Assembly: GCA_025058835.1 (NCBI GenBank)
Contig: JANXEI010000001.1
Location: 376,561-440,560, forward strand
Direction: 5' to 3'
From: Acidilobaceae archaeon
GTDB taxonomy: Archaea; Thermoproteota; Thermoprotei_A; Sulfolobales; Acidilobaceae
DNA length: 64,000 nucleotides
Below, piece after piece: positions 1 to 64,000 of the stretch (positions are counted from its first letter, which is position 1; the number at the start of each line of letters is the position of its first letter). The position numbers and the translations under genes are program-made. Under the pieces are notes generated by a model. The model had not been told where the DNA came from and ran no database searches. It worked only from the letters and a program-made list of their open reading frames with translations.

Positions 1-2
1 CT

Positions 3-710
3 GCGGTCATGGGATTGGCGATTCAGAACTCTTCCTGGACCACCATGTATTACCTAGGAGCTGCAGTTTCGCTCGCCTCTGCCCTTCTGTGCTTGGCAGT
101 TGAGGCTCCTCGGGGGGAAACCGGAGGGAGGCGCTCCTCGAAGAGTTCTGTACTCACTAGGCCTTTCCTCCTCTCTTCCTTAGCCCTCCTCCTATACGTC
201 GTAGCGTATCAGTCCCTCTTCGTGTTCCTGCCTGCCCTTCACGAGAAGGAGGACTACCCCAGCAGCGGCACATCTCTAGCCTTCACTGTCCTTGCGGCTT
301 TCAACTTAGCCTCCCGCCTCATCCTCTCTCTCACGAGCCTCTTGCAGCCTCCCAGCGCGGCGCTCCTGGGAGCTCTCCTGGGCTTTGGAGGGTACGTTGC
401 CATAGCTCTCTGGCCTATGGGCTTCCTGTCTCTGCTAGGCTCTGCTCTCGTAGGCTTTGGCCTCGGGCTGCTAGTCCCATCTCTCCAGGTGATCTCCCTT
501 CTAGGGGTACCTCAGGATAGAAGGGGGCTAGCCTCAAGTGTGTACACAGCAATGTTCGACATTGCATCTCTCATAGGTCCCCCCCTCGTGATGTCTCTCT
601 CAGGCACATACGAGAGATCTCTCTTTGTCTCTGCGATCTATGCTCTGTTATCTTCACTTCCCGTAATCGTTATATACAATGGGAAAAGGGAAAAAGTGGA
701 AGGGAGGTAA
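3..710 (+). CDS. MFS transporter, C-terminal half (cut by window edge)
   Basis: Polytopic membrane protein whose reading frame is open to the left edge, so the N-terminal half lies outside the window. What remains shows about six hydrophobic segments separated by short basic loops (for example RGETGGRRSSKSS before the second half), matching transmembrane helices 6-12 of a major facilitator. The first Met inside the window (position 9) sits in a hydrophobic helix and is not a credible start. No substrate can be assigned. It converges on ssb with only about 10 bp between the two stop codons. Identification rests on hydropathy and general MFS-like loop pattern. Confidence 0.7.
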   Translation, partial: AVMGLAIQNSSWTTMYYLGAAVSLASALLCLAVEAPRGETGGRRSSKSSVLTRPFLLSSLALLLYVVAYQSLFVFLPALHEKEDYPSSGTSLAFTVLAAFNLASRLILSLTSLLQPPSAALLGALLGFGGYVAIALWPMGFLSLLGSALVGFGLGLLVPSLQVISLLGVPQDRRGLASSVYTAMFDIASLIGPPLVMSLSGTYERSLFVSAIYALLSSLPVIVIYNGKREKVEGR

Positions 711-720
711 GTAGAGGGGA

Positions 721-1149
721 CTACCTTCTGCGCTGACCTCCAAAACCTCCGTAGCGAGGTCTCCCCTGGAAGCCCCTGCGCTCTCCTCCTGCCTCTTTGC
801 GCGGAGAGCCCTCTGGTATCTCATCCACGGTTGGCACCTCGCTGTCATCTATCCTATTGATGCTGCCCCTCTGGCCAACGTTAAGCTGAACCTGCCCCCG
901 AAAGACGGTGGTCCAGCCTCCCCTGATCTCGATGGCGTCTCCCGGCCTTATGCTCCCCGCCACCTTCCCCCAGAGGGTCAGCTTTATCCTGCCGCTCTCG
1001 TCGCCCACCAGAGCCTCGCTAATAGTCCTCGGACCGTTCTTGGTTTCTATGACTTTTGAGTCTCCTGCCTCTATAACTCTTACTCGAATGTTCACGTTAT
1101 CCATGTTACCCTTCAGATCTGCAACCCTGGTATACTCCAATTCCTTCAC
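721..1149 (-). CDS. ssb: single-stranded DNA-binding protein, crenarchaeal SSB type
   Basis: Binds single-stranded DNA during replication, repair and recombination. One OB-fold fills residues 5-105, with the conserved blocks KNGPRTISEALVGDE, KLTLWGK and WTTVFRGQVQLNVG that closely resemble the Sulfolobus SSB; a Gly/Arg-rich, flexible tail follows (GGERRGFQGRPRYGG, then GGQRRR). Length of 142 aa is normal for this family. Crenarchaeal SSBs usually end in an acidic tail that recruits partners; here the tail is basic to the end, which is slightly unusual. Starts with GTG. The predicted TATA box (about 1198-1208) puts the transcript start near 1177, leaving a leader of about 28 nt almost filled by a hairpin (separate entry). 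Confidence 0.93.
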   Translation of the reverse strand: MKELEYTRVADLKGNMDNVNIRVRVIEAGDSKVIETKNGPRTISEALVGDESGRIKLTLWGKVAGSIRPGDAIEIRGGWTTVFRGQVQLNVGQRGSINRIDDSEVPTVDEIPEGSPRKEAGGERRGFQGRPRYGGFGGQRRR

Positions 1150-1152
1150 TCC

Positions 1153-1172
1153 GAGGAGTGACTTCGCTCCTC
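1153..1172 (-). promoter_or_regulatory. hairpin in the ssb 5' leader
   Basis: On the ssb transcript GAGGAG (1172-1167) can pair with CTCCTC (1158-1153) around an 8-nt loop. The stem ends three nucleotides before the GTG start at 1149, so it could mask the ribosome entry site. Pairing is seen; regulatory use is inferred. Confidence 0.4.
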
Positions 1173-1222
1173 AGCCCATAGAAGCTGGGCGCTCAAGAGT
1201 ATTAAAGCCTTTCTCTGTTCTG

Positions 1223-1230
1223 CTATATAT
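1223..1230 (+). promoter_or_regulatory. TATA box of sod
   Basis: CTATATAT centred near 1227 predicts a transcript start near 1253. This lies inside the longest possible reading frame (ATG 1242) and therefore argues for one of the downstream GTG starts. Confidence 0.6.
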
Positions 1231-1265
1231 CAACTCTTAAAATGACTCTCGATGGTGGGCTCGCG

Positions 1266-1910
1266 GTGTCCACAGTGGCGTTCAGGAGATATGAGCTTCC
1301 TCCTCTTCCCTATGCATATAGCGCTCTCGAACCATACATAATCGAGGAGATCATGAGGCTTCACCACACTAGGCATCACAACTCTTACGTAGTGGGAGCG
1401 AACGCGGCTCTGGAGAAGATAGAGAAACATTTGAGAGGAGAGTTACAGCTCGACGTGAGAGCCGTCATGAGGGACTTCTCCTTCAACTATGGAGGTCACA
1501 TAATGCACACTATATTCTGGCCAAACATGGCTCCTGCAGGGAAGGGAGGCGGGAAGCCCGGCGGAAGGTTGGAGGACCTCATCATTAAGAACTTCGGGAG
1601 CTTCGACGCTTTCAAAGCCCTCTTCAGCCAGGCTGCCAAGACTGTGGAGGGAGTAGGCTGGGCCTTGCTGGGCTATGACCCCATAACGGAGGAGCTCAGG
1701 ATACTTCAGCTGGAGAAGCACAACCTTCTCATGACTGCCGGCATCGTGCCCCTCCTCGTTATAGACGTGTGGGAGCATGCGTACTATCTCCAGTACAAGA
1801 ACGACAGGGGGAGCTATGTGGACAACTGGTGGAACGTAGTCAACTGGGGCGATGTAGAGGCGAGGCTCGAGAAGGCTATTAACTCTGCCCGCTCCCTCCT
1901 TCTCCTCTAG
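1266..1910 (+). CDS. sod: iron/manganese superoxide dismutase
   Basis: Converts superoxide to oxygen and hydrogen peroxide in the cytoplasm. The Fe/Mn-SOD signature is complete: RYELPPLPY at the N-terminus, the first metal-ligand His in RLHHTRHHNSY, the second in MHTIFWPNMAP, and the Asp/His pair in DVWEHAYYLQY. Also typical are GKGGGKPGG and WWNVVNW. The open frame begins at ATG 1242, but the TATA box at 1223-1230 predicts transcription from about 1253, and a GGTG ribosome-binding motif (1254-1257) sits 8 nt before GTG 1266; that start also removes residues lacking homology. GTG 1275 is the other option. Metal preference (Fe, Mn or cambialistic) cannot be read from the sequence. Confidence 0.95.
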   Translation: MSTVAFRRYELPPLPYAYSALEPYIIEEIMRLHHTRHHNSYVVGANAALEKIEKHLRGELQLDVRAVMRDFSFNYGGHIMHTIFWPNMAPAGKGGGKPGGRLEDLIIKNFGSFDAFKALFSQAAKTVEGVGWALLGYDPITEELRILQLEKHNLLMTAGIVPLLVIDVWEHAYYLQYKNDRGSYVDNWWNVVNWGDVEARLEKAINSARSLLLL

Positions 1911-1919
1911 GTGTAGTTA

Positions 1920-2216
1920 TTGGACAAGAAACAGTTTATTTTGAAGTACATAGAAGAGAACAAGAGTCCATGGGTGAAAGCGGCCTTCTACTCAGACCCT
2001 GACGTTTCCCGGCTCCTGGAAGAGCTAACGAAAAGGTGGGAAAGAGAGGGGAGAGGGATGCCTCTGGACTATGCTACGGAAGAGGAGCTGGAGGAGCTGT
2101 ACAATAAGGCTATGAAGTACGCCTTCATGAGTGACGATGAGGCTAGGAGTCAGCTTTGGGGCGGGGAGAAGTCAGGAGGACTGCTGAGCCTTATCAGAAG
2201 ACTCTTTGGGAGGTAG
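1920..2216 (+). CDS. hypothetical protein, small and helical
   Basis: 98-aa soluble protein starting with TTG 10 bp after sod, probably co-transcribed with it. Rich in Lys/Glu and predicted helical; a stretch of acidic residues (EEELEELYNKAM) is followed by an amphipathic basic C-terminal helix, LLSLIRRLFGR, which could touch a membrane. No family recognised. Its 3' end overlaps the convergent membrane-protein gene by 45 bp, so one of the two ends may be slightly misplaced. Confidence 0.6.
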   Translation: MDKKQFILKYIEENKSPWVKAAFYSDPDVSRLLEELTKRWEREGRGMPLDYATEEELEELYNKAMKYAFMSDDEARSQLWGGEKSGGLLSLIRRLFGR

Positions 2217-2390
2217 CCTCTTCAAGTCCCTCAGGACTATGAAGTAAGATATGATAGGTGAGAACAAGACCAAGAGGAGCCCCAAGATAGTGACAGGGTT
2301 GTCAATTCTCCCGCCGAGCAGAACGAGGGCTGAGCCAATAATGGCGATCGAGAACGTTATGAGGACCTTCTTAGCTACAATGAATGCCAA
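2172..2390 (-). CDS. small membrane protein, two transmembrane helices
   Basis: 72-aa protein with two hydrophobic segments (around residues 8-26 and 33-52) joined by a short loop containing GGRID, and a basic/polar tail (RDLKRLPPKES). Begins at TTG 2390, overlapping the end of the upstream CinA-like gene by 20 bp, consistent with translational coupling. No family recognised. The tail overlaps the convergent gene ending at 2216. Confidence 0.5.
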   Translation of the reverse strand: MAFIVAKKVLITFSIAIIGSALVLLGGRIDNPVTILGLLLVLFSPIISYFIVLRDLKRLPPKESSDKAQQSS

Positions 2391-3177
2391 AGTGCTGCCC
2401 CCCTCTGGTCTCCACTTCTTTTAGAACTTGGGTAAGGATCTCGCGTGCCTCCCTCTCCGCCTCCTGCCTATCCGCGCCGAAGGAGAGGACCTTCACGTCT
2501 AAAACCGGCACCCCCTGCTCGAAGCCCAAAGGGTGGCTCTTAAGGTAGGAGCTGGTGCGCTCCTTTGCCAGCCTCTCCATCAGAGGCGCTAAGGTCGATT
2601 CGGGCACCCCCCTTATCCTCGAAGCGCATTCTATCGCCTCCCTCTCAGGGGCCATTTGTCTGATCAGGGGAACGACCTCTTCGAACATAGCCTCCATCTC
2701 CCTCGGTACACCGGGAAGGGATACTATGACCGTTTCGCCCTCCCTCAGCAGGCAACCCGGAGCAGAACCCGCTGAGTTCTTGAGGATCTTTGCCCCCTGC
2801 GGCATGACCGCCATTTTGATCCTGTGCTCGGTTAAAGGGAGGCCCCTTCTGTCGTAGTGATCTTTCAGCATTCTCAGAGCTTCATCGTTAACCTCCATCT
2901 CCCTCCCCAGAGCCCTGCCCACAGCTGCGAGCGTGACATCGTCATGAGTGGGGCCCAGTCCTCCCGTCGTCACTATCAGCCTTGCCCTGCCCAAGGCCCT
3001 CCTTATCTCGTCAGCTATCTCCTCGATGTCGTCGGGAACGACGACGATCCTTCTGACGTTGAAGCCCATGACAGTGAGCCTCTTGCCCAGCCAGGACGCG
3101 TTGGTATTAACGGTCCTCCCGATCAGCAGCTCGTTACCTATCGAGAGTATCCACGCTTCGGGAAGCTTTGGCTCCAA
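2371..3177 (-). CDS. CinA/MoaB-like molybdopterin-binding-fold protein (NMN deamidase-related)
   Basis: Contains a single MoCF (molybdopterin-binding) domain: SIGNELLIGRTVNTNASWL, GLGPTHDDVT and SLPGVPREMEAMFE are the characteristic CinA N-domain blocks. It lacks the separate C-terminal PncC amidase domain of bacterial CinA, so pyridine-nucleotide deamidase activity should not be assumed; archaeal homologues are commonly labelled nicotinamide mononucleotide deamidase-related. The C-terminal 90 residues (SHPLGFEQGVPVLDVKV onward) form an additional alpha/beta region with an acidic helix. It is divergent from, and close to, the Nudix hydrolase gene, so their promoters share the same short region. 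Confidence 0.85.
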   Translation of the reverse strand: MEPKLPEAWILSIGNELLIGRTVNTNASWLGKRLTVMGFNVRRIVVVPDDIEEIADEIRRALGRARLIVTTGGLGPTHDDVTLAAVGRALGREMEVNDEALRMLKDHYDRRGLPLTEHRIKMAVMPQGAKILKNSAGSAPGCLLREGETVIVSLPGVPREMEAMFEEVVPLIRQMAPEREAIECASRIRGVPESTLAPLMERLAKERTSSYLKSHPLGFEQGVPVLDVKVLSFGADRQEAEREAREILTQVLKEVETRGGQHFGIHCS

Positions 3178-3233
3178 GCTCAGGTCCCGCGATAGATGAT
3201 AAGGCTCCTAATATCTCTCAGCGCGGGTCCAAG

Positions 3234-3749
3234 TTGAGAATTTCGTGTACTGGAAGGAGGGTACGCTTCGAGAGCGAGTTGAAGGAGCTCCCCAATGGCG
3301 CTTCAGTGCTGGTTGACAGAGTGATCTTTCCCCGCAGCGTTGCAGTGCTGCCAGCATGGAAGGAGGGGAAAATAGCTCTAATTCGCCAGTACAGGCCTAG
3401 CATCGACAAGTGGATCCTCGAGGTCCCAGCAGGCACAATAGATGAGGGAGAGAGCGCAGAGGGGGCTGCGGCGAGGGAAATGGAAGAGGAGGCAGGCCTC
3501 AGGCCAGGTCGTCTCGAGGAAGTAGGGAGAGGCTACGTATCGCCAGGCTACTCGACAGAACACCTTACCCTATATATAGCGTGGGATCCTGTGGAAGGTC
3601 GAGCAGCAGCAGAGGTCCATGAGGTAATAGAGAAGAGGGTAATAGTGAGCCTAGAGGAGGCCCTAGAGATGATGAGAAGAGGAGAGATAGAGGACGTAAA
3701 GACTATCCTGCTTCTCCTTGCTCTCTCCCAGAGGGTGGGGAGGAAGTGA
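3234..3749 (+). CDS. Nudix hydrolase, ADP-ribose pyrophosphatase-like
   Basis: Hydrolyses a nucleoside diphosphate linked to another group; ADP-ribose is the most likely substrate. The Nudix box reads G-x5-E-x7-REMEEEAG, with the two metal-binding Glu pairs intact, preceded by RQYRPSIDKWILEVPAG, the typical ADP-ribose pyrophosphatase region. The frame is open from TTG 3168, but homologues start close to CTGRRVRFE and a TATA-like CTAATATCT (about 3208-3216) predicts transcription from near 3238, so TTG 3234 (leaderless) is preferred. The stop overlaps the dtdA start by 4 bp (GTGA), indicating one operon. Confidence 0.85.
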   Translation: MRISCTGRRVRFESELKELPNGASVLVDRVIFPRSVAVLPAWKEGKIALIRQYRPSIDKWILEVPAGTIDEGESAEGAAAREMEEEAGLRPGRLEEVGRGYVSPGYSTEHLTLYIAWDPVEGRAAAEVHEVIEKRVIVSLEEALEMMRRGEIEDVKTILLLLALSQRVGRK

Positions 3750-4555
3750 TAGTCGTTGCATACTCTTTGAGAGACCCTGCCGGCAGCGGCTCTGCGAAGC
3801 TCCTACTGGAACTGACGAGGGGAGAGGAGACGACCTGTGCAGGAGCAGTAGAGTGCTATTCGACGCCCATGGGACTTATAGCAGGTTACAGGGAGGACGT
3901 GGTAGAATTGGAGGCACTCCAAGAGCTGAGCCCGGCGGCAGATGCCTTCATAGTGATGTCTCGACACTCCGCGGAGAGCGGTAGAAAGACCTTCAGCGTT
4001 CACCATCCCGGCAACCCCACTGAAACGCCGCACGGGGGTAGACCGCGTAGCCTAGCCCTATCGTTCCCCGGCCTGAGCAAGGCCCTCATGCTGAACTACA
4101 GGGAGACCTCGCGGGGCTTAGGGGGCTTCGAGTTGACCCTCGAAGCCACTCACCACGGTCCAACGGAGGTCGGGAGGCCCGTAGTCTTCATAGAGATAGG
4201 CAGCACGGAAGCAGAGTGGAGGAACGAGGAGGCCCAAAAGGCGATGGCGCTTGCCGTTCTCAGGACTTTAGAAGGCGGTCCCAGAAGCTGCAAAGCCGCG
4301 GTAGGCATAGGCGGCACTCACTACCCTGCCCGTTTCACTAGGATGCACCTGGAGGAAGATGTGTGCTTCGGTCACATCTTGGCAAGGTATCAGATGACTG
4401 GCGTTACGGAAGATGTGCTCAGGCAGGCGCTGGAGAGGACGTATCCGGAGACTCCGCAGCTGGTCTTCGTAGAGAAGAAGAGCGTTAAAAGGGAGCAGAA
4501 GGAGCTGATAGAAAGGATAGCAGCAGAGAGAGGGGCTGTGGTAGAGTACTTATAG
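3746..4555 (+). CDS. dtdA: D-aminoacyl-tRNA deacylase, archaeal type
   Basis: Removes D-amino acids mistakenly attached to tRNA, the DtdA/GEK1 family found in archaea and plants. Diagnostic motifs are SRHSAESGRKTFSVHHPGN, EATHHGPTEVG and GIGGTHYPARFT, which carry the zinc-binding and catalytic His/Glu residues. The 269-aa length is normal. It starts at GTG 3746 overlapping the Nudix stop codon. The TAG stop (4553-4555) directly abuts the CCA end of the convergent tRNA-Gln gene, so the two have no spacer at all. Confidence 0.93.
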   Translation: MIVVAYSLRDPAGSGSAKLLLELTRGEETTCAGAVECYSTPMGLIAGYREDVVELEALQELSPAADAFIVMSRHSAESGRKTFSVHHPGNPTETPHGGRPRSLALSFPGLSKALMLNYRETSRGLGGFELTLEATHHGPTEVGRPVVFIEIGSTEAEWRNEEAQKAMALAVLRTLEGGPRSCKAAVGIGGTHYPARFTRMHLEEDVCFGHILARYQMTGVTEDVLRQALERTYPETPQLVFVEKKSVKREQKELIERIAAERGAVVEYL

Positions 4556-4631
4556 TGGTAGCCGGGCGGGGATTCGAACCCCGGTCACGGGGGCCAAAAC
4601 CCCGCATCCTTGGCCGCTAGACGACCCGGCT
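4556..4631 (-). tRNA. tRNA-Gln (anticodon TTG), CCA encoded
   Basis: Full cloverleaf on the minus strand: acceptor AGCCGGG/CCCGGCT, anticodon stem CGGGG/CCCCG with loop TTTTGGC (anticodon TTG), T-arm CGGGG-TTCGAAT-CCCCG, discriminator A. Positions 4556-4558 encode the 3' CCA. No intron. A TATA-like TTTAA near 4654-4660 is 27 bp upstream of the 5' end. Confidence 0.97.
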
Positions 4632-4665
4632 GCATTATAATGAGAACAAAGGAGGGTTAAATGTC

Positions 4666-5670
4666 CTACTCGTAAAGGACCTTCGTTACGCTTCGCGTGC
4701 TAGCTATGTCAAAAGTGATCTCTGCGATGTCAAGAGTGTAATCCACGATCCTTCCCAAGCTTAGCATGATGTCGTGGTACTCCAGGGGCTCCCGGGGCAG
4801 CTCGACTCTCTTCAACATATCCCTGAAAACCTCTATCTCTAAGGCTAGCTCTCTAGCAGAATCTGCGTCTACCCTCATGAGCCCATCCACCGCTCTCACG
4901 AACTTCTCTGCCGCTTCCTCCAGCAGCTCCGCGATCTTGCTCGTGTCCAGCTTCATCTCGACAAGCCTTGCCATGTTCTCTGCTACTATGCTCAAATGAT
5001 CCCCGATCCTCTCCACCGTCTTGAAAGCCCTGTAATAGTGCAGTGCCTCTGCATGAGATTGGAGGCCGACTGCATCTATGGTATTTGCCCCCATAAGCGT
5101 TGAGGTGAGGTTCCTTACGATCACGAGGAAAGCCTTGTCTACGACGTTGTCCCTCTCTTTAACGGCCCTTAGGACCTCCAAGTCCTCCTGCCTCGCCCCT
5201 CTCACGATCTCTTGAAAGACTACTGTGATGAGCCTCTTCAGCCAGGAGAGAGTGTCGCTAACGCTGAGGGGCTTGGGAGCTCCTATGACCTTGTACGAAA
5301 CATAGTTCTCGTTTTCCTCTGCCACCAGTATATTTGCTACCCGGTACTCCACGAAGGCCCTGAGCTCCTTCAACGTCTTAGAGGTCTGCTCGTCATACAG
5401 GATCTTGAACACCTCGTAACCAGCTATGTAAGCAGCTATGAACTCCCTGGCAGCAGTGGCCATACTAGAGCCTTTCCTCAGGTCAATAACTTTAGCTAAC
5501 TTTACCTCCGTGAACCTCGGCTCCGGCCTTACCTTCAGGCTCCCGTCCGGCATTAGGTCGATGAAGACTCTCGCACCCTTAGAGATGCCGAGGTTCTTTG
5601 CCCACTCTTTCGGGATCGAGATTATGTACGTTGATTTGCCGGTGAACTGGACTCTCCTCACTATGCTCAA
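4666..5670 (-). CDS. phoU: phosphate-uptake regulator: AbrB-type DNA-binding domain fused to PhoU domain
   Basis: Residues 1-50 form a SpoVT/AbrB-like swapped-hairpin DNA-binding domain (VRRVQFTGKSTYIISIPKEWAKNLGI), and the rest are two PhoU-like three-helix repeats with the characteristic E-R-I-G-D-H motif near residue 220. The combination suggests a transcription regulator that senses the Pst transporter or phosphate state. It lies last in the pst block but is separated from phoU by about 70 bp that contain a plausible own TATA box (about 5707-5717, minus strand), so it may also be transcribed alone. This fusion is common in crenarchaea. Confidence 0.88.
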   Translation of the reverse strand: MSIVRRVQFTGKSTYIISIPKEWAKNLGISKGARVFIDLMPDGSLKVRPEPRFTEVKLAKVIDLRKGSSMATAAREFIAAYIAGYEVFKILYDEQTSKTLKELRAFVEYRVANILVAEENENYVSYKVIGAPKPLSVSDTLSWLKRLITVVFQEIVRGARQEDLEVLRAVKERDNVVDKAFLVIVRNLTSTLMGANTIDAVGLQSHAEALHYYRAFKTVERIGDHLSIVAENMARLVEMKLDTSKIAELLEEAAEKFVRAVDGLMRVDADSARELALEIEVFRDMLKRVELPREPLEYHDIMLSLGRIVDYTLDIAEITFDIASTRSVTKVLYE

Positions 5671-5738
5671 TTCTGGGCCCGCATAACTCTATAGATCTCA
5701 GGGGTATTAAATTAGTTTAGGAAGGGTGATCGGAGAGC

Positions 5739-6338
5739 CTATGACCACGTCCTCTCGGCTGCCTTAGCTATATAGGTCGCATGATCTGCTATTCTCTCTA
5801 CATGTCTCATGAAGAGCAAGGTGGCCGCAACGCTCACGCTAACCTCCTTTGAGGAGCCAAGCTTGTTTAGGTATTTGCGGTACACTTCGTCGATCATGTC
5901 GTCGCTCTTTAGAACCTCTTCGAGTGTCCTGAGATCTCCCGTAGCAAAGATCTTAACTGCCTGGTTTAGCATCCTCCTTGACAGCAGGAGCGCCTCCATA
6001 GCATCCTTTTCTACTATAAGCTCCCCGCCTATGCTCTTCATCATGATCGTTATCTCCCTCAGGTACCTCGCAATCCTGTACAGATCGTACGAGATGCTCA
6101 GGGCAGACTCGGCGAATATTAGGTCGCTCGCCAGGGGCTGGAACCTTGCAATGAAAAGAGTGGCCTGTCTCATAAGAATGTCCTTGTACTCCTCAGCAAG
6201 CTTAGCCACATCTCCTGCCCTCCTGTAGCTCTCCTCTCCCCGGTAACTCTCCACGTCCTGAAAGAGGCCGTCGACTAGCTCGTAGAGCTTCAGGGTCATG
6301 TTGACGATCTTTTGTCTCTCCTCATCTATCGTCATCAT
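5739..6338 (-). CDS. phoU: PhoU family protein
   Basis: 199-aa all-helical protein with two PhoU repeats; the metal-binding E-R-I-A-D-H motif is visible near the C-terminus (HVERIADHATYIAKAAE). PhoU proteins couple phosphate transport by PstSCAB to signalling and prevent toxic uptake. It starts where pstB ends (1-bp overlap at 6338), so it is in the pst operon. It has no DNA-binding domain, unlike the second PhoU gene downstream. Confidence 0.88.
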   Translation of the reverse strand: MMTIDEERQKIVNMTLKLYELVDGLFQDVESYRGEESYRRAGDVAKLAEEYKDILMRQATLFIARFQPLASDLIFAESALSISYDLYRIARYLREITIMMKSIGGELIVEKDAMEALLLSRRMLNQAVKIFATGDLRTLEEVLKSDDMIDEVYRKYLNKLGSSKEVSVSVAATLLFMRHVERIADHATYIAKAAERTWS

Positions 6339-7096
6339 TACACTTCGCCCCTCAGGAATCTCTTCGTTACCTCATGCTTGGGGTTAATAGCTATTTCTTC
6401 CGTAGGCCCTCCCTCCACCACCTTTCCATCGTACATCATGACCGTGTAATCTGCGAGCCTAATGGCTTGCTGAGGCATGTGAGTTACCATGAAGATAGTG
6501 ATGCCTTCCTCCTTCCTTATGTTCCTGAGGGCCTCCTCGATCTTGAGAGTGTTCACAGGATCGATGTTAGCAGTAGGCTCGTCCAACAGGAGAAGCCTGG
6601 GCTTCAGCGCTAGAGCCCTCGCAAGGCAGAGCCTCTGCTGCTGCCCTCCGCTCAGCCTCCAAGGCGGATCCTTGAGCCTGCCCTTGACCTCGTCCCACAG
6701 CATGGCCTTCTCCAGGGCCCACTTCGCCAACTCGTCCATCTCCTTCTTGCTCTTTATCACGCCATTGATCCTTGCTCCTATCACGACGTTGTCGTAAATA
6801 CTCATGTGGGGGAAGGGGTTGGGCATCTGGAAGACCATGCTGCTCATCCTCCTCACATCGTACACATCCATATCCATGATAGACTTGCCGAACACCTTCA
6901 CAGTACCGCTAACCTTCACTCCCTCTATAAGGTCTATGAGCCTGTTCACCACCCTGAGCAGAGTAGTCTTACCGCTTCCGCTTGGTCCCATCAGCGCCGT
7001 TATGGTACCCTCTGGGACCTTCAGATTTATACCCTTGAGGATCTCCTTTTCAAAGATGCTTACCCTCAGGTTTTCCATCTCTATCGCATAGCTCAT
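6338..7096 (-). CDS. pstB: phosphate ABC transporter ATP-binding protein
   Basis: Cytoplasmic ATPase that powers phosphate import through PstC/PstA. Walker A GPSGSGKT, Q-loop FQMPNPFPHMSIYDNV (the PstB-type sequence), signature LSGGQQQR, Walker B LLLLDEPTANIDP and the switch His in VTHMPQQA are all present. The frame is open to 7177, but the sensible start is ATG 7096: it follows GAGGTGAG at good spacing, overlaps the pstA stop by 4 bp (ATGA) and begins exactly where homology begins. 252 aa, normal length. Confidence 0.95.
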   Translation of the reverse strand: MSYAIEMENLRVSIFEKEILKGINLKVPEGTITALMGPSGSGKTTLLRVVNRLIDLIEGVKVSGTVKVFGKSIMDMDVYDVRRMSSMVFQMPNPFPHMSIYDNVVIGARINGVIKSKKEMDELAKWALEKAMLWDEVKGRLKDPPWRLSGGQQQRLCLARALALKPRLLLLDEPTANIDPVNTLKIEEALRNIRKEEGITIFMVTHMPQQAIRLADYTVMMYDGKVVEGGPTEEIAINPKHEVTKRFLRGEV

Positions 7097-7947
7097 ACTC
7101 TCACCTCTCCCACCAGCCTCCGAGATATGAGGAAGAGGGTCAGATATAAGACTAATAGCAAGAAGGCAGCGCCCCATGCTATCCTATGCCAGTGTTCGAA
7201 GGGGCTCTGGATGAAAACATATATCATAAGGGTTATGGCATCGCTTGGTTCCAGAGGGCCACCGAAGATCATGTTTCTGGCGCCGAAGGCAGTGAAGAGG
7301 AGGGGAGCCGTCTCTCCCATTGCTTTAGCTATCGCTATGGTGATCCCCCTGACGATACCCCTTCTAGCTACCCCCATGGTCACCATATAGATCACTTGCG
7401 CTCTCTTCATCCCTATGCCGTAGGCTGCCTCAATATACGTTCTAGGAACTGACAAGAGGGCAAGCTCGGTGTAGGTGTAAACGTAAGGTATCATGACTAT
7501 GGCAAGGGCTACAGCTCCAGCTATCGCGGTAAACCTCCCAAATGGCATAACGAGTAGGGCAAAGACCACGATACCTATGACTATGGTAGGCACCTCTAGC
7601 AGAGAACGAGAAGTTGCCCTCACGATCTTGGTCAGGTTATGATTTGGGTACTCTGCTGAGAACACAGAGGCCAGAACTGCTATCGGCACCGCTATCACTG
7701 TAGCGACTGCGGTCATGAAGAGGGTACCTGCGATGGCGGGAGCTATCCCTCCCAGCTCGTTTACTCTAATGGGAGATGGGGGTATCTGAGTGAAGAAGTT
7801 AACGCCTCCTTCCAGCACCACCGGAAGGCCCTTGATGGTTATGTAGTATATGATGTGAAAGATGGGCAGCACTGCCACGAGAGCCAACAGAGTCACAGAA
7901 ACCGTGAAGATCCTGTCCACAAGCTTCCTCGACACCAAGATGATCAC
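7093..7947 (-). CDS. pstA: phosphate ABC transporter permease PstA
   Basis: Inner-membrane permease of the phosphate importer, 284 aa with six predicted membrane spans. The ABC permease EAA loop is recognisable as YIEAAYGIGMKRAQVIYMV followed by GETAPLLFTAFG, the PstA-type end. It starts next to the pstC stop (7948) with no spacer and overlaps pstB by 4 bp. Confidence 0.93.
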   Translation of the reverse strand: MIILVSRKLVDRIFTVSVTLLALVAVLPIFHIIYYITIKGLPVVLEGGVNFFTQIPPSPIRVNELGGIAPAIAGTLFMTAVATVIAVPIAVLASVFSAEYPNHNLTKIVRATSRSLLEVPTIVIGIVVFALLVMPFGRFTAIAGAVALAIVMIPYVYTYTELALLSVPRTYIEAAYGIGMKRAQVIYMVTMGVARRGIVRGITIAIAKAMGETAPLLFTAFGARNMIFGGPLEPSDAITLMIYVFIQSPFEHWHRIAWGAAFLLLVLYLTLFLISRRLVGEVRV

Positions 7948-8889
7948 CTAGAACCTGATCCTCCTCAGCAGCACGATCCCCATAGCGTTGATAATCATGC
8001 CGAAGGTAAGGAGGAAGAGCCCTCCAGCAAACAGGGCGTTGCGCATATACGGATACATCTCTACCTCGCCGAAATTGGCTGCGATGATGGAAGTAAGGGT
8101 GTGAGTGGGGGAGAACATGCAAAAGCTCAGAGCGTATATGTTGCCTACCACAAGAGCCACAGCGGCCGTCTCGCTAGAGGCCCTCCCTAGGCCTAGCAGT
8201 ACTGCCGACACTATGGCTGGTACGATCATAGAGAGGTTCAGCCTAACGTACTCGAACCTAGTCAATCCCAAGCTCCAAGCGGCCTCTTTGTACGTGACAG
8301 GAATAGCCTTGTAGGACTCTTGAATGACCGCAACCATAAACGGGATTATCATGACGGCCAGCATAACCCCTGCCGTTAAAATGCTGGTCCCCGAGAGAGG
8401 AGTACAGCTAAAGATGGGGAGGAAGCCCAGGCCTTCGTGAGCCGGCTCCATAAAGAACTCTTTGAGAAGGGGTCCCAGGAAACTGAGCCCCCAGAGGCCA
8501 AAGAGTATGGTAGGGGTTCCAGCCATGAGGTCAACTAACGAAGACATGTAGCCTCGGAACCTCCTCGGTAGGAGCTCCTCTATGAATACCGCAAGGGAGA
8601 TCGAGAGGGGGAGGGCTAGGAGTACTGCTATCCCTGACACGTATATTGTGCCCCAAATGGTAGGCAGCAGACCATAGTGTGGCTCTTTCCAGAGCTCGGG
8701 CGGGCTTTGTGTCGGATACCATCTGTTGACCGTATACGTATTCAATAAGCCCTGGACGTCGAAGATGGGAATGCTATGGTATAGCTGAGTCAGGAAAAGC
8801 GTCATGAGGATCAGAACCACGAAGAGGGTAGGAGGAACAAGAGAGTAAAAAACTATCTTATCGTGGGAGGAGACCCTCGCATAGCTCAT
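7948..8889 (-). CDS. pstC: phosphate ABC transporter permease PstC
   Basis: Membrane permease partner of PstA; 313 aa with six spans and a long external loop between the first two helices. Motifs typical of PstC are GTPTILFGLWGL and the EAA loop YKEAAWSLGLTRFEYVRL followed by GRASSETAAVALVVGN. Starts with ATG 2 bp after the pstS stop, preceded by GAGGGC. Part of pstSCAB-phoU. Confidence 0.93.
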   Translation of the reverse strand: MSYARVSSHDKIVFYSLVPPTLFVVLILMTLFLTQLYHSIPIFDVQGLLNTYTVNRWYPTQSPPELWKEPHYGLLPTIWGTIYVSGIAVLLALPLSISLAVFIEELLPRRFRGYMSSLVDLMAGTPTILFGLWGLSFLGPLLKEFFMEPAHEGLGFLPIFSCTPLSGTSILTAGVMLAVMIIPFMVAVIQESYKAIPVTYKEAAWSLGLTRFEYVRLNLSMIVPAIVSAVLLGLGRASSETAAVALVVGNIYALSFCMFSPTHTLTSIIAANFGEVEMYPYMRNALFAGGLFLLTFGMIINAMGIVLLRRIRF

Positions 8890-8891
8890 CT

Positions 8892-10205
8892 TTAGCCCTC
8901 TCTAATTAGCTCGATCCACCTAAGGTTATACCTCCTTATCTCCTCGGGTATCGGAATATAGCCGGGCGCCATGACCGACTGTCCCTCTGTGTTTATCCAC
9001 CTAATGAACTCCTTGATGACCTCGGCCTTGTCCTTCGGGTAAACCTTGTAGAAGAGGAGGAATGAGAACGAAGTGATCGGATAGGAGTTCTCGCCTGGCG
9101 CAAAGACTACGCTCTCCCAAGCAGAGTTGAAGTCGTCATCAGGATTGGCGGGGAAGAACCGGAAGGCTCCTGCGGCTGCGGCCATCATGGTCTCAGGAGT
9201 GGGATCCATGAACCTACCTGCTGCGTTCTTCACCTGTGCCATAGCCAACCTGGCTACCTGTGCCTGCGTGTACTCAACGTAACCGATAGAGTAGAGGGTG
9301 TTCCTAACTATTTCTGCAACTCCCTCGTTGCCCCTGCCGGCCCTTGCCCTCGCGGGCGCCACCTGGTCGATAGGCCAGCTAGGCTGTACGCCGACCCTCT
9401 CCCTCTCCCATGCTCCCTCAGAGGACTTGAAAAGGAACATAGTGAAAATGTTAGTAGTGCCACTGGCGTCGGATCTCCTTACGGCAACTATCGGAGCGTC
9501 GGGTAGCTTGGCGCCGGGGTTAAGGGCCGCGATTCTAGGATCGTTCCATTTCTCTATCTCTCCCCTATATATGAGAGCGATGATCCTGCCGTCGAGTTTC
9601 AGCTTGCCCTCCACCATAGGTAGGTTGTAGACTATTGTGACTGCTCCTATCACCACAGGCATCTGGATAACTCCTCTTGGGTCTTGCTTTGCCCTAGCGA
9701 GGTTTGCAGGAGTCAGCGGCGGATCAGTAGCTCCTATGTCTACCACCTTCTCCAGGAACCTTGCTTGACCTGCTCCGCTTCCAATGCTAGAGTACTCTAT
9801 AATTATATTCCTGTACTTGTTCCTGAACTCCTTTGCCCAAGTGTCCATTTGGGGGAAGAGGAAGGTAGCGCCAGCAGCAAGGATCTTCACCTCCCTCCCT
9901 CCGGCTAGCACGGTAGGCGTCGGAGAGGCTGCCGGAGTGGTGGGCGCAGCAGTCGGGGTAGGGGTTAGACCGGGAGTAGGCGTTATGATAGGGGTCGGAG
10001 TAGTCGCTGGAGCCGTAGGAGTTGCTGTAGGAGTAGGCGATCTTACAGGAGTGGTGGTAGTAGAGCCTCCGGGCTGAGAGAGCAGGAAGATGCCTGCCCC
10101 TATTAGCACCAGCAGCACGAGGGCTCCTCCTAGTATTAGGCGGGAGTCTATGGAGCTCATTTTGGCTCTCAGGAAGTAGGTCTTCTTTGACTCTCTTTTA
10201 CTCAC
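8892..10205 (-). CDS. pstS: phosphate-binding protein of the Pst importer, membrane-anchored
   Basis: Captures phosphate outside the cell. Order of parts: short basic N-terminus; one hydrophobic helix (about residues 23-43, LILGGALVLLVLIGAGIFLL) acting as an uncleaved anchor; a Thr/Pro-rich linker of about 50 residues, likely O-glycosylated; then the PBP-like PstS domain with GAGATFLFP, YSSIGSGAGQARFLEK and RSDASGTTNIFTMFL, which contact phosphate. 437 aa. GTG 10205 is the start: a strong TATA box (10225-10238) predicts transcription from about 10206, so the message is leaderless. First gene of the pst operon and the probable point of phosphate regulation. Confidence 0.94.
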   Translation of the reverse strand: MSKRESKKTYFLRAKMSSIDSRLILGGALVLLVLIGAGIFLLSQPGGSTTTTPVRSPTPTATPTAPATTPTPIITPTPGLTPTPTAAPTTPAASPTPTVLAGGREVKILAAGATFLFPQMDTWAKEFRNKYRNIIIEYSSIGSGAGQARFLEKVVDIGATDPPLTPANLARAKQDPRGVIQMPVVIGAVTIVYNLPMVEGKLKLDGRIIALIYRGEIEKWNDPRIAALNPGAKLPDAPIVAVRRSDASGTTNIFTMFLFKSSEGAWERERVGVQPSWPIDQVAPARARAGRGNEGVAEIVRNTLYSIGYVEYTQAQVARLAMAQVKNAAGRFMDPTPETMMAAAAGAFRFFPANPDDDFNSAWESVVFAPGENSYPITSFSFLLFYKVYPKDKAEVIKEFIRWINTEGQSVMAPGYIPIPEEIRRYNLRWIELIREG

Positions 10206-10224
10206 TCTAAAGTCGCTATAGGCT

Positions 10225-10238
10225 TCTATATAGATATA
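10225..10238 (-). promoter_or_regulatory. TATA box of the pst operon
   Basis: TATATCTATATAGA on the minus strand, centred about 26 bp before GTG 10205; fits a leaderless pstS transcript. Confidence 0.65.
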
Positions 10239-10239
10239 C

Positions 10240-10260
10240 GGGTCTCAGTGCTTAAGACCC
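10240..10260. promoter_or_regulatory. inverted repeat just upstream of the pst TATA box
   Basis: GGGTCT (10240-10245) and AGACCC (10255-10260) form a perfect 6-bp inverted repeat with a 9-bp centre, touching the upstream side of the pstS TATA box. Could be an operator for a phosphate regulator such as the AbrB-PhoU protein, or a weak terminator for the glycosyltransferase gene. Sequence seen, role inferred. Confidence 0.4.
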
Positions 10261-10276
10261 TCGTCATCCCATAAGG

Positions 10277-11404
10277 TCAGCCTTCCCTCTCATCACGCGC
10301 CTCGTTGTAAACCTTCATGATCTTCTCAACGACAGCGTTCCATGAGTACTTCTCCTCTGCCGCCCTCCTAGCGTTATGTCCGAGCTTTGACCTTAACTCC
10401 TTATCGCTTAGCAGGAGGTCGAGAGCCTTTGCAAGAGACTCCGAGTCGCCCGGGGGCACCAGGAGGCCGGTCTTCCCATCCTCTACTATCTCCTCCAGAC
10501 CTCCGACCTTTGTGGCTATGACGGGTTTGCCAGAGGCCATAGCTTCGAGGGCAACTACGCCCATGCTCTCATTAACTATGCTCGGCACAACGACCACCTT
10601 TGCCCTCCTGAAGAGCTCCAACTTCTCCCTCTCCGGCAGGGCCCCTAGGAGCTGAACTCTGCGCTCTAGTCCGTAGGACTTGATCATGAAGCCGGCAGGC
10701 ACTTCCATGTATCCCCTCCCCACCACGAGGAGCCTCGAGTCCTTGTGCTCTAGCTTAGAAAACGCAGCAAGCAGAACGTGAAGCCCCTTTCTAAAGACTA
10801 GTCTGCCTACGAATAACACATAGTCCTCCTCTCCCCCAGGCTTGTACTTCTCGGTGTCCACTCCGCCTGATATGACGTACCTCTTGGCTGAGAAATCCGG
10901 ACCCATAATGCTCTCAACGAACTTGTCCGCAGCTCTGCTTACTGATATTACAGCCTTAGAATGTTTCAGATAACGCCGCGTGGGGAGTAGTATAGAGACT
11001 GCTCGCCAGAGGCGGCGAGAGTCGTGGGCGAGAAAGATGGTGTGGTTGGTGGCAACGCTGGGTATCTTCAGCTCCTTCCCAACGTCAATTGAGAGGAGTG
11101 GGAGCAGGGTAAATATGTGGTGGGCATGGATCAGGTCGGGGGACGCTTTTTGTAGTATCTGCCTCACATCCTCCCTCCTCGGCGGCACTATTAGAGCATC
11201 GAGAGGGACCGCGGAGTCTACCAGGTAATGACCTTCCTCGTTCATGACCTTTGCTTCCCTAACCCCGATCTTCCTCGAAATGATGCATACATCTACTCCC
11301 CTCCTCCTTAGCACTCTGTAAAGATCTCTAACGTGAGACTGGACGCCGCCTATGCTGTTTGGGTGCCAGTCTATGGCCAGGCAAACTCTCAAAACTTTTC
11401 CCAA
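10277..11404 (-). CDS. glycosyltransferase family 4 protein
   Basis: Transfers a sugar from a nucleotide donor; cytoplasmic GT-B fold of 375 aa. N-terminal domain starts CLAIDWHPNSIGGVQSHVRDL; donor-binding C-terminal domain shows VGRLVFRKGLHVLLAAF, the E-x7-E element PSIVNESMGVVALEAMASGKPVIAT and GLEEIVEDGKTGLLV. Probably acts in glycolipid, glycan or protein N-glycosylation; acceptor unknown. TTG start at 11404 lies at the predicted transcript start given a TTTAAA box near 11420-11430. Confidence 0.88.
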   Translation of the reverse strand: MGKVLRVCLAIDWHPNSIGGVQSHVRDLYRVLRRRGVDVCIISRKIGVREAKVMNEEGHYLVDSAVPLDALIVPPRREDVRQILQKASPDLIHAHHIFTLLPLLSIDVGKELKIPSVATNHTIFLAHDSRRLWRAVSILLPTRRYLKHSKAVISVSRAADKFVESIMGPDFSAKRYVISGGVDTEKYKPGGEEDYVLFVGRLVFRKGLHVLLAAFSKLEHKDSRLLVVGRGYMEVPAGFMIKSYGLERRVQLLGALPEREKLELFRRAKVVVVPSIVNESMGVVALEAMASGKPVIATKVGGLEEIVEDGKTGLLVPPGDSESLAKALDLLLSDKELRSKLGHNARRAAEEKYSWNAVVEKIMKVYNEARDEREG

Positions 11405-11442
11405 GAGGGATGAAGAGGTAGGATTTAAAAAGGAGAGGGGAG

Positions 11443-13104
11443 TTAGAGTTCTTCTAGACCCTTGGGCTTCTCCTCCTCTTCCTCGCCCTTCTTCTCCTCC
11501 TTCTTCTCCTCCTTCTTGGGTGCGGCTGCAGCTATGACGTCGTCTATCTTCAGCAAGGAGGTAGCAGCTTCAGTAGCGCTCTTCACCACCTGCTTCTTCA
11601 CCAGCACTGGCTCGAATATGCCGAGCTCCAGCATGTTCTCTGCCAACTTCCCTCCTAGCACGTTAACCCCTGCGTTTATCATGCCCTTTGCATGGTAGCT
11701 CCTCAGCTGCAGCAGCGCGTCCAAGGGGTCAAGACCTGCGCTCTCTGCTAGTATCATAGCTATGCTCTCCAAAGCGTCAGCATATGCCTCTATGGCCAGC
11801 TGCTCCTTCCCTCCCACGCTCCTGGCATAGCTCCTCAGCTGCTCTGAGAGCTCTACCTCAGAGGCGCCGCCGCCTGGCAGTATCTTTGGCTCCCTCAGAA
11901 TGTTCCTCAAGGAATGGAGAGCGTCCTTGATGTTCCTCTCCGCCTCGTCCAGCAGCATGTCGTTGGCCCCCCTCAGCAGTATGGTTATGCTCCTCGGGTT
12001 CTTTGCGCCCTCTACGAACACCATCCTGTCCTCTCCTATCTTCCTCTCCTCCACCAGCTCAGCATATCCTAGGTACTCCTCCTTCAGCTCCCTCAGGCTC
12101 GTGACTATCTTTGCTCCCGTAGCCCTAGCTAGCTTCTCTATGTCGCTCCTCTTTACCCTCCTCACTGCAAGTATGCCCTTCTTCGCTAGGAAGTGCTGGG
12201 CTACCTCATCTATCCCCTTCTGCGTTATGACCACGTTAGCGCCAGTTGCAGCTATCTTCTCTACCATGTCCTTCAGGAGGTTAGTCTCCTCCTCCAAGAA
12301 CTTGTCCAACTGCTCCACGTCAGTGACCCTGATCTTGGTGGTAAGGTCTGGCTTCTGGATCTCGAGGGCAGCGTCGAGAACGAGTATCTTAGCTCCCTGA
12401 ACCCTCTTCGGCATCCCTGGGTGCACGACCTCTTTGTCGAGGACTATGCCCCTCACGATCTTCGAGTCGAAGATGCTCCCTCCCTTCTTCTTCTCTATCT
12501 TTACGTTGTCGAGATCTACATAGTAGCTGCCATCTGGCCTCTTCTCTGCTATGGCCTTTATGGACTCAATGACCATCTCAGCTATCTTCTCCCTCTCAGG
12601 CCCATGACCCACGTATTTGCTAGCCAGGGTGGTGTTCACTATCTTCCTGAGGCTGACGTCATCCTCAGCGTTCACTCGAGTGGCCATCTGGTCAAGCACT
12701 TCAAGAGACTTCTTGAGGGCCTTCACGTACCCGCTGATGATTATCGATGGGTGAATGTTCTCGTCGAGCAGTTTCTCCGCTCTCTCCAAGAGGGTACCTG
12801 CGAGAACTACGACGGAGGTGGTGCCGTCGCCCACCTCTGCATCCTGAGCTTTGGCCACCTCTACTAACAACTTTGCAGCCGGATGCTGAACCTCCATCTC
12901 CTTCACAATGGTGGCACCGTCGTTGGTAACCACTATGTCGCCGAAGGAGTCCACGAGCATCTTGTCGAGGCCCCTGGGACCAAGGCTGGTCTTCAATATC
13001 TCCGTCATGATTTTAGCTGCCAGTATGTTAGCTCTGAGAGCCTCTCTACCGTAAGTCCTCTGGGCTCCCTCCTTTAACACCAGCACGGGGACTCCGGTCG
13101 CCAT
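11443..13104 (-). CDS. thsA: thermosome subunit (group II chaperonin)
   Basis: ATP-driven protein-folding chamber subunit. Equatorial-domain motifs [24 protein letters not shown] and [16 protein letters not shown] bind ATP; the apical domain carries the lid; the closing equatorial part has [17 protein letters not shown] and [15 protein letters not shown]. The 553-aa protein ends in a Lys/Glu-rich tail ([20 protein letters not shown]), as in other crenarchaeal subunits. Which paralogue (alpha, beta, gamma) is not clear; symbol is generic. A TATA box at about 13157-13168 (minus strand) predicts a leader of about 30 nt. Confidence 0.96.
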
Positions 13105-13194
13105 CTCATATCACCCAGCTCCCTTGGTGCTCCAAACATCTTATGAGTAGACACTTCTATATAAGCTTTACGTTTCGGAGAGAGAGCTAGAAAC

Positions 13195-13203
13195 ACATAA
13201 AAA
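13195..13203 (+). promoter_or_regulatory. TATA box of the DUF151 gene
   Basis: ACATAAAAA centred near 13200 predicts transcription from about 13226, exactly the TTG start codon of the downstream gene; leaderless. Confidence 0.5.
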
Positions 13204-13225
13204 GGCTCCTCCCCCCATCATTGAT

Positions 13226-13705
13226 TTGGTAATTGACGTGCCTGCAGTAAAGGGAGAGCTGCTGAAAGCAGTGAACATAGAGGTAGGGTCAAGGTACGTG
13301 AGCAGCGAGTACATGGATGCTCTGGTCCTGGAGCTAAAGCTGGAGCTTGAGGATGGGCGCATGTTCACTATGGTGAGCATCCCTGCAGACGTTGCTGAGG
13401 CCATCAAGATGATGACCAGCTACGGCCCCGCACCGAGGAGGCAGAGCCTCTTCGCCTTCCTTAACTCTAACGAGAGGTTCAAGGAAGTGCTAGGTCAGTC
13501 GCTGAAACATGTGGTGGTGGACGAGCTGGATAGGGAGACAGGGCTCTACTCCGCCTCTGTGACTTTCGAAGAGGATGGGGTGAGGATCAGCATTAAGATG
13601 ATACCTAGCCATGCTATTTACCTAGCACTCCTTACGGGGAAGTCGATATATGTGAAAAGGGAGCTCGTGGATCAGCAGGAGAGCGAAGAAGAAGAGGGGG
13701 AGTAG
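13226..13705 (+). CDS. DUF151 / bifunctional nuclease-family protein
   Basis: 159-aa protein matching the BFN/DUF151 fold: the C-terminal block PSHAIYLALLTGKSIYVKREL is the family's P-S-D-A-x-x-L-A-L signature with His in place of Asp. Plant and bacterial members have been reported as nucleases, but function in archaea is not settled. Ends in an acidic tail (QESEEEEGE). Stop codon abuts the convergent rps12 stop. TTG start fits the TATA box at 13195-13203. Confidence 0.75.
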   Translation: MVIDVPAVKGELLKAVNIEVGSRYVSSEYMDALVLELKLELEDGRMFTMVSIPADVAEAIKMMTSYGPAPRRQSLFAFLNSNERFKEVLGQSLKHVVVDELDRETGLYSASVTFEEDGVRISIKMIPSHAIYLALLTGKSIYVKRELVDQQESEEEEGE

Positions 13706-14149
13706 CTATCTTCTGGGCTTCTGCTTCTTGCCCTCCCACAGGGCCTTGAGGGAGACGCCGTTAACCATCACTACCTTGTACCTCACGCCCGGAATGTCGC
13801 CCAAGGACTTACCCATAGGCCCTCCAATTCCTTCTATTATCACCTCGTCGTGCTCATCTATGTACAAGATCCCGCCGTCATAGGGAACGAAAGCGGTTAC
13901 GACCTTCTTGTTTTTAACTAGCTGAACCCTAACGCACTTTCTGAGCGCTGAGTTGGGCTGCCTCGACTCTACTCCCACCTTCTCCAGCACTATGCCCCTT
14001 GCCATAGGCCTCCCCTCGAGTGGGTCGTACTTCTCTTTCAGCCTGAGCGCTCTCCTCCTGAAGTCTTTCTGGCTCCACCTGAACTTCATCCTCTTCCTCC
14101 TTAGCAACCTCGACGCGAACAGCCCAGAGGGAGACTTCTTCCCTGACAC
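13706..14149 (-). CDS. rps12: 30S ribosomal protein S12 (uS12)
   Basis: Decoding-centre protein. Archaeal S12 motifs [34 protein letters not shown] and [20 protein letters not shown] are intact; 147 aa is normal. GTG start. It is the last gene of the rpoH...nusA cluster; the 39-bp gap after nusA contains CCTTTAATC (minus-strand TATA-like), so it may have an extra promoter. In many crenarchaea rps7 follows rps12; here it does not (rps7 is at 31175). Confidence 0.97.
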
Positions 14150-14188
14150 CCTAGACGCCTCCAGCGAAGGGGACGACAGAGCCTTTAA

Positions 14189-14620
14189 TCATTTCACGAT
14201 CACCCTACAGTTGCCGAAGACCTTCGAGAGGATCATGCTAGCTCTCTTCACGTTCTTCCCATTTCTCCCTATAGCCTTTCCCTTGTCCTCCTCCTTTGCT
14301 CTAATGCTTACGAGCTTCTCCTCGCCCCTGTCAGAAACGCTGACCTCTAGGATCCGCACCCCTGGGAACAGGTTCCTCACCATTTCCTCTATGTTATCCG
14401 AATACTCGTAAACTTCTACCGACCTCTTGAAGAGCTCGCTCAGTACCCTGATGTTTCTCCCGTTCCTCCCTACAGCTTTCCCGAGCTCTCCTTTACTCAC
14501 CAGGAAGAGGAGCTTCCCGCTCTCCTCCTCAACAATACAGCGGATAGGGGTGGCGCCCGTGACTTCGCTGAATATGGACATGAACTTCAGCTCGTCAACT
14601 GTTATCCTGTCCTCACTCAT
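14189..14620 (-). CDS. nusA: NusA-like transcription factor (two KH domains)
   Basis: 143-aa archaeal NusA, consisting only of the two KH RNA-binding domains: GXXG loops are GRNGRNIRVL and GRNGKNVKRA. It lacks the RNAP-binding N-domain and S1 domain of bacterial NusA, as usual in archaea. Position between rpl30e and rps12 in the RNA polymerase operon is the ancestral one. Probably links transcription elongation or termination with RNA. Confidence 0.93.
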   Translation of the reverse strand: MSEDRITVDELKFMSIFSEVTGATPIRCIVEEESGKLLFLVSKGELGKAVGRNGRNIRVLSELFKRSVEVYEYSDNIEEMVRNLFPGVRILEVSVSDRGEEKLVSIRAKEEDKGKAIGRNGKNVKRASMILSKVFGNCRVIVK

Positions 14621-14629
14621 AACTCACAC

Positions 14630-14935
14630 CTATCGTATCATGTCGAGCAGCCTTGAGGTTCCCTGCTCCACTACCGCTATGGCAGAGATAGAGAAAGGCT
14701 TCCCGGCAGCCAAACCTAGGTCGACGCTCCTCCCTTGGAAGACAACGACTGGGATGCCTGCTATGCTAGCCCTCCTCTCGATCGCCTCCCTTACTTCCCT
14801 TGGAGCGTTTGAGGCAACTATGATCATCTTGGCCTCTCCTTTCATCAAGGCCTTCAACGTTCTCCTCGCTCCGAGATAGTACTTGCCCGTCTTCACGAGG
14901 TTCTTTATCTCCCTGTCAAGAGGGACCTGAGCCAC
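14630..14935 (-). CDS. rpl30e: 50S ribosomal protein L30e (eL30)
   Basis: Small L7Ae-superfamily ribosomal protein; motifs [33 protein letters not shown] and AGIPVVVF are typical. The frame opens at GTG 14944, but GTG 14935 is better placed: a GAGGTG motif lies 6 nt before it and homologues begin at this residue. Its start overlaps the end of rpoA2 (stop at 14916), showing translational coupling. Confidence 0.93.
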
Positions 14936-16136
14936 CGTTCCCACCTCTCCTTATCTCCACGCTGGCGACCACCTGCCCCGTACCCACTCTGGGCGGGAGA
15001 CCTGCTATAATGCTCTCTGTTACCCCTCTTAAGCTTTCCTCCTCTCCTGCGGCTGCAGCATCGTAGAGCTGGTGGACCGTGACCTCAAAGGCGGCCCTCG
15101 CCAGAGCGCTCGGCTTCTCCCCTGCAACCCCTAACCTCCCGATCTGCCTGATGGTACCGCTCCATGTGATCACGTCTGCAACGAGCATGACGTGCCTTAT
15201 GTCTACGTCGAGCCCCGAGTCCTCTAGAACGTTCATGATTTCCTCTATTATGGCGTTCCTAGCAGCCTCTATGCCTAGGACTTCCATGATCTCGAAGATG
15301 TTGTTAGTGGTGGTCCTCGTATGGTCCACGCCCTCTACCTCTAGCACCTCTGCGAGATTGCTCCCTTCAGTTATTATCATGTACTCCCTCACCACCTTAC
15401 CATCTACCACCTTCTCGTCGGCAACCCTGATGCTAGTCCTGTTGATCCCCTTCTTGCCCTTTATGTAGAGTTTCCTCAACTTAGCTTCTATCTCTTTCAA
15501 GGCCTTAAGATCGTAGAGTGACTCGTCAGGGACAGCTTTCTCTGAGAGCTCTAATCTAATGACGTTGCCCTCGAGCACTGCTCTTCCCAAGCCTGTCCCG
15601 TTTATAGCGTTCAGGACGTCCTCCGGGCTGACCCCCTTGTCCTCTAACATTTCTGGGTCAAGGGTTACCCTGACCTCCCTCTCCCCTATCATGTACTCAA
15701 TGCTACTCATAACTTTCTCAAGCGTCGTGTACTCTATTTTCCTCGCCACTTCCTTTGCCTTCTCCTCACTATACCTATGTTCTTCATCCAAGTAGATCTC
15801 CATGATAGGGGTCGAGGGCTCTCTCTTTGCATCGACTATCTCGATCAGCCTTGGCAGCCCAAGGGTGACGTCGAACTCCATGAGTCCTGCGTAGTGGAAA
15901 GTCCTCAACGTCATCTGCGTGCCCGGCTCTCCTATGGACTGTGCTGCAACGGTGCCCACGGGCTCCCCTGGCTCGACCATAGACTCTATATACCTTCTCA
16001 CTGTCTCCTCAACTACCCTCTGCTTCTGAGCCGGCGTGAGGTCCTCAGCCCTCTTCAGCTTCTCCTCCAGCTCCTTGTAGAGGCTCTCTGGCAAGATCTC
16101 TTTTGCCGCCTTCAAGCTGACCTTGAGAGAGGTCAC
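14916..16136 (-). CDS. rpoA2: DNA-directed RNA polymerase subunit A''
   Basis: C-terminal part of the split largest subunit (homologous to the end of Rpb1). The trigger-loop region is visible: [19 protein letters not shown] then LRTFHYAG. 406 aa. Overlaps rpoA1 by 4 bp (ATGA-type junction at 16133-16136) and rpl30e by about 20 bp. Confidence 0.97.
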
Positions 16137-18811
16137 CTCTTCTTCACCCTCTGAACTCTTACCCTCTCGATTATTCTATCTATGTCCACCGCCTTGCCAT
16201 GGTAAGTCCTAGACGGGTCAACGCCGTCCTCGCCGTACTTCAGCTGAATCACGTTGCCCCAAAAGTCCCTCACCGTCCCGTCATAAGTCACGAAGAGGTC
16301 CTGGAGGGCATTGATCAGCCTGCGCTGCATATAACCGCTCTGGGAAGTCTTGACCGCAGTGTCTATAAGTCCCTCCCTCCCTGCCACTGCGTGGAAGAAC
16401 ATCTCCGTAGGCCTAAGTCCGTCTCTGAAGTTGCCCTTTATGAAGCCTCTACTCTCAGGGCTCTTGTCGCCCTCAGCAAAGTGGGCCAGAGTCCTCGTCC
16501 TGAAACCTCTCGTAAGCCTCTTACCCCTCACGATCTGCTGGCCTAGCATCGAAGCCATCTGGGTTATGTTCACATCGCTCCCTCTCGCACCTGTCTTCGC
16601 CATGATGAATATGTCGCTGAAGGGATCGAGGTACTTTATCGCTACCTCTCCCGCACTGCTCCTCAGCCTCTGGAGCCTCTCGATTATCATCAGCTCGAGG
16701 CTCTCCTCCAGCGTCCTGCCGGGGATGGGCTCCAGGGAACCCTCCTCGTACTTCTTGATGAGCTCCTCTATCTCCTTCTTTGCCTCCTGGGTGAGCCTCT
16801 CTATTTCTTTTTTAGCGGCCTCACCAATCTCTATGCTGTGGTAAGAGATCGTAAGGCCCTTGATCTCTAGGGATCTAATGAACATCCTAAACAGGGTATC
16901 CAAGAGCTCCCTCGCCTTGGCTTCCCCGTACTCCAGGGCCACTATATGTAGCAAGTTCCCCGGCTGCTCCGCCCCGATGGCGTTCTTGTCGAGGACTCCG
17001 GAGAGCAGCTTCCCCCTCCTCACCACTATGTAGGAGTCGTTTAGACAGTTCTCGCTATCGCACTTGAGGGCGCCAGTGTTCACTTTCGACTTGCCTGCGA
17101 AGTCTAGGTCCTCCGGGAGGAACAGGGAGACTAGCTGCTTTCCTGTCCAGAGAGGTCTGGGCTTGAGGATGGCAGGCTCAGGGAGTTCCACCGCCACTCC
17201 AGCCCTTGCCAGCAGTCTAGATACCTCTTGCTCTGTGTAGAGCCGCGTCTTGATGGTCAGTATGTAGGCCCCGCTGATGTAGTCCTGCCTTCCGCCGATT
17301 ATAGGACCTCCGTACCTCGGCGTGAGGATGTTCTTCTCCACGAGGAGAAGCTCCCTCGCCTCGCTCTGAGCCTCCTCAAGCCTGAGGACGTGGAGGTTCA
17401 TCTCGTCTCCGTCGAAATCAGCGTTGTAAGGCGGGCACACGAGTAGGTTTATGCGAAAAGTCTTTCCTGGCATTACTCTAACGATGTGGCCCATGATAGA
17501 CATCCTGTGGAGAGTGGGCTGCCTGTTGAAGAGTACTATGTCCCCGGTCATCAGGTGCCTCTCAATTATGTCGCCAGGCTCTAGCTCCTTTGCTAGTTGC
17601 TTGTAGTTCTTCTGATACCTCAAGTCTATTTTCCTGTCGGTCTTTGCCTTGTGAAGCAGGACAGCCCCAGGCCACTTGTAGGGGCCGTTTGCTACGTACT
17701 TCCTTGCCTCCTCTATGTTGTACTCTGTAACTGTCATCTGCACCGTGAGGGTCATGGCTACGTCTATGGGTACTCCCACTTCGTTCACGCTAATATAGGG
17801 ATCTGGGCTGATCACGGTCCTCGCAGAGAAGTTCACCCTCTTGCCAGAGAGGTTGCCCCTGAACCTCCCCTCCTTACCCTTGAGCCTTTGTGCTAAGGTC
17901 TTGAGAGGCCTTCTCCTCCTGTGGGAGAGTTGATAGGTGTTGGGGAGCTCATTGTCTATATAGGAGGAGACCACGTGCTGCAGCGTAAGCCATGTGTCCT
18001 CTATCATGCCCTCGGGCGCGCTCGCAGAGAGGAGGCTCTTCAGCTTGTCGTTCTGCCTCACTATCTCAGCCAGCGCATGAGTTAGGTCGTCCTCTGCCCT
18101 CAGGCCTGTTTCCAGAGTAATAGAGGGCCTGACCGAGAGCGGCGGCACCGGGAGGACCGTTAGCACCATCCACTCGGGCCTAGCTCTTTCAGGGTCTATG
18201 CCCAACAGGAGAACGTGATCGTTTGGTACCCTCTCCAACCTGTCTCGTATCTCTGTAGGGAAGAGCCTTACCTCGCCCTCTGCCCTCCTCTCGAAGAAGA
18301 TGATTGGCCTCGTGTACTTTATCTCGAACTGCCTCTCGCCGCAGTGGGGACACTCTTTAACGTCTGAGGCCTCCTTCACTATGCTCTTAATCATGGTCTC
18401 GGCGAGCGTGGGCCACTTGTCCTTCAGCCTCACATAGATCCTCTTGAGGTACTCTATCCTCTCGGACGTGAGCCTTAGCTTCCCGCACTTCCTACATGTA
18501 GCCTGTAAGATAGCATGGATCTTGTCTCCCAGATGTGGGAGGAGAACGGGCCTTGCCAACTCGATCCTGCCGAAGTGTCCTGGACATTCCTCCCTCGTGT
18601 TGCCGCAGACGGGACACCTCTCTCCCGGCTCTATGGCTCCGAAGTGAGGATCTCGAAGACCCCCCATAACAGGGGAGCCGTCAGCTTCATATATGTCTGA
18701 CCTGATCACGTTCACCTTTGCCATCTTCCTGATCTCTTGGGGGGAGAGCAGCCCGAACTTGATCCTTTCTATCAGGTAAGCCTCTCTGAACCTCTCGCTC
18801 AACTCACTCAC
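16133..18811 (-). CDS. rpoA1: DNA-directed RNA polymerase subunit A'
   Basis: Catalytic large subunit. Zinc-binding clamp [16 protein letters not shown] near residue 65, second CPHCGE site, lid/rudder [19 protein letters not shown] and the Mg-binding active site [12 protein letters not shown] are intact; bridge-helix region [16 protein letters not shown] follows. 892 aa, normal for archaeal A'. Starts inside the rpoB stop region (8-bp overlap), so rpoB, A' and A'' are translated in series. Confidence 0.98.
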
Positions 18812-21800
18812 CTACCTCCCTAGCCCTCTCTCCGAGCATTGCTGAGAGGACAGTAATCTTATCCGAGACCTTTAGCTCTGGCTTTATAGCCATGCTGAGG
18901 AGCTCTTGCAGGAGCAGCTTGAATGCGTAGGGGACCTTTACCGGCTTCATCTCTCCCTCTACGCCATGAATGGGACACTCGTATACGCCCTTCTTCCTGT
19001 TGTACCAGCCTATGTGGCCGCATTTGTTACACACGTATATCGTGTACATGTCGCTCGCCTCCATCATCCTGTCCCTCAGCGTCATGGCAGCACCGTGACC
19101 TACGAGGCTATCCCTCTCCATCTCTCCAAACCGCAGGCCTCCTTGCTTTGCCTTACCCTCTGTGGGCTGTCTAGTCAGGAGCTGCACCTTCCCTGTGGAC
19201 CTAGCATGCATTTTGTCAGAGACCATATGATAGAGCCTCTGGTAAAACACTACTCCCATGACTATGGGCCTTTCTATCAGATCTCCTGTCCTACCGTCGT
19301 ACATGACTTCCCTTGCATCAGGGTCGTATCCCGCCTTGAGGAGCTCTAGCCTTATCCCTTCGATGCTCTCCTTGTAGAAGGGAGTTGCATCTACGTATCT
19401 GCCCTTCAGTGCTCCCAGCTTACCAGCAATCTCCTCCAGCAGCTGTCCAACTGTCATCCTCGAGGGGATTGCATGTGGGTTAAGGATGGCATCTGGGGTT
19501 ATGCCGTCCTCGCTGTAAGGCATGTCGTAAGCCCTCAGAGTCATCCCGATAACTCCTTTCTGGCCGTGCCTACTGGCGAACTTGTCGCCGATCTCTGGGA
19601 TCCTGAGGTCCCTCACCCTGACCTTCACTAACTTGTTCCTCTCAACAGTCCTCATGAGCAGGACGGAGTCCACAATGCCTGACTCGCCGTACCTCAACTG
19701 AACGCTCGTGTCCCTGTTAGAGACTAGAGAGACAGAGACGACCCTCTCCTCCCCCATGAACCTCGGCGGGCTCTCCCTCCCTATGATGACGTCTCCTCCC
19801 TCCACTTCCACCTCAGGGTATATGATGCCATCAGGAGCTAGCTTCCTGTAGTGCTGATCGCCCTTGTGGTCGTATAGCTTTGGAGAGGGCACGCCTATCT
19901 TGTCGCTCAGACCTCCTGGGTAGTCCTGCTCCTGTGCCACGTAGGTCCTGAAGAAGTACGCCCTTGCGAGGCCATAGTCAATAGAGGTTTTGTTGAAGAT
20001 GAGGGAGTCCTCTATGTTGTACCCCGTGTAGGCCATTATGGCCACAACCATGTTCTGCCCAGAGGGTCTGACGTTATAACCTACGACCTCTAGGTTCCTC
20101 TGCTGCACAATGGGTCTCTGGAGGTATTGCAGCACATATGCATGCGTGTCGTTCCTGAACTTGAAGTTAGATGCATAGAGCCCGAGAGCCTGCTTTGCCA
20201 TAGCTGACTGGTAGGTGTTCCTCGGGCTCTGGTTGTGCTCAGCATATGGAACCGTGCTGGCCCCCACGCCTAGGATGCCTGCAGGCCAGATCTCTAGATG
20301 AGTGTGCCTCTCGTTAAGGTCATGAAGGAGCTCTGCTACGTATGCGTTCTCCTCCTCGTCTGGGTCCAGGAACTCCACGATCCCCTTCTCTACTAGCTCC
20401 CAGAAGCTGACTTTCCCTGCAGCTATCTTCTCTACCCACTCCTTTGTGAGGGCTGGCTTCCCGTTCTTCACTATTATAACGGGCCTGAGGAGCCTGCCCT
20501 CGTCGGCATTAACGTATACCTCGTCAGCAACTCCCATCCTTATGTGAGCCACGCTTATCTCGAAACACCTGTGCTCCTCTGCCTTCCCCTCGCAGAGTTT
20601 GTTAGCCCTCCTCCTCTCCCTTATCTCCCTAGCCAGCCTCTCGCCGTCCTCGTGGTATCCGATGGGCCTGCCGTCGAGGAAGACCTTAGAGCCCACAACG
20701 GCTATCTCTGGCACTGTGCCCTTCTCCAAGACCTCCTTCAAGACTCTCTCTATAGGCACGACCCCGAACTCCTCTATCAGCATCTTCTCCACTGCTTCCT
20801 GACTCACGCCCACTGAGATGTAGGCCGTAAGAGCTAGGTTCTTCACCAGCCCTACGTTAGCCCCCTCTGGCGTTTCAAAGGGGCAGAGTCTCCCCCAATG
20901 AGTGCCATGTAGATCTCTTGCCTCGAAATGAGCCTGCCCTCTGCTCAGGGGCGAGATCACTCTTCTCAAATGGCTCAGCAAACTAGTCCAGTTGGTCCTG
21001 TCCAGAGACTGGCTGATGCCTGTTCTGTCCTGGCTCCAGTTACCTGTAGATATGGCAGTCTTGAGCCTCTCGGATATTATGTCACTCCTCACAAGAGCCA
21101 TGAGCCTCAGCTTCCCTCTGTGGCCCATTTGGGCTATGTGCTCCTCCAGCTGGGACTGGAGCGTCTTCACGAAGACCTCCATCGCCTCCCTGAAGATCTC
21201 TGCGATGAGATCTCCTGCAAGCCTGATCCTCTTGTTCGAGTAGTGATCTTTGTCGTCCTCAGGCCTCTTGCCCAAATAGAGCTGGAGCACCCTGTTGGCC
21301 ATCTCAGCCAGATAGTAGGCCTTCTTGATCCTGTCTTCGGGCTTGTTGCCTATATGAGGCAGCAGCTGGTTGTCCAGGAACTCCTCTGCCCTCTGTATCC
21401 TCAGGGGGAGGGGCTGACCGGGGACGAGCCTGTTGCCTAAGAACTCTAGCGCCTTCATCCTGTCAGGAGCTACGTCGGCCTTCTTGAAGCTCTGCATGAG
21501 CTCGTTATGGATCTCTGGATCGGGAGAGACTGCAAAGGCTATCTCTGCATCCTTTTCCAGCCCCAGAGCTCTCATGAGGACGACGAACGGTATCCGGTAG
21601 TTCAGCTTTGAGACGGTGACCTCAAGGCTCCCGTCATGCATCCTATCAACTATGACCTGCCTCCTCACTCCGAGTTTCGTCGAGACGACCTTTGCAGAGT
21701 GCGTGATCTTTGCCGTGCCCGTTACCGCCTTACCAACTATGATTCTGTTCACGGCGAGGTCCTCTTGTGCCACGATCACCTTCTCGTTTCCGTTGATTAT

Positions 21801-22313
21801 GAAGTAGCCTCCCGGGTCCTTCGGATCCTCCCCTATGGCGATGAGCTCCCTTTCCCCCATCTTGCTGAGGGGGTCTATGATAGACTTCACCATAACAGGA
21901 ATCTCTGCCATCTTCAGCCTCTTCCTCTCTACTTCCACTCCGTCATAGACGAGGGAGAAGTCTGCGAAGAGGGAAGAAGCGTAAGTTATATCTCGCGACC
22001 TACACTCGAAAGGCGTGACAGGATGAACGTATGCCTCAGCCTCCCTTACCTGGGGCTTGGAGTAGGCCTCCTCCAGCCTGCTTGGTACCTTGATCACTAT
22101 CCGTACGTCCGGCTCCCCTCCTGGGAGGGCCTCTTGCTTGCCCTTGTACTTCCAGGAGACCTTTATCTCGCCCATCGACTCCACTATCTCCTTCAGCCTC
22201 TTGGAGACGAAGACGTTGTAAGAGTCGAGGTGCTGCCTTGCCAGTCCCATGGTGTTAACGTATGTTCTGAAAACTAACCACAGATCTTCCGAGTTTAGGT
22301 TATGAGATCCCAT
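18804..22313 (-). CDS. rpoB: DNA-directed RNA polymerase subunit B
   Basis: Second-largest catalytic subunit, single polypeptide of 1169 aa (not split into B'/B'' as in many Euryarchaeota). Recognisable: GYFIINGNEKVIVAQE, HWGRLCPFETPEGANVGLVK, GYNIEDSLIFNK, KFASRHGQKGVIG and a C-terminal zinc ribbon starting CNKCGHIGWY. Starts 2 bp after the rpoH stop. Confidence 0.98.
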   Translation of the reverse strand: MGSHNLNSEDLWLVFRTYVNTMGLARQHLDSYNVFVSKRLKEIVESMGEIKVSWKYKGKQEALPGGEPDVRIVIKVPSRLEEAYSKPQVREAEAYVHPVTPFECRSRDITYASSLFADFSLVYDGVEVERKRLKMAEIPVMVKSIIDPLSKMGERELIAIGEDPKDPGGYFIINGNEKVIVAQEDLAVNRIIVGKAVTGTAKITHSAKVVSTKLGVRRQVIVDRMHDGSLEVTVSKLNYRIPFVVLMRALGLEKDAEIAFAVSPDPEIHNELMQSFKKADVAPDRMKALEFLGNRLVPGQPLPLRIQRAEEFLDNQLLPHIGNKPEDRIKKAYYLAEMANRVLQLYLGKRPEDDKDHYSNKRIRLAGDLIAEIFREAMEVFVKTLQSQLEEHIAQMGHRGKLRLMALVRSDIISERLKTAISTGNWSQDRTGISQSLDRTNWTSLLSHLRRVISPLSRGQAHFEARDLHGTHWGRLCPFETPEGANVGLVKNLALTAYISVGVSQEAVEKMLIEEFGVVPIERVLKEVLEKGTVPEIAVVGSKVFLDGRPIGYHEDGERLAREIRERRRANKLCEGKAEEHRCFEISVAHIRMGVADEVYVNADEGRLLRPVIIVKNGKPALTKEWVEKIAAGKVSFWELVEKGIVEFLDPDEEENAYVAELLHDLNERHTHLEIWPAGILGVGASTVPYAEHNQSPRNTYQSAMAKQALGLYASNFKFRNDTHAYVLQYLQRPIVQQRNLEVVGYNVRPSGQNMVVAIMAYTGYNIEDSLIFNKTSIDYGLARAYFFRTYVAQEQDYPGGLSDKIGVPSPKLYDHKGDQHYRKLAPDGIIYPEVEVEGGDVIIGRESPPRFMGEERVVSVSLVSNRDTSVQLRYGESGIVDSVLLMRTVERNKLVKVRVRDLRIPEIGDKFASRHGQKGVIGMTLRAYDMPYSEDGITPDAILNPHAIPSRMTVGQLLEEIAGKLGALKGRYVDATPFYKESIEGIRLELLKAGYDPDAREVMYDGRTGDLIERPIVMGVVFYQRLYHMVSDKMHARSTGKVQLLTRQPTEGKAKQGGLRFGEMERDSLVGHGAAMTLRDRMMEASDMYTIYVCNKCGHIGWYNRKKGVYECPIHGVEGEMKPVKVPYAFKLLLQELLSMAIKPELKVSDKITVLSAMLGERAREVGE

Positions 22314-22314
22314 C

Positions 22315-22578
22315 TCATGCCCTCCTCTCGAAGGCTACGACAATTCTATATGCCAAAGAAGTGCCGCCCGTAGGGGATCGCCTTTTGATCTCTATCACGT
22401 CCCCCGGTTTAGCGTTGAGAAGCCTGACTATAGGATCGTTGACGCTGATCTGAGGGAGCTGCCAGGGCTTTACGCCCAAGCTCTTGAACACCTTTACCGC
22501 TTCCTCAACGCTCAGCTTCCTATGCTCGGGGACTAGCCTATGCTCCAATATCTTCCTACCAGGCTTCTTCGCAGACAC
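22315..22578 (-). CDS. rpoH: DNA-directed RNA polymerase subunit H
   Basis: 87-aa homologue of the C-terminal domain of Rpb5; LVPEHRKLSVEEAVKVFKSL, QLPQISVNDPIVRLLNAKPG and IEIKRRSPTGGTSLAYRIVV are the conserved blocks. GTG start. First gene of the rpoH-rpoB-rpoA1-rpoA2-rpl30e-nusA-rps12 operon. Transcription probably starts near 22587 from the TATA box at 22609-22617. Confidence 0.95.
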   Translation of the reverse strand: MSAKKPGRKILEHRLVPEHRKLSVEEAVKVFKSLGVKPWQLPQISVNDPIVRLLNAKPGDVIEIKRRSPTGGTSLAYRIVVAFERRA

Positions 22579-22585
22579 AACGGTC

Positions 22586-22617
22586 CCTAGGACTTCCTCC
22601 CTCCTAGGCTTAAATAG
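22586..22617 (-). promoter_or_regulatory. rpoH operon promoter with paired CCTAGG palindromes
   Basis: TATA box CTATTTAAG (minus strand, 22617-22609) lies about 26 bp before the expected transcript start near 22587. Two copies of the palindrome CCTAGG (22586-22591 and 22603-22608), 17 bp apart, flank the stretch between TATA box and transcript start, where a repressor could bind. TATA function likely; operator role is inference. Confidence 0.45.
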
Positions 22618-22663
22618 CTAAGAACTTTTAATCCTGTCCCAGTGCTCTATCACGGCGACTCCG

Positions 22664-24001
22664 ATGGAGCTAGCCCCTCTGAGGACCTCGAGAAGGAGCG
22701 TTCACAGTCACATAACTGGTCTAGGGCTGGACGAGAGGGGGAGGGCAAAGAGGGTAGGAGGAGGGTTAGTTGGGCAGGAGAGGGCTAGAGAGGCAGCAGG
22801 CATAGTAGTGCAGCTCGTAAAAGAGGGCAGGCTAGGCGGGAGGGGAGTACTAATAGTAGGCCCGCCGGGGACAGGGAAGACTGCCATAGCTTTTGCCATA
22901 GCGAAGGAGCTGGGGAGCGACACGCCCTTCGTGGCAATAGATGCGGGGGAGGTGGCAGGCTTGCCGAAGAAGACGGAGGTCCTTCTCCAGGCCTTCAGGA
23001 GGGCCATGGGAGTGAGAGTAAGGGACGAGAGGGAGGTAGTGGAAGGGGTAATAGTAGACCTGAAGTACATAAGGAGGCAGAGTCCCTTCTCTCCCTACCC
23101 CGTCCTGGGAGGGGCAAAGATAACTCTCGAGACGAGACAGGAGACGACCACCTTCAGCGTGGGACCTGAGATTGCAGAGCAGCTCATGAGCCTCAACGCC
23201 AGGAAAGGGGACGTAGTTACTATAGACGTGGAGAGCGGAGCTGTGAGGAAGCTCGGGAGGGTGAGGGAGAAGGCAGAGAGATGGTATGACCTTGGTACTG
23301 AGAAGGAGATAGAGGTGCCCTCTGGACCTGTAAGGAAGAAGAAGGAGTTCGTAAGGGTCATAACGCTTCACGACCTGGACCTCAGCGTTGCGGCAAGGAG
23401 GGTTGCCTTCTCAGGCCTCCTTGCCCTGCTGGAAACTGAGAGGGAGATAGGCGATGAGGACAGGAAACAGGCTAACGAAATTGTCAAGAAGATGTTAGAC
23501 GAGAAGAGAGCTGAGCTGGTGCCCGGCGTGATATTCATAGACGACGTCCATATGCTGGACTTGGAGAGCTTCTCCTTCCTTACGAAGGCCATGGAGAGCG
23601 ACTTCTCCCCTATACTCATACTCGCTACGAACAGAGGGATAGCAAAGATCAGGGGGACTGACATAGAGTCTCCTCACGGAATGCCGAGAGACCTGTTGGA
23701 CAGGCTCCTCATCATAACGACTACTCCGTATAGCCCAGAGGAAATCAAGGAGATCATATCCATCAGGGCGGACGAGGAGGACGTGCCCCTCTCCGAGGAA
23801 GCGCTAAAGCTGCTCACGAAGTTGGGCGCAGAGAGGAGCGTTAGATATGCCGTGCAGCTGCTGGAGCCCGCCAGGATGATAGCCCAGAGGAGGGGGTCTG
23901 CGAAGGTTGAGACGAGCGATGTGGAAGAGGCCTCGAGGCTCTTCGCCGACCTTAAGCGGAGCGTGGAGATGGTAGAAAAATATAAGGAATTCATGATGTA
24001 G
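22664..24001 (+). CDS. TIP49/RuvBL-family AAA+ ATPase
   Basis: Archaeal homologue of eukaryotic RuvBL1/2, an AAA+ ATPase of chromatin and RNP assembly complexes; crenarchaeal role unknown. Domain I holds Walker A GPPGTGKT (residues 66-73), followed by the TIP49-type inserted OB-like domain II (about 115-240), then Walker B, sensor and AAA lid (AERSVRYAVQLLEPARMIAQ). Walker B reads IFIDDVHMLD, so the usual catalytic Glu is Asp. 445 aa. Divergent from rpoH. Confidence 0.9.
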   Translation: MELAPLRTSRRSVHSHITGLGLDERGRAKRVGGGLVGQERAREAAGIVVQLVKEGRLGGRGVLIVGPPGTGKTAIAFAIAKELGSDTPFVAIDAGEVAGLPKKTEVLLQAFRRAMGVRVRDEREVVEGVIVDLKYIRRQSPFSPYPVLGGAKITLETRQETTTFSVGPEIAEQLMSLNARKGDVVTIDVESGAVRKLGRVREKAERWYDLGTEKEIEVPSGPVRKKKEFVRVITLHDLDLSVAARRVAFSGLLALLETEREIGDEDRKQANEIVKKMLDEKRAELVPGVIFIDDVHMLDLESFSFLTKAMESDFSPILILATNRGIAKIRGTDIESPHGMPRDLLDRLLIITTTPYSPEEIKEIISIRADEEDVPLSEEALKLLTKLGAERSVRYAVQLLEPARMIAQRRGSAKVETSDVEEASRLFADLKRSVEMVEKYKEFMM

Positions 24002-24013
24002 GCGGGGAGAAGG

Positions 24014-24469
24014 TTGAGGATCAGATACGAGGGTAAAACTGACGTTTCTGCAACCCTTCCGAAAGTCATGGAGTTCGTATCTGAGCCCAAACTCTTCGCA
24101 AAAGCCCTGCCCGGCTACAAGGGGAGAGTGAGGATGAGCGGAGAGAACGAGTTCGAGATAGATTTAGAGATCTCGGTAGGCCCTCTCAGCGGCGACATAG
24201 TGCTTGGGGGGACTCGGATAAGGGAGGAGAGAGCAGTGACATACAGGGGGAAGGTGACGGGGCTCAACAGCGTCTTCGACTACGCCCTCAGAATAGAAGT
24301 AGAAGAGATGCCAGACGGGAGCAGGATAAGGTGGGTCATAGAGGGGACGATGAGCGGCCTAATCTCTATGGTCGGGGAGACCGTGGTTGACAGAGTGGCG
24401 AGGAAAATAATGGAGGAGGTGCAGGAGAACACGAGGAGGGAACTGGCTAGAGCCGCCGGCGGGATTTGA
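24014..24469 (+). CDS. CoxG-like SRPBCC-fold protein
   Basis: 151-aa protein of the START/SRPBCC fold, resembling carbon monoxide dehydrogenase subunit G (CoxG): FVSEPKLFAKALPGYK at the N-terminus, alternating beta strands and a long C-terminal helix (VGETVVDRVARKIMEEVQEN). No CO dehydrogenase genes are nearby, so function is open; the fold binds hydrophobic ligands. TTG start 13 bp after the TIP49 gene, probably one operon. The last six codons and the stop lie inside the convergent tRNA-Thr gene. Confidence 0.75.
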   Translation: MRIRYEGKTDVSATLPKVMEFVSEPKLFAKALPGYKGRVRMSGENEFEIDLEISVGPLSGDIVLGGTRIREERAVTYRGKVTGLNSVFDYALRIEVEEMPDGSRIRWVIEGTMSGLISMVGETVVDRVARKIMEEVQENTRRELARAAGGI

Positions 24470-24537
24470 ACCCGCGACCACCGGCTTACCCGCATGCCGT
24501 TACGAGGCCGGCGCTCTACCGGCTGAGCTACGGCGGC
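24451..24537 (-). tRNA. tRNA-Thr (anticodon CGT) with a 14-nt intron
   Basis: Minus strand. Acceptor GCCGCCG/CGGCGGC, D-arm, anticodon stem CCGGC (5') and GCCGG (3'), T-arm GCGGG-TTCAAAT-CCCGC, discriminator T. The anticodon loop is 21 nt instead of 7; removing ACGGCATGCGGGTA (24487-24500) leaves CTCGTAA, anticodon CGT, with the intron at the canonical 37/38 site. CCA is not encoded. A TATA-like CTTATATCC near 24560-24568 fits the 5' end. Confidence 0.95.
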
Positions 24538-24633
24538 CCCTCATTCATGAGTCCCTCTGGGCTTATATCCTCTAGCCTGGGGGCTTCCCCGTTTTTAATT
24601 CCCTGCCAGTGAAGGAAGGAGGAGGAGTACAAA

Positions 24634-25005
24634 TTGGAGAGATTCGTACACCTGCTCAGCAAGGAAGCGAGGAGAAAACTAGTAGAAATCATCATAGAGA
24701 AGAGAGGGACGAGGGAGGCATCGAGCGTGCTGGGCGTCACGCCCGCCTCGATAAGCAAGTACCGCTATGCTGAGATGCACCCCAGCGACGACACTCTTAT
24801 GAGGGCGCTGGAGGCAATGGAAGAGGAGGAGCTAAGGGAGGCTGCGAGGACCATCTTCGAAGATCTCTATGCTGGCTTCCTCGAGTTCTCAGCGTGGGCC
24901 GGCCAGAAGGGGGTCCTGGACAGGGAGATGGCAGAGAGGCTCTCTGCGCTCTGCTCCAAGATCTCTAGCTACCTCCCGAGAAGGAGCAGGATAACAATTG
25001 TATAG
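24634..25005 (+). CDS. helix-turn-helix DNA-binding protein
   Basis: 123-aa protein with an N-terminal HTH (TREASSVLGVTPASISKYRY, about residues 26-45) of the phage-repressor/MarR-like sort, then an acidic helical region and a possible dimerisation helix with one Cys. TTG start preceded by GGAGGAGGAG, and a TTTTTAAT box about 26 bp before the likely transcript start. Family not recognised beyond the HTH; likely a small local regulator. Lies between two tRNA genes. Confidence 0.65.
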   Translation: MERFVHLLSKEARRKLVEIIIEKRGTREASSVLGVTPASISKYRYAEMHPSDDTLMRALEAMEEEELREAARTIFEDLYAGFLEFSAWAGQKGVLDREMAERLSALCSKISSYLPRRSRITIV

Positions 25006-25021
25006 GAGCCCCGAGCGGGTG

Positions 25022-25098
25022 TGGCGGGCCCGCCGGGATTTGAACCCGGGACCTACGGGTTAAGAGCCCGCCGCTCCACCAGGCTGAGCTACGGGCCC
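25022..25098 (-). tRNA. tRNA-Lys (anticodon CTT), CCA encoded
   Basis: Minus-strand cloverleaf: acceptor GGGCCCG/CGGGCCC, anticodon stem GCGGG/CCCGT with loop CTCTTAA (anticodon CTT), T-arm CCGGG-TTCAAAT-CCCGG, discriminator G, CCA encoded at 25022-25024. No intron. CTATTAAG near 25117-25125 is a suitable TATA box. Confidence 0.97.
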
Positions 25099-25126
25099 AC
25101 ACGGTTTCAAGAAAACTCCTAGGCTA

Positions 25127-26335
25127 TTAAGCCTGTCGCATCTCCTCCCTGACTGTGGCAGAGAGCCTCCTCACTCCCTCCTTTATCTGCTCTACCGTGG
25201 GGTAACTGAAGTTCAGCCTCATGGTGTGAGATCCGCCGCCAGAGACAAAGAAGGGAGCGCCGGGCACATAGGCTACTCCCTTTGCTATCGCTCTAGGCAG
25301 CATATTCTTCGTATTTATCTTCTCCTTGAGGCTCACTAAGATGAACAGCCCTCCGATGGGCTTCGTCCACTCTGCTAGGTCGCTCATGTTAGTCTCGAGA
25401 GCCTCTAGCATGAAGTCTCTCTTTGTCCTGTAGAGAGATCTGGCCTTCTCTATGGACTTCTCCACGAGGCCTCTCTTCACGGCCTCCATGGCCACGTACT
25501 GAGTGAGCGTGCTAGTGTGGAGGTTGAGGTTCTGCTTAGCCAACTCGAAGTAGTTTATGAGCTCCTTCGGGCCGAGGGCCCAGCCTATCCTTAGGCCGGG
25601 CGCGAGGATCTTGCTGAACGTTCCCACGTATATGACCCTTCCCTCCCCGTCGAGGCTCTTGAGGGTGGCAGGACTCTCGCCCTCGAAGACGAAGTAACCG
25701 TACGGATCGTCCTCTATGATCAGGAAGTCATATATGCTAGCAAGCTCCAGCAAGTACTTCCTCCTCTCCAAGCTCATTGTGGTGCCGCTAGGGTTCTGAG
25801 CTGTCGGGTTCACATAGACTGCCTTTATCCTAGTTCCCTTCCTCAGCATCTCCTCCAGTTGATTTACCTGCATTCCCTCCCCGTCTATAGGAATGCCCAC
25901 AGGCCTGGCTTTGAAGAACTTCATGGAATGGAGCGCTGCCAAGTAGGTCGGCTCCTCCACTACCACAATGTCTCTCTCGTCGAAGAGCACCTTGGAGGCA
26001 AGGTATATGGCTTCCTGGGCTCCAGTAGTAACTATCAAGTCGTCGTCCTCCTTCACTCCGATACCATGCTTAGCTGAGAAGGCCTTCAGAGTCTCTATGA
26101 AAGGCGTCACGCCTTTCGTGGGGGAATACTGGAGGGCCTTCTCTCCTACATTATAAATTATGTCCCTTGCTGCCTCGCTCAGGGCCTCCTTCATAAACAC
26201 AGAAGGGTCTGGAAGTCCGCCGGCAAAGCTGATCACTGACTTGCCCTCTGTGAGCTTGAGCAGCTCCCTGATCTCGGAAGCCTCCAGCCTCGAAGTCCTC
26301 CTTGCCAGGAATTTCATATATCTATTCATATACAT
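25127..26335 (-). CDS. PLP-dependent aminotransferase, class I/II (2-aminoadipate / aromatic type)
   Basis: Fold-type I aminotransferase of 402 aa, closest in style to the archaeal LysN/ArAT/2-aminoadipate aminotransferase group. Seen: ISFAGGLPDPSVF, TTGAQEAIYLASK (PLP phosphate region), YVNPTAQNPSGTTMS, IIEDDPYGYF and the Schiff-base Lys in GTFSKILAPGLRIGW; C-terminal substrate Arg in MRLNFSYP. Could serve lysine, aromatic or branched amino-acid metabolism. Several in-frame ATG codons (1, 3 and 7) leave the exact start open. Confidence 0.88.
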   Translation of the reverse strand: MYMNRYMKFLARRTSRLEASEIRELLKLTEGKSVISFAGGLPDPSVFMKEALSEAARDIIYNVGEKALQYSPTKGVTPFIETLKAFSAKHGIGVKEDDDLIVTTGAQEAIYLASKVLFDERDIVVVEEPTYLAALHSMKFFKARPVGIPIDGEGMQVNQLEEMLRKGTRIKAVYVNPTAQNPSGTTMSLERRKYLLELASIYDFLIIEDDPYGYFVFEGESPATLKSLDGEGRVIYVGTFSKILAPGLRIGWALGPKELINYFELAKQNLNLHTSTLTQYVAMEAVKRGLVEKSIEKARSLYRTKRDFMLEALETNMSDLAEWTKPIGGLFILVSLKEKINTKNMLPRAIAKGVAYVPGAPFFVSGGGSHTMRLNFSYPTVEQIKEGVRRLSATVREEMRQA

Positions 26336-26367
26336 CCCTGCTAAAAGTGTTCCCTAAAGTTTAAATC

Positions 26368-27393
26368 TTACCATAGTCTCTTGTTCAGTCCAAGGCTCTG
26401 ATCCGTCTTAGCTATAGACCTCTGCGGGTCCTCCTCGATCTCCGCGAGAGCCCTTACGGCGTCCACGTTCTCCGGCACCACTATGGACTCCTGGTGGATG
26501 GCTTGGAAGAGCATGACCTCGTCTCCGTCTACGTGTATTGAGTCCTCAAAGACCACGAGCTCCGGCACGTCGTACCTCATCCTCACATCCCTAGCCGCCT
26601 CTATGATCCCAGCGGTTCCCGTGATCCCTGACCTCTCTGAGTTAACGAGCATTATCCTAGGAGTAGATTCGAGGATTGAGATAACGTCTGCCTTAGTCAC
26701 GCTCCTCTCCAACTTCAGGGTAACGTGGTGAACGTGCATGAGAGTGGTGGGGATCGCCACTGCAACAGTGACGATGTCTACAGGGATCACGGACTGCACG
26801 TCAAGGGCATGGTGACTGGGGGCCTTGGGAGGATCTAGTTCTACTGAGTTTATTGGCCCCCTCTTCACCTCCCTTGGGTCTGCCCCCCTCCTCACTATGA
26901 CTGCCCTCACTCTCCTGACCCCTACCTTACTGTTCACTCCGCATATGATCCTCAGGAGCCCCGTAGTGTTGCACGAGACCACCCTTGCGCTCTCCTTCCC
27001 CAGGGCCTGGGAGTAGTTGCAGAGGGAGCTGAAAGAGACCTGAGCTATGTCCTTCTTCTCCCCTCCCTGGTATATTTGTCTCACCCTAGCTGCAGCATAG
27101 AGGGGCTTGTACTGGGCTCCCACTCCCCCGGGAGTTGCGTCTATTATGACGTTAACTGAGGCCAGCAGGTCCTTGAGGGTCCCCTCCACCTTAACGCCTG
27201 CCGCCTCAAAAGACTTAGCCTCTGCTTCGCTCGGCACATATATCTTCATGTTCATGGCTCTGGCTTGTTCTACAGAGTAATCGTAGCTCTTCTTCACTAT
27301 GCCTACCAGCTCCATGTCGTCCTGCTTCATAACTGCCATGGCGACCCTCTTGCCAATGGTCCCATAACCGTTGAGGCCGACCCTGATCCTCAA
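26368..27393 (-). CDS. gap: glyceraldehyde-3-phosphate dehydrogenase, archaeal type II
   Basis: Phosphorylating GAPDH of gluconeogenesis/glycolysis, using NADP(H) in many archaea. Rossmann start VGLNGYGTIGKRVA, catalytic Cys in SCNTTGLLR, and archaeal-type C-terminal half. The frame is open to 27483, but TTG 27393 directly precedes the homologous start (LRIRVGLNGYG) and follows GGGGAGGGAG; that gives 341 aa, the usual length. Immediately downstream of pgk, gap 19 bp, same operon. Confidence 0.95.
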   Translation of the reverse strand: MRIRVGLNGYGTIGKRVAMAVMKQDDMELVGIVKKSYDYSVEQARAMNMKIYVPSEAEAKSFEAAGVKVEGTLKDLLASVNVIIDATPGGVGAQYKPLYAAARVRQIYQGGEKKDIAQVSFSSLCNYSQALGKESARVVSCNTTGLLRIICGVNSKVGVRRVRAVIVRRGADPREVKRGPINSVELDPPKAPSHHALDVQSVIPVDIVTVAVAIPTTLMHVHHVTLKLERSVTKADVISILESTPRIMLVNSERSGITGTAGIIEAARDVRMRYDVPELVVFEDSIHVDGDEVMLFQAIHQESIVVPENVDAVRALAEIEEDPQRSIAKTDQSLGLNKRLW

Positions 27394-27412
27394 GGCTCCC
27401 TCCCCGTCTAGA

Positions 27413-28660
27413 TCATGCAGACAATTTAAACTTCTCGCTAGACCTCGCCAGAGCTTCCAGGCCCGGTAGGACGTTCCCAGCAAGGAAGTAGAGCAGGGCT
27501 CCTCCTCCAGTGCTTATGTGACCTATCCTAGCCCTCTCCTCCCTTGGGAGAGAGGCTGCCATTGATATGAAGTGACCCCCTCCGAAAACTGTGAATGCGC
27601 TGCTCTCAAGGGCTGTCCTCACCAGTGCCTCCGTCCCCGCTCTGAAGCGCGGGTCCTCTATAACGCCCGCGGGCCCCCTCATGACCACTATCTTAGCCTT
27701 CATAATGCTCTCCTTGTAGCGCTCCACGGTAGCTGGACCTATGTCCTTCGGAGCTCCTACTATTCTGTGAGCATCAGAGACCGTCACTCCTTCCTTCGTC
27801 TCGACGGCAAAGTCATGAGGCGTGACCACGTTGTCGTGCTTCCTCACGAACTCCTTGGCCTCATGGAAGAGTTCGGGGGGGATCTTAGTCATAACCCTCG
27901 CGGCCACCTCCTTCGGAACCTCTACCCCTTTTGCCATGAGGAACATGACTGCCACCAGCCCTCCCGTGAGCACCTCATCTGCGATCCCCGACTGCACCAC
28001 GTGCTTTACCACCTTGTACGTGTCGTCCAGCTTTGCCCCTCCTAGCACAAACACCTTCGGCCTATCTGGCATCTCCACGACCCTGTTCAGGGCTCTGAGC
28101 TCCCTCTCCATAACTCTACCAGCAAAGCTCGGGAGCCGAAGAGGGAAGCCCACTATCGTTGCCTGAGATCTGTGGGAGGTGGCGAAGGCATCGTTCACGA
28201 AATAGGAGAAGAGGGGGGAGAGCCTGCTAACTAGCACGCTGTCAGCATGCTTCTCAGGGGGTGCCTCCACGTTGTCCTCCGCCATGAACCTAGTGTTGTC
28301 TAGCATCACCACCTCTCCTGGCTCTGCCCTCTCGACGGCAGCCCTCGCCGCAGGCCCTGCTATGTCCTCTACGAACTTCACCTCCTGCCCTATGGCCTTA
28401 GAGAGCGCCTCCGCATGGGGGGCGAGGCTTACGTAATCGGAGTCCAGAGGCCTGCCCTGGTGGCTCATGACGACCACTGCTGCCCCTCTCTCCACCAGCT
28501 CCCTCACCGTTGCTGAGTGCTCCACTATCCTTGACACGTCCAAGAGGCTGCCTGTCTTAGGGTCTACAGGCGAGTTCAGATCTACCCGGAGGAGCACCTT
28601 CTTTCTTGAGAAGTTCGCGTCGTCCATTGTCGCTATCTTCCTTCCAAGGTAGGAGATCAT
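27413..28660 (-). CDS. pgk: phosphoglycerate kinase
   Basis: Transfers phosphate between 1,3-bisphosphoglycerate and ADP. KVLLRVDLNSPVDPKTG, MSHQGRPLDSDY, LDNTRFMAEDN, VLGGAKLDDTYKVV and GGGHFISMAAS (nucleotide loop region) identify it; 415 aa is normal for archaea. Pairs with gap for consecutive steps of the pathway. Confidence 0.96.
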   Translation of the reverse strand: MISYLGRKIATMDDANFSRKKVLLRVDLNSPVDPKTGSLLDVSRIVEHSATVRELVERGAAVVVMSHQGRPLDSDYVSLAPHAEALSKAIGQEVKFVEDIAGPAARAAVERAEPGEVVMLDNTRFMAEDNVEAPPEKHADSVLVSRLSPLFSYFVNDAFATSHRSQATIVGFPLRLPSFAGRVMERELRALNRVVEMPDRPKVFVLGGAKLDDTYKVVKHVVQSGIADEVLTGGLVAVMFLMAKGVEVPKEVAARVMTKIPPELFHEAKEFVRKHDNVVTPHDFAVETKEGVTVSDAHRIVGAPKDIGPATVERYKESIMKAKIVVMRGPAGVIEDPRFRAGTEALVRTALESSAFTVFGGGHFISMAASLPREERARIGHISTGGGALLYFLAGNVLPGLEALARSSEKFKLSA

Positions 28661-28731
28661 GGAGCTGCCCTGCTCGGGCCCGTTGGCTAAACGTTTTAAA
28701 TGTTAGGCCGCGTTCGCCGGCGGAGGGGGCC

Positions 28732-29370
28732 TTGATAATCAGGTGGTGCGGTCACTCCTACTTCATTATCGAGGCTGGGGTGAAGGTAGCCATAGACCCT
28801 CACGATGGGGAGAGCATAGGAGCTGGCATGAAGACTTGCAGAGAAGGAGCTGACCTCGTCCTCGTTACGCATGAACATTACGACCACAACGCAGTACAGG
28901 TAGCTCTCAAGGAGGGCTCCGTCGTCATAAGGCAAAGGGCGGGCGAGTTCTCGGCAAAGGGGGTGAGGGTTAGGGGCGTGAGGCTGTTTCATGACAGGGA
29001 GGGGGGTGCAAGGAGAGGGGCAACCATAGCATATGTCATAGAGGTGGAGGGGGTGAGAGTGGCCCACCTGGGCGATGTGGGCCATGTCCTAGATGTGGAG
29101 CAGAGGGAAAGGATAGGCAGGCCCGACGTGCTAATGGTACCGGTAGGGGGCGTCTACACGATAGGTCCCGGAGAGGCCCTCCAGGTCATAGAGCTCCTCA
29201 GGCCTCGCATAGCTATTCCGATGCACTACTGGCTCCCCGGCTCCTTCCTCCCCCTCCTCCCCCTCGAGGAGTTCCTTAAGTTATCGAGGTGGAGGGCTCG
29301 GAGGGTAGAGGGGGCTCTGGAGGTGAGGAGGGAAACGCTGCCGGAGGAAACCCTCATAGTTCACTTCTAG
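28732..29370 (+). CDS. MBL-fold metallohydrolase (UPF0173-like)
   Basis: Metallo-beta-lactamase-fold hydrolase of 212 aa. Metal ligands: the first His in WCGHSYFIIE and Asp in IDPHDG, then THEHYDH (HxHxDH variant), a later Asp/His in HLGDVGH, and the final His in PMHYW. Substrate unknown. The frame opens at 28606 within pgk, but TTG 28732 is preceded by GGAGGGGG and a TTTTAAATG box near 28694-28702, and homology starts at that residue. Stop codon abuts tRNA-Ser. Confidence 0.82.
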   Translation: MIIRWCGHSYFIIEAGVKVAIDPHDGESIGAGMKTCREGADLVLVTHEHYDHNAVQVALKEGSVVIRQRAGEFSAKGVRVRGVRLFHDREGGARRGATIAYVIEVEGVRVAHLGDVGHVLDVEQRERIGRPDVLMVPVGGVYTIGPGEALQVIELLRPRIAIPMHYWLPGSFLPLLPLEEFLKLSRWRARRVEGALEVRRETLPEETLIVHF

Positions 29371-29371
29371 G

Positions 29372-29457
29372 CGCCGGGGGCGGGATTCGAACCCGCGCGT
29401 CCCCAGAGGGACAACGGGTCTCAAGCCCGCCGCCTTAGACCGCTCGGCCACCCCGGC
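29372..29457 (-). tRNA. tRNA-Ser (anticodon TGA)
   Basis: Minus-strand class II tRNA of 86 nt: acceptor GCCGGGG/CCCCGGC, anticodon stem GCGGG/CCCGT with loop CTTGAGA (anticodon TGA), a long variable arm built on GTCCCTCTGGGGAC, T-arm GCGGG-TTCGAAT-CCCGC, discriminator G. CCA not encoded. TTTAAA near 29480-29488 is placed as a TATA box. Confidence 0.95.
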
Positions 29458-29493
29458 GCCAAAAATTGGAGGGGACAAGAAGTTTAAAAGAGC

Positions 29494-29805
29494 TTAGCGG
29501 GATATCTGCTTTATCTCTATGTAAACGTCCTGGGGCACCTGGATCCTCATGAGTTTTCTCAGCACCCTCTCATCTGCCTCGATGTCTATGAGCCTCTTGT
29601 GGACCCTCATGTCCCAGTGCTCCCAGTACTTAGATCCCTCTCCATGCGGAAGCTTGAAGACAGGCATCTCGAACCTAGTAGTGGGCAAGGGCACAGGGCC
29701 CTTTACCTTCACTCCAGACTTCTCTGCCAGGTCCTTGATTTGAAAGGCTATGTCGTTGAGGCTCTGCACGTTGGTGCTCCACAGCCAGATCCTTATTTTG
29801 AACAT
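29494..29805 (-). CDS. rps10: 30S ribosomal protein S10 (uS10)
   Basis: 103-aa ribosomal protein with the archaeal S10 pattern: [40 protein letters not shown], then [17 protein letters not shown]. Follows tuf by 12 bp, the conserved archaeal tuf-rps10 order. Final gene of the cluster. Confidence 0.97.
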
Positions 29806-29817
29806 CGGCTATCCCGC

Positions 29818-31131
29818 TTACTTTGCCTTGACCTCTACCTTGGCCTTAGTCACATCTGTCACTATGCCTATGCCTATGGTCTTGTTCATGTCCCTCATAG
29901 CGAACCTGCCGAGCGGCGGGAACTCGCCGAACTTCTCCACCACTAACGGCTTCACAGGCTTGAACTTTACTATCGCAGACTCTCCTGGCTTGAGTATCTG
30001 AGGCTTCTCCTCCAGCACCTTGCCGGTCCTAGGATCTAGCTTTGCCGTTATCTCTGTCATCCTAGCGCTCACGCTTGCCGTGTGGATATGCACCACCGGC
30101 GTGTAGCCCAGAGCTATTGCAGTGGGGTGCCAGACCACGAAGATCCTGGCAGTGAACTCGTCGGCCACTGTTGGCGGGTTGTCCACGCTGCCTACCACGT
30201 CTCCTCTCTTCACGTCCTCCTTCGATATGCCCCTCAGCGCAAAGCCCACGTTGTCTCCCGGCTCAGCCTTGGGCAGGTCCTGGTAGTGCATTTGGATGCT
30301 CCTCACCTCTGCCACTATGCCCCCTGGCATTATGACGACCTTGTCTCCCACCTTCATAACTCCCGTCTCCACCCTCCCCACGGGCACAGTGCCAGCTCCT
30401 GAGATAGTGTACACTCCAGAGATGGGGACCCTGAGCGGCTTGTCCACTGGCTTCTGCGGAGGCTTCAGCTGGTCCAGGGCCTCCACAATGGTAGGCCCAG
30501 TGTACCAAGGCATGTTAGGGCTCCTCTCGATGAGGTTCTCCCCGAGCCAGCCGCTCGTGGGGATGTAGGGCACAGCGTCCACGTTGTAACCTATGCTCTT
30601 CATGAACTTCTTCAGCACAGCCACCATCTCATCGTACCTCTTCTTGTCGTAGTTGACCTCAGGAGCGTCCACCTTGTTTATGGAGACTATAATCTGATCG
30701 AGCCCGAGGGTCTTTGCGAGCAGGAGGTGCTCCCTCGTCTGCCCCTCTAGGCTCATTCCAGCCTCGAACTCGCCCTTCCTAGCAGATACCACCAGGAGGG
30801 CCGCATCTGCCTGGCTAGCGCCAGTGATCATGTTCTTCACGAAGTCCCTGTGGCCTGGGGCATCGATGATCGTGAAGTAGTACTTCTTGGTCTCGAACTT
30901 CACGAAGGCCGGGTCGATGGTGATTCCTCTCTCCCTCTCCTCCTTCATCTTGTCCAGTAGCCAGGCGAACTTGTTGTCCTCTTTGCCCCTACTCTTGGCC
31001 AGCTCCTCTGTCTCCTTGAACTTCTTCTCATCGATGAAGCCAAGCCTCCAGAGTAGATGGCCCACTAGCGTGCTCTTCCCATGATCTACGTGGCCTATCA
31101 CCACCAGGTTCAAGTGAGGCTTCTCTGACAT
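29818..31131 (-). CDS. tuf: translation elongation factor EF-1 alpha (aEF1A)
   Basis: GTPase that carries aminoacyl-tRNA to the ribosome. G1 GHVDHGKST (13-21), switch region RERGITIDPAF, G3 DAPGHRDF, G4 NKVD; domains II/III follow with PISGVYTISGAGTVPVGRVE. 437 aa. The archaeal residues KNMITGASQADAAL are intact. In an operon with rps7 upstream and rps10 downstream. Confidence 0.98.
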   Translation of the reverse strand: MSEKPHLNLVVIGHVDHGKSTLVGHLLWRLGFIDEKKFKETEELAKSRGKEDNKFAWLLDKMKEERERGITIDPAFVKFETKKYYFTIIDAPGHRDFVKNMITGASQADAALLVVSARKGEFEAGMSLEGQTREHLLLAKTLGLDQIIVSINKVDAPEVNYDKKRYDEMVAVLKKFMKSIGYNVDAVPYIPTSGWLGENLIERSPNMPWYTGPTIVEALDQLKPPQKPVDKPLRVPISGVYTISGAGTVPVGRVETGVMKVGDKVVIMPGGIVAEVRSIQMHYQDLPKAEPGDNVGFALRGISKEDVKRGDVVGSVDNPPTVADEFTARIFVVWHPTAIALGYTPVVHIHTASVSARMTEITAKLDPRTGKVLEEKPQILKPGESAIVKFKPVKPLVVEKFGEFPPLGRFAMRDMNKTIGIGIVTDVTKAKVEVKAK

Positions 31132-31174
31132 AGCTTGCTCACCTGCATAAGAGCGAGGGCCGGCCCTTTAAAAC

Positions 31175-31756
31175 TTACCTAGAGCTCAGGGCTATTCTCT
31201 CCATCTCCTCCTTCTGCCTTATGGCATAGCTCTGAGGGTCTCCCCTTGCAGCCTTTATGATCTCCTCGGCAAGGCACTCCTCTATGGGCTTGGGGTTGTT
31301 GAAAGCGGCCTCCCTTGCCCCCTCTGTTATGAACCTAAGGGCCAGGTCAACCCTCCTCTGGGGAGAAACGTCCACGGAAACTCTGTACGTTATTCCTCCG
31401 TACATGATCCTCGTGGTCTCCTCTCTAGGGGCTGCCTTCTCTATGGCTCTCACGAGGACCTGAAGTGGGTTCTCCCCCGTCTCAAGGTAGATGAGGTCAA
31501 AGGCAGTCTTGACTATGTTGTAGGCCAGCTGCTTCTTCCCGCCGCTCCTCCCAGGCCTCATGAGCATGTTTATGAGCCTCTCTACTATGGGCACCTCGGC
31601 CTTTCCGAACCTCCTGTGCTCGTGCCTCCCGCCGGTGTGGGGCAATATGACTGGCTTGAGGCTTATGTACTTCTTCAGGCTGGGGTCCCTTATCTCTACT
31701 CCCACATAGCTCCACTTGCCGAACAGCAGCGGAGCGCTAGAGCTGGGCTCTATCAC
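31175..31756 (-). CDS. rps7: 30S ribosomal protein S7 (uS7)
   Basis: Head-domain ribosomal protein of 193 aa: [40 protein letters not shown] and RISPQRR-like [20 protein letters not shown] are characteristic. Starts with TTG/ATG region at 31756 after rpl2. Its usual upstream neighbour rps12 is instead 17 kb away, at the end of the RNA polymerase operon. Confidence 0.96.
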
Positions 31757-31795
31757 AGATCACCTGGGGAGCAGGGCAGCCAGCGCCTTAAAAAG

Positions 31796-32527
31796 CTAGG
31801 CCTTTGAGGCAGCGCCCCTCCTCCTGCCAGTCCTCCTGGCAGATATGTGGCCGACCTTCCTGCCCGGAGGGGCATGTCTTGAGACGGTGGAGGGCTTGCT
31901 CTTCCTCTTGTGCCTCCCGCCGCCGAAGGGGTGGCTTGCCACTATCATGGCAACTCCCCTGCTCCTGGGCCACTTCCTAGCTTTCACCTTCCACTTGTGG
32001 TATGCGTTCCCTGCCTTCACGAGGGGCTTCTCTATCCTCCCAGCGCCCGCTGGCACCCCTATGGTAGCTCTGCAGTTCGCGCTGAGCTCCTTCTGCTCCC
32101 CGCTGGGGAGCTGCACCATCACCCTCTCCCCGCTCTTGCCTATCAGCATGGCATAGCTCCCTGCCTGCCTCGCTATCCTCCCCCCATCGCCGGGCCTCAG
32201 CTCTACGTTGAATATCATGGAGCCCTCTGGAATGCTGCCGAGGGGAGCTATGTTCCCCGCCTCTGCCCTTGCCTGGGGGCCTACCTCTATGACCTGCCCT
32301 ACCCTCACGCCCTCAGCAGCTACCGTGAGGAACTCCGTGCCGTCCTCGAGCCTTACCCTTGCTAGGGGCACGTACCTGCCAGGGTCGTGGAGGAGCTCCT
32401 TTACCTCCCCCCTCTTTGTCTCCTGCGAGAGGGGCGGGTACCTCGCAGGCCCAGGGTGGATGTGGCCTGGGCTCCTGAAGTTTATGTTGCCCCTGCCTGC
32501 CCTCTGCTGTATCAAGCTCTTGCCCAA
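31796..32527 (-). CDS. rpl2: 50S ribosomal protein L2 (uL2)
   Basis: Peptidyl-transferase-region protein, 243 aa. GKSLIQQRAGRGNINFRSPG, the Gly-rich middle and ASHPFGGGRHKRKSKPSTVS, then APPGRKVGHISARRTGRR identify it. In most archaea rpl2 sits in the S10 operon (rpl3-rpl4-rpl23-rpl2); here it is between trmY and rps7, an unusual place. Confidence 0.96.
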   Translation of the reverse strand: MGKSLIQQRAGRGNINFRSPGHIHPGPARYPPLSQETKRGEVKELLHDPGRYVPLARVRLEDGTEFLTVAAEGVRVGQVIEVGPQARAEAGNIAPLGSIPEGSMIFNVELRPGDGGRIARQAGSYAMLIGKSGERVMVQLPSGEQKELSANCRATIGVPAGAGRIEKPLVKAGNAYHKWKVKARKWPRSRGVAMIVASHPFGGGRHKRKSKPSTVSRHAPPGRKVGHISARRTGRRRGAASKA

Positions 32528-32562
32528 AGCTACGTCCCCCAGCCCGTCCTCTCTGGGGGCTA

Positions 32563-33111
32563 TTAAGCTTGAGAGCGGAGCCAGGCGAGGAAAGCTATCA
32601 CGTGATCGGCATGGAGGCTCCTCGGGCCTACGGAAACAGAGGCCACAGCATACCTCTTTGCTATGGCAGCAATGTCAGGAGGCATGTCCACGTGGGAGCC
32701 GAGGACCATAGCTTTCTCCCCAGCTATCAGCTCCCTCTCCCGCAGCGCGTTCCTCCCCCTCTCCTCCAGCAGGACAAGCTCGTACTGCTTTGAGAGCTGG
32801 TAGAACAGCTCCTCCGCCCCCTGCTCCCTCACCGCCAGCCGGTTCCCTTCTCCTCTTTTGAGGGCCCTGCTGATCTCTGCCATTACGTCCGGCTCAGTGA
32901 GCCCCAGGCAGCAGGAGGGAGGAGCCACCACGACCTTCGGGGGGCTGGGGGGGCCTAGGAGTAGGGCGTAGAGGGACGCGGAGGGCTCGAGGGAGAGGGC
33001 GAGGATGCTCCTAGCTACCACGTCAAGCCTCCCGCTCGCCCCAGCATAGCCCTTTAGCGAGAAGGGCCTCGTTACGCCCGTGCTAGAGACTATCACGTAA
33101 GCGCTGCCCAT
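32563..33111 (-). CDS. trmY: tRNA pseudouridine-54 N1-methyltransferase (TrmY family)
   Basis: SPOUT-fold methyltransferase making m1-pseudouridine at tRNA position 54 in the T-loop. Pattern matches TrmY/DUF358: RLDVVARSILALSL at the N-terminus, LVLLEERGRNALRE, MVLGSHVDMPPD (knot region G-x-H-x-D) and VSVGPRSLHADHVIAFLAWL at the end. 182 aa. Leads the trmY-rpl2-rps7-tuf-rps10 cluster, which is coherent with a translation role. Divergent from tRNA-Gly. Confidence 0.82.
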   Translation of the reverse strand: MGSAYVIVSSTGVTRPFSLKGYAGASGRLDVVARSILALSLEPSASLYALLLGPPSPPKVVVAPPSCCLGLTEPDVMAEISRALKRGEGNRLAVREQGAEELFYQLSKQYELVLLEERGRNALRERELIAGEKAMVLGSHVDMPPDIAAIAKRYAVASVSVGPRSLHADHVIAFLAWLRSQA

Positions 33112-33150
33112 CGCTATACTATAAAGGTCTCAGAGGGTAAAAGCGAGCGG

Positions 33151-33226
<76 letters not shown>

Positions 33227-33297
33227 CTTCCTGCGCGGGCGCCTCTAGAACTTACTCGATGAACAATAAAAGGGGCTGAAAGAGAAACCAGAGACCT

Positions 33298-36200
33298 CTA
33301 TGAACGCCTCATGAAGATCTGGTATGCTGCTGCTAGCAGCGAGATCAGCGCTGTCAACAAGCCGCTTATGCTCAATAGACGCGTGGTGTCGTGCTCCTGC
33401 CTGAGGCTCTGGATCTCTGAGGCCCTCTCCCCTATCTCCCTCTCCAGCTCTGACGAGGTAGCCTCTATCTGCCGGGAGAGCTCTGCTGACTTTCTGTTAA
33501 GCTCCGTGTTCAGAGCGCTCAGCCTCTCGCCGAGCTCCCTAGAGGCCGCCTCTAGGCTGGCCCTCAGCGCCCTTGCCTCCGCCTCAAGCCTAGATATCCT
33601 CTCCGCCTCTGCCCTTATTGCTGCCCTCAGGCTCTCGTTCATGAGGACAGCCCTCCTCTCGAGGGACTCGAGGCTCACCCTGAGGGCCCTCAGGCCGTCC
33701 TCAAGGGAAGCTACGGCCTGCTGGACGCCCCTGAGGGTGCTCTCAAGCCTGGCTATCTCAGCTCTCCTAGCTTCTGCCTCGCTAACTATTAGCCTCTCCA
33801 GCCTGGCGTCCTCAGCTCTCCTAGCTTCTGCCTCACGCTGGAGGTCTCCTCGTAGAGCTCTGACTGCCTCCTCCACTGTCCTCAAGGCCCTCTCCAGCAG
33901 CCCTATGCTCTGGTTCAGGCGCCTTGTTTCTGCTTTCCTGTCCTCTGACTCTCTGACTATTAGCCTCTCCAGCCTGGCGTCCTCAGCTCTCCTAGCTTCT
34001 GACTCCTGCCTCAGCAGCTGCTCTAGCCTCTCTACTTCTGCCCTTCTCGCAGCTATCTCTCTCTGTAGCTCCGTCCTCAGGCTAGAGAGGTTCCTCTCAA
34101 GCGACTGAACGGACTGTTGGAGGTTTCTAATGGACTCATCCAGCCTTGCTATCTCTCTCCTCCTGGCCTCTGCCTCGTTCTGTAGCTGCTGGGATAGGCT
34201 GTTGATCGCTTGATCTAGCCTAGCTATCTCTCTCCTCCTGGCCTCTGCCTCGTTCTGTAGCTGCTCAGCTAGGGACCTCACGCTCTGCTCTAGGGAGGAA
34301 AGGGAGCTCTGCACGCCACTGATCGCTCTCTCTAGCCTCTCTATCTCTGCCCTTCTCTGCTCCGACTCCTGCCTTATCATCTGCTCTAGCCTAGAGGTGC
34401 TACTCTGCAGCTCCTGCCTCAGGACCTCCAGCGAATACCCTAGGAAGCTCACGGTGTTCTGCAGGCTCTGTACGGAGCCCCGGAGCTCTGCCATGGCCAT
34501 GTCGAGCCTCTCTATGTTACTGGCGACGGAACCCACTACAATAGCTATGCTCGCAGGAGCAATCGGGCCTTGTGAGTTCAGCGTTAGCATGTAGAGGCCC
34601 TGTTCGGTAACGTAGTGCACACTGCCAGCAGAGTTGAGGAAGCTGGGAGACGTGAGAACAATCATAGGCATCGTCGTAATTCCGTTGCCTGACCGTATCA
34701 CCACAAACAGGGGCTCCATGGCTGCACGGCGCACGTTCACGAAAAGAACGGGGTGATCGAAAAAGTCGTCCCGTGAGTTGAGACTCATTACGGCAACTCC
34801 ACCGTTCCACGGAAGGTCAAGCCTAACGTCTAAGGGAACAGTTACGAGGAATGGGAACCTGTGGGTGATCCCGTGGCCTTTTAGGACCACGTAGCCTCCC
34901 GCTACCCCAGGCGGAAGGTCCCTGAAGCTCACCGTTATGCTTGCAGAACCCCCTTGCGGCAGGGAGAGTCTAGAGTGGCTAACGGAGAATCGGCCAGTTA
35001 AGTTCACTAGATCTGGATCGTACTCGTATCTAGCCACTATGCTCACCTCCAGATTCACGGCAGAGCCCGCTATGTTAGTGACCCTGAACGAGAAGGAGCC
35101 GGAGGGGGCGGAGAGCATGTGCACGAAAGGCCTGCCTCCTGAGTCCATGCTCACCAGCCTGGACACTGCAGCCGTCAAGTTGATCTGTCCTGCCCCGTGA
35201 TCTGTGATGGTGCTCACGGTAAGCCCTGGGTTGTTGTTGCCTACCAGCACGTCCCTCGCAGTTTGCGCTAGGGCCTTAGCGACCTCCGCTGGGTCCAGAG
35301 GCCTGCTTTGGCTCAGGAGCTGCTGGATTATTATGGCGGCTGCTCCAGCAGCATGAGGAGTTGACATCGAGGTGCCACTGTAAACCGCAGTGGGCACAGG
35401 GCTATCGTCCATCTCTGGAACTGAGGCAGAGAGTATGTCCACCCCTGGCGCAGAGACTAGGGGCACCATCATGCCTGGGAAGCCTGGGCCTCTGGAGCTG
35501 AAGAAAGCCATCATGTCGTCCGCAGTGCTCAAGGTCCTATTATCGTTCGTGGCTCCAACGCATATGACGCCGCTAGCAATACAGAGGTAGTTGAAGAAGT
35601 TGATCCCGTATCCGTTCCCTGCAGCGACCGTCACTACGGCTCTCGAGGCCGCCCTCTCCAACACCTCAACAGTAGCGAGCTTGGGTATTGCGCCGGCGTG
35701 CGCAGCATAGAGAGTCCAGGGACGAACTATCGCGCCTAGGCTCATGGTAATTATGTGCGGCTCATCGCCGCTACCAGGCTGGTTGTCTGGGCCCAGCAGT
35801 GCTCTCTCCACTCCCCTGGCAACAATTGCATCAGTAGTAAACTGACATGGACGGGCGAAGACTATTATGTCGTAGAGAACTACGCCTGGAGCAACGCCCC
35901 TGAACGTATCGTCCTGGCTAGCCAGTATGCCCGCGACGTGGGTTCCGTGATCCGATGCCCAAAATGTGTCTTTGCCGCAATAATCCACTTCGCCCTCCTC
36001 AGTAGCGTCGTACTCCCACACGACTATGCTCCTCCCGCCTCTCATGAACCACGGGTGATCGTTGTATATCCCATCATCTATGACTGCCACCCTAACGCCG
36101 CTCCCGTTCAGCCCCATAGCCCAAGCGGAGGGGGCGCCTATGCTGGGAACGCTTATTACCACCATGGGCTCGAGGGACCCTGCTGGCTCTTCGACAGGCT

Positions 36201-36501
36201 TTATGAGCTGGAGCCGAGAATTAGTGTAGACCTCGTATCCGAGGGCGGAGAGCCTCCCGACGGTCTCTGGGGAAGCCTTGATCAGCACGCCGCCTAGCAG
36301 CGGGAACTCCTCGAGAACTGTTCCTCCTGCAGACCTGACCGCGGACTCGAGGGACTCCATCCTCTCCCTGCTAGAGGGGTATGGGCCGAAGACGAGGAAC
36401 TCCGTCTCCTCTCCCTTGGGGCTCTTAGAGAACGCATGAACGGGGAACGTGTTCAATAACATCATTATGAGTACTAGAACTCCCATGAAAGTTCTAAGCA
36501 A
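33298..36501 (-). CDS. membrane-anchored subtilisin-like protease with long coiled-coil stalk
   Basis: Secreted S8 serine protease of 1067 aa. Order: signal peptide (about 1-23); propeptide-like region ending near 110; subtilase domain with the triad Asp142 (AVIDDGI), His185 (DHGTHVAG), Ser378 (GTSMSTPH) and oxyanion Asn296; beta-sandwich domains to about 650; then about 380 residues of nearly unbroken coiled coil made of Glu/Arg/Leu repeats; and a C-terminal hydrophobic helix (LLTALISLLAAAYQIF) with basic tail that would anchor it in the cell membrane. The layout suggests an enzyme held above the membrane by its own rod. TTG 36501 is the start by TATA position (leaderless); ATG 36486 is an alternative. 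Confidence 0.88.
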   Translation of the reverse strand: MLRTFMGVLVLIMMLLNTFPVHAFSKSPKGEETEFLVFGPYPSSRERMESLESAVRSAGGTVLEEFPLLGGVLIKASPETVGRLSALGYEVYTNSRLQLIKPVEEPAGSLEPMVVISVPSIGAPSAWAMGLNGSGVRVAVIDDGIYNDHPWFMRGGRSIVVWEYDATEEGEVDYCGKDTFWASDHGTHVAGILASQDDTFRGVAPGVVLYDIIVFARPCQFTTDAIVARGVERALLGPDNQPGSGDEPHIITMSLGAIVRPWTLYAAHAGAIPKLATVEVLERAASRAVVTVAAGNGYGINFFNYLCIASGVICVGATNDNRTLSTADDMMAFFSSRGPGFPGMMVPLVSAPGVDILSASVPEMDDSPVPTAVYSGTSMSTPHAAGAAAIIIQQLLSQSRPLDPAEVAKALAQTARDVLVGNNNPGLTVSTITDHGAGQINLTAAVSRLVSMDSGGRPFVHMLSAPSGSFSFRVTNIAGSAVNLEVSIVARYEYDPDLVNLTGRFSVSHSRLSLPQGGSASITVSFRDLPPGVAGGYVVLKGHGITHRFPFLVTVPLDVRLDLPWNGGVAVMSLNSRDDFFDHPVLFVNVRRAAMEPLFVVIRSGNGITTMPMIVLTSPSFLNSAGSVHYVTEQGLYMLTLNSQGPIAPASIAIVVGSVASNIERLDMAMAELRGSVQSLQNTVSFLGYSLEVLRQELQSSTSRLEQMIRQESEQRRAEIERLERAISGVQSSLSSLEQSVRSLAEQLQNEAEARRREIARLDQAINSLSQQLQNEAEARRREIARLDESIRNLQQSVQSLERNLSSLRTELQREIAARRAEVERLEQLLRQESEARRAEDARLERLIVRESEDRKAETRRLNQSIGLLERALRTVEEAVRALRGDLQREAEARRAEDARLERLIVSEAEARRAEIARLESTLRGVQQAVASLEDGLRALRVSLESLERRAVLMNESLRAAIRAEAERISRLEAEARALRASLEAASRELGERLSALNTELNRKSAELSRQIEATSSELEREIGERASEIQSLRQEHDTTRLLSISGLLTALISLLAAAYQIFMRRS
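33785..34265 (-). repeat. near-identical DNA repeats inside the coiled-coil region
   Basis: A 46-bp stretch occurs identically at 33785-33830 and 33956-34001 (offset 171 bp, 57 codons), and a 43-bp stretch at 34148-34190 and 34223-34265 (offset 75 bp, 25 codons). Offsets are multiples of three, so stalk length can grow or shrink in frame. They encode units like LQNEAEARRREIARLD. Confidence 0.85.
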
Positions 36502-36520
36502 CCCTTCACTGCTAAATGCG

Positions 36521-36530
36521 AATTTATATG
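36521..36530 (-). promoter_or_regulatory. TATA box of the subtilase gene
   Basis: CATATAAATT on the minus strand, centred near 36526, predicts transcription from about 36500, i.e. a leaderless message beginning at TTG 36501. Confidence 0.55.
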
Positions 36531-36555
36531 TTTTCTCTAAAGAGGTTCTGACCCT

Positions 36556-36819
36556 CTAGCTGGGGCCTGAATGGGCTAGCTGCTTTCTGCGACGGAACGC
36601 GATGTCCACGGAGAGCAAGGCTAACAGCTCGCTGCCTAACGCAACGAGCTCGAATAGGTCCAGTTCTTCCCTCAACCTCGTGACTCCTTACAAGCTGGGG
36701 GATTTGCTTGGTCTCCCCACGAGGGAGGTGTAGATCGTCGCGGAGGCCCGCAACTTCACCTCTAGCTCGAGGGCCTTTGGTCGAGCAAGTGAGAGGGCCT
36801 CATGCGCCCTCGAGGAGCC
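36556..36819 (-). pseudogene. possible decayed gene, interrupted by one stop
   Basis: The 430 bp between 36502 and 36932 contain no intact gene. One minus-strand frame is open from 36819 to a stop at 36556-36558 apart from a single TAA at 36688-36690. Both halves look like helical protein (EALSLARPKALELEVKLRA; then LREELDLFELVALGSELLAL followed by basic RRRKQ). No start codon in good context is seen. Might be a remnant of a short helical protein gene, or chance; family not recognised. Confidence 0.35.
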
Positions 36820-36932
36820 TCAGCTCCATCCGGGAGTCGTGAGCAGGTAAACCCAGGGGGCAGGAGGCGTAGCTCTTGCTCGAGGAGGAGGCTACTGCCT
36901 AATATGCTCTCCTGCCTTATTTGCTAGCGCTC

Positions 36933-37544
36933 CTATAGCCTACTCTCTATGCTTATGGAGAGCAAGCGGAGGGACGCAGCTATGAGATGTTCCCTGCAGC
37001 TCTCTGGGACTATTATGAGGGTGCCCTCTCTCTTGCTCGTGAGCCCAGCGTCTATGAGGGCTTTGACGTCATCTGGCAGCCCTGGGTAAAAAGTCTCGCC
37101 CCCCTCCCTGCCCCCTACTATGACCTTCTCGCACCCCTCCCTAACTATCTTGTCCCTTATGGTGTACACCTTCACCAAATCTCTCGGAGGAGGGACCTCT
37201 CTGATCGTTGCCACAACGGCGCTCTCCCAGCCCTCGAAGGGCAGGCTTACCTGGCTGAACTCTACTGAGCCCTCGATTGCCCTCAAGACCTCCTCCCCTT
37301 TCTCGCTAGCCTTTACGCCCTCCGGAGAGGCCTCCGCGAGCCCTAACTCCTTCAGCCTGGCTATGAGGGTCTTAGCCGAGGCCTCCCCTATCCCGAGGGC
37401 TTGGGAGAGCCTTATCCTGCCTACGGTGGCAGAGGAGGCGAGCCGCAAGGCCTGGAGGACGTGATATGGGCTGTAGCTCGGGCTGCCGCCCCTCACAGGC
37501 TCTGCGGCCTTTAGGACGAGCTCTGCTGCCTCCCTAGCTCTCAT
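36933..37544 (-). CDS. HTH/DUF4443-type protein
   Basis: 203-aa protein with an N-terminal winged helix (residues about 28-90: IRLSQALGIGEASAKTLIARLKELGLAE) and a C-terminal alpha/beta domain (VKVYTIRDKIVREGCEKVIVGG) of the archaeal DUF4443 kind, possibly ligand binding. Likely a transcription regulator. The ATG at 37544 is preceded by a TATA-like TTTAAG (37575-37580), and a 16-bp inverted repeat (37586-37601) sits directly upstream of that box. Confidence 0.7.
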   Translation of the reverse strand: MRAREAAELVLKAAEPVRGGSPSYSPYHVLQALRLASSATVGRIRLSQALGIGEASAKTLIARLKELGLAEASPEGVKASEKGEEVLRAIEGSVEFSQVSLPFEGWESAVVATIREVPPPRDLVKVYTIRDKIVREGCEKVIVGGREGGETFYPGLPDDVKALIDAGLTSKREGTLIIVPESCREHLIAASLRLLSISIESRL

Positions 37545-37585
37545 GCCCCTCCCCTCCTCTCTCCGCTGCCGGGCTTAAAGTTTCG

Positions 37586-37601
37586 TTAACCCCCCGGTTA
37601 A
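37586..37601. promoter_or_regulatory. inverted repeat, copy 1
   Basis: TTAACCCCCCGGTTAA: arms TTAACC and GGTTAA around CCCC. Lies just upstream of the TATA box of the DUF4443 gene, beside an AT-richer 160-bp intergenic stretch. Confidence 0.7.
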
Positions 37602-37765
37602 TGGCTAGTAGCAACTACTACTGGATTTGGGCTTCCGAGCTCACTTTTGCAAGGTCTGGACGCCGTATTACGGCTGACTATTATACAAACTTTTAGAAAG
37701 TAGGATCAGTCCTAATGCTAACACATGGCTTGCCGTCTAGCAATAATACTCTTTTGAAGTAGTCG

Positions 37766-38470
37766 TTACTGCTGGCACCTCTCTATCTCTGCCTTTAGGC
37801 TCTTGGAGAAGCCTACCCTTATGCCGAGCCTAGGGTCAGTGTAGAGGTACACCAGGCCTTTGCTCTGGAGATCTCTCAAGGCCTTCATGAGCCAGGTGAA
37901 GTCGGCTCCCATCCTCTCCTGGAGCTGGTCCACGTACATATACGTGGTGCCCCACCTGGCGTAGTGGGAGAACAGGCTCATGACCACCTCCAGCTCCCCC
38001 TCGCTCACGTGGTCCTTGATGGAGTTCAGGACGCAAGTAGAGATAGAGACCCTTTCTTGTAATTTATTGCTCTCCTTACCTTTTTGCTCTGCAATAAATG
38101 ACAAAACCCCTCCAGACTTCCCCCTCCCCTGCTCCAGCCTTTTGTCTTTCTTTGCAGCCTTTATGCGTGAAGTGAGGACCTTATGAGCTACCGCCAGGTA
38201 CTCGTCCTCCTCCCTCGTCTCCCTCTCGTATATTTCCCTCGCATATGCCTCCCCCTTTGGGGTGAGCCTCCAGAGGCCAGCCTCGTACTCCACGTAACCT
38301 CTAGCCTTCCAGTAGGAGAGGTAGCTCGAGACGTACTGGGAGCTCTTCTCTAGTAGCCCAGCTATCTCCCCTGACCTCATTGGGCGGGAGAGGAGGAGAA
38401 GGAGGATGGCATCTACTGTTCTGCTCCTCGGTCCTCCCCTCCTCGCCCTCTCCCTTATCGAGTCCAGCAC
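37766..38470 (-). CDS. double winged-helix protein, WhiP-like (possible replication initiator)
   Basis: 234-aa protein with two winged-helix domains: N-terminal (RSGEIAGLLEKSSQYVSSYL and GLWRLTPKGEAYAREI, residues about 15-80) and C-terminal (LQERMGADFTWLMKALRDLQ, about 180-225), joined by a Lys-rich linker (KAAKKDKRLEQGRGK). This layout recalls crenarchaeal WhiP, a Cdt1-related protein encoded beside replication origins in Sulfolobus and Aeropyrum; an ordinary transcription regulator is the alternative. GTG start at 38470; an in-frame stop lies just upstream. Copies 2 and 3 of the inverted repeat lie 94-134 bp before its start. Confidence 0.6.
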   Translation of the reverse strand: MLDSIRERARRGGPRSRTVDAILLLLLSRPMRSGEIAGLLEKSSQYVSSYLSYWKARGYVEYEAGLWRLTPKGEAYAREIYERETREEDEYLAVAHKVLTSRIKAAKKDKRLEQGRGKSGGVLSFIAEQKGKESNKLQERVSISTCVLNSIKDHVSEGELEVVMSLFSHYARWGTTYMYVDQLQERMGADFTWLMKALRDLQSKGLVYLYTDPRLGIRVGFSKSLKAEIERCQQ

Positions 38471-38563
38471 CCTCTTCAGCTCATCCTCCAGAACGGCCCC
38501 CTGCTCTCCTTACCCCAGAGAGCTCTTCTCGGGCGGAGGTAGGTGTTATTTGGTTGTTACTCC

Positions 38564-38582
38564 GTTAAACCGGGGAGTTAAC
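38564..38582. promoter_or_regulatory. inverted repeat, copy 2
   Basis: GTTAAACCGGGGAGTTAAC: arms GTTAA/TTAAC around ACCGGGGAG; opposite orientation to copy 3 and about two helical turns from it. Upstream of the WhiP-like gene. Confidence 0.6.
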
Positions 38583-38587
38583 GCCCT

Positions 38588-38603
38588 TCAACCCCCCGGT
38601 TAA
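38588..38603. promoter_or_regulatory. inverted repeat, copy 3
   Basis: TCAACCCCCCGGTTAA: differs from copy 1 at one position. Ends one base before the nreA stop codon. Confidence 0.7.
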
Positions 38604-38604
38604 C

Positions 38605-39828
38605 TCACATGAAGTCCGTGAGCCTGACCTGCCTTTTGAGCAGCCTGAGCTCCCCGAGGTACTTGAGGGCCTCTGGGCTCATCCTCCCCTCTGCCTCCTG
38701 CCTGATCTCCTCCCTCGTGGGCTCGCGCAGCAAGGGCGGGCTCTCCATGGCCCTCCTCACAGTCTCCCTTATGTGCCAGCTGCCCACAGGGGCATAGTAG
38801 CCCGGCGTTATCTCCCTCAGCACCGCCACGTCCCACCTCCTCCCCCTTCGTAACATGAACTCGAGGAGCGCTAGCCTGGCTGCAGAGAAGCCCCCATCTG
38901 CGGCTGTGGCCTCTCCGAGGGCGCTCTCCTCCACCTTCCACACCACGGGCCTCGGGGAGCTGGTGGCCCAGAAGCTCCTGGGGTGCCAGATCTCTATCCA
39001 CTCGAACCTCCCGGGGCCGGGCTTGAGGAAGATGAGGAACTTGTCGCCCAGGTACTCCCCGTAGTAGACCTCGAAGGAGCTCCCCTCCTGTGTCCCCCTC
39101 AGCCTCTCCCTGATCCCTCTCGAGACTATGTCGTCTACTGCCGTTATTGCCCAGCGGGTAGGCACCACCTTCCTCCTCCCGCGCTTGCCCATGAAGCCCA
39201 GGCTCAGGAGGCGCTGGATGGGGTAGACGTCAACCCCCCTGAAGTAGAGCTCCCTCACCCCCTCCTCTGCCTTTACCTCTTCGAAGAGGGCCCTCTCTAC
39301 TGGCCTAGGCAAGGAGGGGTTGCCGGTTACTTTGATCTCTTCAGCAGGCGCCCTGGGGCCTATGGGCTTAGTAATGCCGTCAAAGCGGAGGGCAGGGATG
39401 GGAGCCCTCTTGAGCTTGAGCTCAGAGTCCACGGGCCTTTCGGAGAGGGCCACGAGCCCCAGCTCCTTCTCGTACAGCACCTCCGGCTCGTCTACCCTCA
39501 CCTTTATCTGGCCGGAGAGGAGCTCGCTCCTGTACCTTATGATGCCCTCTATCCCAACCCTCCTCTTGCTCCACCCCACAGGGTCCTCGAAGGCCTTGGC
39601 CTCCTCTCCGTAGATACCTACGGGGACCATGAAGTGGAGGGAAACCTTGGGGTAGCCTGCCTCTCCCACCAGCACCGAGGGCGGGGTGGAGCCTTGGGCC
39701 ACGAGGCCCGAGAGCTTCATGTACGTCCTGACCTGTGCCTGGAAGCTCTCGAGGATGGGGCAGCGGGAGAGGCCACAGAGCTTCTTGTAGCCCTTGCACC
39801 TAGTGCAGAGCTCGGGAGGGATGTTCAT
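38605..39828 (-). CDS. nreA: DNA repair protein NreA, PCNA-interacting
   Basis: Archaeal Nre-family repair protein, 407 aa. N-terminal zinc site with Cys8, Cys11, Cys18 and Cys23 (CTRCKGYKKLCGLSRCPIL), the long Nre core (YFRGVDVYPIQRLLSLGFMG; TRWAITAVDDIVSRGI; WKVEESALGEATAADGG), and a C-terminal PCNA-interacting peptide, QVRLTDFM, in the last eight residues (PIP pattern Q-x-x-L-x-x-F). Known family role: repair of DNA damage by agents such as mitomycin C in haloarchaea. Starts 2 bp after the PhoU/TrkA-C gene, so it is the last gene of a four-gene operon. Confidence 0.87.
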   Translation of the reverse strand: MNIPPELCTRCKGYKKLCGLSRCPILESFQAQVRTYMKLSGLVAQGSTPPSVLVGEAGYPKVSLHFMVPVGIYGEEAKAFEDPVGWSKRRVGIEGIIRYRSELLSGQIKVRVDEPEVLYEKELGLVALSERPVDSELKLKRAPIPALRFDGITKPIGPRAPAEEIKVTGNPSLPRPVERALFEEVKAEEGVRELYFRGVDVYPIQRLLSLGFMGKRGRRKVVPTRWAITAVDDIVSRGIRERLRGTQEGSSFEVYYGEYLGDKFLIFLKPGPGRFEWIEIWHPRSFWATSSPRPVVWKVEESALGEATAADGGFSAARLALLEFMLRRGRRWDVAVLREITPGYYAPVGSWHIRETVRRAMESPPLLREPTREEIRQEAEGRMSPEALKYLGELRLLKRQVRLTDFM

Positions 39829-39830
39829 GC

Positions 39831-40961
39831 CTACCCTACCACCAGCCCCAGGCCCTTGAGCTCCTCTGCCTCACCTCCAGCCCTGTAGTACTTCAGGATG
39901 AGCTCGTCCCCCTCCTCGAGGGGCGCATCGGGAACGGGGGCTGTCCAGTCCCCTGCCCTTCTTATGGCTATGGGGATGAAGCCCCTCTCCTCTAGGCCCA
40001 TCTCCCTGGGAGAGCTGAAGGGCCTGACGAGCTTCACCCTAACATATGCCTCCTCCCCTTCCCTGACGATCTGGCTGAGCACTGGGGAGTGGTGCTTGTT
40101 CCTCACCACGTTAGCCATCCTGACTGCAGCGTCAGAGATCTCCTCCATGCTCTTTGCGAAGGCAACTAGGGAGACCATCTCCTGCGCCCTGCCGGGGTAG
40201 GAGGAGTTGAGCGTGAGCTCCAGGAGCTCGAAGAAGGCCTTGTTAGCATACTCTTTCATCTCCCCTACCGTCTCTGCAATACTGGCGTCGTTGTTGAGGA
40301 GGGAGTAGAGAGCTAGGTCTAGCATTGAGCGCGACAGGGCCTTGAGGGAGAGCAGGGTAGCTGCCAGCTGGTCCCCCGCAGCTGCCTGCACCCTTGCCTC
40401 CATAGCGCACCTCTCCCCCACATAGCTCTCCTCCCCCAGCGCCCTGGAGAGCTCTGCCACCTCCTCCAGAGGCCCCCTCACCACCAGGATGTCCCCTGGC
40501 GAGATGATCACGGAGGAGGGAGCTATCTCGTAACCCTCCCCCTTCCTGAGGAGGAGCACGTCCACCCTCGCGGACACTCCCCGGCTCTCCCTCCTGCTCC
40601 TGATGAGCCCCACGGACTCGCCGTGGCAGAGGGCTGCAGTGACGTAGGGGTGCGGCTGATACCCCCTCAAGGCGACCGTTGCCAGGTCCCCCGCAGCATC
40701 GCTTATGGTGTCGAGCGCTGAGGCTAGGTCTACGAGACCAATTGCCTCAGGCTCCCTAGACCTGTCTCTGAAGGCTAGGATGAGCTTTGCTATAACCTCT
40801 TTGTAGAGCTCGTCTATGTCCTCCTCTATCCTGAGGACTTCCAGGGCTGCCTGCTTGTCGCCGAAGGCCAGGGTGTACATTGCTAGGTCTATGGAGACGC
40901 TGGAGTAGAGCCTGAGCCCCACAAGTATGTCTCTAAGGGTAGCCCGCCTGAATCTGCCCAA
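39831..40961 (-). CDS. tandem PhoU + TrkA-C (RCK_C) domain protein
   Basis: 376-aa cytoplasmic protein made of an internally duplicated unit: PhoU-like helices (residues about 10-95) then a TrkA-C domain (about 105-180, ending ISPGDILVVRGPLEEVAELS), repeated as PhoU (about 195-290) and TrkA-C (about 300-370, APLEEGDELILKYYRAG). No membrane segment. TrkA-C domains bind nucleotide-type ligands and gate potassium channels; with PhoU helices this is probably a regulator of a K+ channel or transporter encoded elsewhere. Why it is in an operon with nreA is not obvious. Confidence 0.82.
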   Translation of the reverse strand: MGRFRRATLRDILVGLRLYSSVSIDLAMYTLAFGDKQAALEVLRIEEDIDELYKEVIAKLILAFRDRSREPEAIGLVDLASALDTISDAAGDLATVALRGYQPHPYVTAALCHGESVGLIRSRRESRGVSARVDVLLLRKGEGYEIAPSSVIISPGDILVVRGPLEEVAELSRALGEESYVGERCAMEARVQAAAGDQLAATLLSLKALSRSMLDLALYSLLNNDASIAETVGEMKEYANKAFFELLELTLNSSYPGRAQEMVSLVAFAKSMEEISDAAVRMANVVRNKHHSPVLSQIVREGEEAYVRVKLVRPFSSPREMGLEERGFIPIAIRRAGDWTAPVPDAPLEEGDELILKYYRAGGEAEELKGLGLVVG

Positions 40962-40983
40962 GCCCCCTCTTTTCCTCCCGCTG

Positions 40984-41427
40984 TTATCTCCTTGTCAATA
41001 AATATAAAACTATCGCAGCCTCAGCTATCGCGCCAAGCTTATGGCTAGCCCCGGCAAGGTAGAGGGGGGTGCCGTACTTCAGCTCTGCCGGCGAGAAGTC
41101 TGGCTCGCTGCCGTTGAAAACTATGGCGACCCTCCCCTTGTAAACCGGGGGGTTTAACGGATCCAGGCGCTGCTCTGCGCCCCCGTACATCATGATCACT
41201 GAGTCTGGCCTGTATATCTCGAGCAGGTCAGACAGGTCAGGGAGGACGGCAAAGCTCTTCCCTAGCTTGAGAGCTAGCCTCATTACATCTGGCACCCCCG
41301 ATTGGGCCGCGGCGCCATATACCTTGGTTGCAACGACGTGCTCTGCCCCAAGAGAGTAGGCTAGCTTAGCAAAGTCTAGGAGCCTCTGGGCACTGCTCAC
41401 GTTGTGGATGACTGGGAGCACCTCCAT
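40984..41427 (-). CDS. crenarchaeal conserved protein, SPOUT-like fold
   Basis: 147-aa protein. The opening VIHNVSSAQRLLDFAKLAYSL with ATKVYGAAAQSGVP, the middle VAIVFNGSEPDFSPAEL and the end GASHKLGAIAEAAIVLYLL follow the three motifs of SPOUT RNA methyltransferases (compare H-N-P-x-N, V-F-G-x-E-G-x-G-L and the S-L-N-V-x-x-A knot). Homologues in crenarchaeal genomes are, from memory, often labelled RecB-family nuclease, but no nuclease motif is visible here. Copy 4 of the inverted repeat lies inside the gene. Confidence 0.6.
   Translation of the reverse strand: MEVLPVIHNVSSAQRLLDFAKLAYSLGAEHVVATKVYGAAAQSGVPDVMRLALKLGKSFAVLPDLSDLLEIYRPDSVIMMYGGAEQRLDPLNPPVYKGRVAIVFNGSEPDFSPAELKYGTPLYLAGASHKLGAIAEAAIVLYLLTRR
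41141..41156. promoter_or_regulatory. inverted repeat, copy 4
   Basis: TAAACCGGGGGGTTTA: arms TAAACC/GGTTTA around GGGG, the same plan as copies 1-3. It is inside the coding region of the SPOUT-like gene (codons for LNPPVYKG), so it could be chance. Confidence 0.4.
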
Positions 41428-41436
41428 TCTTCACAC

Positions 41437-41718
41437 CTAGACGGTGAAGGCCTGGTTCACCACGTCCTGGAAGTCCCTAGGCAAAGCCTTCCTGCTATCT
41501 GTGTAGTGCCTGTAGAGCTTTTCGAGGAGCTTAGTGAAGATGGGACAGCCCTCGAACCTGCCGTCCCTGTCGCACCTCCCTAGCTTCCCCTCCAGCGTGG
41601 CAGTTAGGAGGCAGTGGGCGGTCTTCTTGTCGAAGTAGGGGCAGAGCTTGTGATACTTTTTGGCTGTTTTGTACATCAGCGCTATCCACTTCTTCTCCGC
41701 GTCCTCTGTCATGGGCAT
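41437..41718 (-). CDS. hypothetical protein with four cysteines
   Basis: 93-aa basic protein beginning the operon that ends in nreA. Four Cys (26, 36, 49, 58: KLCPYFDKK, AHCLLT, GRCDRDG, EGCPIF) could hold a zinc ion or iron-sulfur cluster. No family recognised. ATG 41718 with a second ATG two codons later; TTTTAAACC near 41752-41762 (minus strand) is its TATA box. Nine bp separate it from the next gene. Confidence 0.7.
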   Translation of the reverse strand: MPMTEDAEKKWIALMYKTAKKYHKLCPYFDKKTAHCLLTATLEGKLGRCDRDGRFEGCPIFTKLLEKLYRHYTDSRKALPRDFQDVVNQAFTV

Positions 41719-41769
41719 CAGCCCTTATGCTCATGCGAGGGAAGGGCTCTGAGGTTTAAAAGCGGCGAG

Positions 41770-42060
41770 CTATGCCTCGAGGGTAGGGAAGCCGAACAGG
41801 GTTTCTGTGCTCGTCTCTATCTTCTCGAAGATGAGCTCCATCAGAGAGCTCATGGAGGGCACCTCTCCTCTGCTTACCGTTTCTCCCTCGAGAATGATTA
41901 TGGGAAGCTCCTCCTCGTCGAGGTCGCCTATCGGCAACTCTATGAGCTCTAGCTCTACCCCAATCCCGTAGTTGCTGGCTAGGTACACGGCAAGGTCCTT
42001 GAGCACCCTCTCCGCTAGCCTGCTCCTCCAGTCCGATCCAACGTATGCTGTAAGCTTCAA
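41770..42060 (-). CDS. hypothetical protein, possibly thioredoxin-like fold without cysteines
   Basis: 96-aa acidic protein. The alternation of strand-helix-strand (KLTAYVGSDW, LKDLAVYLASNYG, ELELIELPI, LPIIILEGETV) resembles a small thioredoxin-like fold, but there is no CxxC motif. Helix-rich end (SSLMELIFEKIE). Family and function not recognised. Monocistronic; divergent from the PAC2 gene. Confidence 0.6.
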   Translation of the reverse strand: MKLTAYVGSDWRSRLAERVLKDLAVYLASNYGIGVELELIELPIGDLDEEELPIIILEGETVSRGEVPSMSSLMELIFEKIETSTETLFGFPTLEA

Positions 42061-42164
42061 GAGGGCTCCCTCTCTACCTTTTTCCCCTGCTTGCTTAACC
42101 GCTCTAACCTGGTATTCCCTCTTCTCTATAAGGCTTGGGGAGGAGCTGGAGAGAGGTGATCACA

Positions 42165-42899
42165 GTGAAGATAGTCTTGAAGGGCGTCAGCAGGAAGGAG
42201 CTGGCCGACTCAGTCCTCATAACCGGCTTCAGGGGCTTCGGTATGGTCGGGTACATGACCTCCAAGTACCTAGCGTTAGCTCTCAAGGCTAGGAAGGTGG
42301 GGTATGTGCTCACAGAGTTCCTCCCGCCGTTCATCGTGGTGGAGGAGGACGGCATAGGCTATCCTTTCGAGATCTATTATTCCGACAAGGCCAGAGTTAC
42401 GGTGCTGGTCAACAGGGCCCTCCCAGAGAGGGAGTTCATGGACGAGTACACTTTCGGCATAGCGAGGTGGGTCTCTAGGGTGGGGTTTAAGTACGTAACG
42501 CTGGTGGGAGGGCTAAGCAGGGAGTTCAAGAGCCCTAACGACACCTTCGGCTACAGGTGGGCCCACAACAGCCGCTACAATGGGCCCTTGCTGGATGCTC
42601 CGCAGCTGGAGGTGGGACTTGGAGTCATGGGTCCCCTAGCGCTGCTCTATGTGTACCTTGACTATGTTAGGGCGCCGGCAGCCATGATATTGCCCTACTC
42701 CTTCGTAGAGGGGGTGGACTACGATGCCACCCTCGTGGGAATAAAGGTCATATCCCATAACATGCTGCGGCTCGAGGTCAGTCCTACGGAACTCGAGACC
42801 ATGGCTCGCCTCCAGAGGGCTGAGGCAGAGAGGATCATACAGATGGTAGAGAGGGAGGCAGAAAAGGAGGACCAGGAGTCCAAGGGAATGTTCATGTAG
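42165..42899 (+). CDS. PAC2-family protein (proteasome-assembly-chaperone-like)
   Basis: 244-aa member of the PAC2/DUF75 family, related to eukaryotic proteasome assembly chaperone 2. Typical: SVLITGFRGFGMVGYMTSKYL near the start, VTLVGGLSREF, and a Glu-rich helical end (AEAERIIQMVEREAEKEDQ). Archaeal members are proposed proteasome chaperones. GTG 42165 is preferred over the frame opening at 42135 because GAGGTG lies 6 nt upstream. Ends two bases before the convergent SmAP3 gene. Confidence 0.82.
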   Translation: MKIVLKGVSRKELADSVLITGFRGFGMVGYMTSKYLALALKARKVGYVLTEFLPPFIVVEEDGIGYPFEIYYSDKARVTVLVNRALPEREFMDEYTFGIARWVSRVGFKYVTLVGGLSREFKSPNDTFGYRWAHNSRYNGPLLDAPQLEVGLGVMGPLALLYVYLDYVRAPAAMILPYSFVEGVDYDATLVGIKVISHNMLRLEVSPTELETMARLQRAEAERIIQMVEREAEKEDQESKGMFM

Positions 42900-42901
42900 G
42901 C

Positions 42902-43372
42902 TTACACCTTCACCCCCTTCGATCTCAGGTACTCCATGTAGAGAGTGTGCACCTTCTGAGCCATGGGACCTGTGCCCTCCACGCCGCTGTCTGTGACCCT
43001 CACTATCTTGCCCACCTCCACTACGTTCACGTCCTCGTAAACCTTGATCAGGTGTCTCCCCACGTTCCCCTGGTTCACGAGGAACTCTGCGAACTCTTTT
43101 GCGTCGAAGACAGAGCCCTCCTCCAGCACCACCTCCGTCAAGGCGTTGCCCCCTATCATGACAAGAGGCCACTTCTTTCCCTCGGAGTCCTCTGCGGATT
43201 CAAGCACCATGCTGAGACTATTAGCATCAAAGCCTGCCAGCTTCCCCTTGTAGGTCCTCCCGCTCGAGAGCCTAACGGTCACGTTTTTGTCGAGGAGGCT
43301 GTTGAGCTTTGCTACGAACCTCCGGGAAGGCTCTGTTGCCAGGGCCAAGTCTCCCACCCTTTCTGGGCCCAT
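42902..43372 (-). CDS. Sm-like archaeal protein with C-terminal extension (SmAP3 type)
   Basis: 156-aa protein: Sm fold in residues about 15-85 (VAKLNSLLDKNVTVRLSSGR, YKGKLAGFDANSLSMVLE, VMIGGNALTEVVLEE) followed by a second alpha/beta domain (KEFAEFLVNQGNVGRHLIKV...). This two-domain plan is that of SmAP3 known from Pyrobaculum. Sm proteins form rings and bind RNA; the role of the C-domain is uncertain. Confidence 0.8.
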   Translation of the reverse strand: MGPERVGDLALATEPSRRFVAKLNSLLDKNVTVRLSSGRTYKGKLAGFDANSLSMVLESAEDSEGKKWPLVMIGGNALTEVVLEEGSVFDAKEFAEFLVNQGNVGRHLIKVYEDVNVVEVGKIVRVTDSGVEGTGPMAQKVHTLYMEYLRSKGVKV

Positions 43373-43425
43373 CTCCTATGCCCTAAATCTTTAAGCCCCT
43401 AGCCTACTCGCAGGGGGAGAGAGCC

Positions 43426-43773
43426 TTGATATTACTGGTAACTGTGGAGGACCTGAAGCCCGGGAACATCCAGGGGCAGAGCATAGTGAGGGGGGTAGCA
43501 GAGGGTAGGACAGTCGTGTTTGATGTCATAAAAGATACCATGGAGGTGAAGAAGGGGGACAGGCTGGAGATGCACATAATGGACAAGAAGCCGAAGGACC
43601 TGGAGGAGTTCGAGTTCTGCGGCCACGGCTATCTCATAGCCCAAGAGGAGAAGTTCAACGAGACCATAATCTCCCTCTGGGGTATAATCTTCAAGTTCCA
43701 CCCTCCGCTTGGTCTGGAGATGGAGAAGAAGTACTATATCTGCATAAAGCACGTTAGCCAAACATCCTCATAA
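43426..43773 (+). CDS. rpoG: probable DNA-directed RNA polymerase subunit Rpo8 (RpoG)
   Basis: 115-aa beta-rich protein resembling the crenarchaeal homologue of eukaryotic Rpb8: VFDVIKDTMEVKKGDRLEMHI, FEFCGHGYLIAQEE and ETIISLWGIIFKF match the OB-fold strands of that family. Rpo8 occurs in Crenarchaeota and Korarchaeota and is peripheral in RNA polymerase. TTG start. Stop overlaps the convergent CBS gene by 20 bp. The match is by pattern only. Confidence 0.62.
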   Translation: MILLVTVEDLKPGNIQGQSIVRGVAEGRTVVFDVIKDTMEVKKGDRLEMHIMDKKPKDLEEFEFCGHGYLIAQEEKFNETIISLWGIIFKFHPPLGLEMEKKYYICIKHVSQTSS

Positions 43774-44557
43774 TCAGCCTGGCAAGGCTCTCCCTATCCA
43801 CAAGGCCTATCAGCTTTCTCGTCTTGTCCCCCTCAGCTATGGGCACCCTTGCTATGTTTCTGTTTATCATGATGCCAGCAGCCTCAAGCGCTGTGCTGTG
43901 AGGGTAGAGGTAGGTGCAAGGTCTCGTCATGACCGTCCTGGCTCTGGGTACCTTTGCGGGGCCCCTTGCAGCCTCCATGTGGATCCTGGCATATCCCTTC
44001 CTGAGCAGGTCGTACTGTGTCACTATGCCGACTATGGCTCCCTTCTCGTTAACTACTGGCACGCCTGTGTGCCTCAGTTCCCTCATGAGCCTCCATATTC
44101 CGCTGACGGGCTCGTCCTCCTTTACCGAGACGGGCTCTTTCATTATCTGCTCCAACCTGACCTTCTGGAGCTCGCCCTTCATGACCTTCGTAGCGTAAGC
44201 TATGGCGTCCTCCAGCCCAAAGAAGCCCAGGAACTCGTTCTCCTCCAGGACAGGAGCATACCACTCCCCCGCCCCCAGCATTGCTCTGAGCGAGCTTCTG
44301 AGGTCCATGCCGGAGCTCAAGGTCACGCGAGGGATTGCTGCCAGGTCCTTAGCCCTCGCCTCGCTCCTCGTAGATGTAACCGCCAGCACATCGGCCCTCT
44401 CCACTACTCCCAAAAGCTTGTTCCCCTCTATTACTGCCACCACTCTCGTGCCATAGTCTCTCATGATCTTTCTCACGGCCTCTATGGGCTCATCGGGACC
44501 CACGGAGAAGCTTCGAGGTCCTAGGAGCAAGGACACTGGGACGAGGCCTTTCTCCAT
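43754..44557 (-). CDS. four-CBS-domain protein
   Basis: 267-aa cytoplasmic protein composed of two Bateman modules (four CBS repeats): examples are AVRKIMRDYGTRVVAVIEGN, MKEPVSVKEDEPVSGIWRLM, HTGVPVVNEKGAIVGIVTQY and VMTRPCTYLYPHSTALEAA. CBS pairs bind adenine nucleotides such as AMP or SAM and act as energy sensors. No catalytic domain; partner unknown. Confidence 0.9.
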   Translation of the reverse strand: MEKGLVPVSLLLGPRSFSVGPDEPIEAVRKIMRDYGTRVVAVIEGNKLLGVVERADVLAVTSTRSEARAKDLAAIPRVTLSSGMDLRSSLRAMLGAGEWYAPVLEENEFLGFFGLEDAIAYATKVMKGELQKVRLEQIMKEPVSVKEDEPVSGIWRLMRELRHTGVPVVNEKGAIVGIVTQYDLLRKGYARIHMEAARGPAKVPRARTVMTRPCTYLYPHSTALEAAGIMINRNIARVPIAEGDKTRKLIGLVDRESLARLIMRMFG

Positions 44558-44589
44558 TACTCCTCCCTTCTCATATGTGCGGCTGAGGC

Positions 44590-45270
44590 TTATGTATTGG
44601 CTCCCCTCCGCGAGAACGTGATTACCTCCCCCTCCTCCACATCGTAGCCCAGGAGCTCTGCCGACCTCATCAAAACCTCCCTCGCTACCGAGAGCTTCAA
44701 GGCCTTGTCCTTCATCGAGACCTCCGGCTTCCTCCCCCTCTCAGGCTTAGAGAAGTCGTAGCCGAAGACCCTCACGCTCCTGGCTCCTGCGATCATGGGG
44801 AAGAGGGCTGCTCTATCTCCATCCGAGAAGCCGCCTAGGGATATCACGCAGCCTAAGGAGTGGCTTTGGGAGGTGTAGATCACTCTGTTCCTTTTCAGGG
44901 AGCTCTCGAAGAACAGGAACCTCTCCCTGTTGTCTCCGTGTAGGTGAACGAAGAGGAAGGGCACGATGTCTAATGCCATGCGAAGGAGCCTCTCCTCTGC
45001 GTCAAGGTCTGTCGTCAAAAAGGCCAGCGGGAGGCCTGCCTCGAGGGCCCTCTCCAGCCCGCCCTCGGGGGCGCCTAGGAGCTGGCAGTTACGCGGGGCA
45101 GAGGGGAGGGGTCCTAGCACGCAGACATCCTTACCTTCAACAGCCTCCCTGAACATCTCGAGCGTCATACACTCCTCATAGCAAGTTTGGGGACCTAGCA
45201 GCTGAGCTAAGCTCTCCCTATGTCTAGGGAACGAGAAGAGGGGCTCCACTATCTCATAGTACAGGCCCAC
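44590..45270 (-). CDS. mptE: 6-hydroxymethyl-7,8-dihydropterin pyrophosphokinase, MptE-like (DUF115)
   Basis: Transfers pyrophosphate to 6-hydroxymethyl-dihydropterin in archaeal pterin/folate synthesis. MptE/DUF115 motifs: VCVLGPLPSAP, TTDLDAEE, FLFVHLHGDN, and SLGGFSDGDRAALFP, then VFGYDFSKPERGR. The frame opens at 45318, but homologues start near GLYYEIVEPL, so GTG 45270 is preferred; this also reduces overlap with the upstream gene to 17 bp. 226 aa. Confidence 0.8.
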   Translation of the reverse strand: MGLYYEIVEPLFSFPRHRESLAQLLGPQTCYEECMTLEMFREAVEGKDVCVLGPLPSAPRNCQLLGAPEGGLERALEAGLPLAFLTTDLDAEERLLRMALDIVPFLFVHLHGDNRERFLFFESSLKRNRVIYTSQSHSLGCVISLGGFSDGDRAALFPMIAGARSVRVFGYDFSKPERGRKPEVSMKDKALKLSVAREVLMRSAELLGYDVEEGEVITFSRRGANT

Positions 45271-45820
45271 CAGCCTCTTTGCCCTCTCCCTCAAGAGCCT
45301 CAAGCTCTTGCAGCACAAGCCTCGCCACCTCCGCGTACCTCCCTCCCCTCGATGCCCTCTCCACGCACCAGGTCAGCCATCTTGCATACTCCAGGTAGCC
45401 CTTAACTGCCCCTACCCTAGCTTTTGTGAGCAGTACCAGGAGCTCCACGAGGCAGCCCATGACCCTAGAGTAGGGAGGAGGAGTTCCTCCTATGTGAGCA
45501 AACTCCTCGCACCTGTAAACGTCGTACAGCTCCCCTCTCTCCAGGAGGCGCGGCATGCACGAGTACCAGGCCCCGAGCCTCTCGTGAGGCCTTGGACACT
45601 CTTCCCACTCCACCCGGAGCTCCAACTCGTGCCTTACGCTATCATAAAAAGCGAGGGGGTCGAGGGGGGAGAGGAGAAGGAGGCGGCTGGCTCGGGGGAG
45701 GGCCCTCCAGAGGGAGGTGCCCTTGTAGACCTTGAAGCTCCTCCCGAAGATGCCCAGCGGCGAGCTGAGCCTTACCCCGCATGGGAAGGCTATGAACTCA
45801 TAGTACACGTCCTCCAGCAA
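45254..45820 (-). CDS. hypothetical protein upstream of mptE
   Basis: 188-aa protein, hydrophobic in places but without clear membrane helices. Notable residues: five Cys and many Arg; SLWRALPRASRLLLLSPLDP and LEYARWLTWCVERASRGGR. Acidic end (LQELEALEGEGKEAGG). TTG start. Overlaps mptE and must be co-translated with it, so a role in the same pterin pathway is possible, but no family is recognised. Confidence 0.6.
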   Translation of the reverse strand: MLEDVYYEFIAFPCGVRLSSPLGIFGRSFKVYKGTSLWRALPRASRLLLLSPLDPLAFYDSVRHELELRVEWEECPRPHERLGAWYSCMPRLLERGELYDVYRCEEFAHIGGTPPPYSRVMGCLVELLVLLTKARVGAVKGYLEYARWLTWCVERASRGGRYAEVARLVLQELEALEGEGKEAGGPVL

Positions 45821-45828
45821 GGCTTACC

Positions 45829-45836
45829 CATATATA
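45829..45836 (+). promoter_or_regulatory. TATA box of the C/D-box sRNA
   Basis: CATATATA centred near 45833 predicts transcription from about 45859, the first base of the sRNA terminal stem. Confidence 0.6.
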
Positions 45837-45859
45837 CTTGTCCTCCCTAATTAACAGAG

Positions 45860-45924
45860 GTAGGCCTGTGAGGTCATCTACCGCTGCTGAGGCGTGATGC
45901 CTCGAACTCCCGACTGAGGCCTAC
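45860..45924 (+). ncRNA. candidate C/D-box sRNA with two guides against tRNA
   Basis: Layout of an archaeal dual-guide C/D sRNA: terminal stem GTAGGCC (45860-45866) with GGCCTAC (45918-45924); C box GTGAGGT (45868-45874, two changes from RTGATGA); 12-nt guide; D' CTGA (45887-45890); 3-nt spacer; C' GTGATGC (45894-45900); 13-nt guide; D CTGA (45914-45917). Guide 1 is complementary to CAGCGGTAGA, a tRNA D-arm sequence, and the fifth base from D' would address G18. Guide 2 is complementary to TCGGGAGTTCGAG, a tRNA T-arm, addressing G51. The 3' end overlaps the last codon of the convergent Topo VI A gene. Confidence 0.72.
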
Positions 45925-47069
45925 TCTATCCAGTCGCCCCCCTGGATCTTCTCTGGGATGTACTTGTGAGCTAGGAACTTCAGGCCCTTGCCCACGAGCG
46001 CCTCTATCTCCAGCTTAGCCTTCTTCTCCAAGAACAGCTCGATCTCCCTCTGCCACTTCTTGGTTTGGAACCAGGGGTACTGCTGTAGATCTTTTGCCCT
46101 CTTCACGTCCGCGTCTTTCGCCTTTATTATGAAGTTCTTCCTCTCCTCAGCAGTGAGGTAGGGCTTCTTCCCCTTGTCGCCAAATATGTCGGTCATGCTG
46201 ACCCCAAGGAACCTGGCCTTGGGAGTGGCGAGCCTCTCGCTCTCGTAGCTTAGGGTTATGCTGCCCACCTTGAAGACAGAGAATATGTTCCACCCGTAGG
46301 GGTCGCTGTCGGTGATCACGTAGACTGGCAGGCCCAGCTCCTCGTTAAGCCTCCTGACGAGCCTCCTCGTGGCCCTGTCGGGCTGTCCAGCTCCCGTCAT
46401 GAGGAGACACTTGTACTGCTTCCAGAAGCCTATCCTGTGCAACTGCTGGAACACTGCGTCCTTCTCCACGACAAGCACGAACTCAGCGTTCACGTCCAAG
46501 AACTCGATGAGATCGGGCGTGGACTCTATCGCATAGGCTCCATGACCCAGCTTTGAGAGGTCTATGACGTCAGGCCCGCTCCTTATTCTCATGTCCCCCA
46601 CCATCTTGCCCTTCTCCTTGCTGAGAATTAGCATCTCCTCCCTCAACAGGTCCGTCATAACCTCTATGTCCCTGAGCACAGCATCGCTCTCGTCCTGCTC
46701 GTCCCAAGTGTTCTCCTCCTTCACCTTTCCAGCGAGGTCCATGTACGTTATAGTGTGCTTCCCCCTATAGTATAGATCCCTTATCGTAGGGTACTCGTTC
46801 TCCACCAGCGCCTGATATATTATGGATGCCATTAGTATAGTCTGCATGAACCTCCTCGCCTCCCCTGCATCCAGCAGATGTCTCTCAAGGGTCTCCTCTC
46901 CCATAACCAGGAAGCCCTTCTCTTTGTCGAAATTGGTGTTAGAGAAGGTCCTTTTCGGTATGACGAGCTTTGGGGGGTTACCCTTCTCTATCTCCTTCAA
47001 GAGGGGGAGGAGCTTCTGCCTAATGGCTAGAGCTGCTCTCCTCCTCGCCTCTGCATCAGCCCTGTCCAC
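45921..47069 (-). CDS. top6A: DNA topoisomerase VI subunit A
   Basis: Type IIB topoisomerase cleavage subunit, related to Spo11. Catalytic Tyr lies in YPTIRDLYYRGK; Toprim acidic residues in LVVEKDAVFQQL and VITDSDPYGWNI. 382 aa, normal length. GTG start, overlapping the end of top6B by 14 bp; the two subunits form the A2B2 enzyme. Confidence 0.97.
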   Translation of the reverse strand: MDRADAEARRRAALAIRQKLLPLLKEIEKGNPPKLVIPKRTFSNTNFDKEKGFLVMGEETLERHLLDAGEARRFMQTILMASIIYQALVENEYPTIRDLYYRGKHTITYMDLAGKVKEENTWDEQDESDAVLRDIEVMTDLLREEMLILSKEKGKMVGDMRIRSGPDVIDLSKLGHGAYAIESTPDLIEFLDVNAEFVLVVEKDAVFQQLHRIGFWKQYKCLLMTGAGQPDRATRRLVRRLNEELGLPVYVITDSDPYGWNIFSVFKVGSITLSYESERLATPKARFLGVSMTDIFGDKGKKPYLTAEERKNFIIKAKDADVKRAKDLQQYPWFQTKKWQREIELFLEKKAKLEIEALVGKGLKFLAHKYIPEKIQGGDWIE

Positions 47070-48723
47070 TCTTCTTCACCCCCAGGATCTTCCTAATTAC
47101 CTCCTCTGAGCTCTCCTTCTCAGGCAGCTTTACGTGAGAGGAGACCAGCTTAATTAACCCTAATAGAACTTCTTTCTCCTCCCCGGGCTTGGGAGGCTTC
47201 CACGAATGGGGCTCTTTCGACAAGACGACGAGGCTCCTAGCTATCTCAGGCAGGTACTTCGACACGGCCAAGATCTTCGTTTTGACCTCCTCCTCCCTCT
47301 CTTTGCTAGAAATGTACTCCCTCAGCCTCCTCCCGAGCTCTAGCATACCGTTCCTGATCTCCTGCTCTACCTCTGGCACCTCGCTTATGCTCTCCTTTCC
47401 CACGCCCTTGTAGGGTATCTTCGTGCTCACTACGTGGACTAGGATGACGAGGGGCGCAGGGAACTCTACTTTGTACTGCCTCCAATCGATCTCCTTCATG
47501 ATCTTGTACGACACATCTTCTCCGACCTCGTAGAGCAGAGGGATCTTGTTGGCAAATCTCAGCAACAGGGGCTCTTCCGAGGGCTGTATCTCGCCGCCGT
47601 AAGCCATCCCTAGTTCTACAATGAAGGGATGACCTTGGTAGGACCTGGGGGGCCTCCTTATTGCAGCCGCCCACTCCGGCTTATACATGGACTTGAGGCT
47701 CGTCACTATGAGCTCCTCCCCCAGAGGGCTTAGGTAGTTGCTCTGTGGAGGCTTGAACTTGAAGGTCTTCATCATATCGACTATGGTGCTGAGGAGGCCG
47801 TTGAACTTCTGATAGACCTCTGCAGGCGGAGTGTCCTCCTTTATTTCTTTGACCTTCTTTTTCAATTCCCTTATAAAATACAGAGAGCTTTTCTTCCCTA
47901 CTGACTGGAAGTCTCTCTCCAAGAACTCTCTGAAGGTCTTTGCTTTTGTTGCAGCCAACATCTGTTTCAGAGTCTCCACATCAATTCCGTGAGGGTGAGG
48001 GTTTGCCTCTTTCGGCGGGGGAGGAATAGTCGACGTCTTTTGCGGGAAGATGTAGAGCTCTTTCTCAGGAGTCTGAAAAGTGATCTGAACGTAAGGGGCT
48101 ATCAAAGCCGTCCTTGCCATATATTCCAAGACCTTGCTCCTAGCTCTGGCCCAATCACATTCTATGACCAGGGAGACCCTCGTGCCCCTCCAGGCCGTTG
48201 GCTTCTTCCAGCTGCCGTATGCATTTATGATGGGCTCATTGTTAAGGGTGTCTATGCGGAGCTTCCTGCTGTAAACGTCCTCCAGGAGGGCTGTAGAGGA
48301 CACGACATCTATGCCACTGTCAGTGGTGGACTGAGCATAGAGCACTGCAGCTTTCACTCCTATGCCGTACATGCCCCTTGCCTGCTTCAGCACGTACTTG
48401 CTGCTGAAAAGGACCTTGGCGAAGGCGTTGGGCATAACGGTGTACGGCACCCCTATGCCGTTGTCCTCCACGGTTACCTTACACCAGGTCTTCTCCTCGT
48501 TCCCCCTCCCTGATGCCTCCACCTTCTCTACAACGACCTTTATGTGGGGCTTGATCGTTTTCCTCCCCTCCTCGCTCCCGTCAATGGCATCAAGGGAGTT
48601 CTCCACGAGCTCCCTGATAGTCTGGTAGATGGCCCTGGTGGGGTTCGCGAAGCCTGCGACTTCCTTGTGCTTCGCAAAGAACTCAGATACGTTCATTCCC
48701 CTATAGCTCTCTGCGTTGCTCAT
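47056..48723 (-). CDS. top6B: DNA topoisomerase VI subunit B
   Basis: ATPase subunit of Topo VI with a GHKL fold: ELVENSLDAID (Mg/ATP Asn), EDNGIGVPYTVMPNAF, ARGMYGIGVKAAVLYAQ, followed by H2TH and transducer domains with the switch-Lys region. ATG 48723 preferred (frame opens at GTG 48732) because GGTG lies at the right spacing. 555 aa. Confidence 0.97.
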   Translation of the reverse strand: MSNAESYRGMNVSEFFAKHKEVAGFANPTRAIYQTIRELVENSLDAIDGSEEGRKTIKPHIKVVVEKVEASGRGNEEKTWCKVTVEDNGIGVPYTVMPNAFAKVLFSSKYVLKQARGMYGIGVKAAVLYAQSTTDSGIDVVSSTALLEDVYSRKLRIDTLNNEPIINAYGSWKKPTAWRGTRVSLVIECDWARARSKVLEYMARTALIAPYVQITFQTPEKELYIFPQKTSTIPPPPKEANPHPHGIDVETLKQMLAATKAKTFREFLERDFQSVGKKSSLYFIRELKKKVKEIKEDTPPAEVYQKFNGLLSTIVDMMKTFKFKPPQSNYLSPLGEELIVTSLKSMYKPEWAAAIRRPPRSYQGHPFIVELGMAYGGEIQPSEEPLLLRFANKIPLLYEVGEDVSYKIMKEIDWRQYKVEFPAPLVILVHVVSTKIPYKGVGKESISEVPEVEQEIRNGMLELGRRLREYISSKEREEEVKTKILAVSKYLPEIARSLVVLSKEPHSWKPPKPGEEKEVLLGLIKLVSSHVKLPEKESSEEVIRKILGVKKSGQG

Positions 48724-48797
48724 GAGCCCCACCTATCTCCATGAGGTTTTCAAAAGGCCTTGACCCACGTGCTGTCGTCCTCCTAAGCCTATAACCT

Positions 48798-49712
48798 TTA
48801 AAGCATGAGGCAAGGGGCTATCAAAGGCAGCACTATAGTTGCGTCACCGATGACTGCGGCGGTCTTCGCTGAGGGGCTGATCTTCCCCCAACTAACCGCC
48901 TCCCTGGGCCTTGCGCCGCTAAGGCTTCCGTCGGCCTCATGCGATGTCGTTACGTATACAGCATATTCAAGGCCCCCCTTGAACTGGGACCACCAGAGAG
49001 CATGGTGTTTACTTATTCCTCCCCCTACTATTAGCGCCACGGCCCTCTTTGAAGAGAAGAAGATATCTGCCAATCTCGACATGTCCAGGAAGTAATCGAT
49101 TTCTATTTTCTTCCCCTTCTGACCCTCCATGAAGAGGGCCGTGCCGAATGCCCCATCTGGCCATCCGGGGAGGAAGATCTCTGCCCCTCCAATCCTTGCG
49201 GCCCTTAATATGCTGTTCTGATCTTCGATCATCTCCCCTGCAAGCTTCAGCAGCTCGAAAGTGGCCCACCTTTTCCTCCCAAGTGCTCGATCCACGAGCT
49301 TTGCAGTGAACGCCTCCACCAACTCTCCGTACGAGTCGGAGGGGATGAAGATGTTGCCGAGCCTGAACATGTCAAGCTCCTTTAGCTTCGTATCGTCAGC
49401 GTCGAAGTAGCCCTTCAGGTACCTTCCACCGCTGCTCCTTGCTATGTCATGGTCTATGGCGCCGGTGGTCGTGAAGACTACGTTGAACAGGCCCCCCTCG
49501 AGGAGCTGGGCAATGACTCCCCTGAGCCCCGTAGCTATGAGGTTGCCGGTGAACGTAAGGATCCTCAGGTCGCTTACCCTTATTCCTTCCCTGAGCACCT
49601 CCACAGCCTTGTAGAGGCTTGACGCAGTGAAGCCATGCATTTGGCCGAAGGCCTCTACGAGCTCACATAACCTCATTTCCTTACTTATCCTGACGTCCTT
49701 TACAAGTTCCAA
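48798..49712 (-). CDS. dys: deoxyhypusine synthase
   Basis: Makes deoxyhypusine on aIF5A from spermidine and NAD. Core motifs: LTFTGNLIATGLRGVIAQL, VFTTTGAIDHDIAR, NSILRAARIGGAEIFLPGWP and the catalytic Lys in GGGISKHHALWW; HEADGSLSGARPREAVSWGK closes the active site. The frame opens at 49775, overlapping the divergent pilin gene, but TTG 49712 fits a TATA box at about 49741-49753 and gives 304 aa, the usual size. Confidence 0.94.
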   Translation of the reverse strand: MELVKDVRISKEMRLCELVEAFGQMHGFTASSLYKAVEVLREGIRVSDLRILTFTGNLIATGLRGVIAQLLEGGLFNVVFTTTGAIDHDIARSSGGRYLKGYFDADDTKLKELDMFRLGNIFIPSDSYGELVEAFTAKLVDRALGRKRWATFELLKLAGEMIEDQNSILRAARIGGAEIFLPGWPDGAFGTALFMEGQKGKKIEIDYFLDMSRLADIFFSSKRAVALIVGGGISKHHALWWSQFKGGLEYAVYVTTSHEADGSLSGARPREAVSWGKISPSAKTAAVIGDATIVLPLIAPCLML

Positions 49713-49756
49713 GGGAAGCCCACGGCTCGTCCCTGTTCCAACCTTATTAGCATTTG

Positions 49757-50221
49757 ATGATCGAAATCCAAACACCTCCCGCCTCTCTGCTTAGCCTGAG
49801 GCGAGGAGGAGTGAGGAAGGGTCTATCCCCTCTCGTAGCTACTCTCGTGTTGATAGCTTTCACCGTGATAGGGGGGATGCTAGTCTACGAGTACTTCAAC
49901 AGGACCTCAGAGACCATCATGAGCTCTGGCGACCAGCTCATCATAACCGCTACTCGTAGTGTTCTCGACTCCAACAGGGCTCTGGTGCAGCTTGACGTTG
50001 TCAACGGTTTCCGCGCCGATGTGAACATTCAGAACGTTACATATCTCGATAGGAGTAGCGGTACTCGGAACGTGCTAGCGATCATTGGAGAACGTCAAGT
50101 GAGTCTTGCTCCGGGGGCAAAGTACTCTTTTGCAGTCATTGTGCCTGCAGAGGCAAAGGCGATCATCATAGAGTATCGCGCAAAGGACCAGACTATGAGG
50201 AAGGTAGTGAGCATTAACTAG
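49757..50221 (+). CDS. type IV pilin-like protein with class III signal peptide
   Basis: 154-aa precursor of a pilus or archaellum-like filament. The class III signal is clear: basic VRKG followed by the hydrophobic SPLVATLVLIAFTVIGGML, with predicted PibD cleavage after the Gly of RKG. The mature part is beta-rich with an NVT sequon. It opens a three-gene pilus-assembly operon; the ATPase gene follows after about 20 bp. ATG 49757 chosen over the adjacent TTG 49754; GTG 49811 would leave only the shortest signal. Confidence 0.82.
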   Translation: MIEIQTPPASLLSLRRGGVRKGLSPLVATLVLIAFTVIGGMLVYEYFNRTSETIMSSGDQLIITATRSVLDSNRALVQLDVVNGFRADVNIQNVTYLDRSSGTRNVLAIIGERQVSLAPGAKYSFAVIVPAEAKAIIIEYRAKDQTMRKVVSIN

Positions 50222-50243
50222 ATCCTTCTTCCAGGTGATTTTT

Positions 50244-51653
50244 ATGATATCTCTTTTCAAGGAAGTTCTCGCGACGCAGAGGAAGGAAGAAGAGAAGGTA
50301 GAGGAGATTCAGCGCCCTCCGGATGACTGGAGAGTCTCGGCGCGGTACCAGGTAGGGCCTGTAACATACTATCTCTACAGCGATGACATGGGGCTCTCGA
50401 GGCTCAAGTTCGTGGAGCCTCAGCTCAAGAGCTCGAGGCTCAAGGAAATATTGGCAGGTCTCGCAAAGCCAGAGGGGGAGGCAGAACAGTATCATGTGAA
50501 CAAGGCCGCGAGCGGATACGGTCCCCTGTACCCTCTCATCATCGACCCAAACGTGGAAGAGATAGCAGTAGAGGGGCCGAATAGAAGCGTGGCAGTGATC
50601 CACAGGCTGGTGCCGGCGAGGTGGGTCGACGTAGATCTTGTCCTAGATAGCCAGACTACCGACTCCTTGGCAGTGCAGCTTGCCAGAAAGGCGGGGAGGT
50701 TGATCAGCATTGCCTCTCCCTATGCAGAAGGCCTCACCTCGGAGGGCTTTCGTGTCTCCGTAACTTTCATGAAAGAGATCTCTAGGTTCGGGAGCAGCTT
50801 CGTCTTGCGCAAATACCCAGAGAAGCCTGCAACTATGGGCGACATGATAGCCGGCAGGAACCTATCCCCCCTCATGGCAGCCTACCTATGGATCATGGTG
50901 GAGGCGCAGCTGTTCACCATGGTCATAGGGAGCATGGGGGCAGGCAAGACAACCCTCCTCCAGGCCCTTGCAGGACTCATAGCTCCCTATAACCGGGTCG
51001 TCACGATAGAGGACACGCCTGAGCTTAGACTTCTCACTCCCCACTGGGACTCTCTCATCACGAGGCCTTCGATACCTGGCGAGTCGCTAACGGAGGTGGA
51101 CCTGGAGGCCCTCCTGAAGCTCTCGCTCAGGAGGAGGGCAGAGTACATCATAGTGGGGGAGGTAAGGGGCAGGGAGGCGAGGATCTTGGCACAGGCTGCA
51201 GCCCTCGGTCATGGGGTCATGACCACGTTCCATGCAGATAGCCCTGAGGGAGCTGTGATGAGGCTCCAGATGGAGCCCATCAGCCTCCCCGAGCTGTTCT
51301 TGAGGCTCCTCGCTGTCATTGTTCATGTGAGAAAGGTACCCACCTATGGGGGGAAGGCGAGAAGGAGAGTTAGCACTATAGCCGAGGTGAACGAGGACGA
51401 GATAGTTAAGGTTTTCAGCTGGAACCCAGTGGACGACTCTTTTGCTCCATCTCGGGCAGAGGAGGTCCTCAAGGTAAGCGCGAGGTTGGAGGAGGCTTGG
51501 ATCAGGTTGGGTATACCGCACAGGGAGTTAGCGAGGGAGCTAGAGAACAGAGCAGAGGTATTGGAGAAGTTGGCGGGCCTTCCGCCCGAGGAGTTTCAGA
51601 AGGCTATCGCAAGGTTCTACATGAGTTCATATGGGGAGGTGATCGGGGTCTGA
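50244..51653 (+). CDS. type IV pilus/secretion assembly ATPase (PilT/GspE/TadA family)
   Basis: Hexameric ATPase that drives pilin assembly. N-domain to about 200; then Walker A GSMGAGKTTLL, Asp box VVTIEDTPELRLL, Walker B-like IIVGEVRGREARILAQAA, and His box HGVMTTFHADSPEGAVMRL. The gene may start at GTG 50235, but AGGTGA lies 5 nt before ATG 50244, which is preferred. 469 aa. In operon with the pilin upstream and the platform protein downstream. Confidence 0.9.
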   Translation: MISLFKEVLATQRKEEEKVEEIQRPPDDWRVSARYQVGPVTYYLYSDDMGLSRLKFVEPQLKSSRLKEILAGLAKPEGEAEQYHVNKAASGYGPLYPLIIDPNVEEIAVEGPNRSVAVIHRLVPARWVDVDLVLDSQTTDSLAVQLARKAGRLISIASPYAEGLTSEGFRVSVTFMKEISRFGSSFVLRKYPEKPATMGDMIAGRNLSPLMAAYLWIMVEAQLFTMVIGSMGAGKTTLLQALAGLIAPYNRVVTIEDTPELRLLTPHWDSLITRPSIPGESLTEVDLEALLKLSLRRRAEYIIVGEVRGREARILAQAAALGHGVMTTFHADSPEGAVMRLQMEPISLPELFLRLLAVIVHVRKVPTYGGKARRRVSTIAEVNEDEIVKVFSWNPVDDSFAPSRAEEVLKVSARLEEAWIRLGIPHRELARELENRAEVLEKLAGLPPEEFQKAIARFYMSSYGEVIGV

Positions 51654-51670
51654 GCTATAGAGAGGCTTAT

Positions 51671-53038
51671 GTGGCTGCGAGGAAGGCGATTTTTGAACGC
51701 TTAGGCTGGGATCCGGAGCTATATGGTCCAGAGGCCACGAGGTTCCTCACGCTTGCCATAGGAGCTGTTCTGGTCTCCTCTCCCGTCCTCGTAGCTTTTT
51801 TCCTATTCATTTCTCCGCGCCTTGCCCTTCTTGTCCCTCTCGTTCTCATCTTCGGCCTCCTCGCAGCTCCTAAGGTATGGCGATCAATGGTAGGGCGAGG
51901 CGTGGACAGGGAGCTCCCTACCCTGCTTTCTTATCTAGTAGTGTATTCAAAAAGTCCCATGCATATGGCAGACCTCCTCCTGAGGGCGGAGGGAGAAGGA
52001 TTTCGCTGGTCACGTTACGAGATTTCGAGATTAAGGTTGCTGATGAACTTGGGGAGAGACCCTACAACGGCGCTCAAAATGCTGGCCGACACCACGCCTG
52101 CCAGCAAGTTCGGTGAAATTATGAGGGACTACATAAACGCGCAGACCATGGGCGCTTCTAGGACTCAGCTTAGCCTTCTCCTCTTCAAGAGGGCAGTGGA
52201 GACTCTGGGAGAGCAGTGGAGAGGTCATGTAGAGTTCGGCAAGGTAGTCGCTGAGGCAATAGTAGCGGCAGTGGTCTCCGTCGTTGCCATAACCCCCTTA
52301 TCCCTTCTCGGAGGCTCAGCTCCCATGACTCTTCTCGTGCTCCCCCTCCTCGTCGCGCCGGCGGGGGCTCTCGTCATGCTCATGACCAGGCCATCTATGG
52401 GGGAGCTCAGGCTAGGCTACCTCGAGGCCCTGGCCACGTTTTCTGTTCCCCTGATTGCCGTTGCAATAAATTTCAAGCTCTCGCTGGTCGCAGGCTTGGC
52501 TTTCCTCCTCGGGATGGTAGTGGTGGTAGAGATCATGAACGTAGGCTATGGAAGGCTGTCAGAGAGAGCCCTTAGGGAGCTGAGGCTGGCCTCGGAGGAG
52601 GCAAGGCTGGGTTACCTGCCAGAGGAGAGGTTGATGAGGGCGGAGAGGCTAGCTCCAGAGGTAATAAGGGCCGTTACGTCAGCCGCCAAGGTGGCAGGTA
52701 CTTCAGGGCTGGGGGAAGCGCTCACCCAGCTTTACAGCCTGATGGAGGAGGCCAGGAGGCAGGCTAGGTCTGCCTCTATGCAGGCATCGGTGCTAGCGAT
52801 AATAGCCTCTCTGTCCGTCCCGATAGCCATCTATAGCCTCTCCCTCCTCGGCGAAGCGGCAGCCTCAATGCCTGGCACGGGATCTCCCGAACTGCTGGAG
52901 GAGATGAGCAGGTTGATCGTCTCTATGTCGCCCCTAGTGGCTCTCCCCGCCTCTGTTCTCCAGAGAGGTTGGCTGTTGTCTCCCGTCTACCCCCTCATCT
53001 CCCAAGGGATAGCTATGCTTGTTTTGGACCTGATCTGA
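51671..53038 (+). CDS. type II/IV secretion membrane platform protein (GspF/TadC family)
   Basis: Polytopic protein with two hydrophobic clusters (near residues 25-65 and 200-295) and a final pair of helices, alternating with cytoplasmic helical domains (LPTLLSYLVVYSKSPMHMADLLLR; VAGTSGLGEALTQLYSLMEEARR), the T2SSF pattern. It is the membrane platform paired with the ATPase. The frame runs back to TTG 51497 inside the ATPase gene with no good start between; GTG 51671 is the first usable one after the ATPase stop, but residues just before it (GLSYREAY) look protein-like, so the true start is uncertain. Confidence 0.82.
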   Translation: MAARKAIFERLGWDPELYGPEATRFLTLAIGAVLVSSPVLVAFFLFISPRLALLVPLVLIFGLLAAPKVWRSMVGRGVDRELPTLLSYLVVYSKSPMHMADLLLRAEGEGFRWSRYEISRLRLLMNLGRDPTTALKMLADTTPASKFGEIMRDYINAQTMGASRTQLSLLLFKRAVETLGEQWRGHVEFGKVVAEAIVAAVVSVVAITPLSLLGGSAPMTLLVLPLLVAPAGALVMLMTRPSMGELRLGYLEALATFSVPLIAVAINFKLSLVAGLAFLLGMVVVVEIMNVGYGRLSERALRELRLASEEARLGYLPEERLMRAERLAPEVIRAVTSAAKVAGTSGLGEALTQLYSLMEEARRQARSASMQASVLAIIASLSVPIAIYSLSLLGEAAASMPGTGSPELLEEMSRLIVSMSPLVALPASVLQRGWLLSPVYPLISQGIAMLVLDLI

Positions 53039-53104
53039 GGCGTCAGGTCGCGGTAATTTCTTCACCGCTTTCTCATGGGGGCAAGCGTCCTCATCCGCCC
53101 TGCC
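53038..53104 (-). ncRNA. candidate C/D-box sRNA (minus strand)
   Basis: Minus strand: terminal stem GGCG/CGCC; C box ATGAGGA (53094-53088, one change from consensus); 10-nt guide; weak D' ATGA; C' GTGAAGA (53065-53059, one change); 12-nt guide; D CTGA (53046-53043). The second guide is complementary to CGCGGTAAT, part of the universal 16S 530-loop sequence, with C528 (E. coli numbering) at the fifth position. A minus-strand TTAAAG box near 53126-53133 predicts a start near 53104. Weaker boxes than the 45860 candidate. Confidence 0.45.
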
Positions 53105-53156
53105 AATTACCGTAAAGCAGAGGCTTTAACTCTCAGTAGTTGGTAGGGGGAGAGTA

Positions 53157-54311
53157 TTGAAAGTAAGCACGGTAAACTGGGCTAGCATAAGAGACCTCTG
53201 GGGGGTCTACGGCGCTCCCGCTCTGCTGAACCACCTCGGATTGAAGGAGCTTGAGGTAGAGGGGATGGAACCGATTACATGGGAATACGCAGGCTACGAA
53301 GTGAAGGTGAACGGAGGGGGGCTTCTCTCCCAGCTCCCTGCTGAGCCGCCTAGGAGCCTCCTGATAGAGCTAGGAGAGCTCGACCTTAGACATGTCATCG
53401 AGGACAGCTTCTTGGAATTCCTGAAAGACGAAGGCAGAGAGGGAACCCTGAACCCCTTCAGCTGGACTCTGCGTTCGCCCATAGTATCAGAGCGGGGAGG
53501 CTATGGACAATGCTATAACCTGCGCTCAGGCTATGCATCTATTCTCGAGCTAGACTCGCTGAGAAGCGTCGTTCCCTCTCGATGTTCAGAATTGAGGGGA
53601 GTGAGGGAGAGGCGGAGGCTTCACCTTGGAGCGTTTCAGCTTGAGCTAGAGGGGGTACAGATGGGACGAGTCTTTGTTGCAGAGAGCGAGGAGCTGGTTG
53701 CAGTTAGCAATGGAAGCAAGGTCCTGATAGTGCCTCATGGGGAGATGAGCATCAAGATAAAGCATGAGTATCGCGACTACTTCGCGAGCGTCCTCCAAGC
53801 CTTAGCCTTCTACGAGTTCTTTGTCAGAGAAGACGTATTCGAGACCAATGCTGCTGTCATCAAAGGACCCAGGGGCTCCCTGGCCATATCGTCCCCAAAG
53901 GGAGCAGAGATCGTCGCTCGCAGAGGCGAATTGGAGCTCACCGTCAGGGGGAAGACTCTCCTCTCTGTCGGCGGCACTCTCGAGTCTTTCAAGAGTGTCC
54001 TCGAACTCACCGTGATATGGGAGCCCTCTAGAGTTCCATCTAAGCCAGTGGGACATCTGAGGAGCTATAGTTCAACTGCTACCTTGGTCCAGGCGAAGGA
54101 CAACATGATAGCGATAGCTCTCGAAAACCCGACGGAAAAGGACGGCGCTGTAGAGCTCAGGTCTTACCATCCGCTTAGCAAGGTAACCCTAAGCACTCCC
54201 CAGGACAGCTTGGAGATGCCGCCGCTCAGAGATATAGCTAGCTTTCCCGTACCTCGAGCCTTCGTAGGCAAGGTCGAGGTAGAGTTTAGACAATCTTTGA
54301 GGATAGGCTAG
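53157..54311 (+). CDS. unrecognised beta-rich protein next to the pilus genes
   Basis: 384-aa soluble-looking protein with no signal peptide or membrane helix. Predicted mostly beta strands; a central YRDYFASVLQALAFYEFFVRED helix separates two halves. The C-terminal portion (MIAIALENPTEKDGAVELRS then YHPLSKVTL) resembles the beta-sandwich ending of some glycoside hydrolases, but no catalytic motif is visible. Own TATA box (GGCTTTAAC near 53124-53132) and TTG start at 53157. It follows the pilus operon by about 120 bp and could be a pilus-linked or surface function; not recognised. Confidence 0.72.
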   Translation: MKVSTVNWASIRDLWGVYGAPALLNHLGLKELEVEGMEPITWEYAGYEVKVNGGGLLSQLPAEPPRSLLIELGELDLRHVIEDSFLEFLKDEGREGTLNPFSWTLRSPIVSERGGYGQCYNLRSGYASILELDSLRSVVPSRCSELRGVRERRRLHLGAFQLELEGVQMGRVFVAESEELVAVSNGSKVLIVPHGEMSIKIKHEYRDYFASVLQALAFYEFFVREDVFETNAAVIKGPRGSLAISSPKGAEIVARRGELELTVRGKTLLSVGGTLESFKSVLELTVIWEPSRVPSKPVGHLRSYSSTATLVQAKDNMIAIALENPTEKDGAVELRSYHPLSKVTLSTPQDSLEMPPLRDIASFPVPRAFVGKVEVEFRQSLRIG

Positions 54312-55039
54312 AATTCGGAGAGCTCTCCGAAAGTTCTACCCCTCTTCCTTGCCTTACCCTCTGCGGCAGATTTGATGTGCTGAACGAAGTCCTCCTCATA
54401 TGGCACACCGACGAAAGAGAGCTGGCCATTGATCGCCACGGCAGGAACGGTCATGACGCTGTACTTGTCTGCTATGTCCGGGTTCTCGTAGGCTTCCACA
54501 GCCTCAGAGAGAACAACTGGGTTTCCTTGCTTGTACGCTTCAAAGGCAATCATGTGGGAGAGCAAGACTGCATATGGACAGTACGGACAGGAGGGAGTGA
54601 CTATAGTCTCTATGTGTACCTTGCCCTTGATGGTTGCCAAGATTTTCTTCGTCTCCTCCTCCAACCCGCTCTCGTCCTCGCTCAACCTCATTACGGTTTC
54701 CACCAGAGCTCGAATCTCCTCTCCCGCCGGTATGCCGGTCCACCTCACAAGGCCATCGACAAAGCTGACCGTAGGTATCCTAGAGATCCCTCGCTTCTTG
54801 AACTCAGGCTTGTGATCGGCCTTCTCGTAATCGAGAACCCTCACCTCGAGGAGTCTCGATCCGTTCCTCACAGGGCTAGCTCTCTTGAAGAACTCCATAA
54901 GCGTCACAGTGTCAGAGCATGCCTCGCAGAGGCTCCCTACGTATACCTCTGATGTTACGGGCCTCACCATTCCTGCTAGTGTCTCCTCAAGCTCTCTCCT
55001 GAACTCCTCGGAGAGATCGAGGTAGTAGAATCTCCCCAT
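54308..55039 (-). CDS. pdo: protein disulfide oxidoreductase, two thioredoxin folds
   Basis: PDO-type enzyme that makes or isomerises disulfides, common in hyperthermophiles with disulfide-rich cytoplasm. Two thioredoxin-like units: active site CEAC in the first (Cys38/Cys41) and CPYC in the second; cis-Pro in RIPTVSF and MTVPAVAING. 243 aa. Stop codon overlaps the end of the preceding convergent gene by 4 bp. Confidence 0.88.
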   Translation of the reverse strand: MGRFYYLDLSEEFRRELEETLAGMVRPVTSEVYVGSLCEACSDTVTLMEFFKRASPVRNGSRLLEVRVLDYEKADHKPEFKKRGISRIPTVSFVDGLVRWTGIPAGEEIRALVETVMRLSEDESGLEEETKKILATIKGKVHIETIVTPSCPYCPYAVLLSHMIAFEAYKQGNPVVLSEAVEAYENPDIADKYSVMTVPAVAINGQLSFVGVPYEEDFVQHIKSAAEGKARKRGRTFGELSEF

Positions 55040-55109
55040 CAGCTACACCTCCTCGTCCAGCTCCGAGATCCCTTTTATAGCTTTTATATAGGAGTCAAAG
55101 GGAGGGACT

Positions 55110-55595
55110 TTGGCTAGAGCAGCTGCGAGGCTGATGGGCGGTCGAGTGTTCGTAGACTGTAGAGACAGGGAATTCTGCGAGGCCCTGGAGAAACAGGGCT
55201 ATCTCGAGGGGGGAGAGTTGGAGGCGCTCGAGCTCCTCTACCAGCTGAGCCAGGAAGAAGTGGAGCTGGAGGGGAGGAGCGGGTGGGAGACTCTGCTGGG
55301 AGTCATGAAGGAGCTTTCCATCCGGTTCAGCGTTTTTCTAGTCTACTTGGACCTCAGGAAGAGGGGTAGATGGCCGAGAAGGAGCGTGAGAAAGGACAGC
55401 CTCGTGGTGCGGCTCCCCTCTGGCAAGGTAGGGGAGGTGTTAGTGCTAGAGGAGGGAGAGGGTAGGAAGCTCGAGGACGTGATCGAGTGGGTCAGAGCCG
55501 TGCAAGCGATGGAGAGGGTTCCCCTCCTCGCAGTGGTGGACAAGGCAGGAGTGATATCCTACTATGAGGCCAGAGCTCTCAAGAAGTTAGGCTAG
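55110..55595 (+). CDS. tRNA-splicing endonuclease structural (beta) subunit-like
   Basis: 161-aa protein. The C-terminal half FSVFLVYLDLRKRGRWPRRS ... LLAVVDKAGVISYYEARALK matches the endonuclease fold of EndA subunits (compare Y-x-D-L-R-x-R-G and V-L-A-V-V-D). The catalytic His and Lys of the active triad are absent, as in the non-catalytic partner of crenarchaeal alpha2-beta2 enzymes. It would position the enzyme on bulge-helix-bulge introns such as that in the tRNA-Thr of this window. TTG start agrees with a TATATAGG box near 55083-55091. Confidence 0.62.
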   Translation: MARAAARLMGGRVFVDCRDREFCEALEKQGYLEGGELEALELLYQLSQEEVELEGRSGWETLLGVMKELSIRFSVFLVYLDLRKRGRWPRRSVRKDSLVVRLPSGKVGEVLVLEEGEGRKLEDVIEWVRAVQAMERVPLLAVVDKAGVISYYEARALKKLG

Positions 55596-56548
55596 AGGGG
55601 CACTAGGACGACCATACCGTCTATGAGGTACCTGTAAATCTTCCTCACGTTCGACTCCTTTATCTTCACTTTCTCTGCAACGAGGGATTGGTTAACGTGC
55701 TCGTATCCGTAAAGGCGAGCTACGAGGTATACTGCTGCTGCGGCAATCGTTTCGGGCTTTTTGCCGTACAGGTTCTTCCCTGACTTTATGGCTGCTTCGA
55801 CGAACCTCATTGAGTCCCTTCTTACGGTCTCTCGCAGACCGTCAGGGGGGAGTATCTCGTTCACCAGGCTGCTCACGTAAGTCTCTACTCTCTCAAGCAA
55901 CCTCCTTTGGCCTCCTTGTCTATACACTCTGCTGTAGTCCTTTATCACACCTTTCTTGTGTAGCTTGTTTGTCGCCTTCCATACGCAGTCTTCGGTTACT
56001 CCCATTATTTCTAGGACCTGGTTCCTTGCTATGCCAAGGTTGTATAGCTGAATTACCTTGAGCACTGCGGCTGCTACTATGCACCTCCTCTCCCTATCTC
56101 CTGAGACCCTTTCGCCGGTGAGGAACGTGTTGATGATATACCCGATGTCCTCCCTTGCCGCTTTCGGTAGCTCGAGCAGAGAGCTCAGATCGTTTGCCAT
56201 CTTCAGAGCCGTTATCAGCGAGACGTCCCTCTTGCTTATCCTCCCCTCTCTTATCTTCTCTCTTACTCTGCTCGACCTCTTCAGGGGGTTGCTCTCCCTT
56301 CTCCTCTCCAACTGCGCTCCTATGCCCCTATCATGTCTTGTGTTTGTGTTCGGTTTCCCGATCCTTGGCAGGCTCTTCGGGTCGTCCTTGAAGAACCTCT
56401 CTGGCTCATCTGCTATGACGTTCTCTCCAATAACTTCTCCCGTCTCTGCGCAGATCAGGCGCCCGTCCTCAGTCGTCACCACGCTCTCGCAAGAAAAAGG
56501 TCTTCCCTCTACCTCCCCGACCTCTGCTACCTTCTCGAACTCTTCCAT
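55592..56548 (-). CDS. tfb: transcription factor B (TFB) with degenerate zinc ribbon
   Basis: Promoter-opening factor that binds TBP-DNA and recruits RNA polymerase. B-reader/linker region (RIGKPNTNTRHDRGIGAQL) and two cyclin-like repeats (first about residues 115-200, second about 215-310, ending in the helix-turn-helix SLVAEKVKIKESNVRKIYRYL) are intact. The N-terminal ribbon is altered: Cys20 and Cys33 remain, but their partners are Val23 and Thr36, so the usual four-Cys zinc site is lost. 318 aa. Overlaps gar1 by 22 bp, the common archaeal gar1-tfb pair. Confidence 0.92.
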   Translation of the reverse strand: MEEFEKVAEVGEVEGRPFSCESVVTTEDGRLICAETGEVIGENVIADEPERFFKDDPKSLPRIGKPNTNTRHDRGIGAQLERRRESNPLKRSSRVREKIREGRISKRDVSLITALKMANDLSSLLELPKAAREDIGYIINTFLTGERVSGDRERRCIVAAAVLKVIQLYNLGIARNQVLEIMGVTEDCVWKATNKLHKKGVIKDYSRVYRQGGQRRLLERVETYVSSLVNEILPPDGLRETVRRDSMRFVEAAIKSGKNLYGKKPETIAAAAVYLVARLYGYEHVNQSLVAEKVKIKESNVRKIYRYLIDGMVVLVPL

Positions 56549-56826
56549 CCAGATCTCCTCCTGGGGGGCCTCCAGAACTCAAAGTAGAGCTCCTCCAGCT
56601 CCTCTGCCAGATCTTTATCTGCCAGCCTCACTATGGCATATGGGTTTTTCACGTTTCCTATTATATCCACCACTTTCCCTATCTCCCTCATTCTCCCTTC
56701 TCTCTCAAAGTAAACTTTGGAACCCAGGGGAACGGGCTTCTCTCTCTCCATAGCTACAACTACCTGACCTCCTATTGTGCTCCTCACAACGCGACCGAGA
56801 GGTTTCAGGTTCTTCTTAACCCTCAT
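56527..56826 (-). CDS. gar1: H/ACA RNP component Gar1
   Basis: 99-aa protein of the H/ACA RNA-guided pseudouridylation complex (with Cbf5, Nop10, L7Ae). Central Gar1 beta-barrel: LKPLGRVVRSTIGGQVVVAM, VPLGSKVYFEREGRMREIGKV and GNVKNPYAIVRL; basic tail PPRRRSGWKSSRR binds RNA. Upstream and overlapping tfb. TATA box: TTTAAAAAA near 56860-56868. Confidence 0.9.
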   Translation of the reverse strand: MRVKKNLKPLGRVVRSTIGGQVVVAMEREKPVPLGSKVYFEREGRMREIGKVVDIIGNVKNPYAIVRLADKDLAEELEELYFEFWRPPRRRSGWKSSRR

Positions 56827-56899
56827 CTACCTCGGGCCCCTCTGGTAATACGGTCCGGGGTTTTTTAAAGTGTGAAGCCCTGTGAGACAGAGAGACATC

Positions 56900-57655
56900 T
56901 TATATAAGCACCTCTACCTCCATGTCCTGAAAGACGTTCTCGTACTTTCTCGCCCTCCTGCTGAGGAACTCTATGACCCTTAGGTACGAGAACTCAGCCT
57001 CAGGCCCCAGGCCTTTCAGAACCTCCATCAGGTGCTTTGAGCCTCCCCTTTCTACCTCTAAGCATCTTCCCTCGAGACCGTGAAGAGCTGCATAGGCAGC
57101 CATCGTGGAGGCCTCCACTCCTAAGAGGGCGTTGATTATAGGTATGCCTCCCTCTTCTTCCACCTCTTTTAGGAACGTAATGAGCGACTCCTCTCCCTCA
57201 AATATGGAGTGAAGAGTCAGCAGGAGACCATCCGTGGCCGTTAAGGGGAAGAGGACGGCGTCATAGCTCAAGACCTTGGCTACCCTGAGGCTCCACGTTC
57301 TATCGTACAAAAAGGCCTGACACATGCTCATCTTCTCTTGTCTACTCACCATAACTTTGATTACGTCCTCTCCCTCCATCCCTCGAGCCCTTACAGAACT
57401 CGGGATCGCTATGGTGACCTTCGTCCCGTACCCTTTTTTCATCCTCCTGACGATGTGAGCAAGGCCAAGAGATGCCAAGGTGTTGTAACAGGTAACTGGG
57501 ACTAACACCTTCTTGCCCGGGGCGAGGGCTCCTAGTTTCGAGAGGGATCTGCGGATCCCCCTCTCCAGAACCTTGTCGAGACATTGAAGGCAGAGCCTGT
57601 GACCGCTTGAAGGCCTATATATTACAGCTCTCCTATCACAGAGATCGCACTTCAT
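56900..57655 (-). CDS. TtuA/Ncs6-like protein with degenerate PP-loop
   Basis: 251-aa paralogue of tRNA 2-thiolation enzymes. The N-terminal zinc ribbon is intact (Cys3, Cys6, Cys22, Cys25) and the following helix (ERGIRRSLSKLGALAPGKK) fits TtuA, but the ATP-binding PP-loop S-G-G-K-D-S is replaced by T55-C-Y-N-T-L60, and the later T-G-H-N-L-D-D block is replaced by LFPLTATDG. Thus it should not adenylate tRNA the usual way. Starts within the stop of the class V aminotransferase (4-bp overlap), so the pair is co-translated. May be a regulator, scaffold or repurposed sulfur carrier. Confidence 0.72.
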   Translation of the reverse strand: MKCDLCDRRAVIYRPSSGHRLCLQCLDKVLERGIRRSLSKLGALAPGKKVLVPVTCYNTLASLGLAHIVRRMKKGYGTKVTIAIPSSVRARGMEGEDVIKVMVSRQEKMSMCQAFLYDRTWSLRVAKVLSYDAVLFPLTATDGLLLTLHSIFEGEESLITFLKEVEEEGGIPIINALLGVEASTMAAYAALHGLEGRCLEVERGGSKHLMEVLKGLGPEAEFSYLRVIEFLSRRARKYENVFQDMEVEVLI

Positions 57656-58788
57656 CTCCCCAGCGCCTTCTTCAACGCTTCTGTGAATCGATAGACGTCA
57701 TAGCTGTCGTTGTAGAAATGCGGAGATACCCTCACCAGTCCCGGCCTTGCTGCCACTCTTACCCCCATCCTCTCGAGCCTCCCTGCGAGCTCCATCGGTC
57801 TATCGCTCCTGAAGGAAATTATAGCGCTGTGGTTATCTCGAGGGCTGAACAGCTCTAGCCCCGCCGACTCGATCTCCTCTGCTATCATATCTGCTAGCTT
57901 CCACGTGTGATGATACAGAGAGGGGGCTCCGTTTTCTAGCAGGAACTGTAGAGAGCTCTCGAGAGCAGCGAAGGAGAGCAAAGAGAGGGTTCCTGGTTCA
58001 AGTCTACTGCCTCCATCCGCAAGCTCTAGCCTGGAGGTGTCGAGAGGTCTAGTAAACTCTGGCTCGCCCTTTTCGATTCTCCTCACTACAGAATCGCTGA
58101 CAGAGAGCCATCCTGCAAACACGGGGATCGTCGAGTCGAGCAGCTCCTCCCTCACATATGCGAGGGCGGCGCCGTGGATGCTCATGAGCCACTTGTAAGA
58201 GCCTGTAACGAGGACATCGACGTCCAGCTTCCGCACGTTAACGGGCATTACGCCCACGGCATGGAAAGCATCGCTCACGAGGAGGGCTCCGTGACGGTGA
58301 GCTTCATCTGCTATGTCGGGAAGACCTGCTACCTCCCCAGAAAGCCAGCCCACGTAGTCTACCATGACTAGGGACGTCTCGCTGTCTATCGCTCTAGCTA
58401 CCTCATCGAGCCTCGTCACCCTTACCTCCTTCACGAGGCCCCTCGCCTCGAGAGAGCGAGCCAGTAGGACGCTGGTAGGGAAGTTGTGTTCTGCGAGCAC
58501 TACCTTGCCCTTCCTCAAGGACAAAGAGGTGAGAATCATGCCGAGGCCGTAGGTGACGCTGGGGAAAGCAGCTATCTCCTCCCTCTTCGCCCCCACCATA
58601 TCTGCAAAAAGTCTCTTTACGTTCAGCATGCTAAATATACCCTCTTCCCAGGGCTCTCCCTCTTCCTGCCACTTTCTGGTGAACTCTAAGATCTTCCCGA
58701 TTACGGGCTCCGGGAGGGGCCCGGAGCTTGCGTTGTCCAAGTAGACGTATTTCTCGAGGATTTTGATCTGGGATCTCACGTTCCTCAT
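57652..58788 (-). CDS. class V aminotransferase-fold PLP enzyme (no catalytic Cys)
   Basis: 378-aa fold-type I enzyme of the NifS/SufS/kynureninase superfamily. YVYLDNASSGPLP start, PLP-stacking and Asp region VSDAFHAVGVMPVNV, Schiff-base Lys in LVTGSYKWLMSIHGAAL. The desulfurase Cys loop expected after about residue 340 is replaced by VRVAARPGLVRVSPHFYND, so cysteine desulfurase activity is unlikely; kynureninase, epimerase or lyase types are possible. Operon with the TtuA-like gene. ATG at 58788; a palindrome encloses its TATA box. Confidence 0.82.
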   Translation of the reverse strand: MRNVRSQIKILEKYVYLDNASSGPLPEPVIGKILEFTRKWQEEGEPWEEGIFSMLNVKRLFADMVGAKREEIAAFPSVTYGLGMILTSLSLRKGKVVLAEHNFPTSVLLARSLEARGLVKEVRVTRLDEVARAIDSETSLVMVDYVGWLSGEVAGLPDIADEAHRHGALLVSDAFHAVGVMPVNVRKLDVDVLVTGSYKWLMSIHGAALAYVREELLDSTIPVFAGWLSVSDSVVRRIEKGEPEFTRPLDTSRLELADGGSRLEPGTLSLLSFAALESSLQFLLENGAPSLYHHTWKLADMIAEEIESAGLELFSPRDNHSAIISFRSDRPMELAGRLERMGVRVAARPGLVRVSPHFYNDSYDVYRFTEALKKALGR

Positions 58789-58812
58789 ATGGGATACCTG
58801 GAACTCTCGCTA

Positions 58813-58832
58813 CCCAAGGCTAAAAACTTGGG
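58813..58832 (-). promoter_or_regulatory. palindrome enclosing the TATA box of the aminotransferase/TtuA-like operon
   Basis: CCCAAG (58813-58818) and CTTGGG (58827-58832) form a perfect inverted repeat around GCTAAAAA, which on the minus strand (TTTTTAGC) is the likely TATA box about 26-35 bp before ATG 58788. A repressor bound here would block TBP. Fills much of the 46-bp gap to trm10. Confidence 0.5.
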
Positions 58833-58834
58833 AG

Positions 58835-59875
58835 TTAGTCGCCCCTGATCCTCACGCCCAACTTTTCCGCTACCTTTTCAAAGTCCTCCCTGCTGATAGG
58901 GAGCCACTCGGAGAGGTCCTCGTAGAGCTCCCATGTAACGTACGGAGAGCCAATGCCCTTCTTTGACGCCTTCATGATCTCGTAGTAAAGCCTGGAAATA
59001 GCGTTCTTGTGCGTCATGCTGGAAATCACTGCCTTTTCAATGTCCCCTCCATACTTATACCTCGCTTTCAGCACGGTCTCGACTATCTTATTTATGCTAT
59101 CCGGCACGCCCACCACGGAGTTCCTCAACTCTACCCTCCTTGGTAGCCCCCACGGCACTAGGTTGTCTAGGAACCTGCTCTGAGTGGGAGATATACTTTT
59201 CTCGTGGGGCATCCCTACCAAGAAGGCCTCAGAAGAGAGGACGTCGTGGGGAGTAAGGGCATAGGGAGCGTCCTGCCTCAATATCACGACCTTATCCGCA
59301 TCCATGCTCCAGAGGAGCTCACTGGGCCTGCTCTGCGTTATCGTTATCTTGTTTCTGCCCACTATCATGTTAACCCACTCCATGAAGCCCCTGTCCGCGC
59401 TTGTAATGGCAAGGTGGGGATCCCATAGGTACTCGCGAACCCTGTCTATGAGCTCCCTTATCTGGACCCTCATGACGTTGGGGTCCTCGCTGGAGAGGGC
59501 AAGTGCACTAAGATCGAGAGTTATTGTTGGTATAGGAGGAGTGGGGAGCAGTTCCAACAGATCGCGCCAGGAGACTACGGGTGAGGCTTGCTCTGAGCGA
59601 GAAAGGACAGCGTCAGCCTTTTCCTCACCTCCGGGGGAAAGGAGCCTGAACCTCACGCCTCTGTAGATCTCGTCCCTTATGGGAGACCCCCTGAAGTCGG
59701 GGTCGAGGACAAGGTACTGCTCTCTGACCAGCATTTCTACGGCTACGTACTGGTAGCCGAACTCTTGTACCTTTCTTCTCTCCAGAAAGTGTTTCAACCC
59801 TATCTTGTGCACGCCCATATTGTAAAGGACATTCAGCAGGGACTCCGATGGTCTTTCAGTGTATCCCATCTTCAC
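58835..59875 (-). CDS. trm10: archaeal Trm10-like tRNA position-9 methyltransferase
   Basis: SPOUT methyltransferase making m1A9 and/or m1G9. Core: TITLDLSALALS, LAITSADRGFMEWVNMIVGR, VVILRQDAPYALTPHDVLSS, EAFLVGMPHEKSISP and RRVELRNSVVGVPDSINKIV, the Trm10 knot and SAM region. The 346-aa size includes N- and C-terminal extensions seen in crenarchaeal members. Follows rnhB with 10 bp; operon DUF354-rnhB-trm10. Confidence 0.82.
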   Translation of the reverse strand: MKMGYTERPSESLLNVLYNMGVHKIGLKHFLERRKVQEFGYQYVAVEMLVREQYLVLDPDFRGSPIRDEIYRGVRFRLLSPGGEEKADAVLSRSEQASPVVSWRDLLELLPTPPIPTITLDLSALALSSEDPNVMRVQIRELIDRVREYLWDPHLAITSADRGFMEWVNMIVGRNKITITQSRPSELLWSMDADKVVILRQDAPYALTPHDVLSSEAFLVGMPHEKSISPTQSRFLDNLVPWGLPRRVELRNSVVGVPDSINKIVETVLKARYKYGGDIEKAVISSMTHKNAISRLYYEIMKASKKGIGSPYVTWELYEDLSEWLPISREDFEKVAEKLGVRIRGD

Positions 59876-59885
59876 CTCTCATACC

Positions 59886-60563
59886 TCACATGAACTCGTC
59901 CAGGGTTTTATGGCTACTTTTACCCTTTCTTACTATCTCTATACCGAGAGACGCCAACGTTGACCACGAGTATCTGACTATTGGGGGCCTCTCGCCTGCT
60001 TGAATTGCTCTTCTCAACCACTCTATGGTCTCGCGATCGTGTGGATAGCCGCTCCCCTTCACTCCGTAGAGGGATGACAGCACTCTCAGTCTCGCGTCGC
60101 GCAGGTGTTTAGCTATGATGCTAGCAGCTGACACCTCCACATAGTTCTCATCCGCTCCTTCTGTTATCAAGAGCTCCCCCCTGAAGCCTCTCCCCCTCAG
60201 CTCCTCCTCGAGCCTCCTAGGGGAGCCAAACTTGTCAACGACTATTCGGGAATCGAGGAGCTTTTCTCCGAGTCTCCTGTATAGCGAGAGGAGAGCTCTG
60301 AGTATTGCTCTCTCCTCGAGGCGGTTAATGTTATGTCTGTCGATCTCTGCAGGGGTTATGGGCTCTGCAGAGAAGGGCAGGTACTTGAGGGCTTCGTAGA
60401 GCTCTCCCCTCCTCTTCTGGGTGAGCTCCTTGCTGTCTTTCACTCCAATTCGTCTTAGCTCCTCGATCCTCTCCTCAGGTACCGCTACCGCAACGACTAC
60501 CAGCTCCCCTACCAGGCTTCCCCGACCCGCCTCGTCGACCCCAACGAAAAGCTTACGCTCCAC
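59886..60563 (-). CDS. rnhB: ribonuclease HII
   Basis: Cleaves RNA of RNA-DNA hybrids and misinserted ribonucleotides. Catalytic carboxylates in VGVDEAGRGSLVGE (DEAGRG motif), then DSKELTQKRR, IVVDKFGSP and the last acidic residue region YPHDRETIEW. C-terminal KGKSSHKTLDEFM resembles a PCNA-binding tail. 225 aa. Overlaps the DUF354 gene by 11 bp. Confidence 0.95.
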   Translation of the reverse strand: MERKLFVGVDEAGRGSLVGELVVVAVAVPEERIEELRRIGVKDSKELTQKRRGELYEALKYLPFSAEPITPAEIDRHNINRLEERAILRALLSLYRRLGEKLLDSRIVVDKFGSPRRLEEELRGRGFRGELLITEGADENYVEVSAASIIAKHLRDARLRVLSSLYGVKGSGYPHDRETIEWLRRAIQAGERPPIVRYSWSTLASLGIEIVRKGKSSHKTLDEFM

Positions 60564-61602
60564 TTAGTTTCTTCACCCACTTCGATATGAGGGGGAGAGG
60601 AGATTCTAGACTCTGCAACAGCTTTCCGGTGTCGACCCTGAAGCCATCCGGGTCTCTTGCTATGTTCATCAATATCTGCTCTCCCTCCTCATAGCCCTTA
60701 ACGTACCTAAGGGGGAAGCCCATAGAGATAAGGGCCTTGTCGATGCTTATCACCTCCCTGAAAACCGAGATGCCGGGAACGCCTAGCAGGGCCGCCTCTC
60801 TTGCCATGCTTATACCGCCAGTGAATACGGCCATGGAGAAGAACTCGAGGTCCAGCCCTAGGAAAGGCTTTTCCAAGACTAGGGCCCCCTCTATTCTCTT
60901 TGCCTCCTCGAGATGCTCCTTGTATCTGGGTATTATGACCGGCTTTACCCCCCTTTCTGCAGCTCTCCTGGCAAGCCTCAGTATCAAGCTCTGAGATATC
61001 TGCTCGTAATAGTGAGCCTTGAACTCTTCCGGCCTAAAGACCATGTAACTGTAGGGCTCGAGGCCGAGGGCTCTCACGCCCTCCTCTCTTGGGACATAGG
61101 CCTTCACGTATACGAGCTCGTCTACGCCCCTGAAGGTCTCCACTGCCGTAAAACCTTTCAGCAGGAACCTCTCCATCTCGTTCACCACAAAGTCGCTGAA
61201 AATTGCAACTGAGGCTAGTGGATAGGAGAGCCTGTTCATCGCTTCCCCATGCGGCGTGTCGCCCAGGGCAATGTAGGGGATCCCTCTCCCGAAAGCTACC
61301 CTCGCGGCTGGAGGAGAGGGGTAAGAAATGAGCACCTTAGGGCTCCACTCCTCCACTACTACGTCAATGTCTATCGCTCTCCCGAGATCTGCTAAGAGCT
61401 TACCTCTCAGAGTCCCTCCGCCATGAACCCCCGTAGGTAGGTAGGTTTCGTCAAGGAACTCCAAAATCTTGACTGCGTAGTCATATCCCCTTGCAGTGAT
61501 TATTGTGTTATAGCCTGCCTCCCTTAGATGCCTCGCGATGAAGGCAGACAGCAGGGCCCTTTTCGCTGTGGAGGCATCAAGCCAGACGACGGCCCTCGTC
61601 AT
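60553..61602 (-). CDS. DUF354 family protein (GT-B-like fold)
   Basis: 349-aa protein of the archaeal DUF354 family, with the two Rossmann-like halves of GT-B glycosyltransferases: VVWLDASTAKRALLSAFIAR, VLISYPSPPAARVAFGRGIP, FRPEEFKAHYYEQIS and GGISMAREAALLGVPGIS (donor-site Gly-Gly loop). Substrate unknown. First gene of the operon with rnhB and trm10; ATG at 61602. Divergent from the phosphohexomutase gene. Confidence 0.85.
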   Translation of the reverse strand: MTRAVVWLDASTAKRALLSAFIARHLREAGYNTIITARGYDYAVKILEFLDETYLPTGVHGGGTLRGKLLADLGRAIDIDVVVEEWSPKVLISYPSPPAARVAFGRGIPYIALGDTPHGEAMNRLSYPLASVAIFSDFVVNEMERFLLKGFTAVETFRGVDELVYVKAYVPREEGVRALGLEPYSYMVFRPEEFKAHYYEQISQSLILRLARRAAERGVKPVIIPRYKEHLEEAKRIEGALVLEKPFLGLDLEFFSMAVFTGGISMAREAALLGVPGISVFREVISIDKALISMGFPLRYVKGYEEGEQILMNIARDPDGFRVDTGKLLQSLESPLPLISKWVKKLSGA

Positions 61603-61671
61603 ACTAACCCCTCCATGCGACCGTTCCTTAACCTATTAAGCTGTGAGAGCTGGAGAAGGCCGGAGAGGGCA

Positions 61672-63042
61672 ATGGGAAAGCTTTTTGGCACGGACGGCGT
61701 GAGGGGAATCTCTGGAACAGAGTTCACTCCTGAGATGGCTCTGAGGCTCGGGAGAGCCATAGGCGCTTTCTACGGTCCCGGGAGCAGAGTGCTAGTAGGA
61801 AGGGACGTGAGAGCCGGAGGAGACATGATAGCGAATGCCGTCATATCTGGCCTTCTCTCAGAGGGGGTGAAGGTATACTATGTTGGGATGATACCTACCC
61901 CAGCCCTCCAGCTAGCAGTGAAGAGAGGCCCTTATGAGGGAGGAGTGATGGTAACGGCTAGCCACAACCCTCCGGAGTACAACGGAATAAAGGTGATGGG
62001 ACCTGAGGGCGTCGAGCTGTCTAGGGAGGAAGAGAGGGTGGTAGAGGAGTACTACTTCTCCAATCACGCTAGCAAGTTGGAGTGGAGGTCCCTCACTTAT
62101 TCCGTGGAGGTGAGGCACGGCATCATTGAAGAGTACGTGGACACCATTGTAGGTCATGTAGATCGGGACTCGATAGCAAAGCTGGGGGCGAGAGTAGTAG
62201 TGGACTGCGCGAACAGTGTCTCCTCCCTCTCAACGCCAACTCTGTTGAGGAAGCTGGGAGTGAAAACCCTCTCCATTAACTGTCACCTCGATCCGGAGTT
62301 TCCCGGGAGGGAGCCCGAACCCACGCCCGACACGCTGAAGGAGGCAGCAGCCCTTGTCGCCTCTGCTGGGGCACTGCTCGGAGTAGGCCATGACGGAGAT
62401 GCAGACAGGGCTATTTTCGTAGACGACAGAGGCGTGGTGCACTGGGGGGACAGGTCAGCAGCCCTCCTCTCCTATCACGCCTCCCAGAGGTGGGACGCGC
62501 CAAAGAGGGTCTTCACGGGCGTCTCGAGCAGTACTCTTGTCGAGGAATATCTGAGGCCTAAGGGCATAGAGGTCGTATGGACTGCCGTAGGCTCTGTTCT
62601 ATTGGCAAGGACGCTCTGGAAAGAGGGAGGGATAGCGGCCTTCGAGGAGAACGGAGGCTTCATCCTGTCGCCCCATCAGCATGTAAGGGACGGGGCCATG
62701 AAGCTGGCCCTCATGCTAGATCTCATAGCCGCTGAGGGCGTCAAGCCAAGTGAGCTGTTCTCCAGGCTCCCTCGGTACATCAGCAAGAAGACTAAGGTGA
62801 AGGCAACTAGAGAGGAGGCTGCCTGCGCGGTGGAGGGCGTCAAAGAACTCTTTGCGGGTTACCGGCAGATAACGATCGATGGAGTGAAGGTCTTCGGCGA
62901 GGACTTCTGGATGCTGGTGAGGCCCAGCGGCACAGAACCTGTAGTTAGGATCATGGCTGAGGCCCTGAGCGAGGAGAGGCTGAACGAAGTCGTCAACAAG
63001 GCCATGGAAATTGTCCAGAGATGCAAGGGTGGGAGGCAGTGA
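61672..63042 (+). CDS. glmM: phosphohexomutase (phosphoglucosamine/phosphomannomutase family)
   Basis: Interconverts hexose 1- and 6-phosphates for glycan and nucleotide-sugar synthesis. KLFGTDGVRGISGTEFTPE start, phosphoserine loop VTASHNPPEYNGIK, Mg site GHDGDADRAIFVDD, sugar loop FEENGGFIL and phosphate loop RPSGTEPVVRIMAE. 456 aa. The frame is open to 61528, but ATG 61672 begins at homology and follows GGAGAGGG. GlmM-like, but the precise sugar cannot be decided. Overlaps the next gene by 4 bp. Confidence 0.92.
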   Translation: MGKLFGTDGVRGISGTEFTPEMALRLGRAIGAFYGPGSRVLVGRDVRAGGDMIANAVISGLLSEGVKVYYVGMIPTPALQLAVKRGPYEGGVMVTASHNPPEYNGIKVMGPEGVELSREEERVVEEYYFSNHASKLEWRSLTYSVEVRHGIIEEYVDTIVGHVDRDSIAKLGARVVVDCANSVSSLSTPTLLRKLGVKTLSINCHLDPEFPGREPEPTPDTLKEAAALVASAGALLGVGHDGDADRAIFVDDRGVVHWGDRSAALLSYHASQRWDAPKRVFTGVSSSTLVEEYLRPKGIEVVWTAVGSVLLARTLWKEGGIAAFEENGGFILSPHQHVRDGAMKLALMLDLIAAEGVKPSELFSRLPRYISKKTKVKATREEAACAVEGVKELFAGYRQITIDGVKVFGEDFWMLVRPSGTEPVVRIMAEALSEERLNEVVNKAMEIVQRCKGGRQ

Positions 63043-63422
63043 GGCACTACTTCTTCGAGCTTTTGGCATGTCCTGCCTGCAAGAGCGTGGAGCTAGATCT
63101 TCATCCAATAGTAAAAGAGAGGAGGGAGGTGAACGTCAACGTAGAGAAGGTGAGGTGTAAGAGGTTCTGCAGCCTCTACAGGAAACCTGCAGAGCAAGTT
63201 CCCACGTCAGAGTGCGCTAACTGTGTTCATTGGGACATTGTAGAGGGGGTCATAGTTTGCAAGAGCTGTGGCAGGTGGTACCCCATTGTAGAGGGCATTC
63301 CTGTGATGCTGGTCGACAAGTACAGAAATCCGCGAGAGGACGAGGCCTTCATCAGGAGGAACCTGGAGAGAATTCCCCAAGACGTCTTGAGGCTCATGAG
63401 GTATCCTAGAGTGCTCAGCTAA
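63039..63422 (+). CDS. Trm112-like zinc protein
   Basis: 127-aa protein resembling Trm112, the activator subunit of several methyltransferases. FFELLACPACKSVELDLHPI at the start and GVIVCKSCGRWYPIVEGIPVML near the end are the Trm112 core with two Cys pairs; additional CKRFC and SECANC Cys pairs between them suggest another metal site, an insertion relative to the minimal family. GTG 63039 overlaps the mutase stop (GTGA) and is preferred to ATG 63021. Confidence 0.75.
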   Translation: MRHYFFELLACPACKSVELDLHPIVKERREVNVNVEKVRCKRFCSLYRKPAEQVPTSECANCVHWDIVEGVIVCKSCGRWYPIVEGIPVMLVDKYRNPREDEAFIRRNLERIPQDVLRLMRYPRVLS

Positions 63423-63489
63423 CGGTACGTATTAACACATAGTGTCAAGAATAAAAGAGCCCAACCATCGGTATTACCTGGTGAGAGGA

Positions 63490-63924
63490 ATGAGTCAGTC
63501 TAGGGACATCTCGAGGTTCTCGAGAAGCCTCGAAGAGTGGATTGCGATGCAAAAGGTCATGCTGGAGAACTTCAAGAACATCGACGCGAGGGTGAGGAAC
63601 TCGGACAGGCTTGACATAATAATCCACACCCGCCTCGTCTTCAATCACATGATGAGGACTCTGAAGGCCTTTGACGACTGGCTGCAGGACCCATTCATCT
63701 CCAGCAACATCCCAAGGGAGCTACTACTCGAAGTTTGGTCTACCTCGCTGGAGCTTGCGGAGGAGCTCCTAAAGCTGGACGTAAAGCACACCTCTGAGGT
63801 AAGGAACATAATAGAGAAGGCGGCTAGGGAGGGTCAGCTCAGCCCTATGCTAGCTCAGCTGAAGGACCTCGGATCCCAGAGAGGGGAGGAGAAGGAGAGA
63901 AGAGGGCCAGCAATCTCCATCTAG
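63490..63924 (+). CDS. DUF2153 protein
   Basis: 144-aa helical protein of the crenarchaeal DUF2153 family: LEEWIAMQKVMLENFKNI, DIIIHTRLVFNHMMRTLKAF, DWLQDPFISSNIPRELLLEV and KLDVKHTSEVRNIIEKAAREG. Function unknown. ATG 63490 is preferred over GTG 63442 because GGTGAGAGG lies directly upstream and a GAATAAAAG box (63449-63457) is well spaced. Charged tail. Its stop overlaps the stop of the gene on the opposite strand. Confidence 0.82.
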   Translation: MSQSRDISRFSRSLEEWIAMQKVMLENFKNIDARVRNSDRLDIIIHTRLVFNHMMRTLKAFDDWLQDPFISSNIPRELLLEVWSTSLELAEELLKLDVKHTSEVRNIIEKAAREGQLSPMLAQLKDLGSQRGEEKERRGPAISI

Positions 63925-64000
63925 TCCTGCTCTCTCTCCATTGCTTTCAGCAAGTGGTAGGCAGCCTCCGCGGCATACTTTAGCGCTGCCCTCGCCTTGA
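63921..64000 (-). CDS. C-terminal fragment of a helical protein (cut by window edge)
   Basis: Minus-strand frame open from the window edge to a TAG at 63921-63923; the visible end reads KARAALKYAAEAAYHLLKAM and ends EREQD, an alanine-rich helix typical of coding sequence. Convergent with DUF2153, sharing about 3 bp. Too short to identify. Confidence 0.5.
   Translation of the reverse strand, partial: KARAALKYAAEAAYHLLKAMEREQD

Follow-up and report, generated by a model that had tools for sequence, protein, structure and literature searches.

A predicted WhiP-type replication origin in an Acidilobaceae archaeon and the palindrome that flanks it

The region at positions 37545-38610 of the window very probably serves this uncultured, thermophilic Acidilobaceae archaeon as a chromosomal replication origin of the WhiP (oriC3) type, and we give this reading a probability of about 0.9. 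The window is the whole 64-kb stretch of DNA that was analyzed (C11:376561-440560), and the source genome is a 1.19-Mb MAG in 29 contigs. An earlier note on this DNA had suggested an oriC with its WhiP initiator. The suggestion is strengthened here by the orthology of the whiP gene, a conserved ucm-like core, the rarity of the ucm-like box in the genome, the clustering of palindromes, and a switch in keto skew, all of which can be read from the sequence. The orthology, the box, its rarity, and the keto switch together point to an oriC3-type origin, which is a WhiP origin of an already known kind. As candidate core of this origin we regard the AT-rich gap holding the ucm-like box, not the 16-bp repeats; the earlier note had singled out the flanks instead. 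The palindromic repeat is the novel part of the locus and is worth following up. To our knowledge, studies of WhiP origins cover very few organisms, and the paper that defined WhiP is said to be that of Robinson and Bell in 2007. WhiP is an initiator encoded beside oriC3 of Sulfolobus (PMC12141716, PMC4010727).

The distribution of the gene at 37766-38470 (minus strand), the two-domain architecture of its 234-aa product, and its position led to its identification as whiP, a name that is assigned on these grounds. The AlphaFold model has two winged-helix domains (residues ~17-70 and ~133-222) separated by a low-confidence linker, as expected for the two-winged-helix protein described earlier; mean pLDDT is 76, with both domains around 90, and overall pTM is 0.44. 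Profile searches of 214 genomes in the order found one copy in 116, with a small number of weak matches to a single domain among them. Every Sulfolobaceae genome listed has a single copy (E about 1e-80 to 1e-86), and orthologues are also present in most Acidilobaceae and in Pyrodictiaceae and Ignisphaera relatives. An alignment of 30 members of the family has about 48 invariant columns, and the named relatives of the protein are labeled mostly as Acidilobaceae, Caldisphaera, Aeropyrum, and Desulfurococcales MAGs. Pfam and NCBIfam gave MarR-like and Sso10a-like matches, all below threshold. The best Foldseek matches were MarR-type single domains; Cdt1, the eukaryotic protein to which the WhiP family is distantly related, was not among the 50 matches listed. 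The earlier note had considered that the protein might be closest to ordinary regulators; instead it is the orthologue of the gene found once in every listed Sulfolobaceae genome. It adjoins a conserved core in nearly all lineages and is not an ordinary scattered regulator.

The neighbors of whiP are partly conserved. On one side is a gene for a 203-aa wHTH protein with a CggR_N-like domain (36933-37544, minus strand), whose orthologue adjoins whiP, on either side, in most Acidilobaceae loci. The upstream neighbor is nreA (38605-39828, minus strand). It is still near whiP in Sulfolobaceae, at a distance of 2.7-4.1 kb and with the orthologue of the 203-aa gene in between, and the order nreA/PhoU-like/DUF2122 is preserved in Aeropyrum. 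Rfam gave no match in window positions 36000-40000. Several genomes used for comparison carry assumed identities: we take G017 (1,669,696 bp) to be A. pernix K1, G026 (1,595,994 bp) to be A. camini, G009 (1,546,846 bp) to be C. lagunensis, G024 (1,496,453 bp) to be A. saccharovorans, G203 (2,225,959 bp) to be S. acidocaldarius, G055 (1,840,348 bp) to be M. cuprina, and G195 to be S. solfataricus.

The ucm-like box at 37681-37690 (minus strand), which the earlier note had missed, is the most informative feature of the locus. It lies inside the intergenic gap at 37604-37765, a candidate duplex-unwinding element directly 3' of the whiP stop codon. This gap had been described as AT-richer than its surroundings, and it is indeed 57% AT, a value that only 0.2% of the window's 162-bp stretches reach. 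The box is an exact GTTTGTATAA (context AAAGTTTGTATAATAG). Its letters were deduced by aligning oriC1 of three Sulfolobaceae with the source genome; one box, GTTTGTATAA or a close variant, is common to those oriC1 loci and lies between the ORBs, and oriC2 of S. solfataricus also carries a ucm-like box. In 524 kb of the source genome (stretches of 304 kb and 220 kb) the exact box occurs twice, at 37681-37690 of the window and at C22:205326, inside oriC1. The same AT-rich position after the whiP stop bears a ucm-like box in relatives. With up to one mismatch, it occurs within 200 bp past the stop in 42 of 58 loci, compared to 2.9 in shuffles, while only one of the 58 has it upstream of the whiP start. 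These loci span four lineages: Acidilobaceae, Sulfolobaceae, Ignisphaera, and Pyrodictiaceae. The ucm has been placed at both origins of A. pernix (PMC12141716); in agreement with this, the genome taken as A. pernix has a variant, TTTTGTATCATT, that is common to its whiP core and its four-ORB oriC1.

Inverted repeats surround the box and are also found in relatives. The proximal arm, GACTACTT of the CTACTACT type (37757-37764), is short in this copy, and the distal arm, CAGTAGTAGTTGCTACTAG of the AGTAGTAGT type, is at 37605-37623. Between them are the inner repeat GTATTATTG (37741-37749) and its inverted partner CGTAATACGG (37663-37672); all four are given on the minus strand, and across loci the inner pair is GTATTAT/GTAATAC. 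The arms were picked by eye before counting, so the following counts are descriptive: proximal arm (ACTACT) in 28 of 58 loci (2.3 in shuffles), distal arm in 37 (3.4), GTATTATTG-like repeat in 18 (1.7), and CGTAATACGG-like repeat in 19 (3.1).

The locus most likely works according to the Sulfolobus model (PMC12141716). WhiP from the adjacent gene would recognize the CTACTACT/AGTAGTAGT arms and the inner GTATTAT/GTAATAC pair, which surround the core at 37604-37765. The UBP orthologue, which is encoded in the source genome, would bind the ucm-like box. MCM would then be loaded, and forks would depart bidirectionally. A second type of site is formed by the palindromes on either side of the whiP-plus-core cassette, and their reader is probably a dimeric protein that acts around origins.

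The 16-bp palindrome is concentrated at this locus. The inverted repeats that the earlier note saw on both sides of the gene were verified: TTAACCCCCCGGTTAA at 37586-37601 (plus strand), 165 bp past the whiP stop and by the start region of the 203-aa gene; the variant TTAACTCCCCGGTTTA, now placed exactly at 38566-38581 (minus strand); and TCAACCCCCCGGTTAA at 38588-38603 (plus strand), which ends just past the nreA stop codon. A fourth copy, TAAACCCCCCGGTTTA, is within the DUF2122 gene (41141-41156, minus strand). The two copies upstream of whiP are 95 and 117 bp before its start; their starts are 22 bp apart, consistent with the spacing of about two helical turns noted earlier. A search for TTAACYCCCC[G/A]GTTAA with up to two mismatches found four sites in the 64-kb window, compared to a mean of 0.05 and a maximum of 1 in dinucleotide shuffles. 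At the same threshold the whole source genome has 11 sites: four at the window locus (C11:414146-417716), four at C22:204662-206929, and three singles. Thus the palindrome is not scattered evenly, a possibility that had been raised earlier, and eight of the 11 copies are at two loci, the second of which is the ORB-bearing oriC1. The palindromes of the second cluster fall within genes or run across a gene end (a tiaS-like gene and a 91-aa MazG-like gene).

Like A. pernix, the source genome appears to have two origins, the WhiP-type one in the window and an oriC1 on C22. This reading rests on the presence of an ORB cluster, a ucm-like box, and a palindrome together on C22. The ORB pattern was composed by combining the known ORB with a reading of the C22 locus; it has four matches genome-wide, all at C22:205198-205469, where they are in opposed orientations around the second ucm-like box and beside the second palindrome cluster. 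The 64-kb window has no match to the pattern, in keeping with an oriC3-type origin, and an oriC1-type (Orc1/ORB) origin at the window locus was rejected. At the C22 oriC1 a palindrome is 2 bp from the outer ORB, and oriC1 of S. solfataricus, S. acidocaldarius, M. cuprina, and A. pernix likewise has a palindrome about 3 bp from an ORB. The gene rpiA adjoins oriC1 in both A. pernix and the source genome. Exactly two origins have been mapped in A. pernix, oriC1 and a WhiP-dependent oriC3 (PMC10769869). In the window, a Cdc6_lid match at 22664-24001 appears by eye to be a TIP49/RuvB-like ATPase; its best Orc1 match is 32 bits, so it is not a second initiator.

The skew evidence is supportive, not decisive. 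Skew was computed on the 304-kb and 220-kb stretches of the source genome. Maxima of the detrended amino/keto curve are found at C11:423967, some 10 kb from the core, and at C22:204088, about 1.2 kb from oriC1; in A. pernix the maximum is at 1,254,548, about 6 kb from whiP. Over 100 kb across the window locus, mean keto skew drops from +0.0121 to -0.0073 (block-permutation P = 0.0023), and the switch at whiP of A. pernix was reached in none of 20,000 permutations. The switch over 100 kb at the C22 oriC1 is not significant (P = 0.12). The earlier note had proposed cumulative GC skew as a check on the origin. The keto switch agrees with an origin here, while the minimum of plain GC skew within the 304 kb does not, being at C11:494 kb, 80 kb away. 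The GC and purine curves have no peak at the window locus, and both follow gene orientation.

The palindrome is conserved among relatives and is not specific to WhiP, because it is also present at oriC1 and oriC2 of relatives. With up to one mismatch it is found in 32 of the 36 genomes of the family, compared to two matches in total for the reversed control; it is missing from three genomes of genus g7 and from G007. In Acidilobaceae the copies are typically about 95-160 bp before whiP and 135-215 bp after it, while in most Sulfolobaceae examined they are at about -0.4 kb and +1.06 to +1.42 kb. One-mismatch copies number 60 in the 219 kb within 1.5 kb of whiP and 20 in 815 kb elsewhere. In Sulfolobaceae the palindrome is also at oriC1 and near oriC2. 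A Caldisphaera genome has up to 30 scattered copies, and the palindrome is therefore not confined to origins everywhere. Pyrodictiaceae and Ignisphaera have whiP and the ucm-like box and no palindrome near whiP, and a search of the palindrome-free lineages for alternative repeated palindromes found none. Six conjugative plasmids of Sulfolobales have 12-21 copies each, mostly TAAACTCCCCAGTTTA (up to three mismatches; reversed control 0-4). The sequencing of pNOB8 reportedly noted a repeated motif of such a kind. A literature search with the palindrome strings in both arm versions returned unrelated papers only, among the matches listed.

The palindrome is an element separate from ucm, ORB, and the SegB site. 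Its recurrence at all three origins of Sulfolobus at first suggested that it was ucm, and this was rejected: at oriC1 the DUE holds another box, GTTTGTATAA, and the palindrome lies beyond the ORBs. We tentatively suggest, as a possibility somewhat short of even, that it is a so far undescribed element that brackets origins and is widely conserved in Acidilobaceae and Sulfolobaceae; their conjugative plasmids would share it, and a dimeric protein would read it. Somewhat less likely is that the palindromes are sites of a chromosome organization or segregation factor loaded near origins (parS/SegB-like) and have no part in initiation. Their clustering around both origins of the source genome and their numbers on conjugative plasmids fit such a role, and several are intragenic, as are 83.7% of SegB sites in S. 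solfataricus (PMC12284271). However, the SegB consensus, TCTAGASTCTAGA (PMC12284271), differs from the palindrome, which excluded the SegB site itself, and no candidate protein was found. PlrA is absent from the source genome, and an operator of the PlrA/pRN ORF80 kind was rejected (PF05584 has no match in the source genome and is found in four of 60 relatives). It is about equally doubtful that the palindromes are sites for Orc1-family proteins, possibly the palindromic C2/C3 of Sulfolobus oriC1 for Cdc6-2 and Cdc6-3. Cdc6 proteins do recognize palindromic C sequences of oriC1 (PMC3718332), the S. solfataricus palindrome is 3 bp from an ORB, and the source genome encodes an Orc1-2-like protein. 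On the other hand, oriC2 and oriC3 lack C sequences (PMC3718332), yet the palindrome is near both. Orc1-2-like proteins are found in 58 of 60 relatives by a search that also catches Orc1-1 paralogues, and these include palindrome-free genera and families. UBP likewise occurs in 187 of 211 genomes, whether or not these carry palindromes. The presence of UBP, Orc1-2, WhiP, or PlrA thus does not account for the palindrome.

Two further readings concern the locus as a whole. The earlier note had offered an autoregulated operator as an alternative, in which the palindromes are sites for a dimeric repressor, WhiP or the 203-aa wHTH protein, that controls whiP and its neighbors, and the origin is incidental. 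The positions of the copies before the whiP start, after its stop, and near the start region of the 203-aa gene would suit an operator, as would their similar placement in many Acidilobaceae and the scattered copies in Caldisphaera. This is nonetheless improbable, given that the sites of the second cluster are within or overlap coding ends, the copy at 41141 is inside DUF2122, and at oriC1 a palindrome also lies within 2-3 bp of the outer ORB. Pyrodictiaceae and Ignisphaera, with whiP and the box, lack the palindrome near whiP, and an operator leaves the conserved ucm-like core unexplained. The weak, below-cutoff MarR-type Pfam matches might suggest an ordinary transcription factor gene beside a chance cluster of GC-rich inverted repeats, with no origin. 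This is very improbable: four sites are present where 0.05 are expected, the core is deeply conserved, and orthology extends across families.

The predicted WhiP-type origin can be compared with known systems. Sulfolobus oriC3 (S. islandicus, S. acidocaldarius, S. solfataricus) has an orthologous two-winged-helix gene, an AT-rich gap with GTTTGTATAA after its stop codon, the same CTACTACT/AGTAGTAGT arms, and nreA nearby. In contrast to the window locus, the orientation of the box relative to whiP is reversed in Sulfolobaceae, and the palindromes are mostly farther from whiP than the ~0.1-0.2 kb seen here. The WhiP-type origin of A. pernix (about 1.260 Mb in G017) has the same whiP, nreA-PhoU-DUF2122 synteny, and flanking palindromes, and its oriC1 (about 445 kb) likewise has four ORBs beside rpiA and a palindrome adjoining the outer ORB. 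It differs in having the ucm variant TTTTGTATCATT, and several of its palindromes have diverged to TTAACCCCCCGGTATA. As in the ucm/UBP system, the box is in the AT-rich part of each origin and a UBP orthologue is encoded, whose binding here is predicted; UBP has more than 300 sites in S. islandicus (PMC12141716), while the exact 10-mer occurs twice in 524 kb here. SegB sites are also palindromic, mostly intragenic, and in some cases near origins, and their sequence is unrelated (PMC12284271).

The alignment of about 58 whiP loci provides a testable anatomy of WhiP origins (core position, box, and inverted arms), from which origins can be predicted in lineages not yet cultured. The palindrome at oriC1, oriC2, and oriC3 of relatives and on plasmids points to a shared archaeal-origin factor, which could be isolated by DNA affinity, as UBP was. 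If the palindrome is indeed an origin-bracketing element, it would be a mark by which origins are loaded, sequestered, or segregated. It also bears on the question of archaeal-origin capture from mobile elements, and the same reading would support capture of these origins from extrachromosomal elements. The TAAACTCCCCAGTTTA repeat of the pNOB8-family plasmids has the same core, ACTCCCC[A/G]GT, with TTAA- or TAAA-type ends. On the plasmids the 12-21 copies are spread out and there is no ucm box, while in the source chromosome the palindromes are concentrated at two origins. Palindrome clusters are also found in the chromosome of S. acidocaldarius (395-427 kb) and in that of G197, where the cluster is beside a conjugation-type ATPase gene.

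The four palindromes of the second cluster, around the ORB-bearing oriC1, all lie in or overlap coding sequence (C22:204662-206929, equivalent to positions 8663-9200 and 10915 of the stretch L018). Two are internal to a tiaS-like gene and one more spans its stop codon, and a MazG-like gene contains the other. The embedding of these copies in coding sequence suggests that the DNA site itself is under selection within genes.

Palindromes of the TAAACTCCCCAGTTTA type are found on six conjugative plasmids of Sulfolobales (pHVE14, pARN4, pING1, pNOB8, pKEF9, and pAH1; L236-L241), with 12-21 copies on each, and many of those on pNOB8 are intragenic. Chromosomal clusters of this palindrome away from origins are present at 395-427 kb in G203, taken as S. 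acidocaldarius (L229 and L230), at 1127-1139 kb in G208 (L228), and at 1612-1617 kb in G197 (L227). The G197 cluster adjoins a conjugation-type ATPase gene, which hints at integrated plasmids.

A 203-aa wHTH protein is encoded at 36933-37544 of the window. Its orthologue adjoins whiP in most Acidilobaceae loci, on varying sides and in varying orientations, and lies 1.3-2.5 kb from whiP in Sulfolobaceae. It is possibly a functional partner of WhiP or of the origin. Also near the origin, a 1067-aa protein (33298-36501) joins a subtilase to a long coiled-coil region and is apparently an extracellular protease. The ORF at 22664-24001 scores above the Cdc6_lid Pfam cut-off, yet it resembles a TIP49/RuvB-like ATPase and was rejected as Orc1.

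Two database labels deserve mention. The contig JAFMDM010000009.1 (L124), on which a whiP orthologue occurs together with a ucm-like box and a palindrome, is titled Euryarchaeota and is probably from a misnamed or mixed assembly. The structures of UBP, the ucm-binding protein (PDB 9efd, 9efe, and 9eff), give the molecule name as 'Plasmid pARN4', so what they are is masked in name searches.
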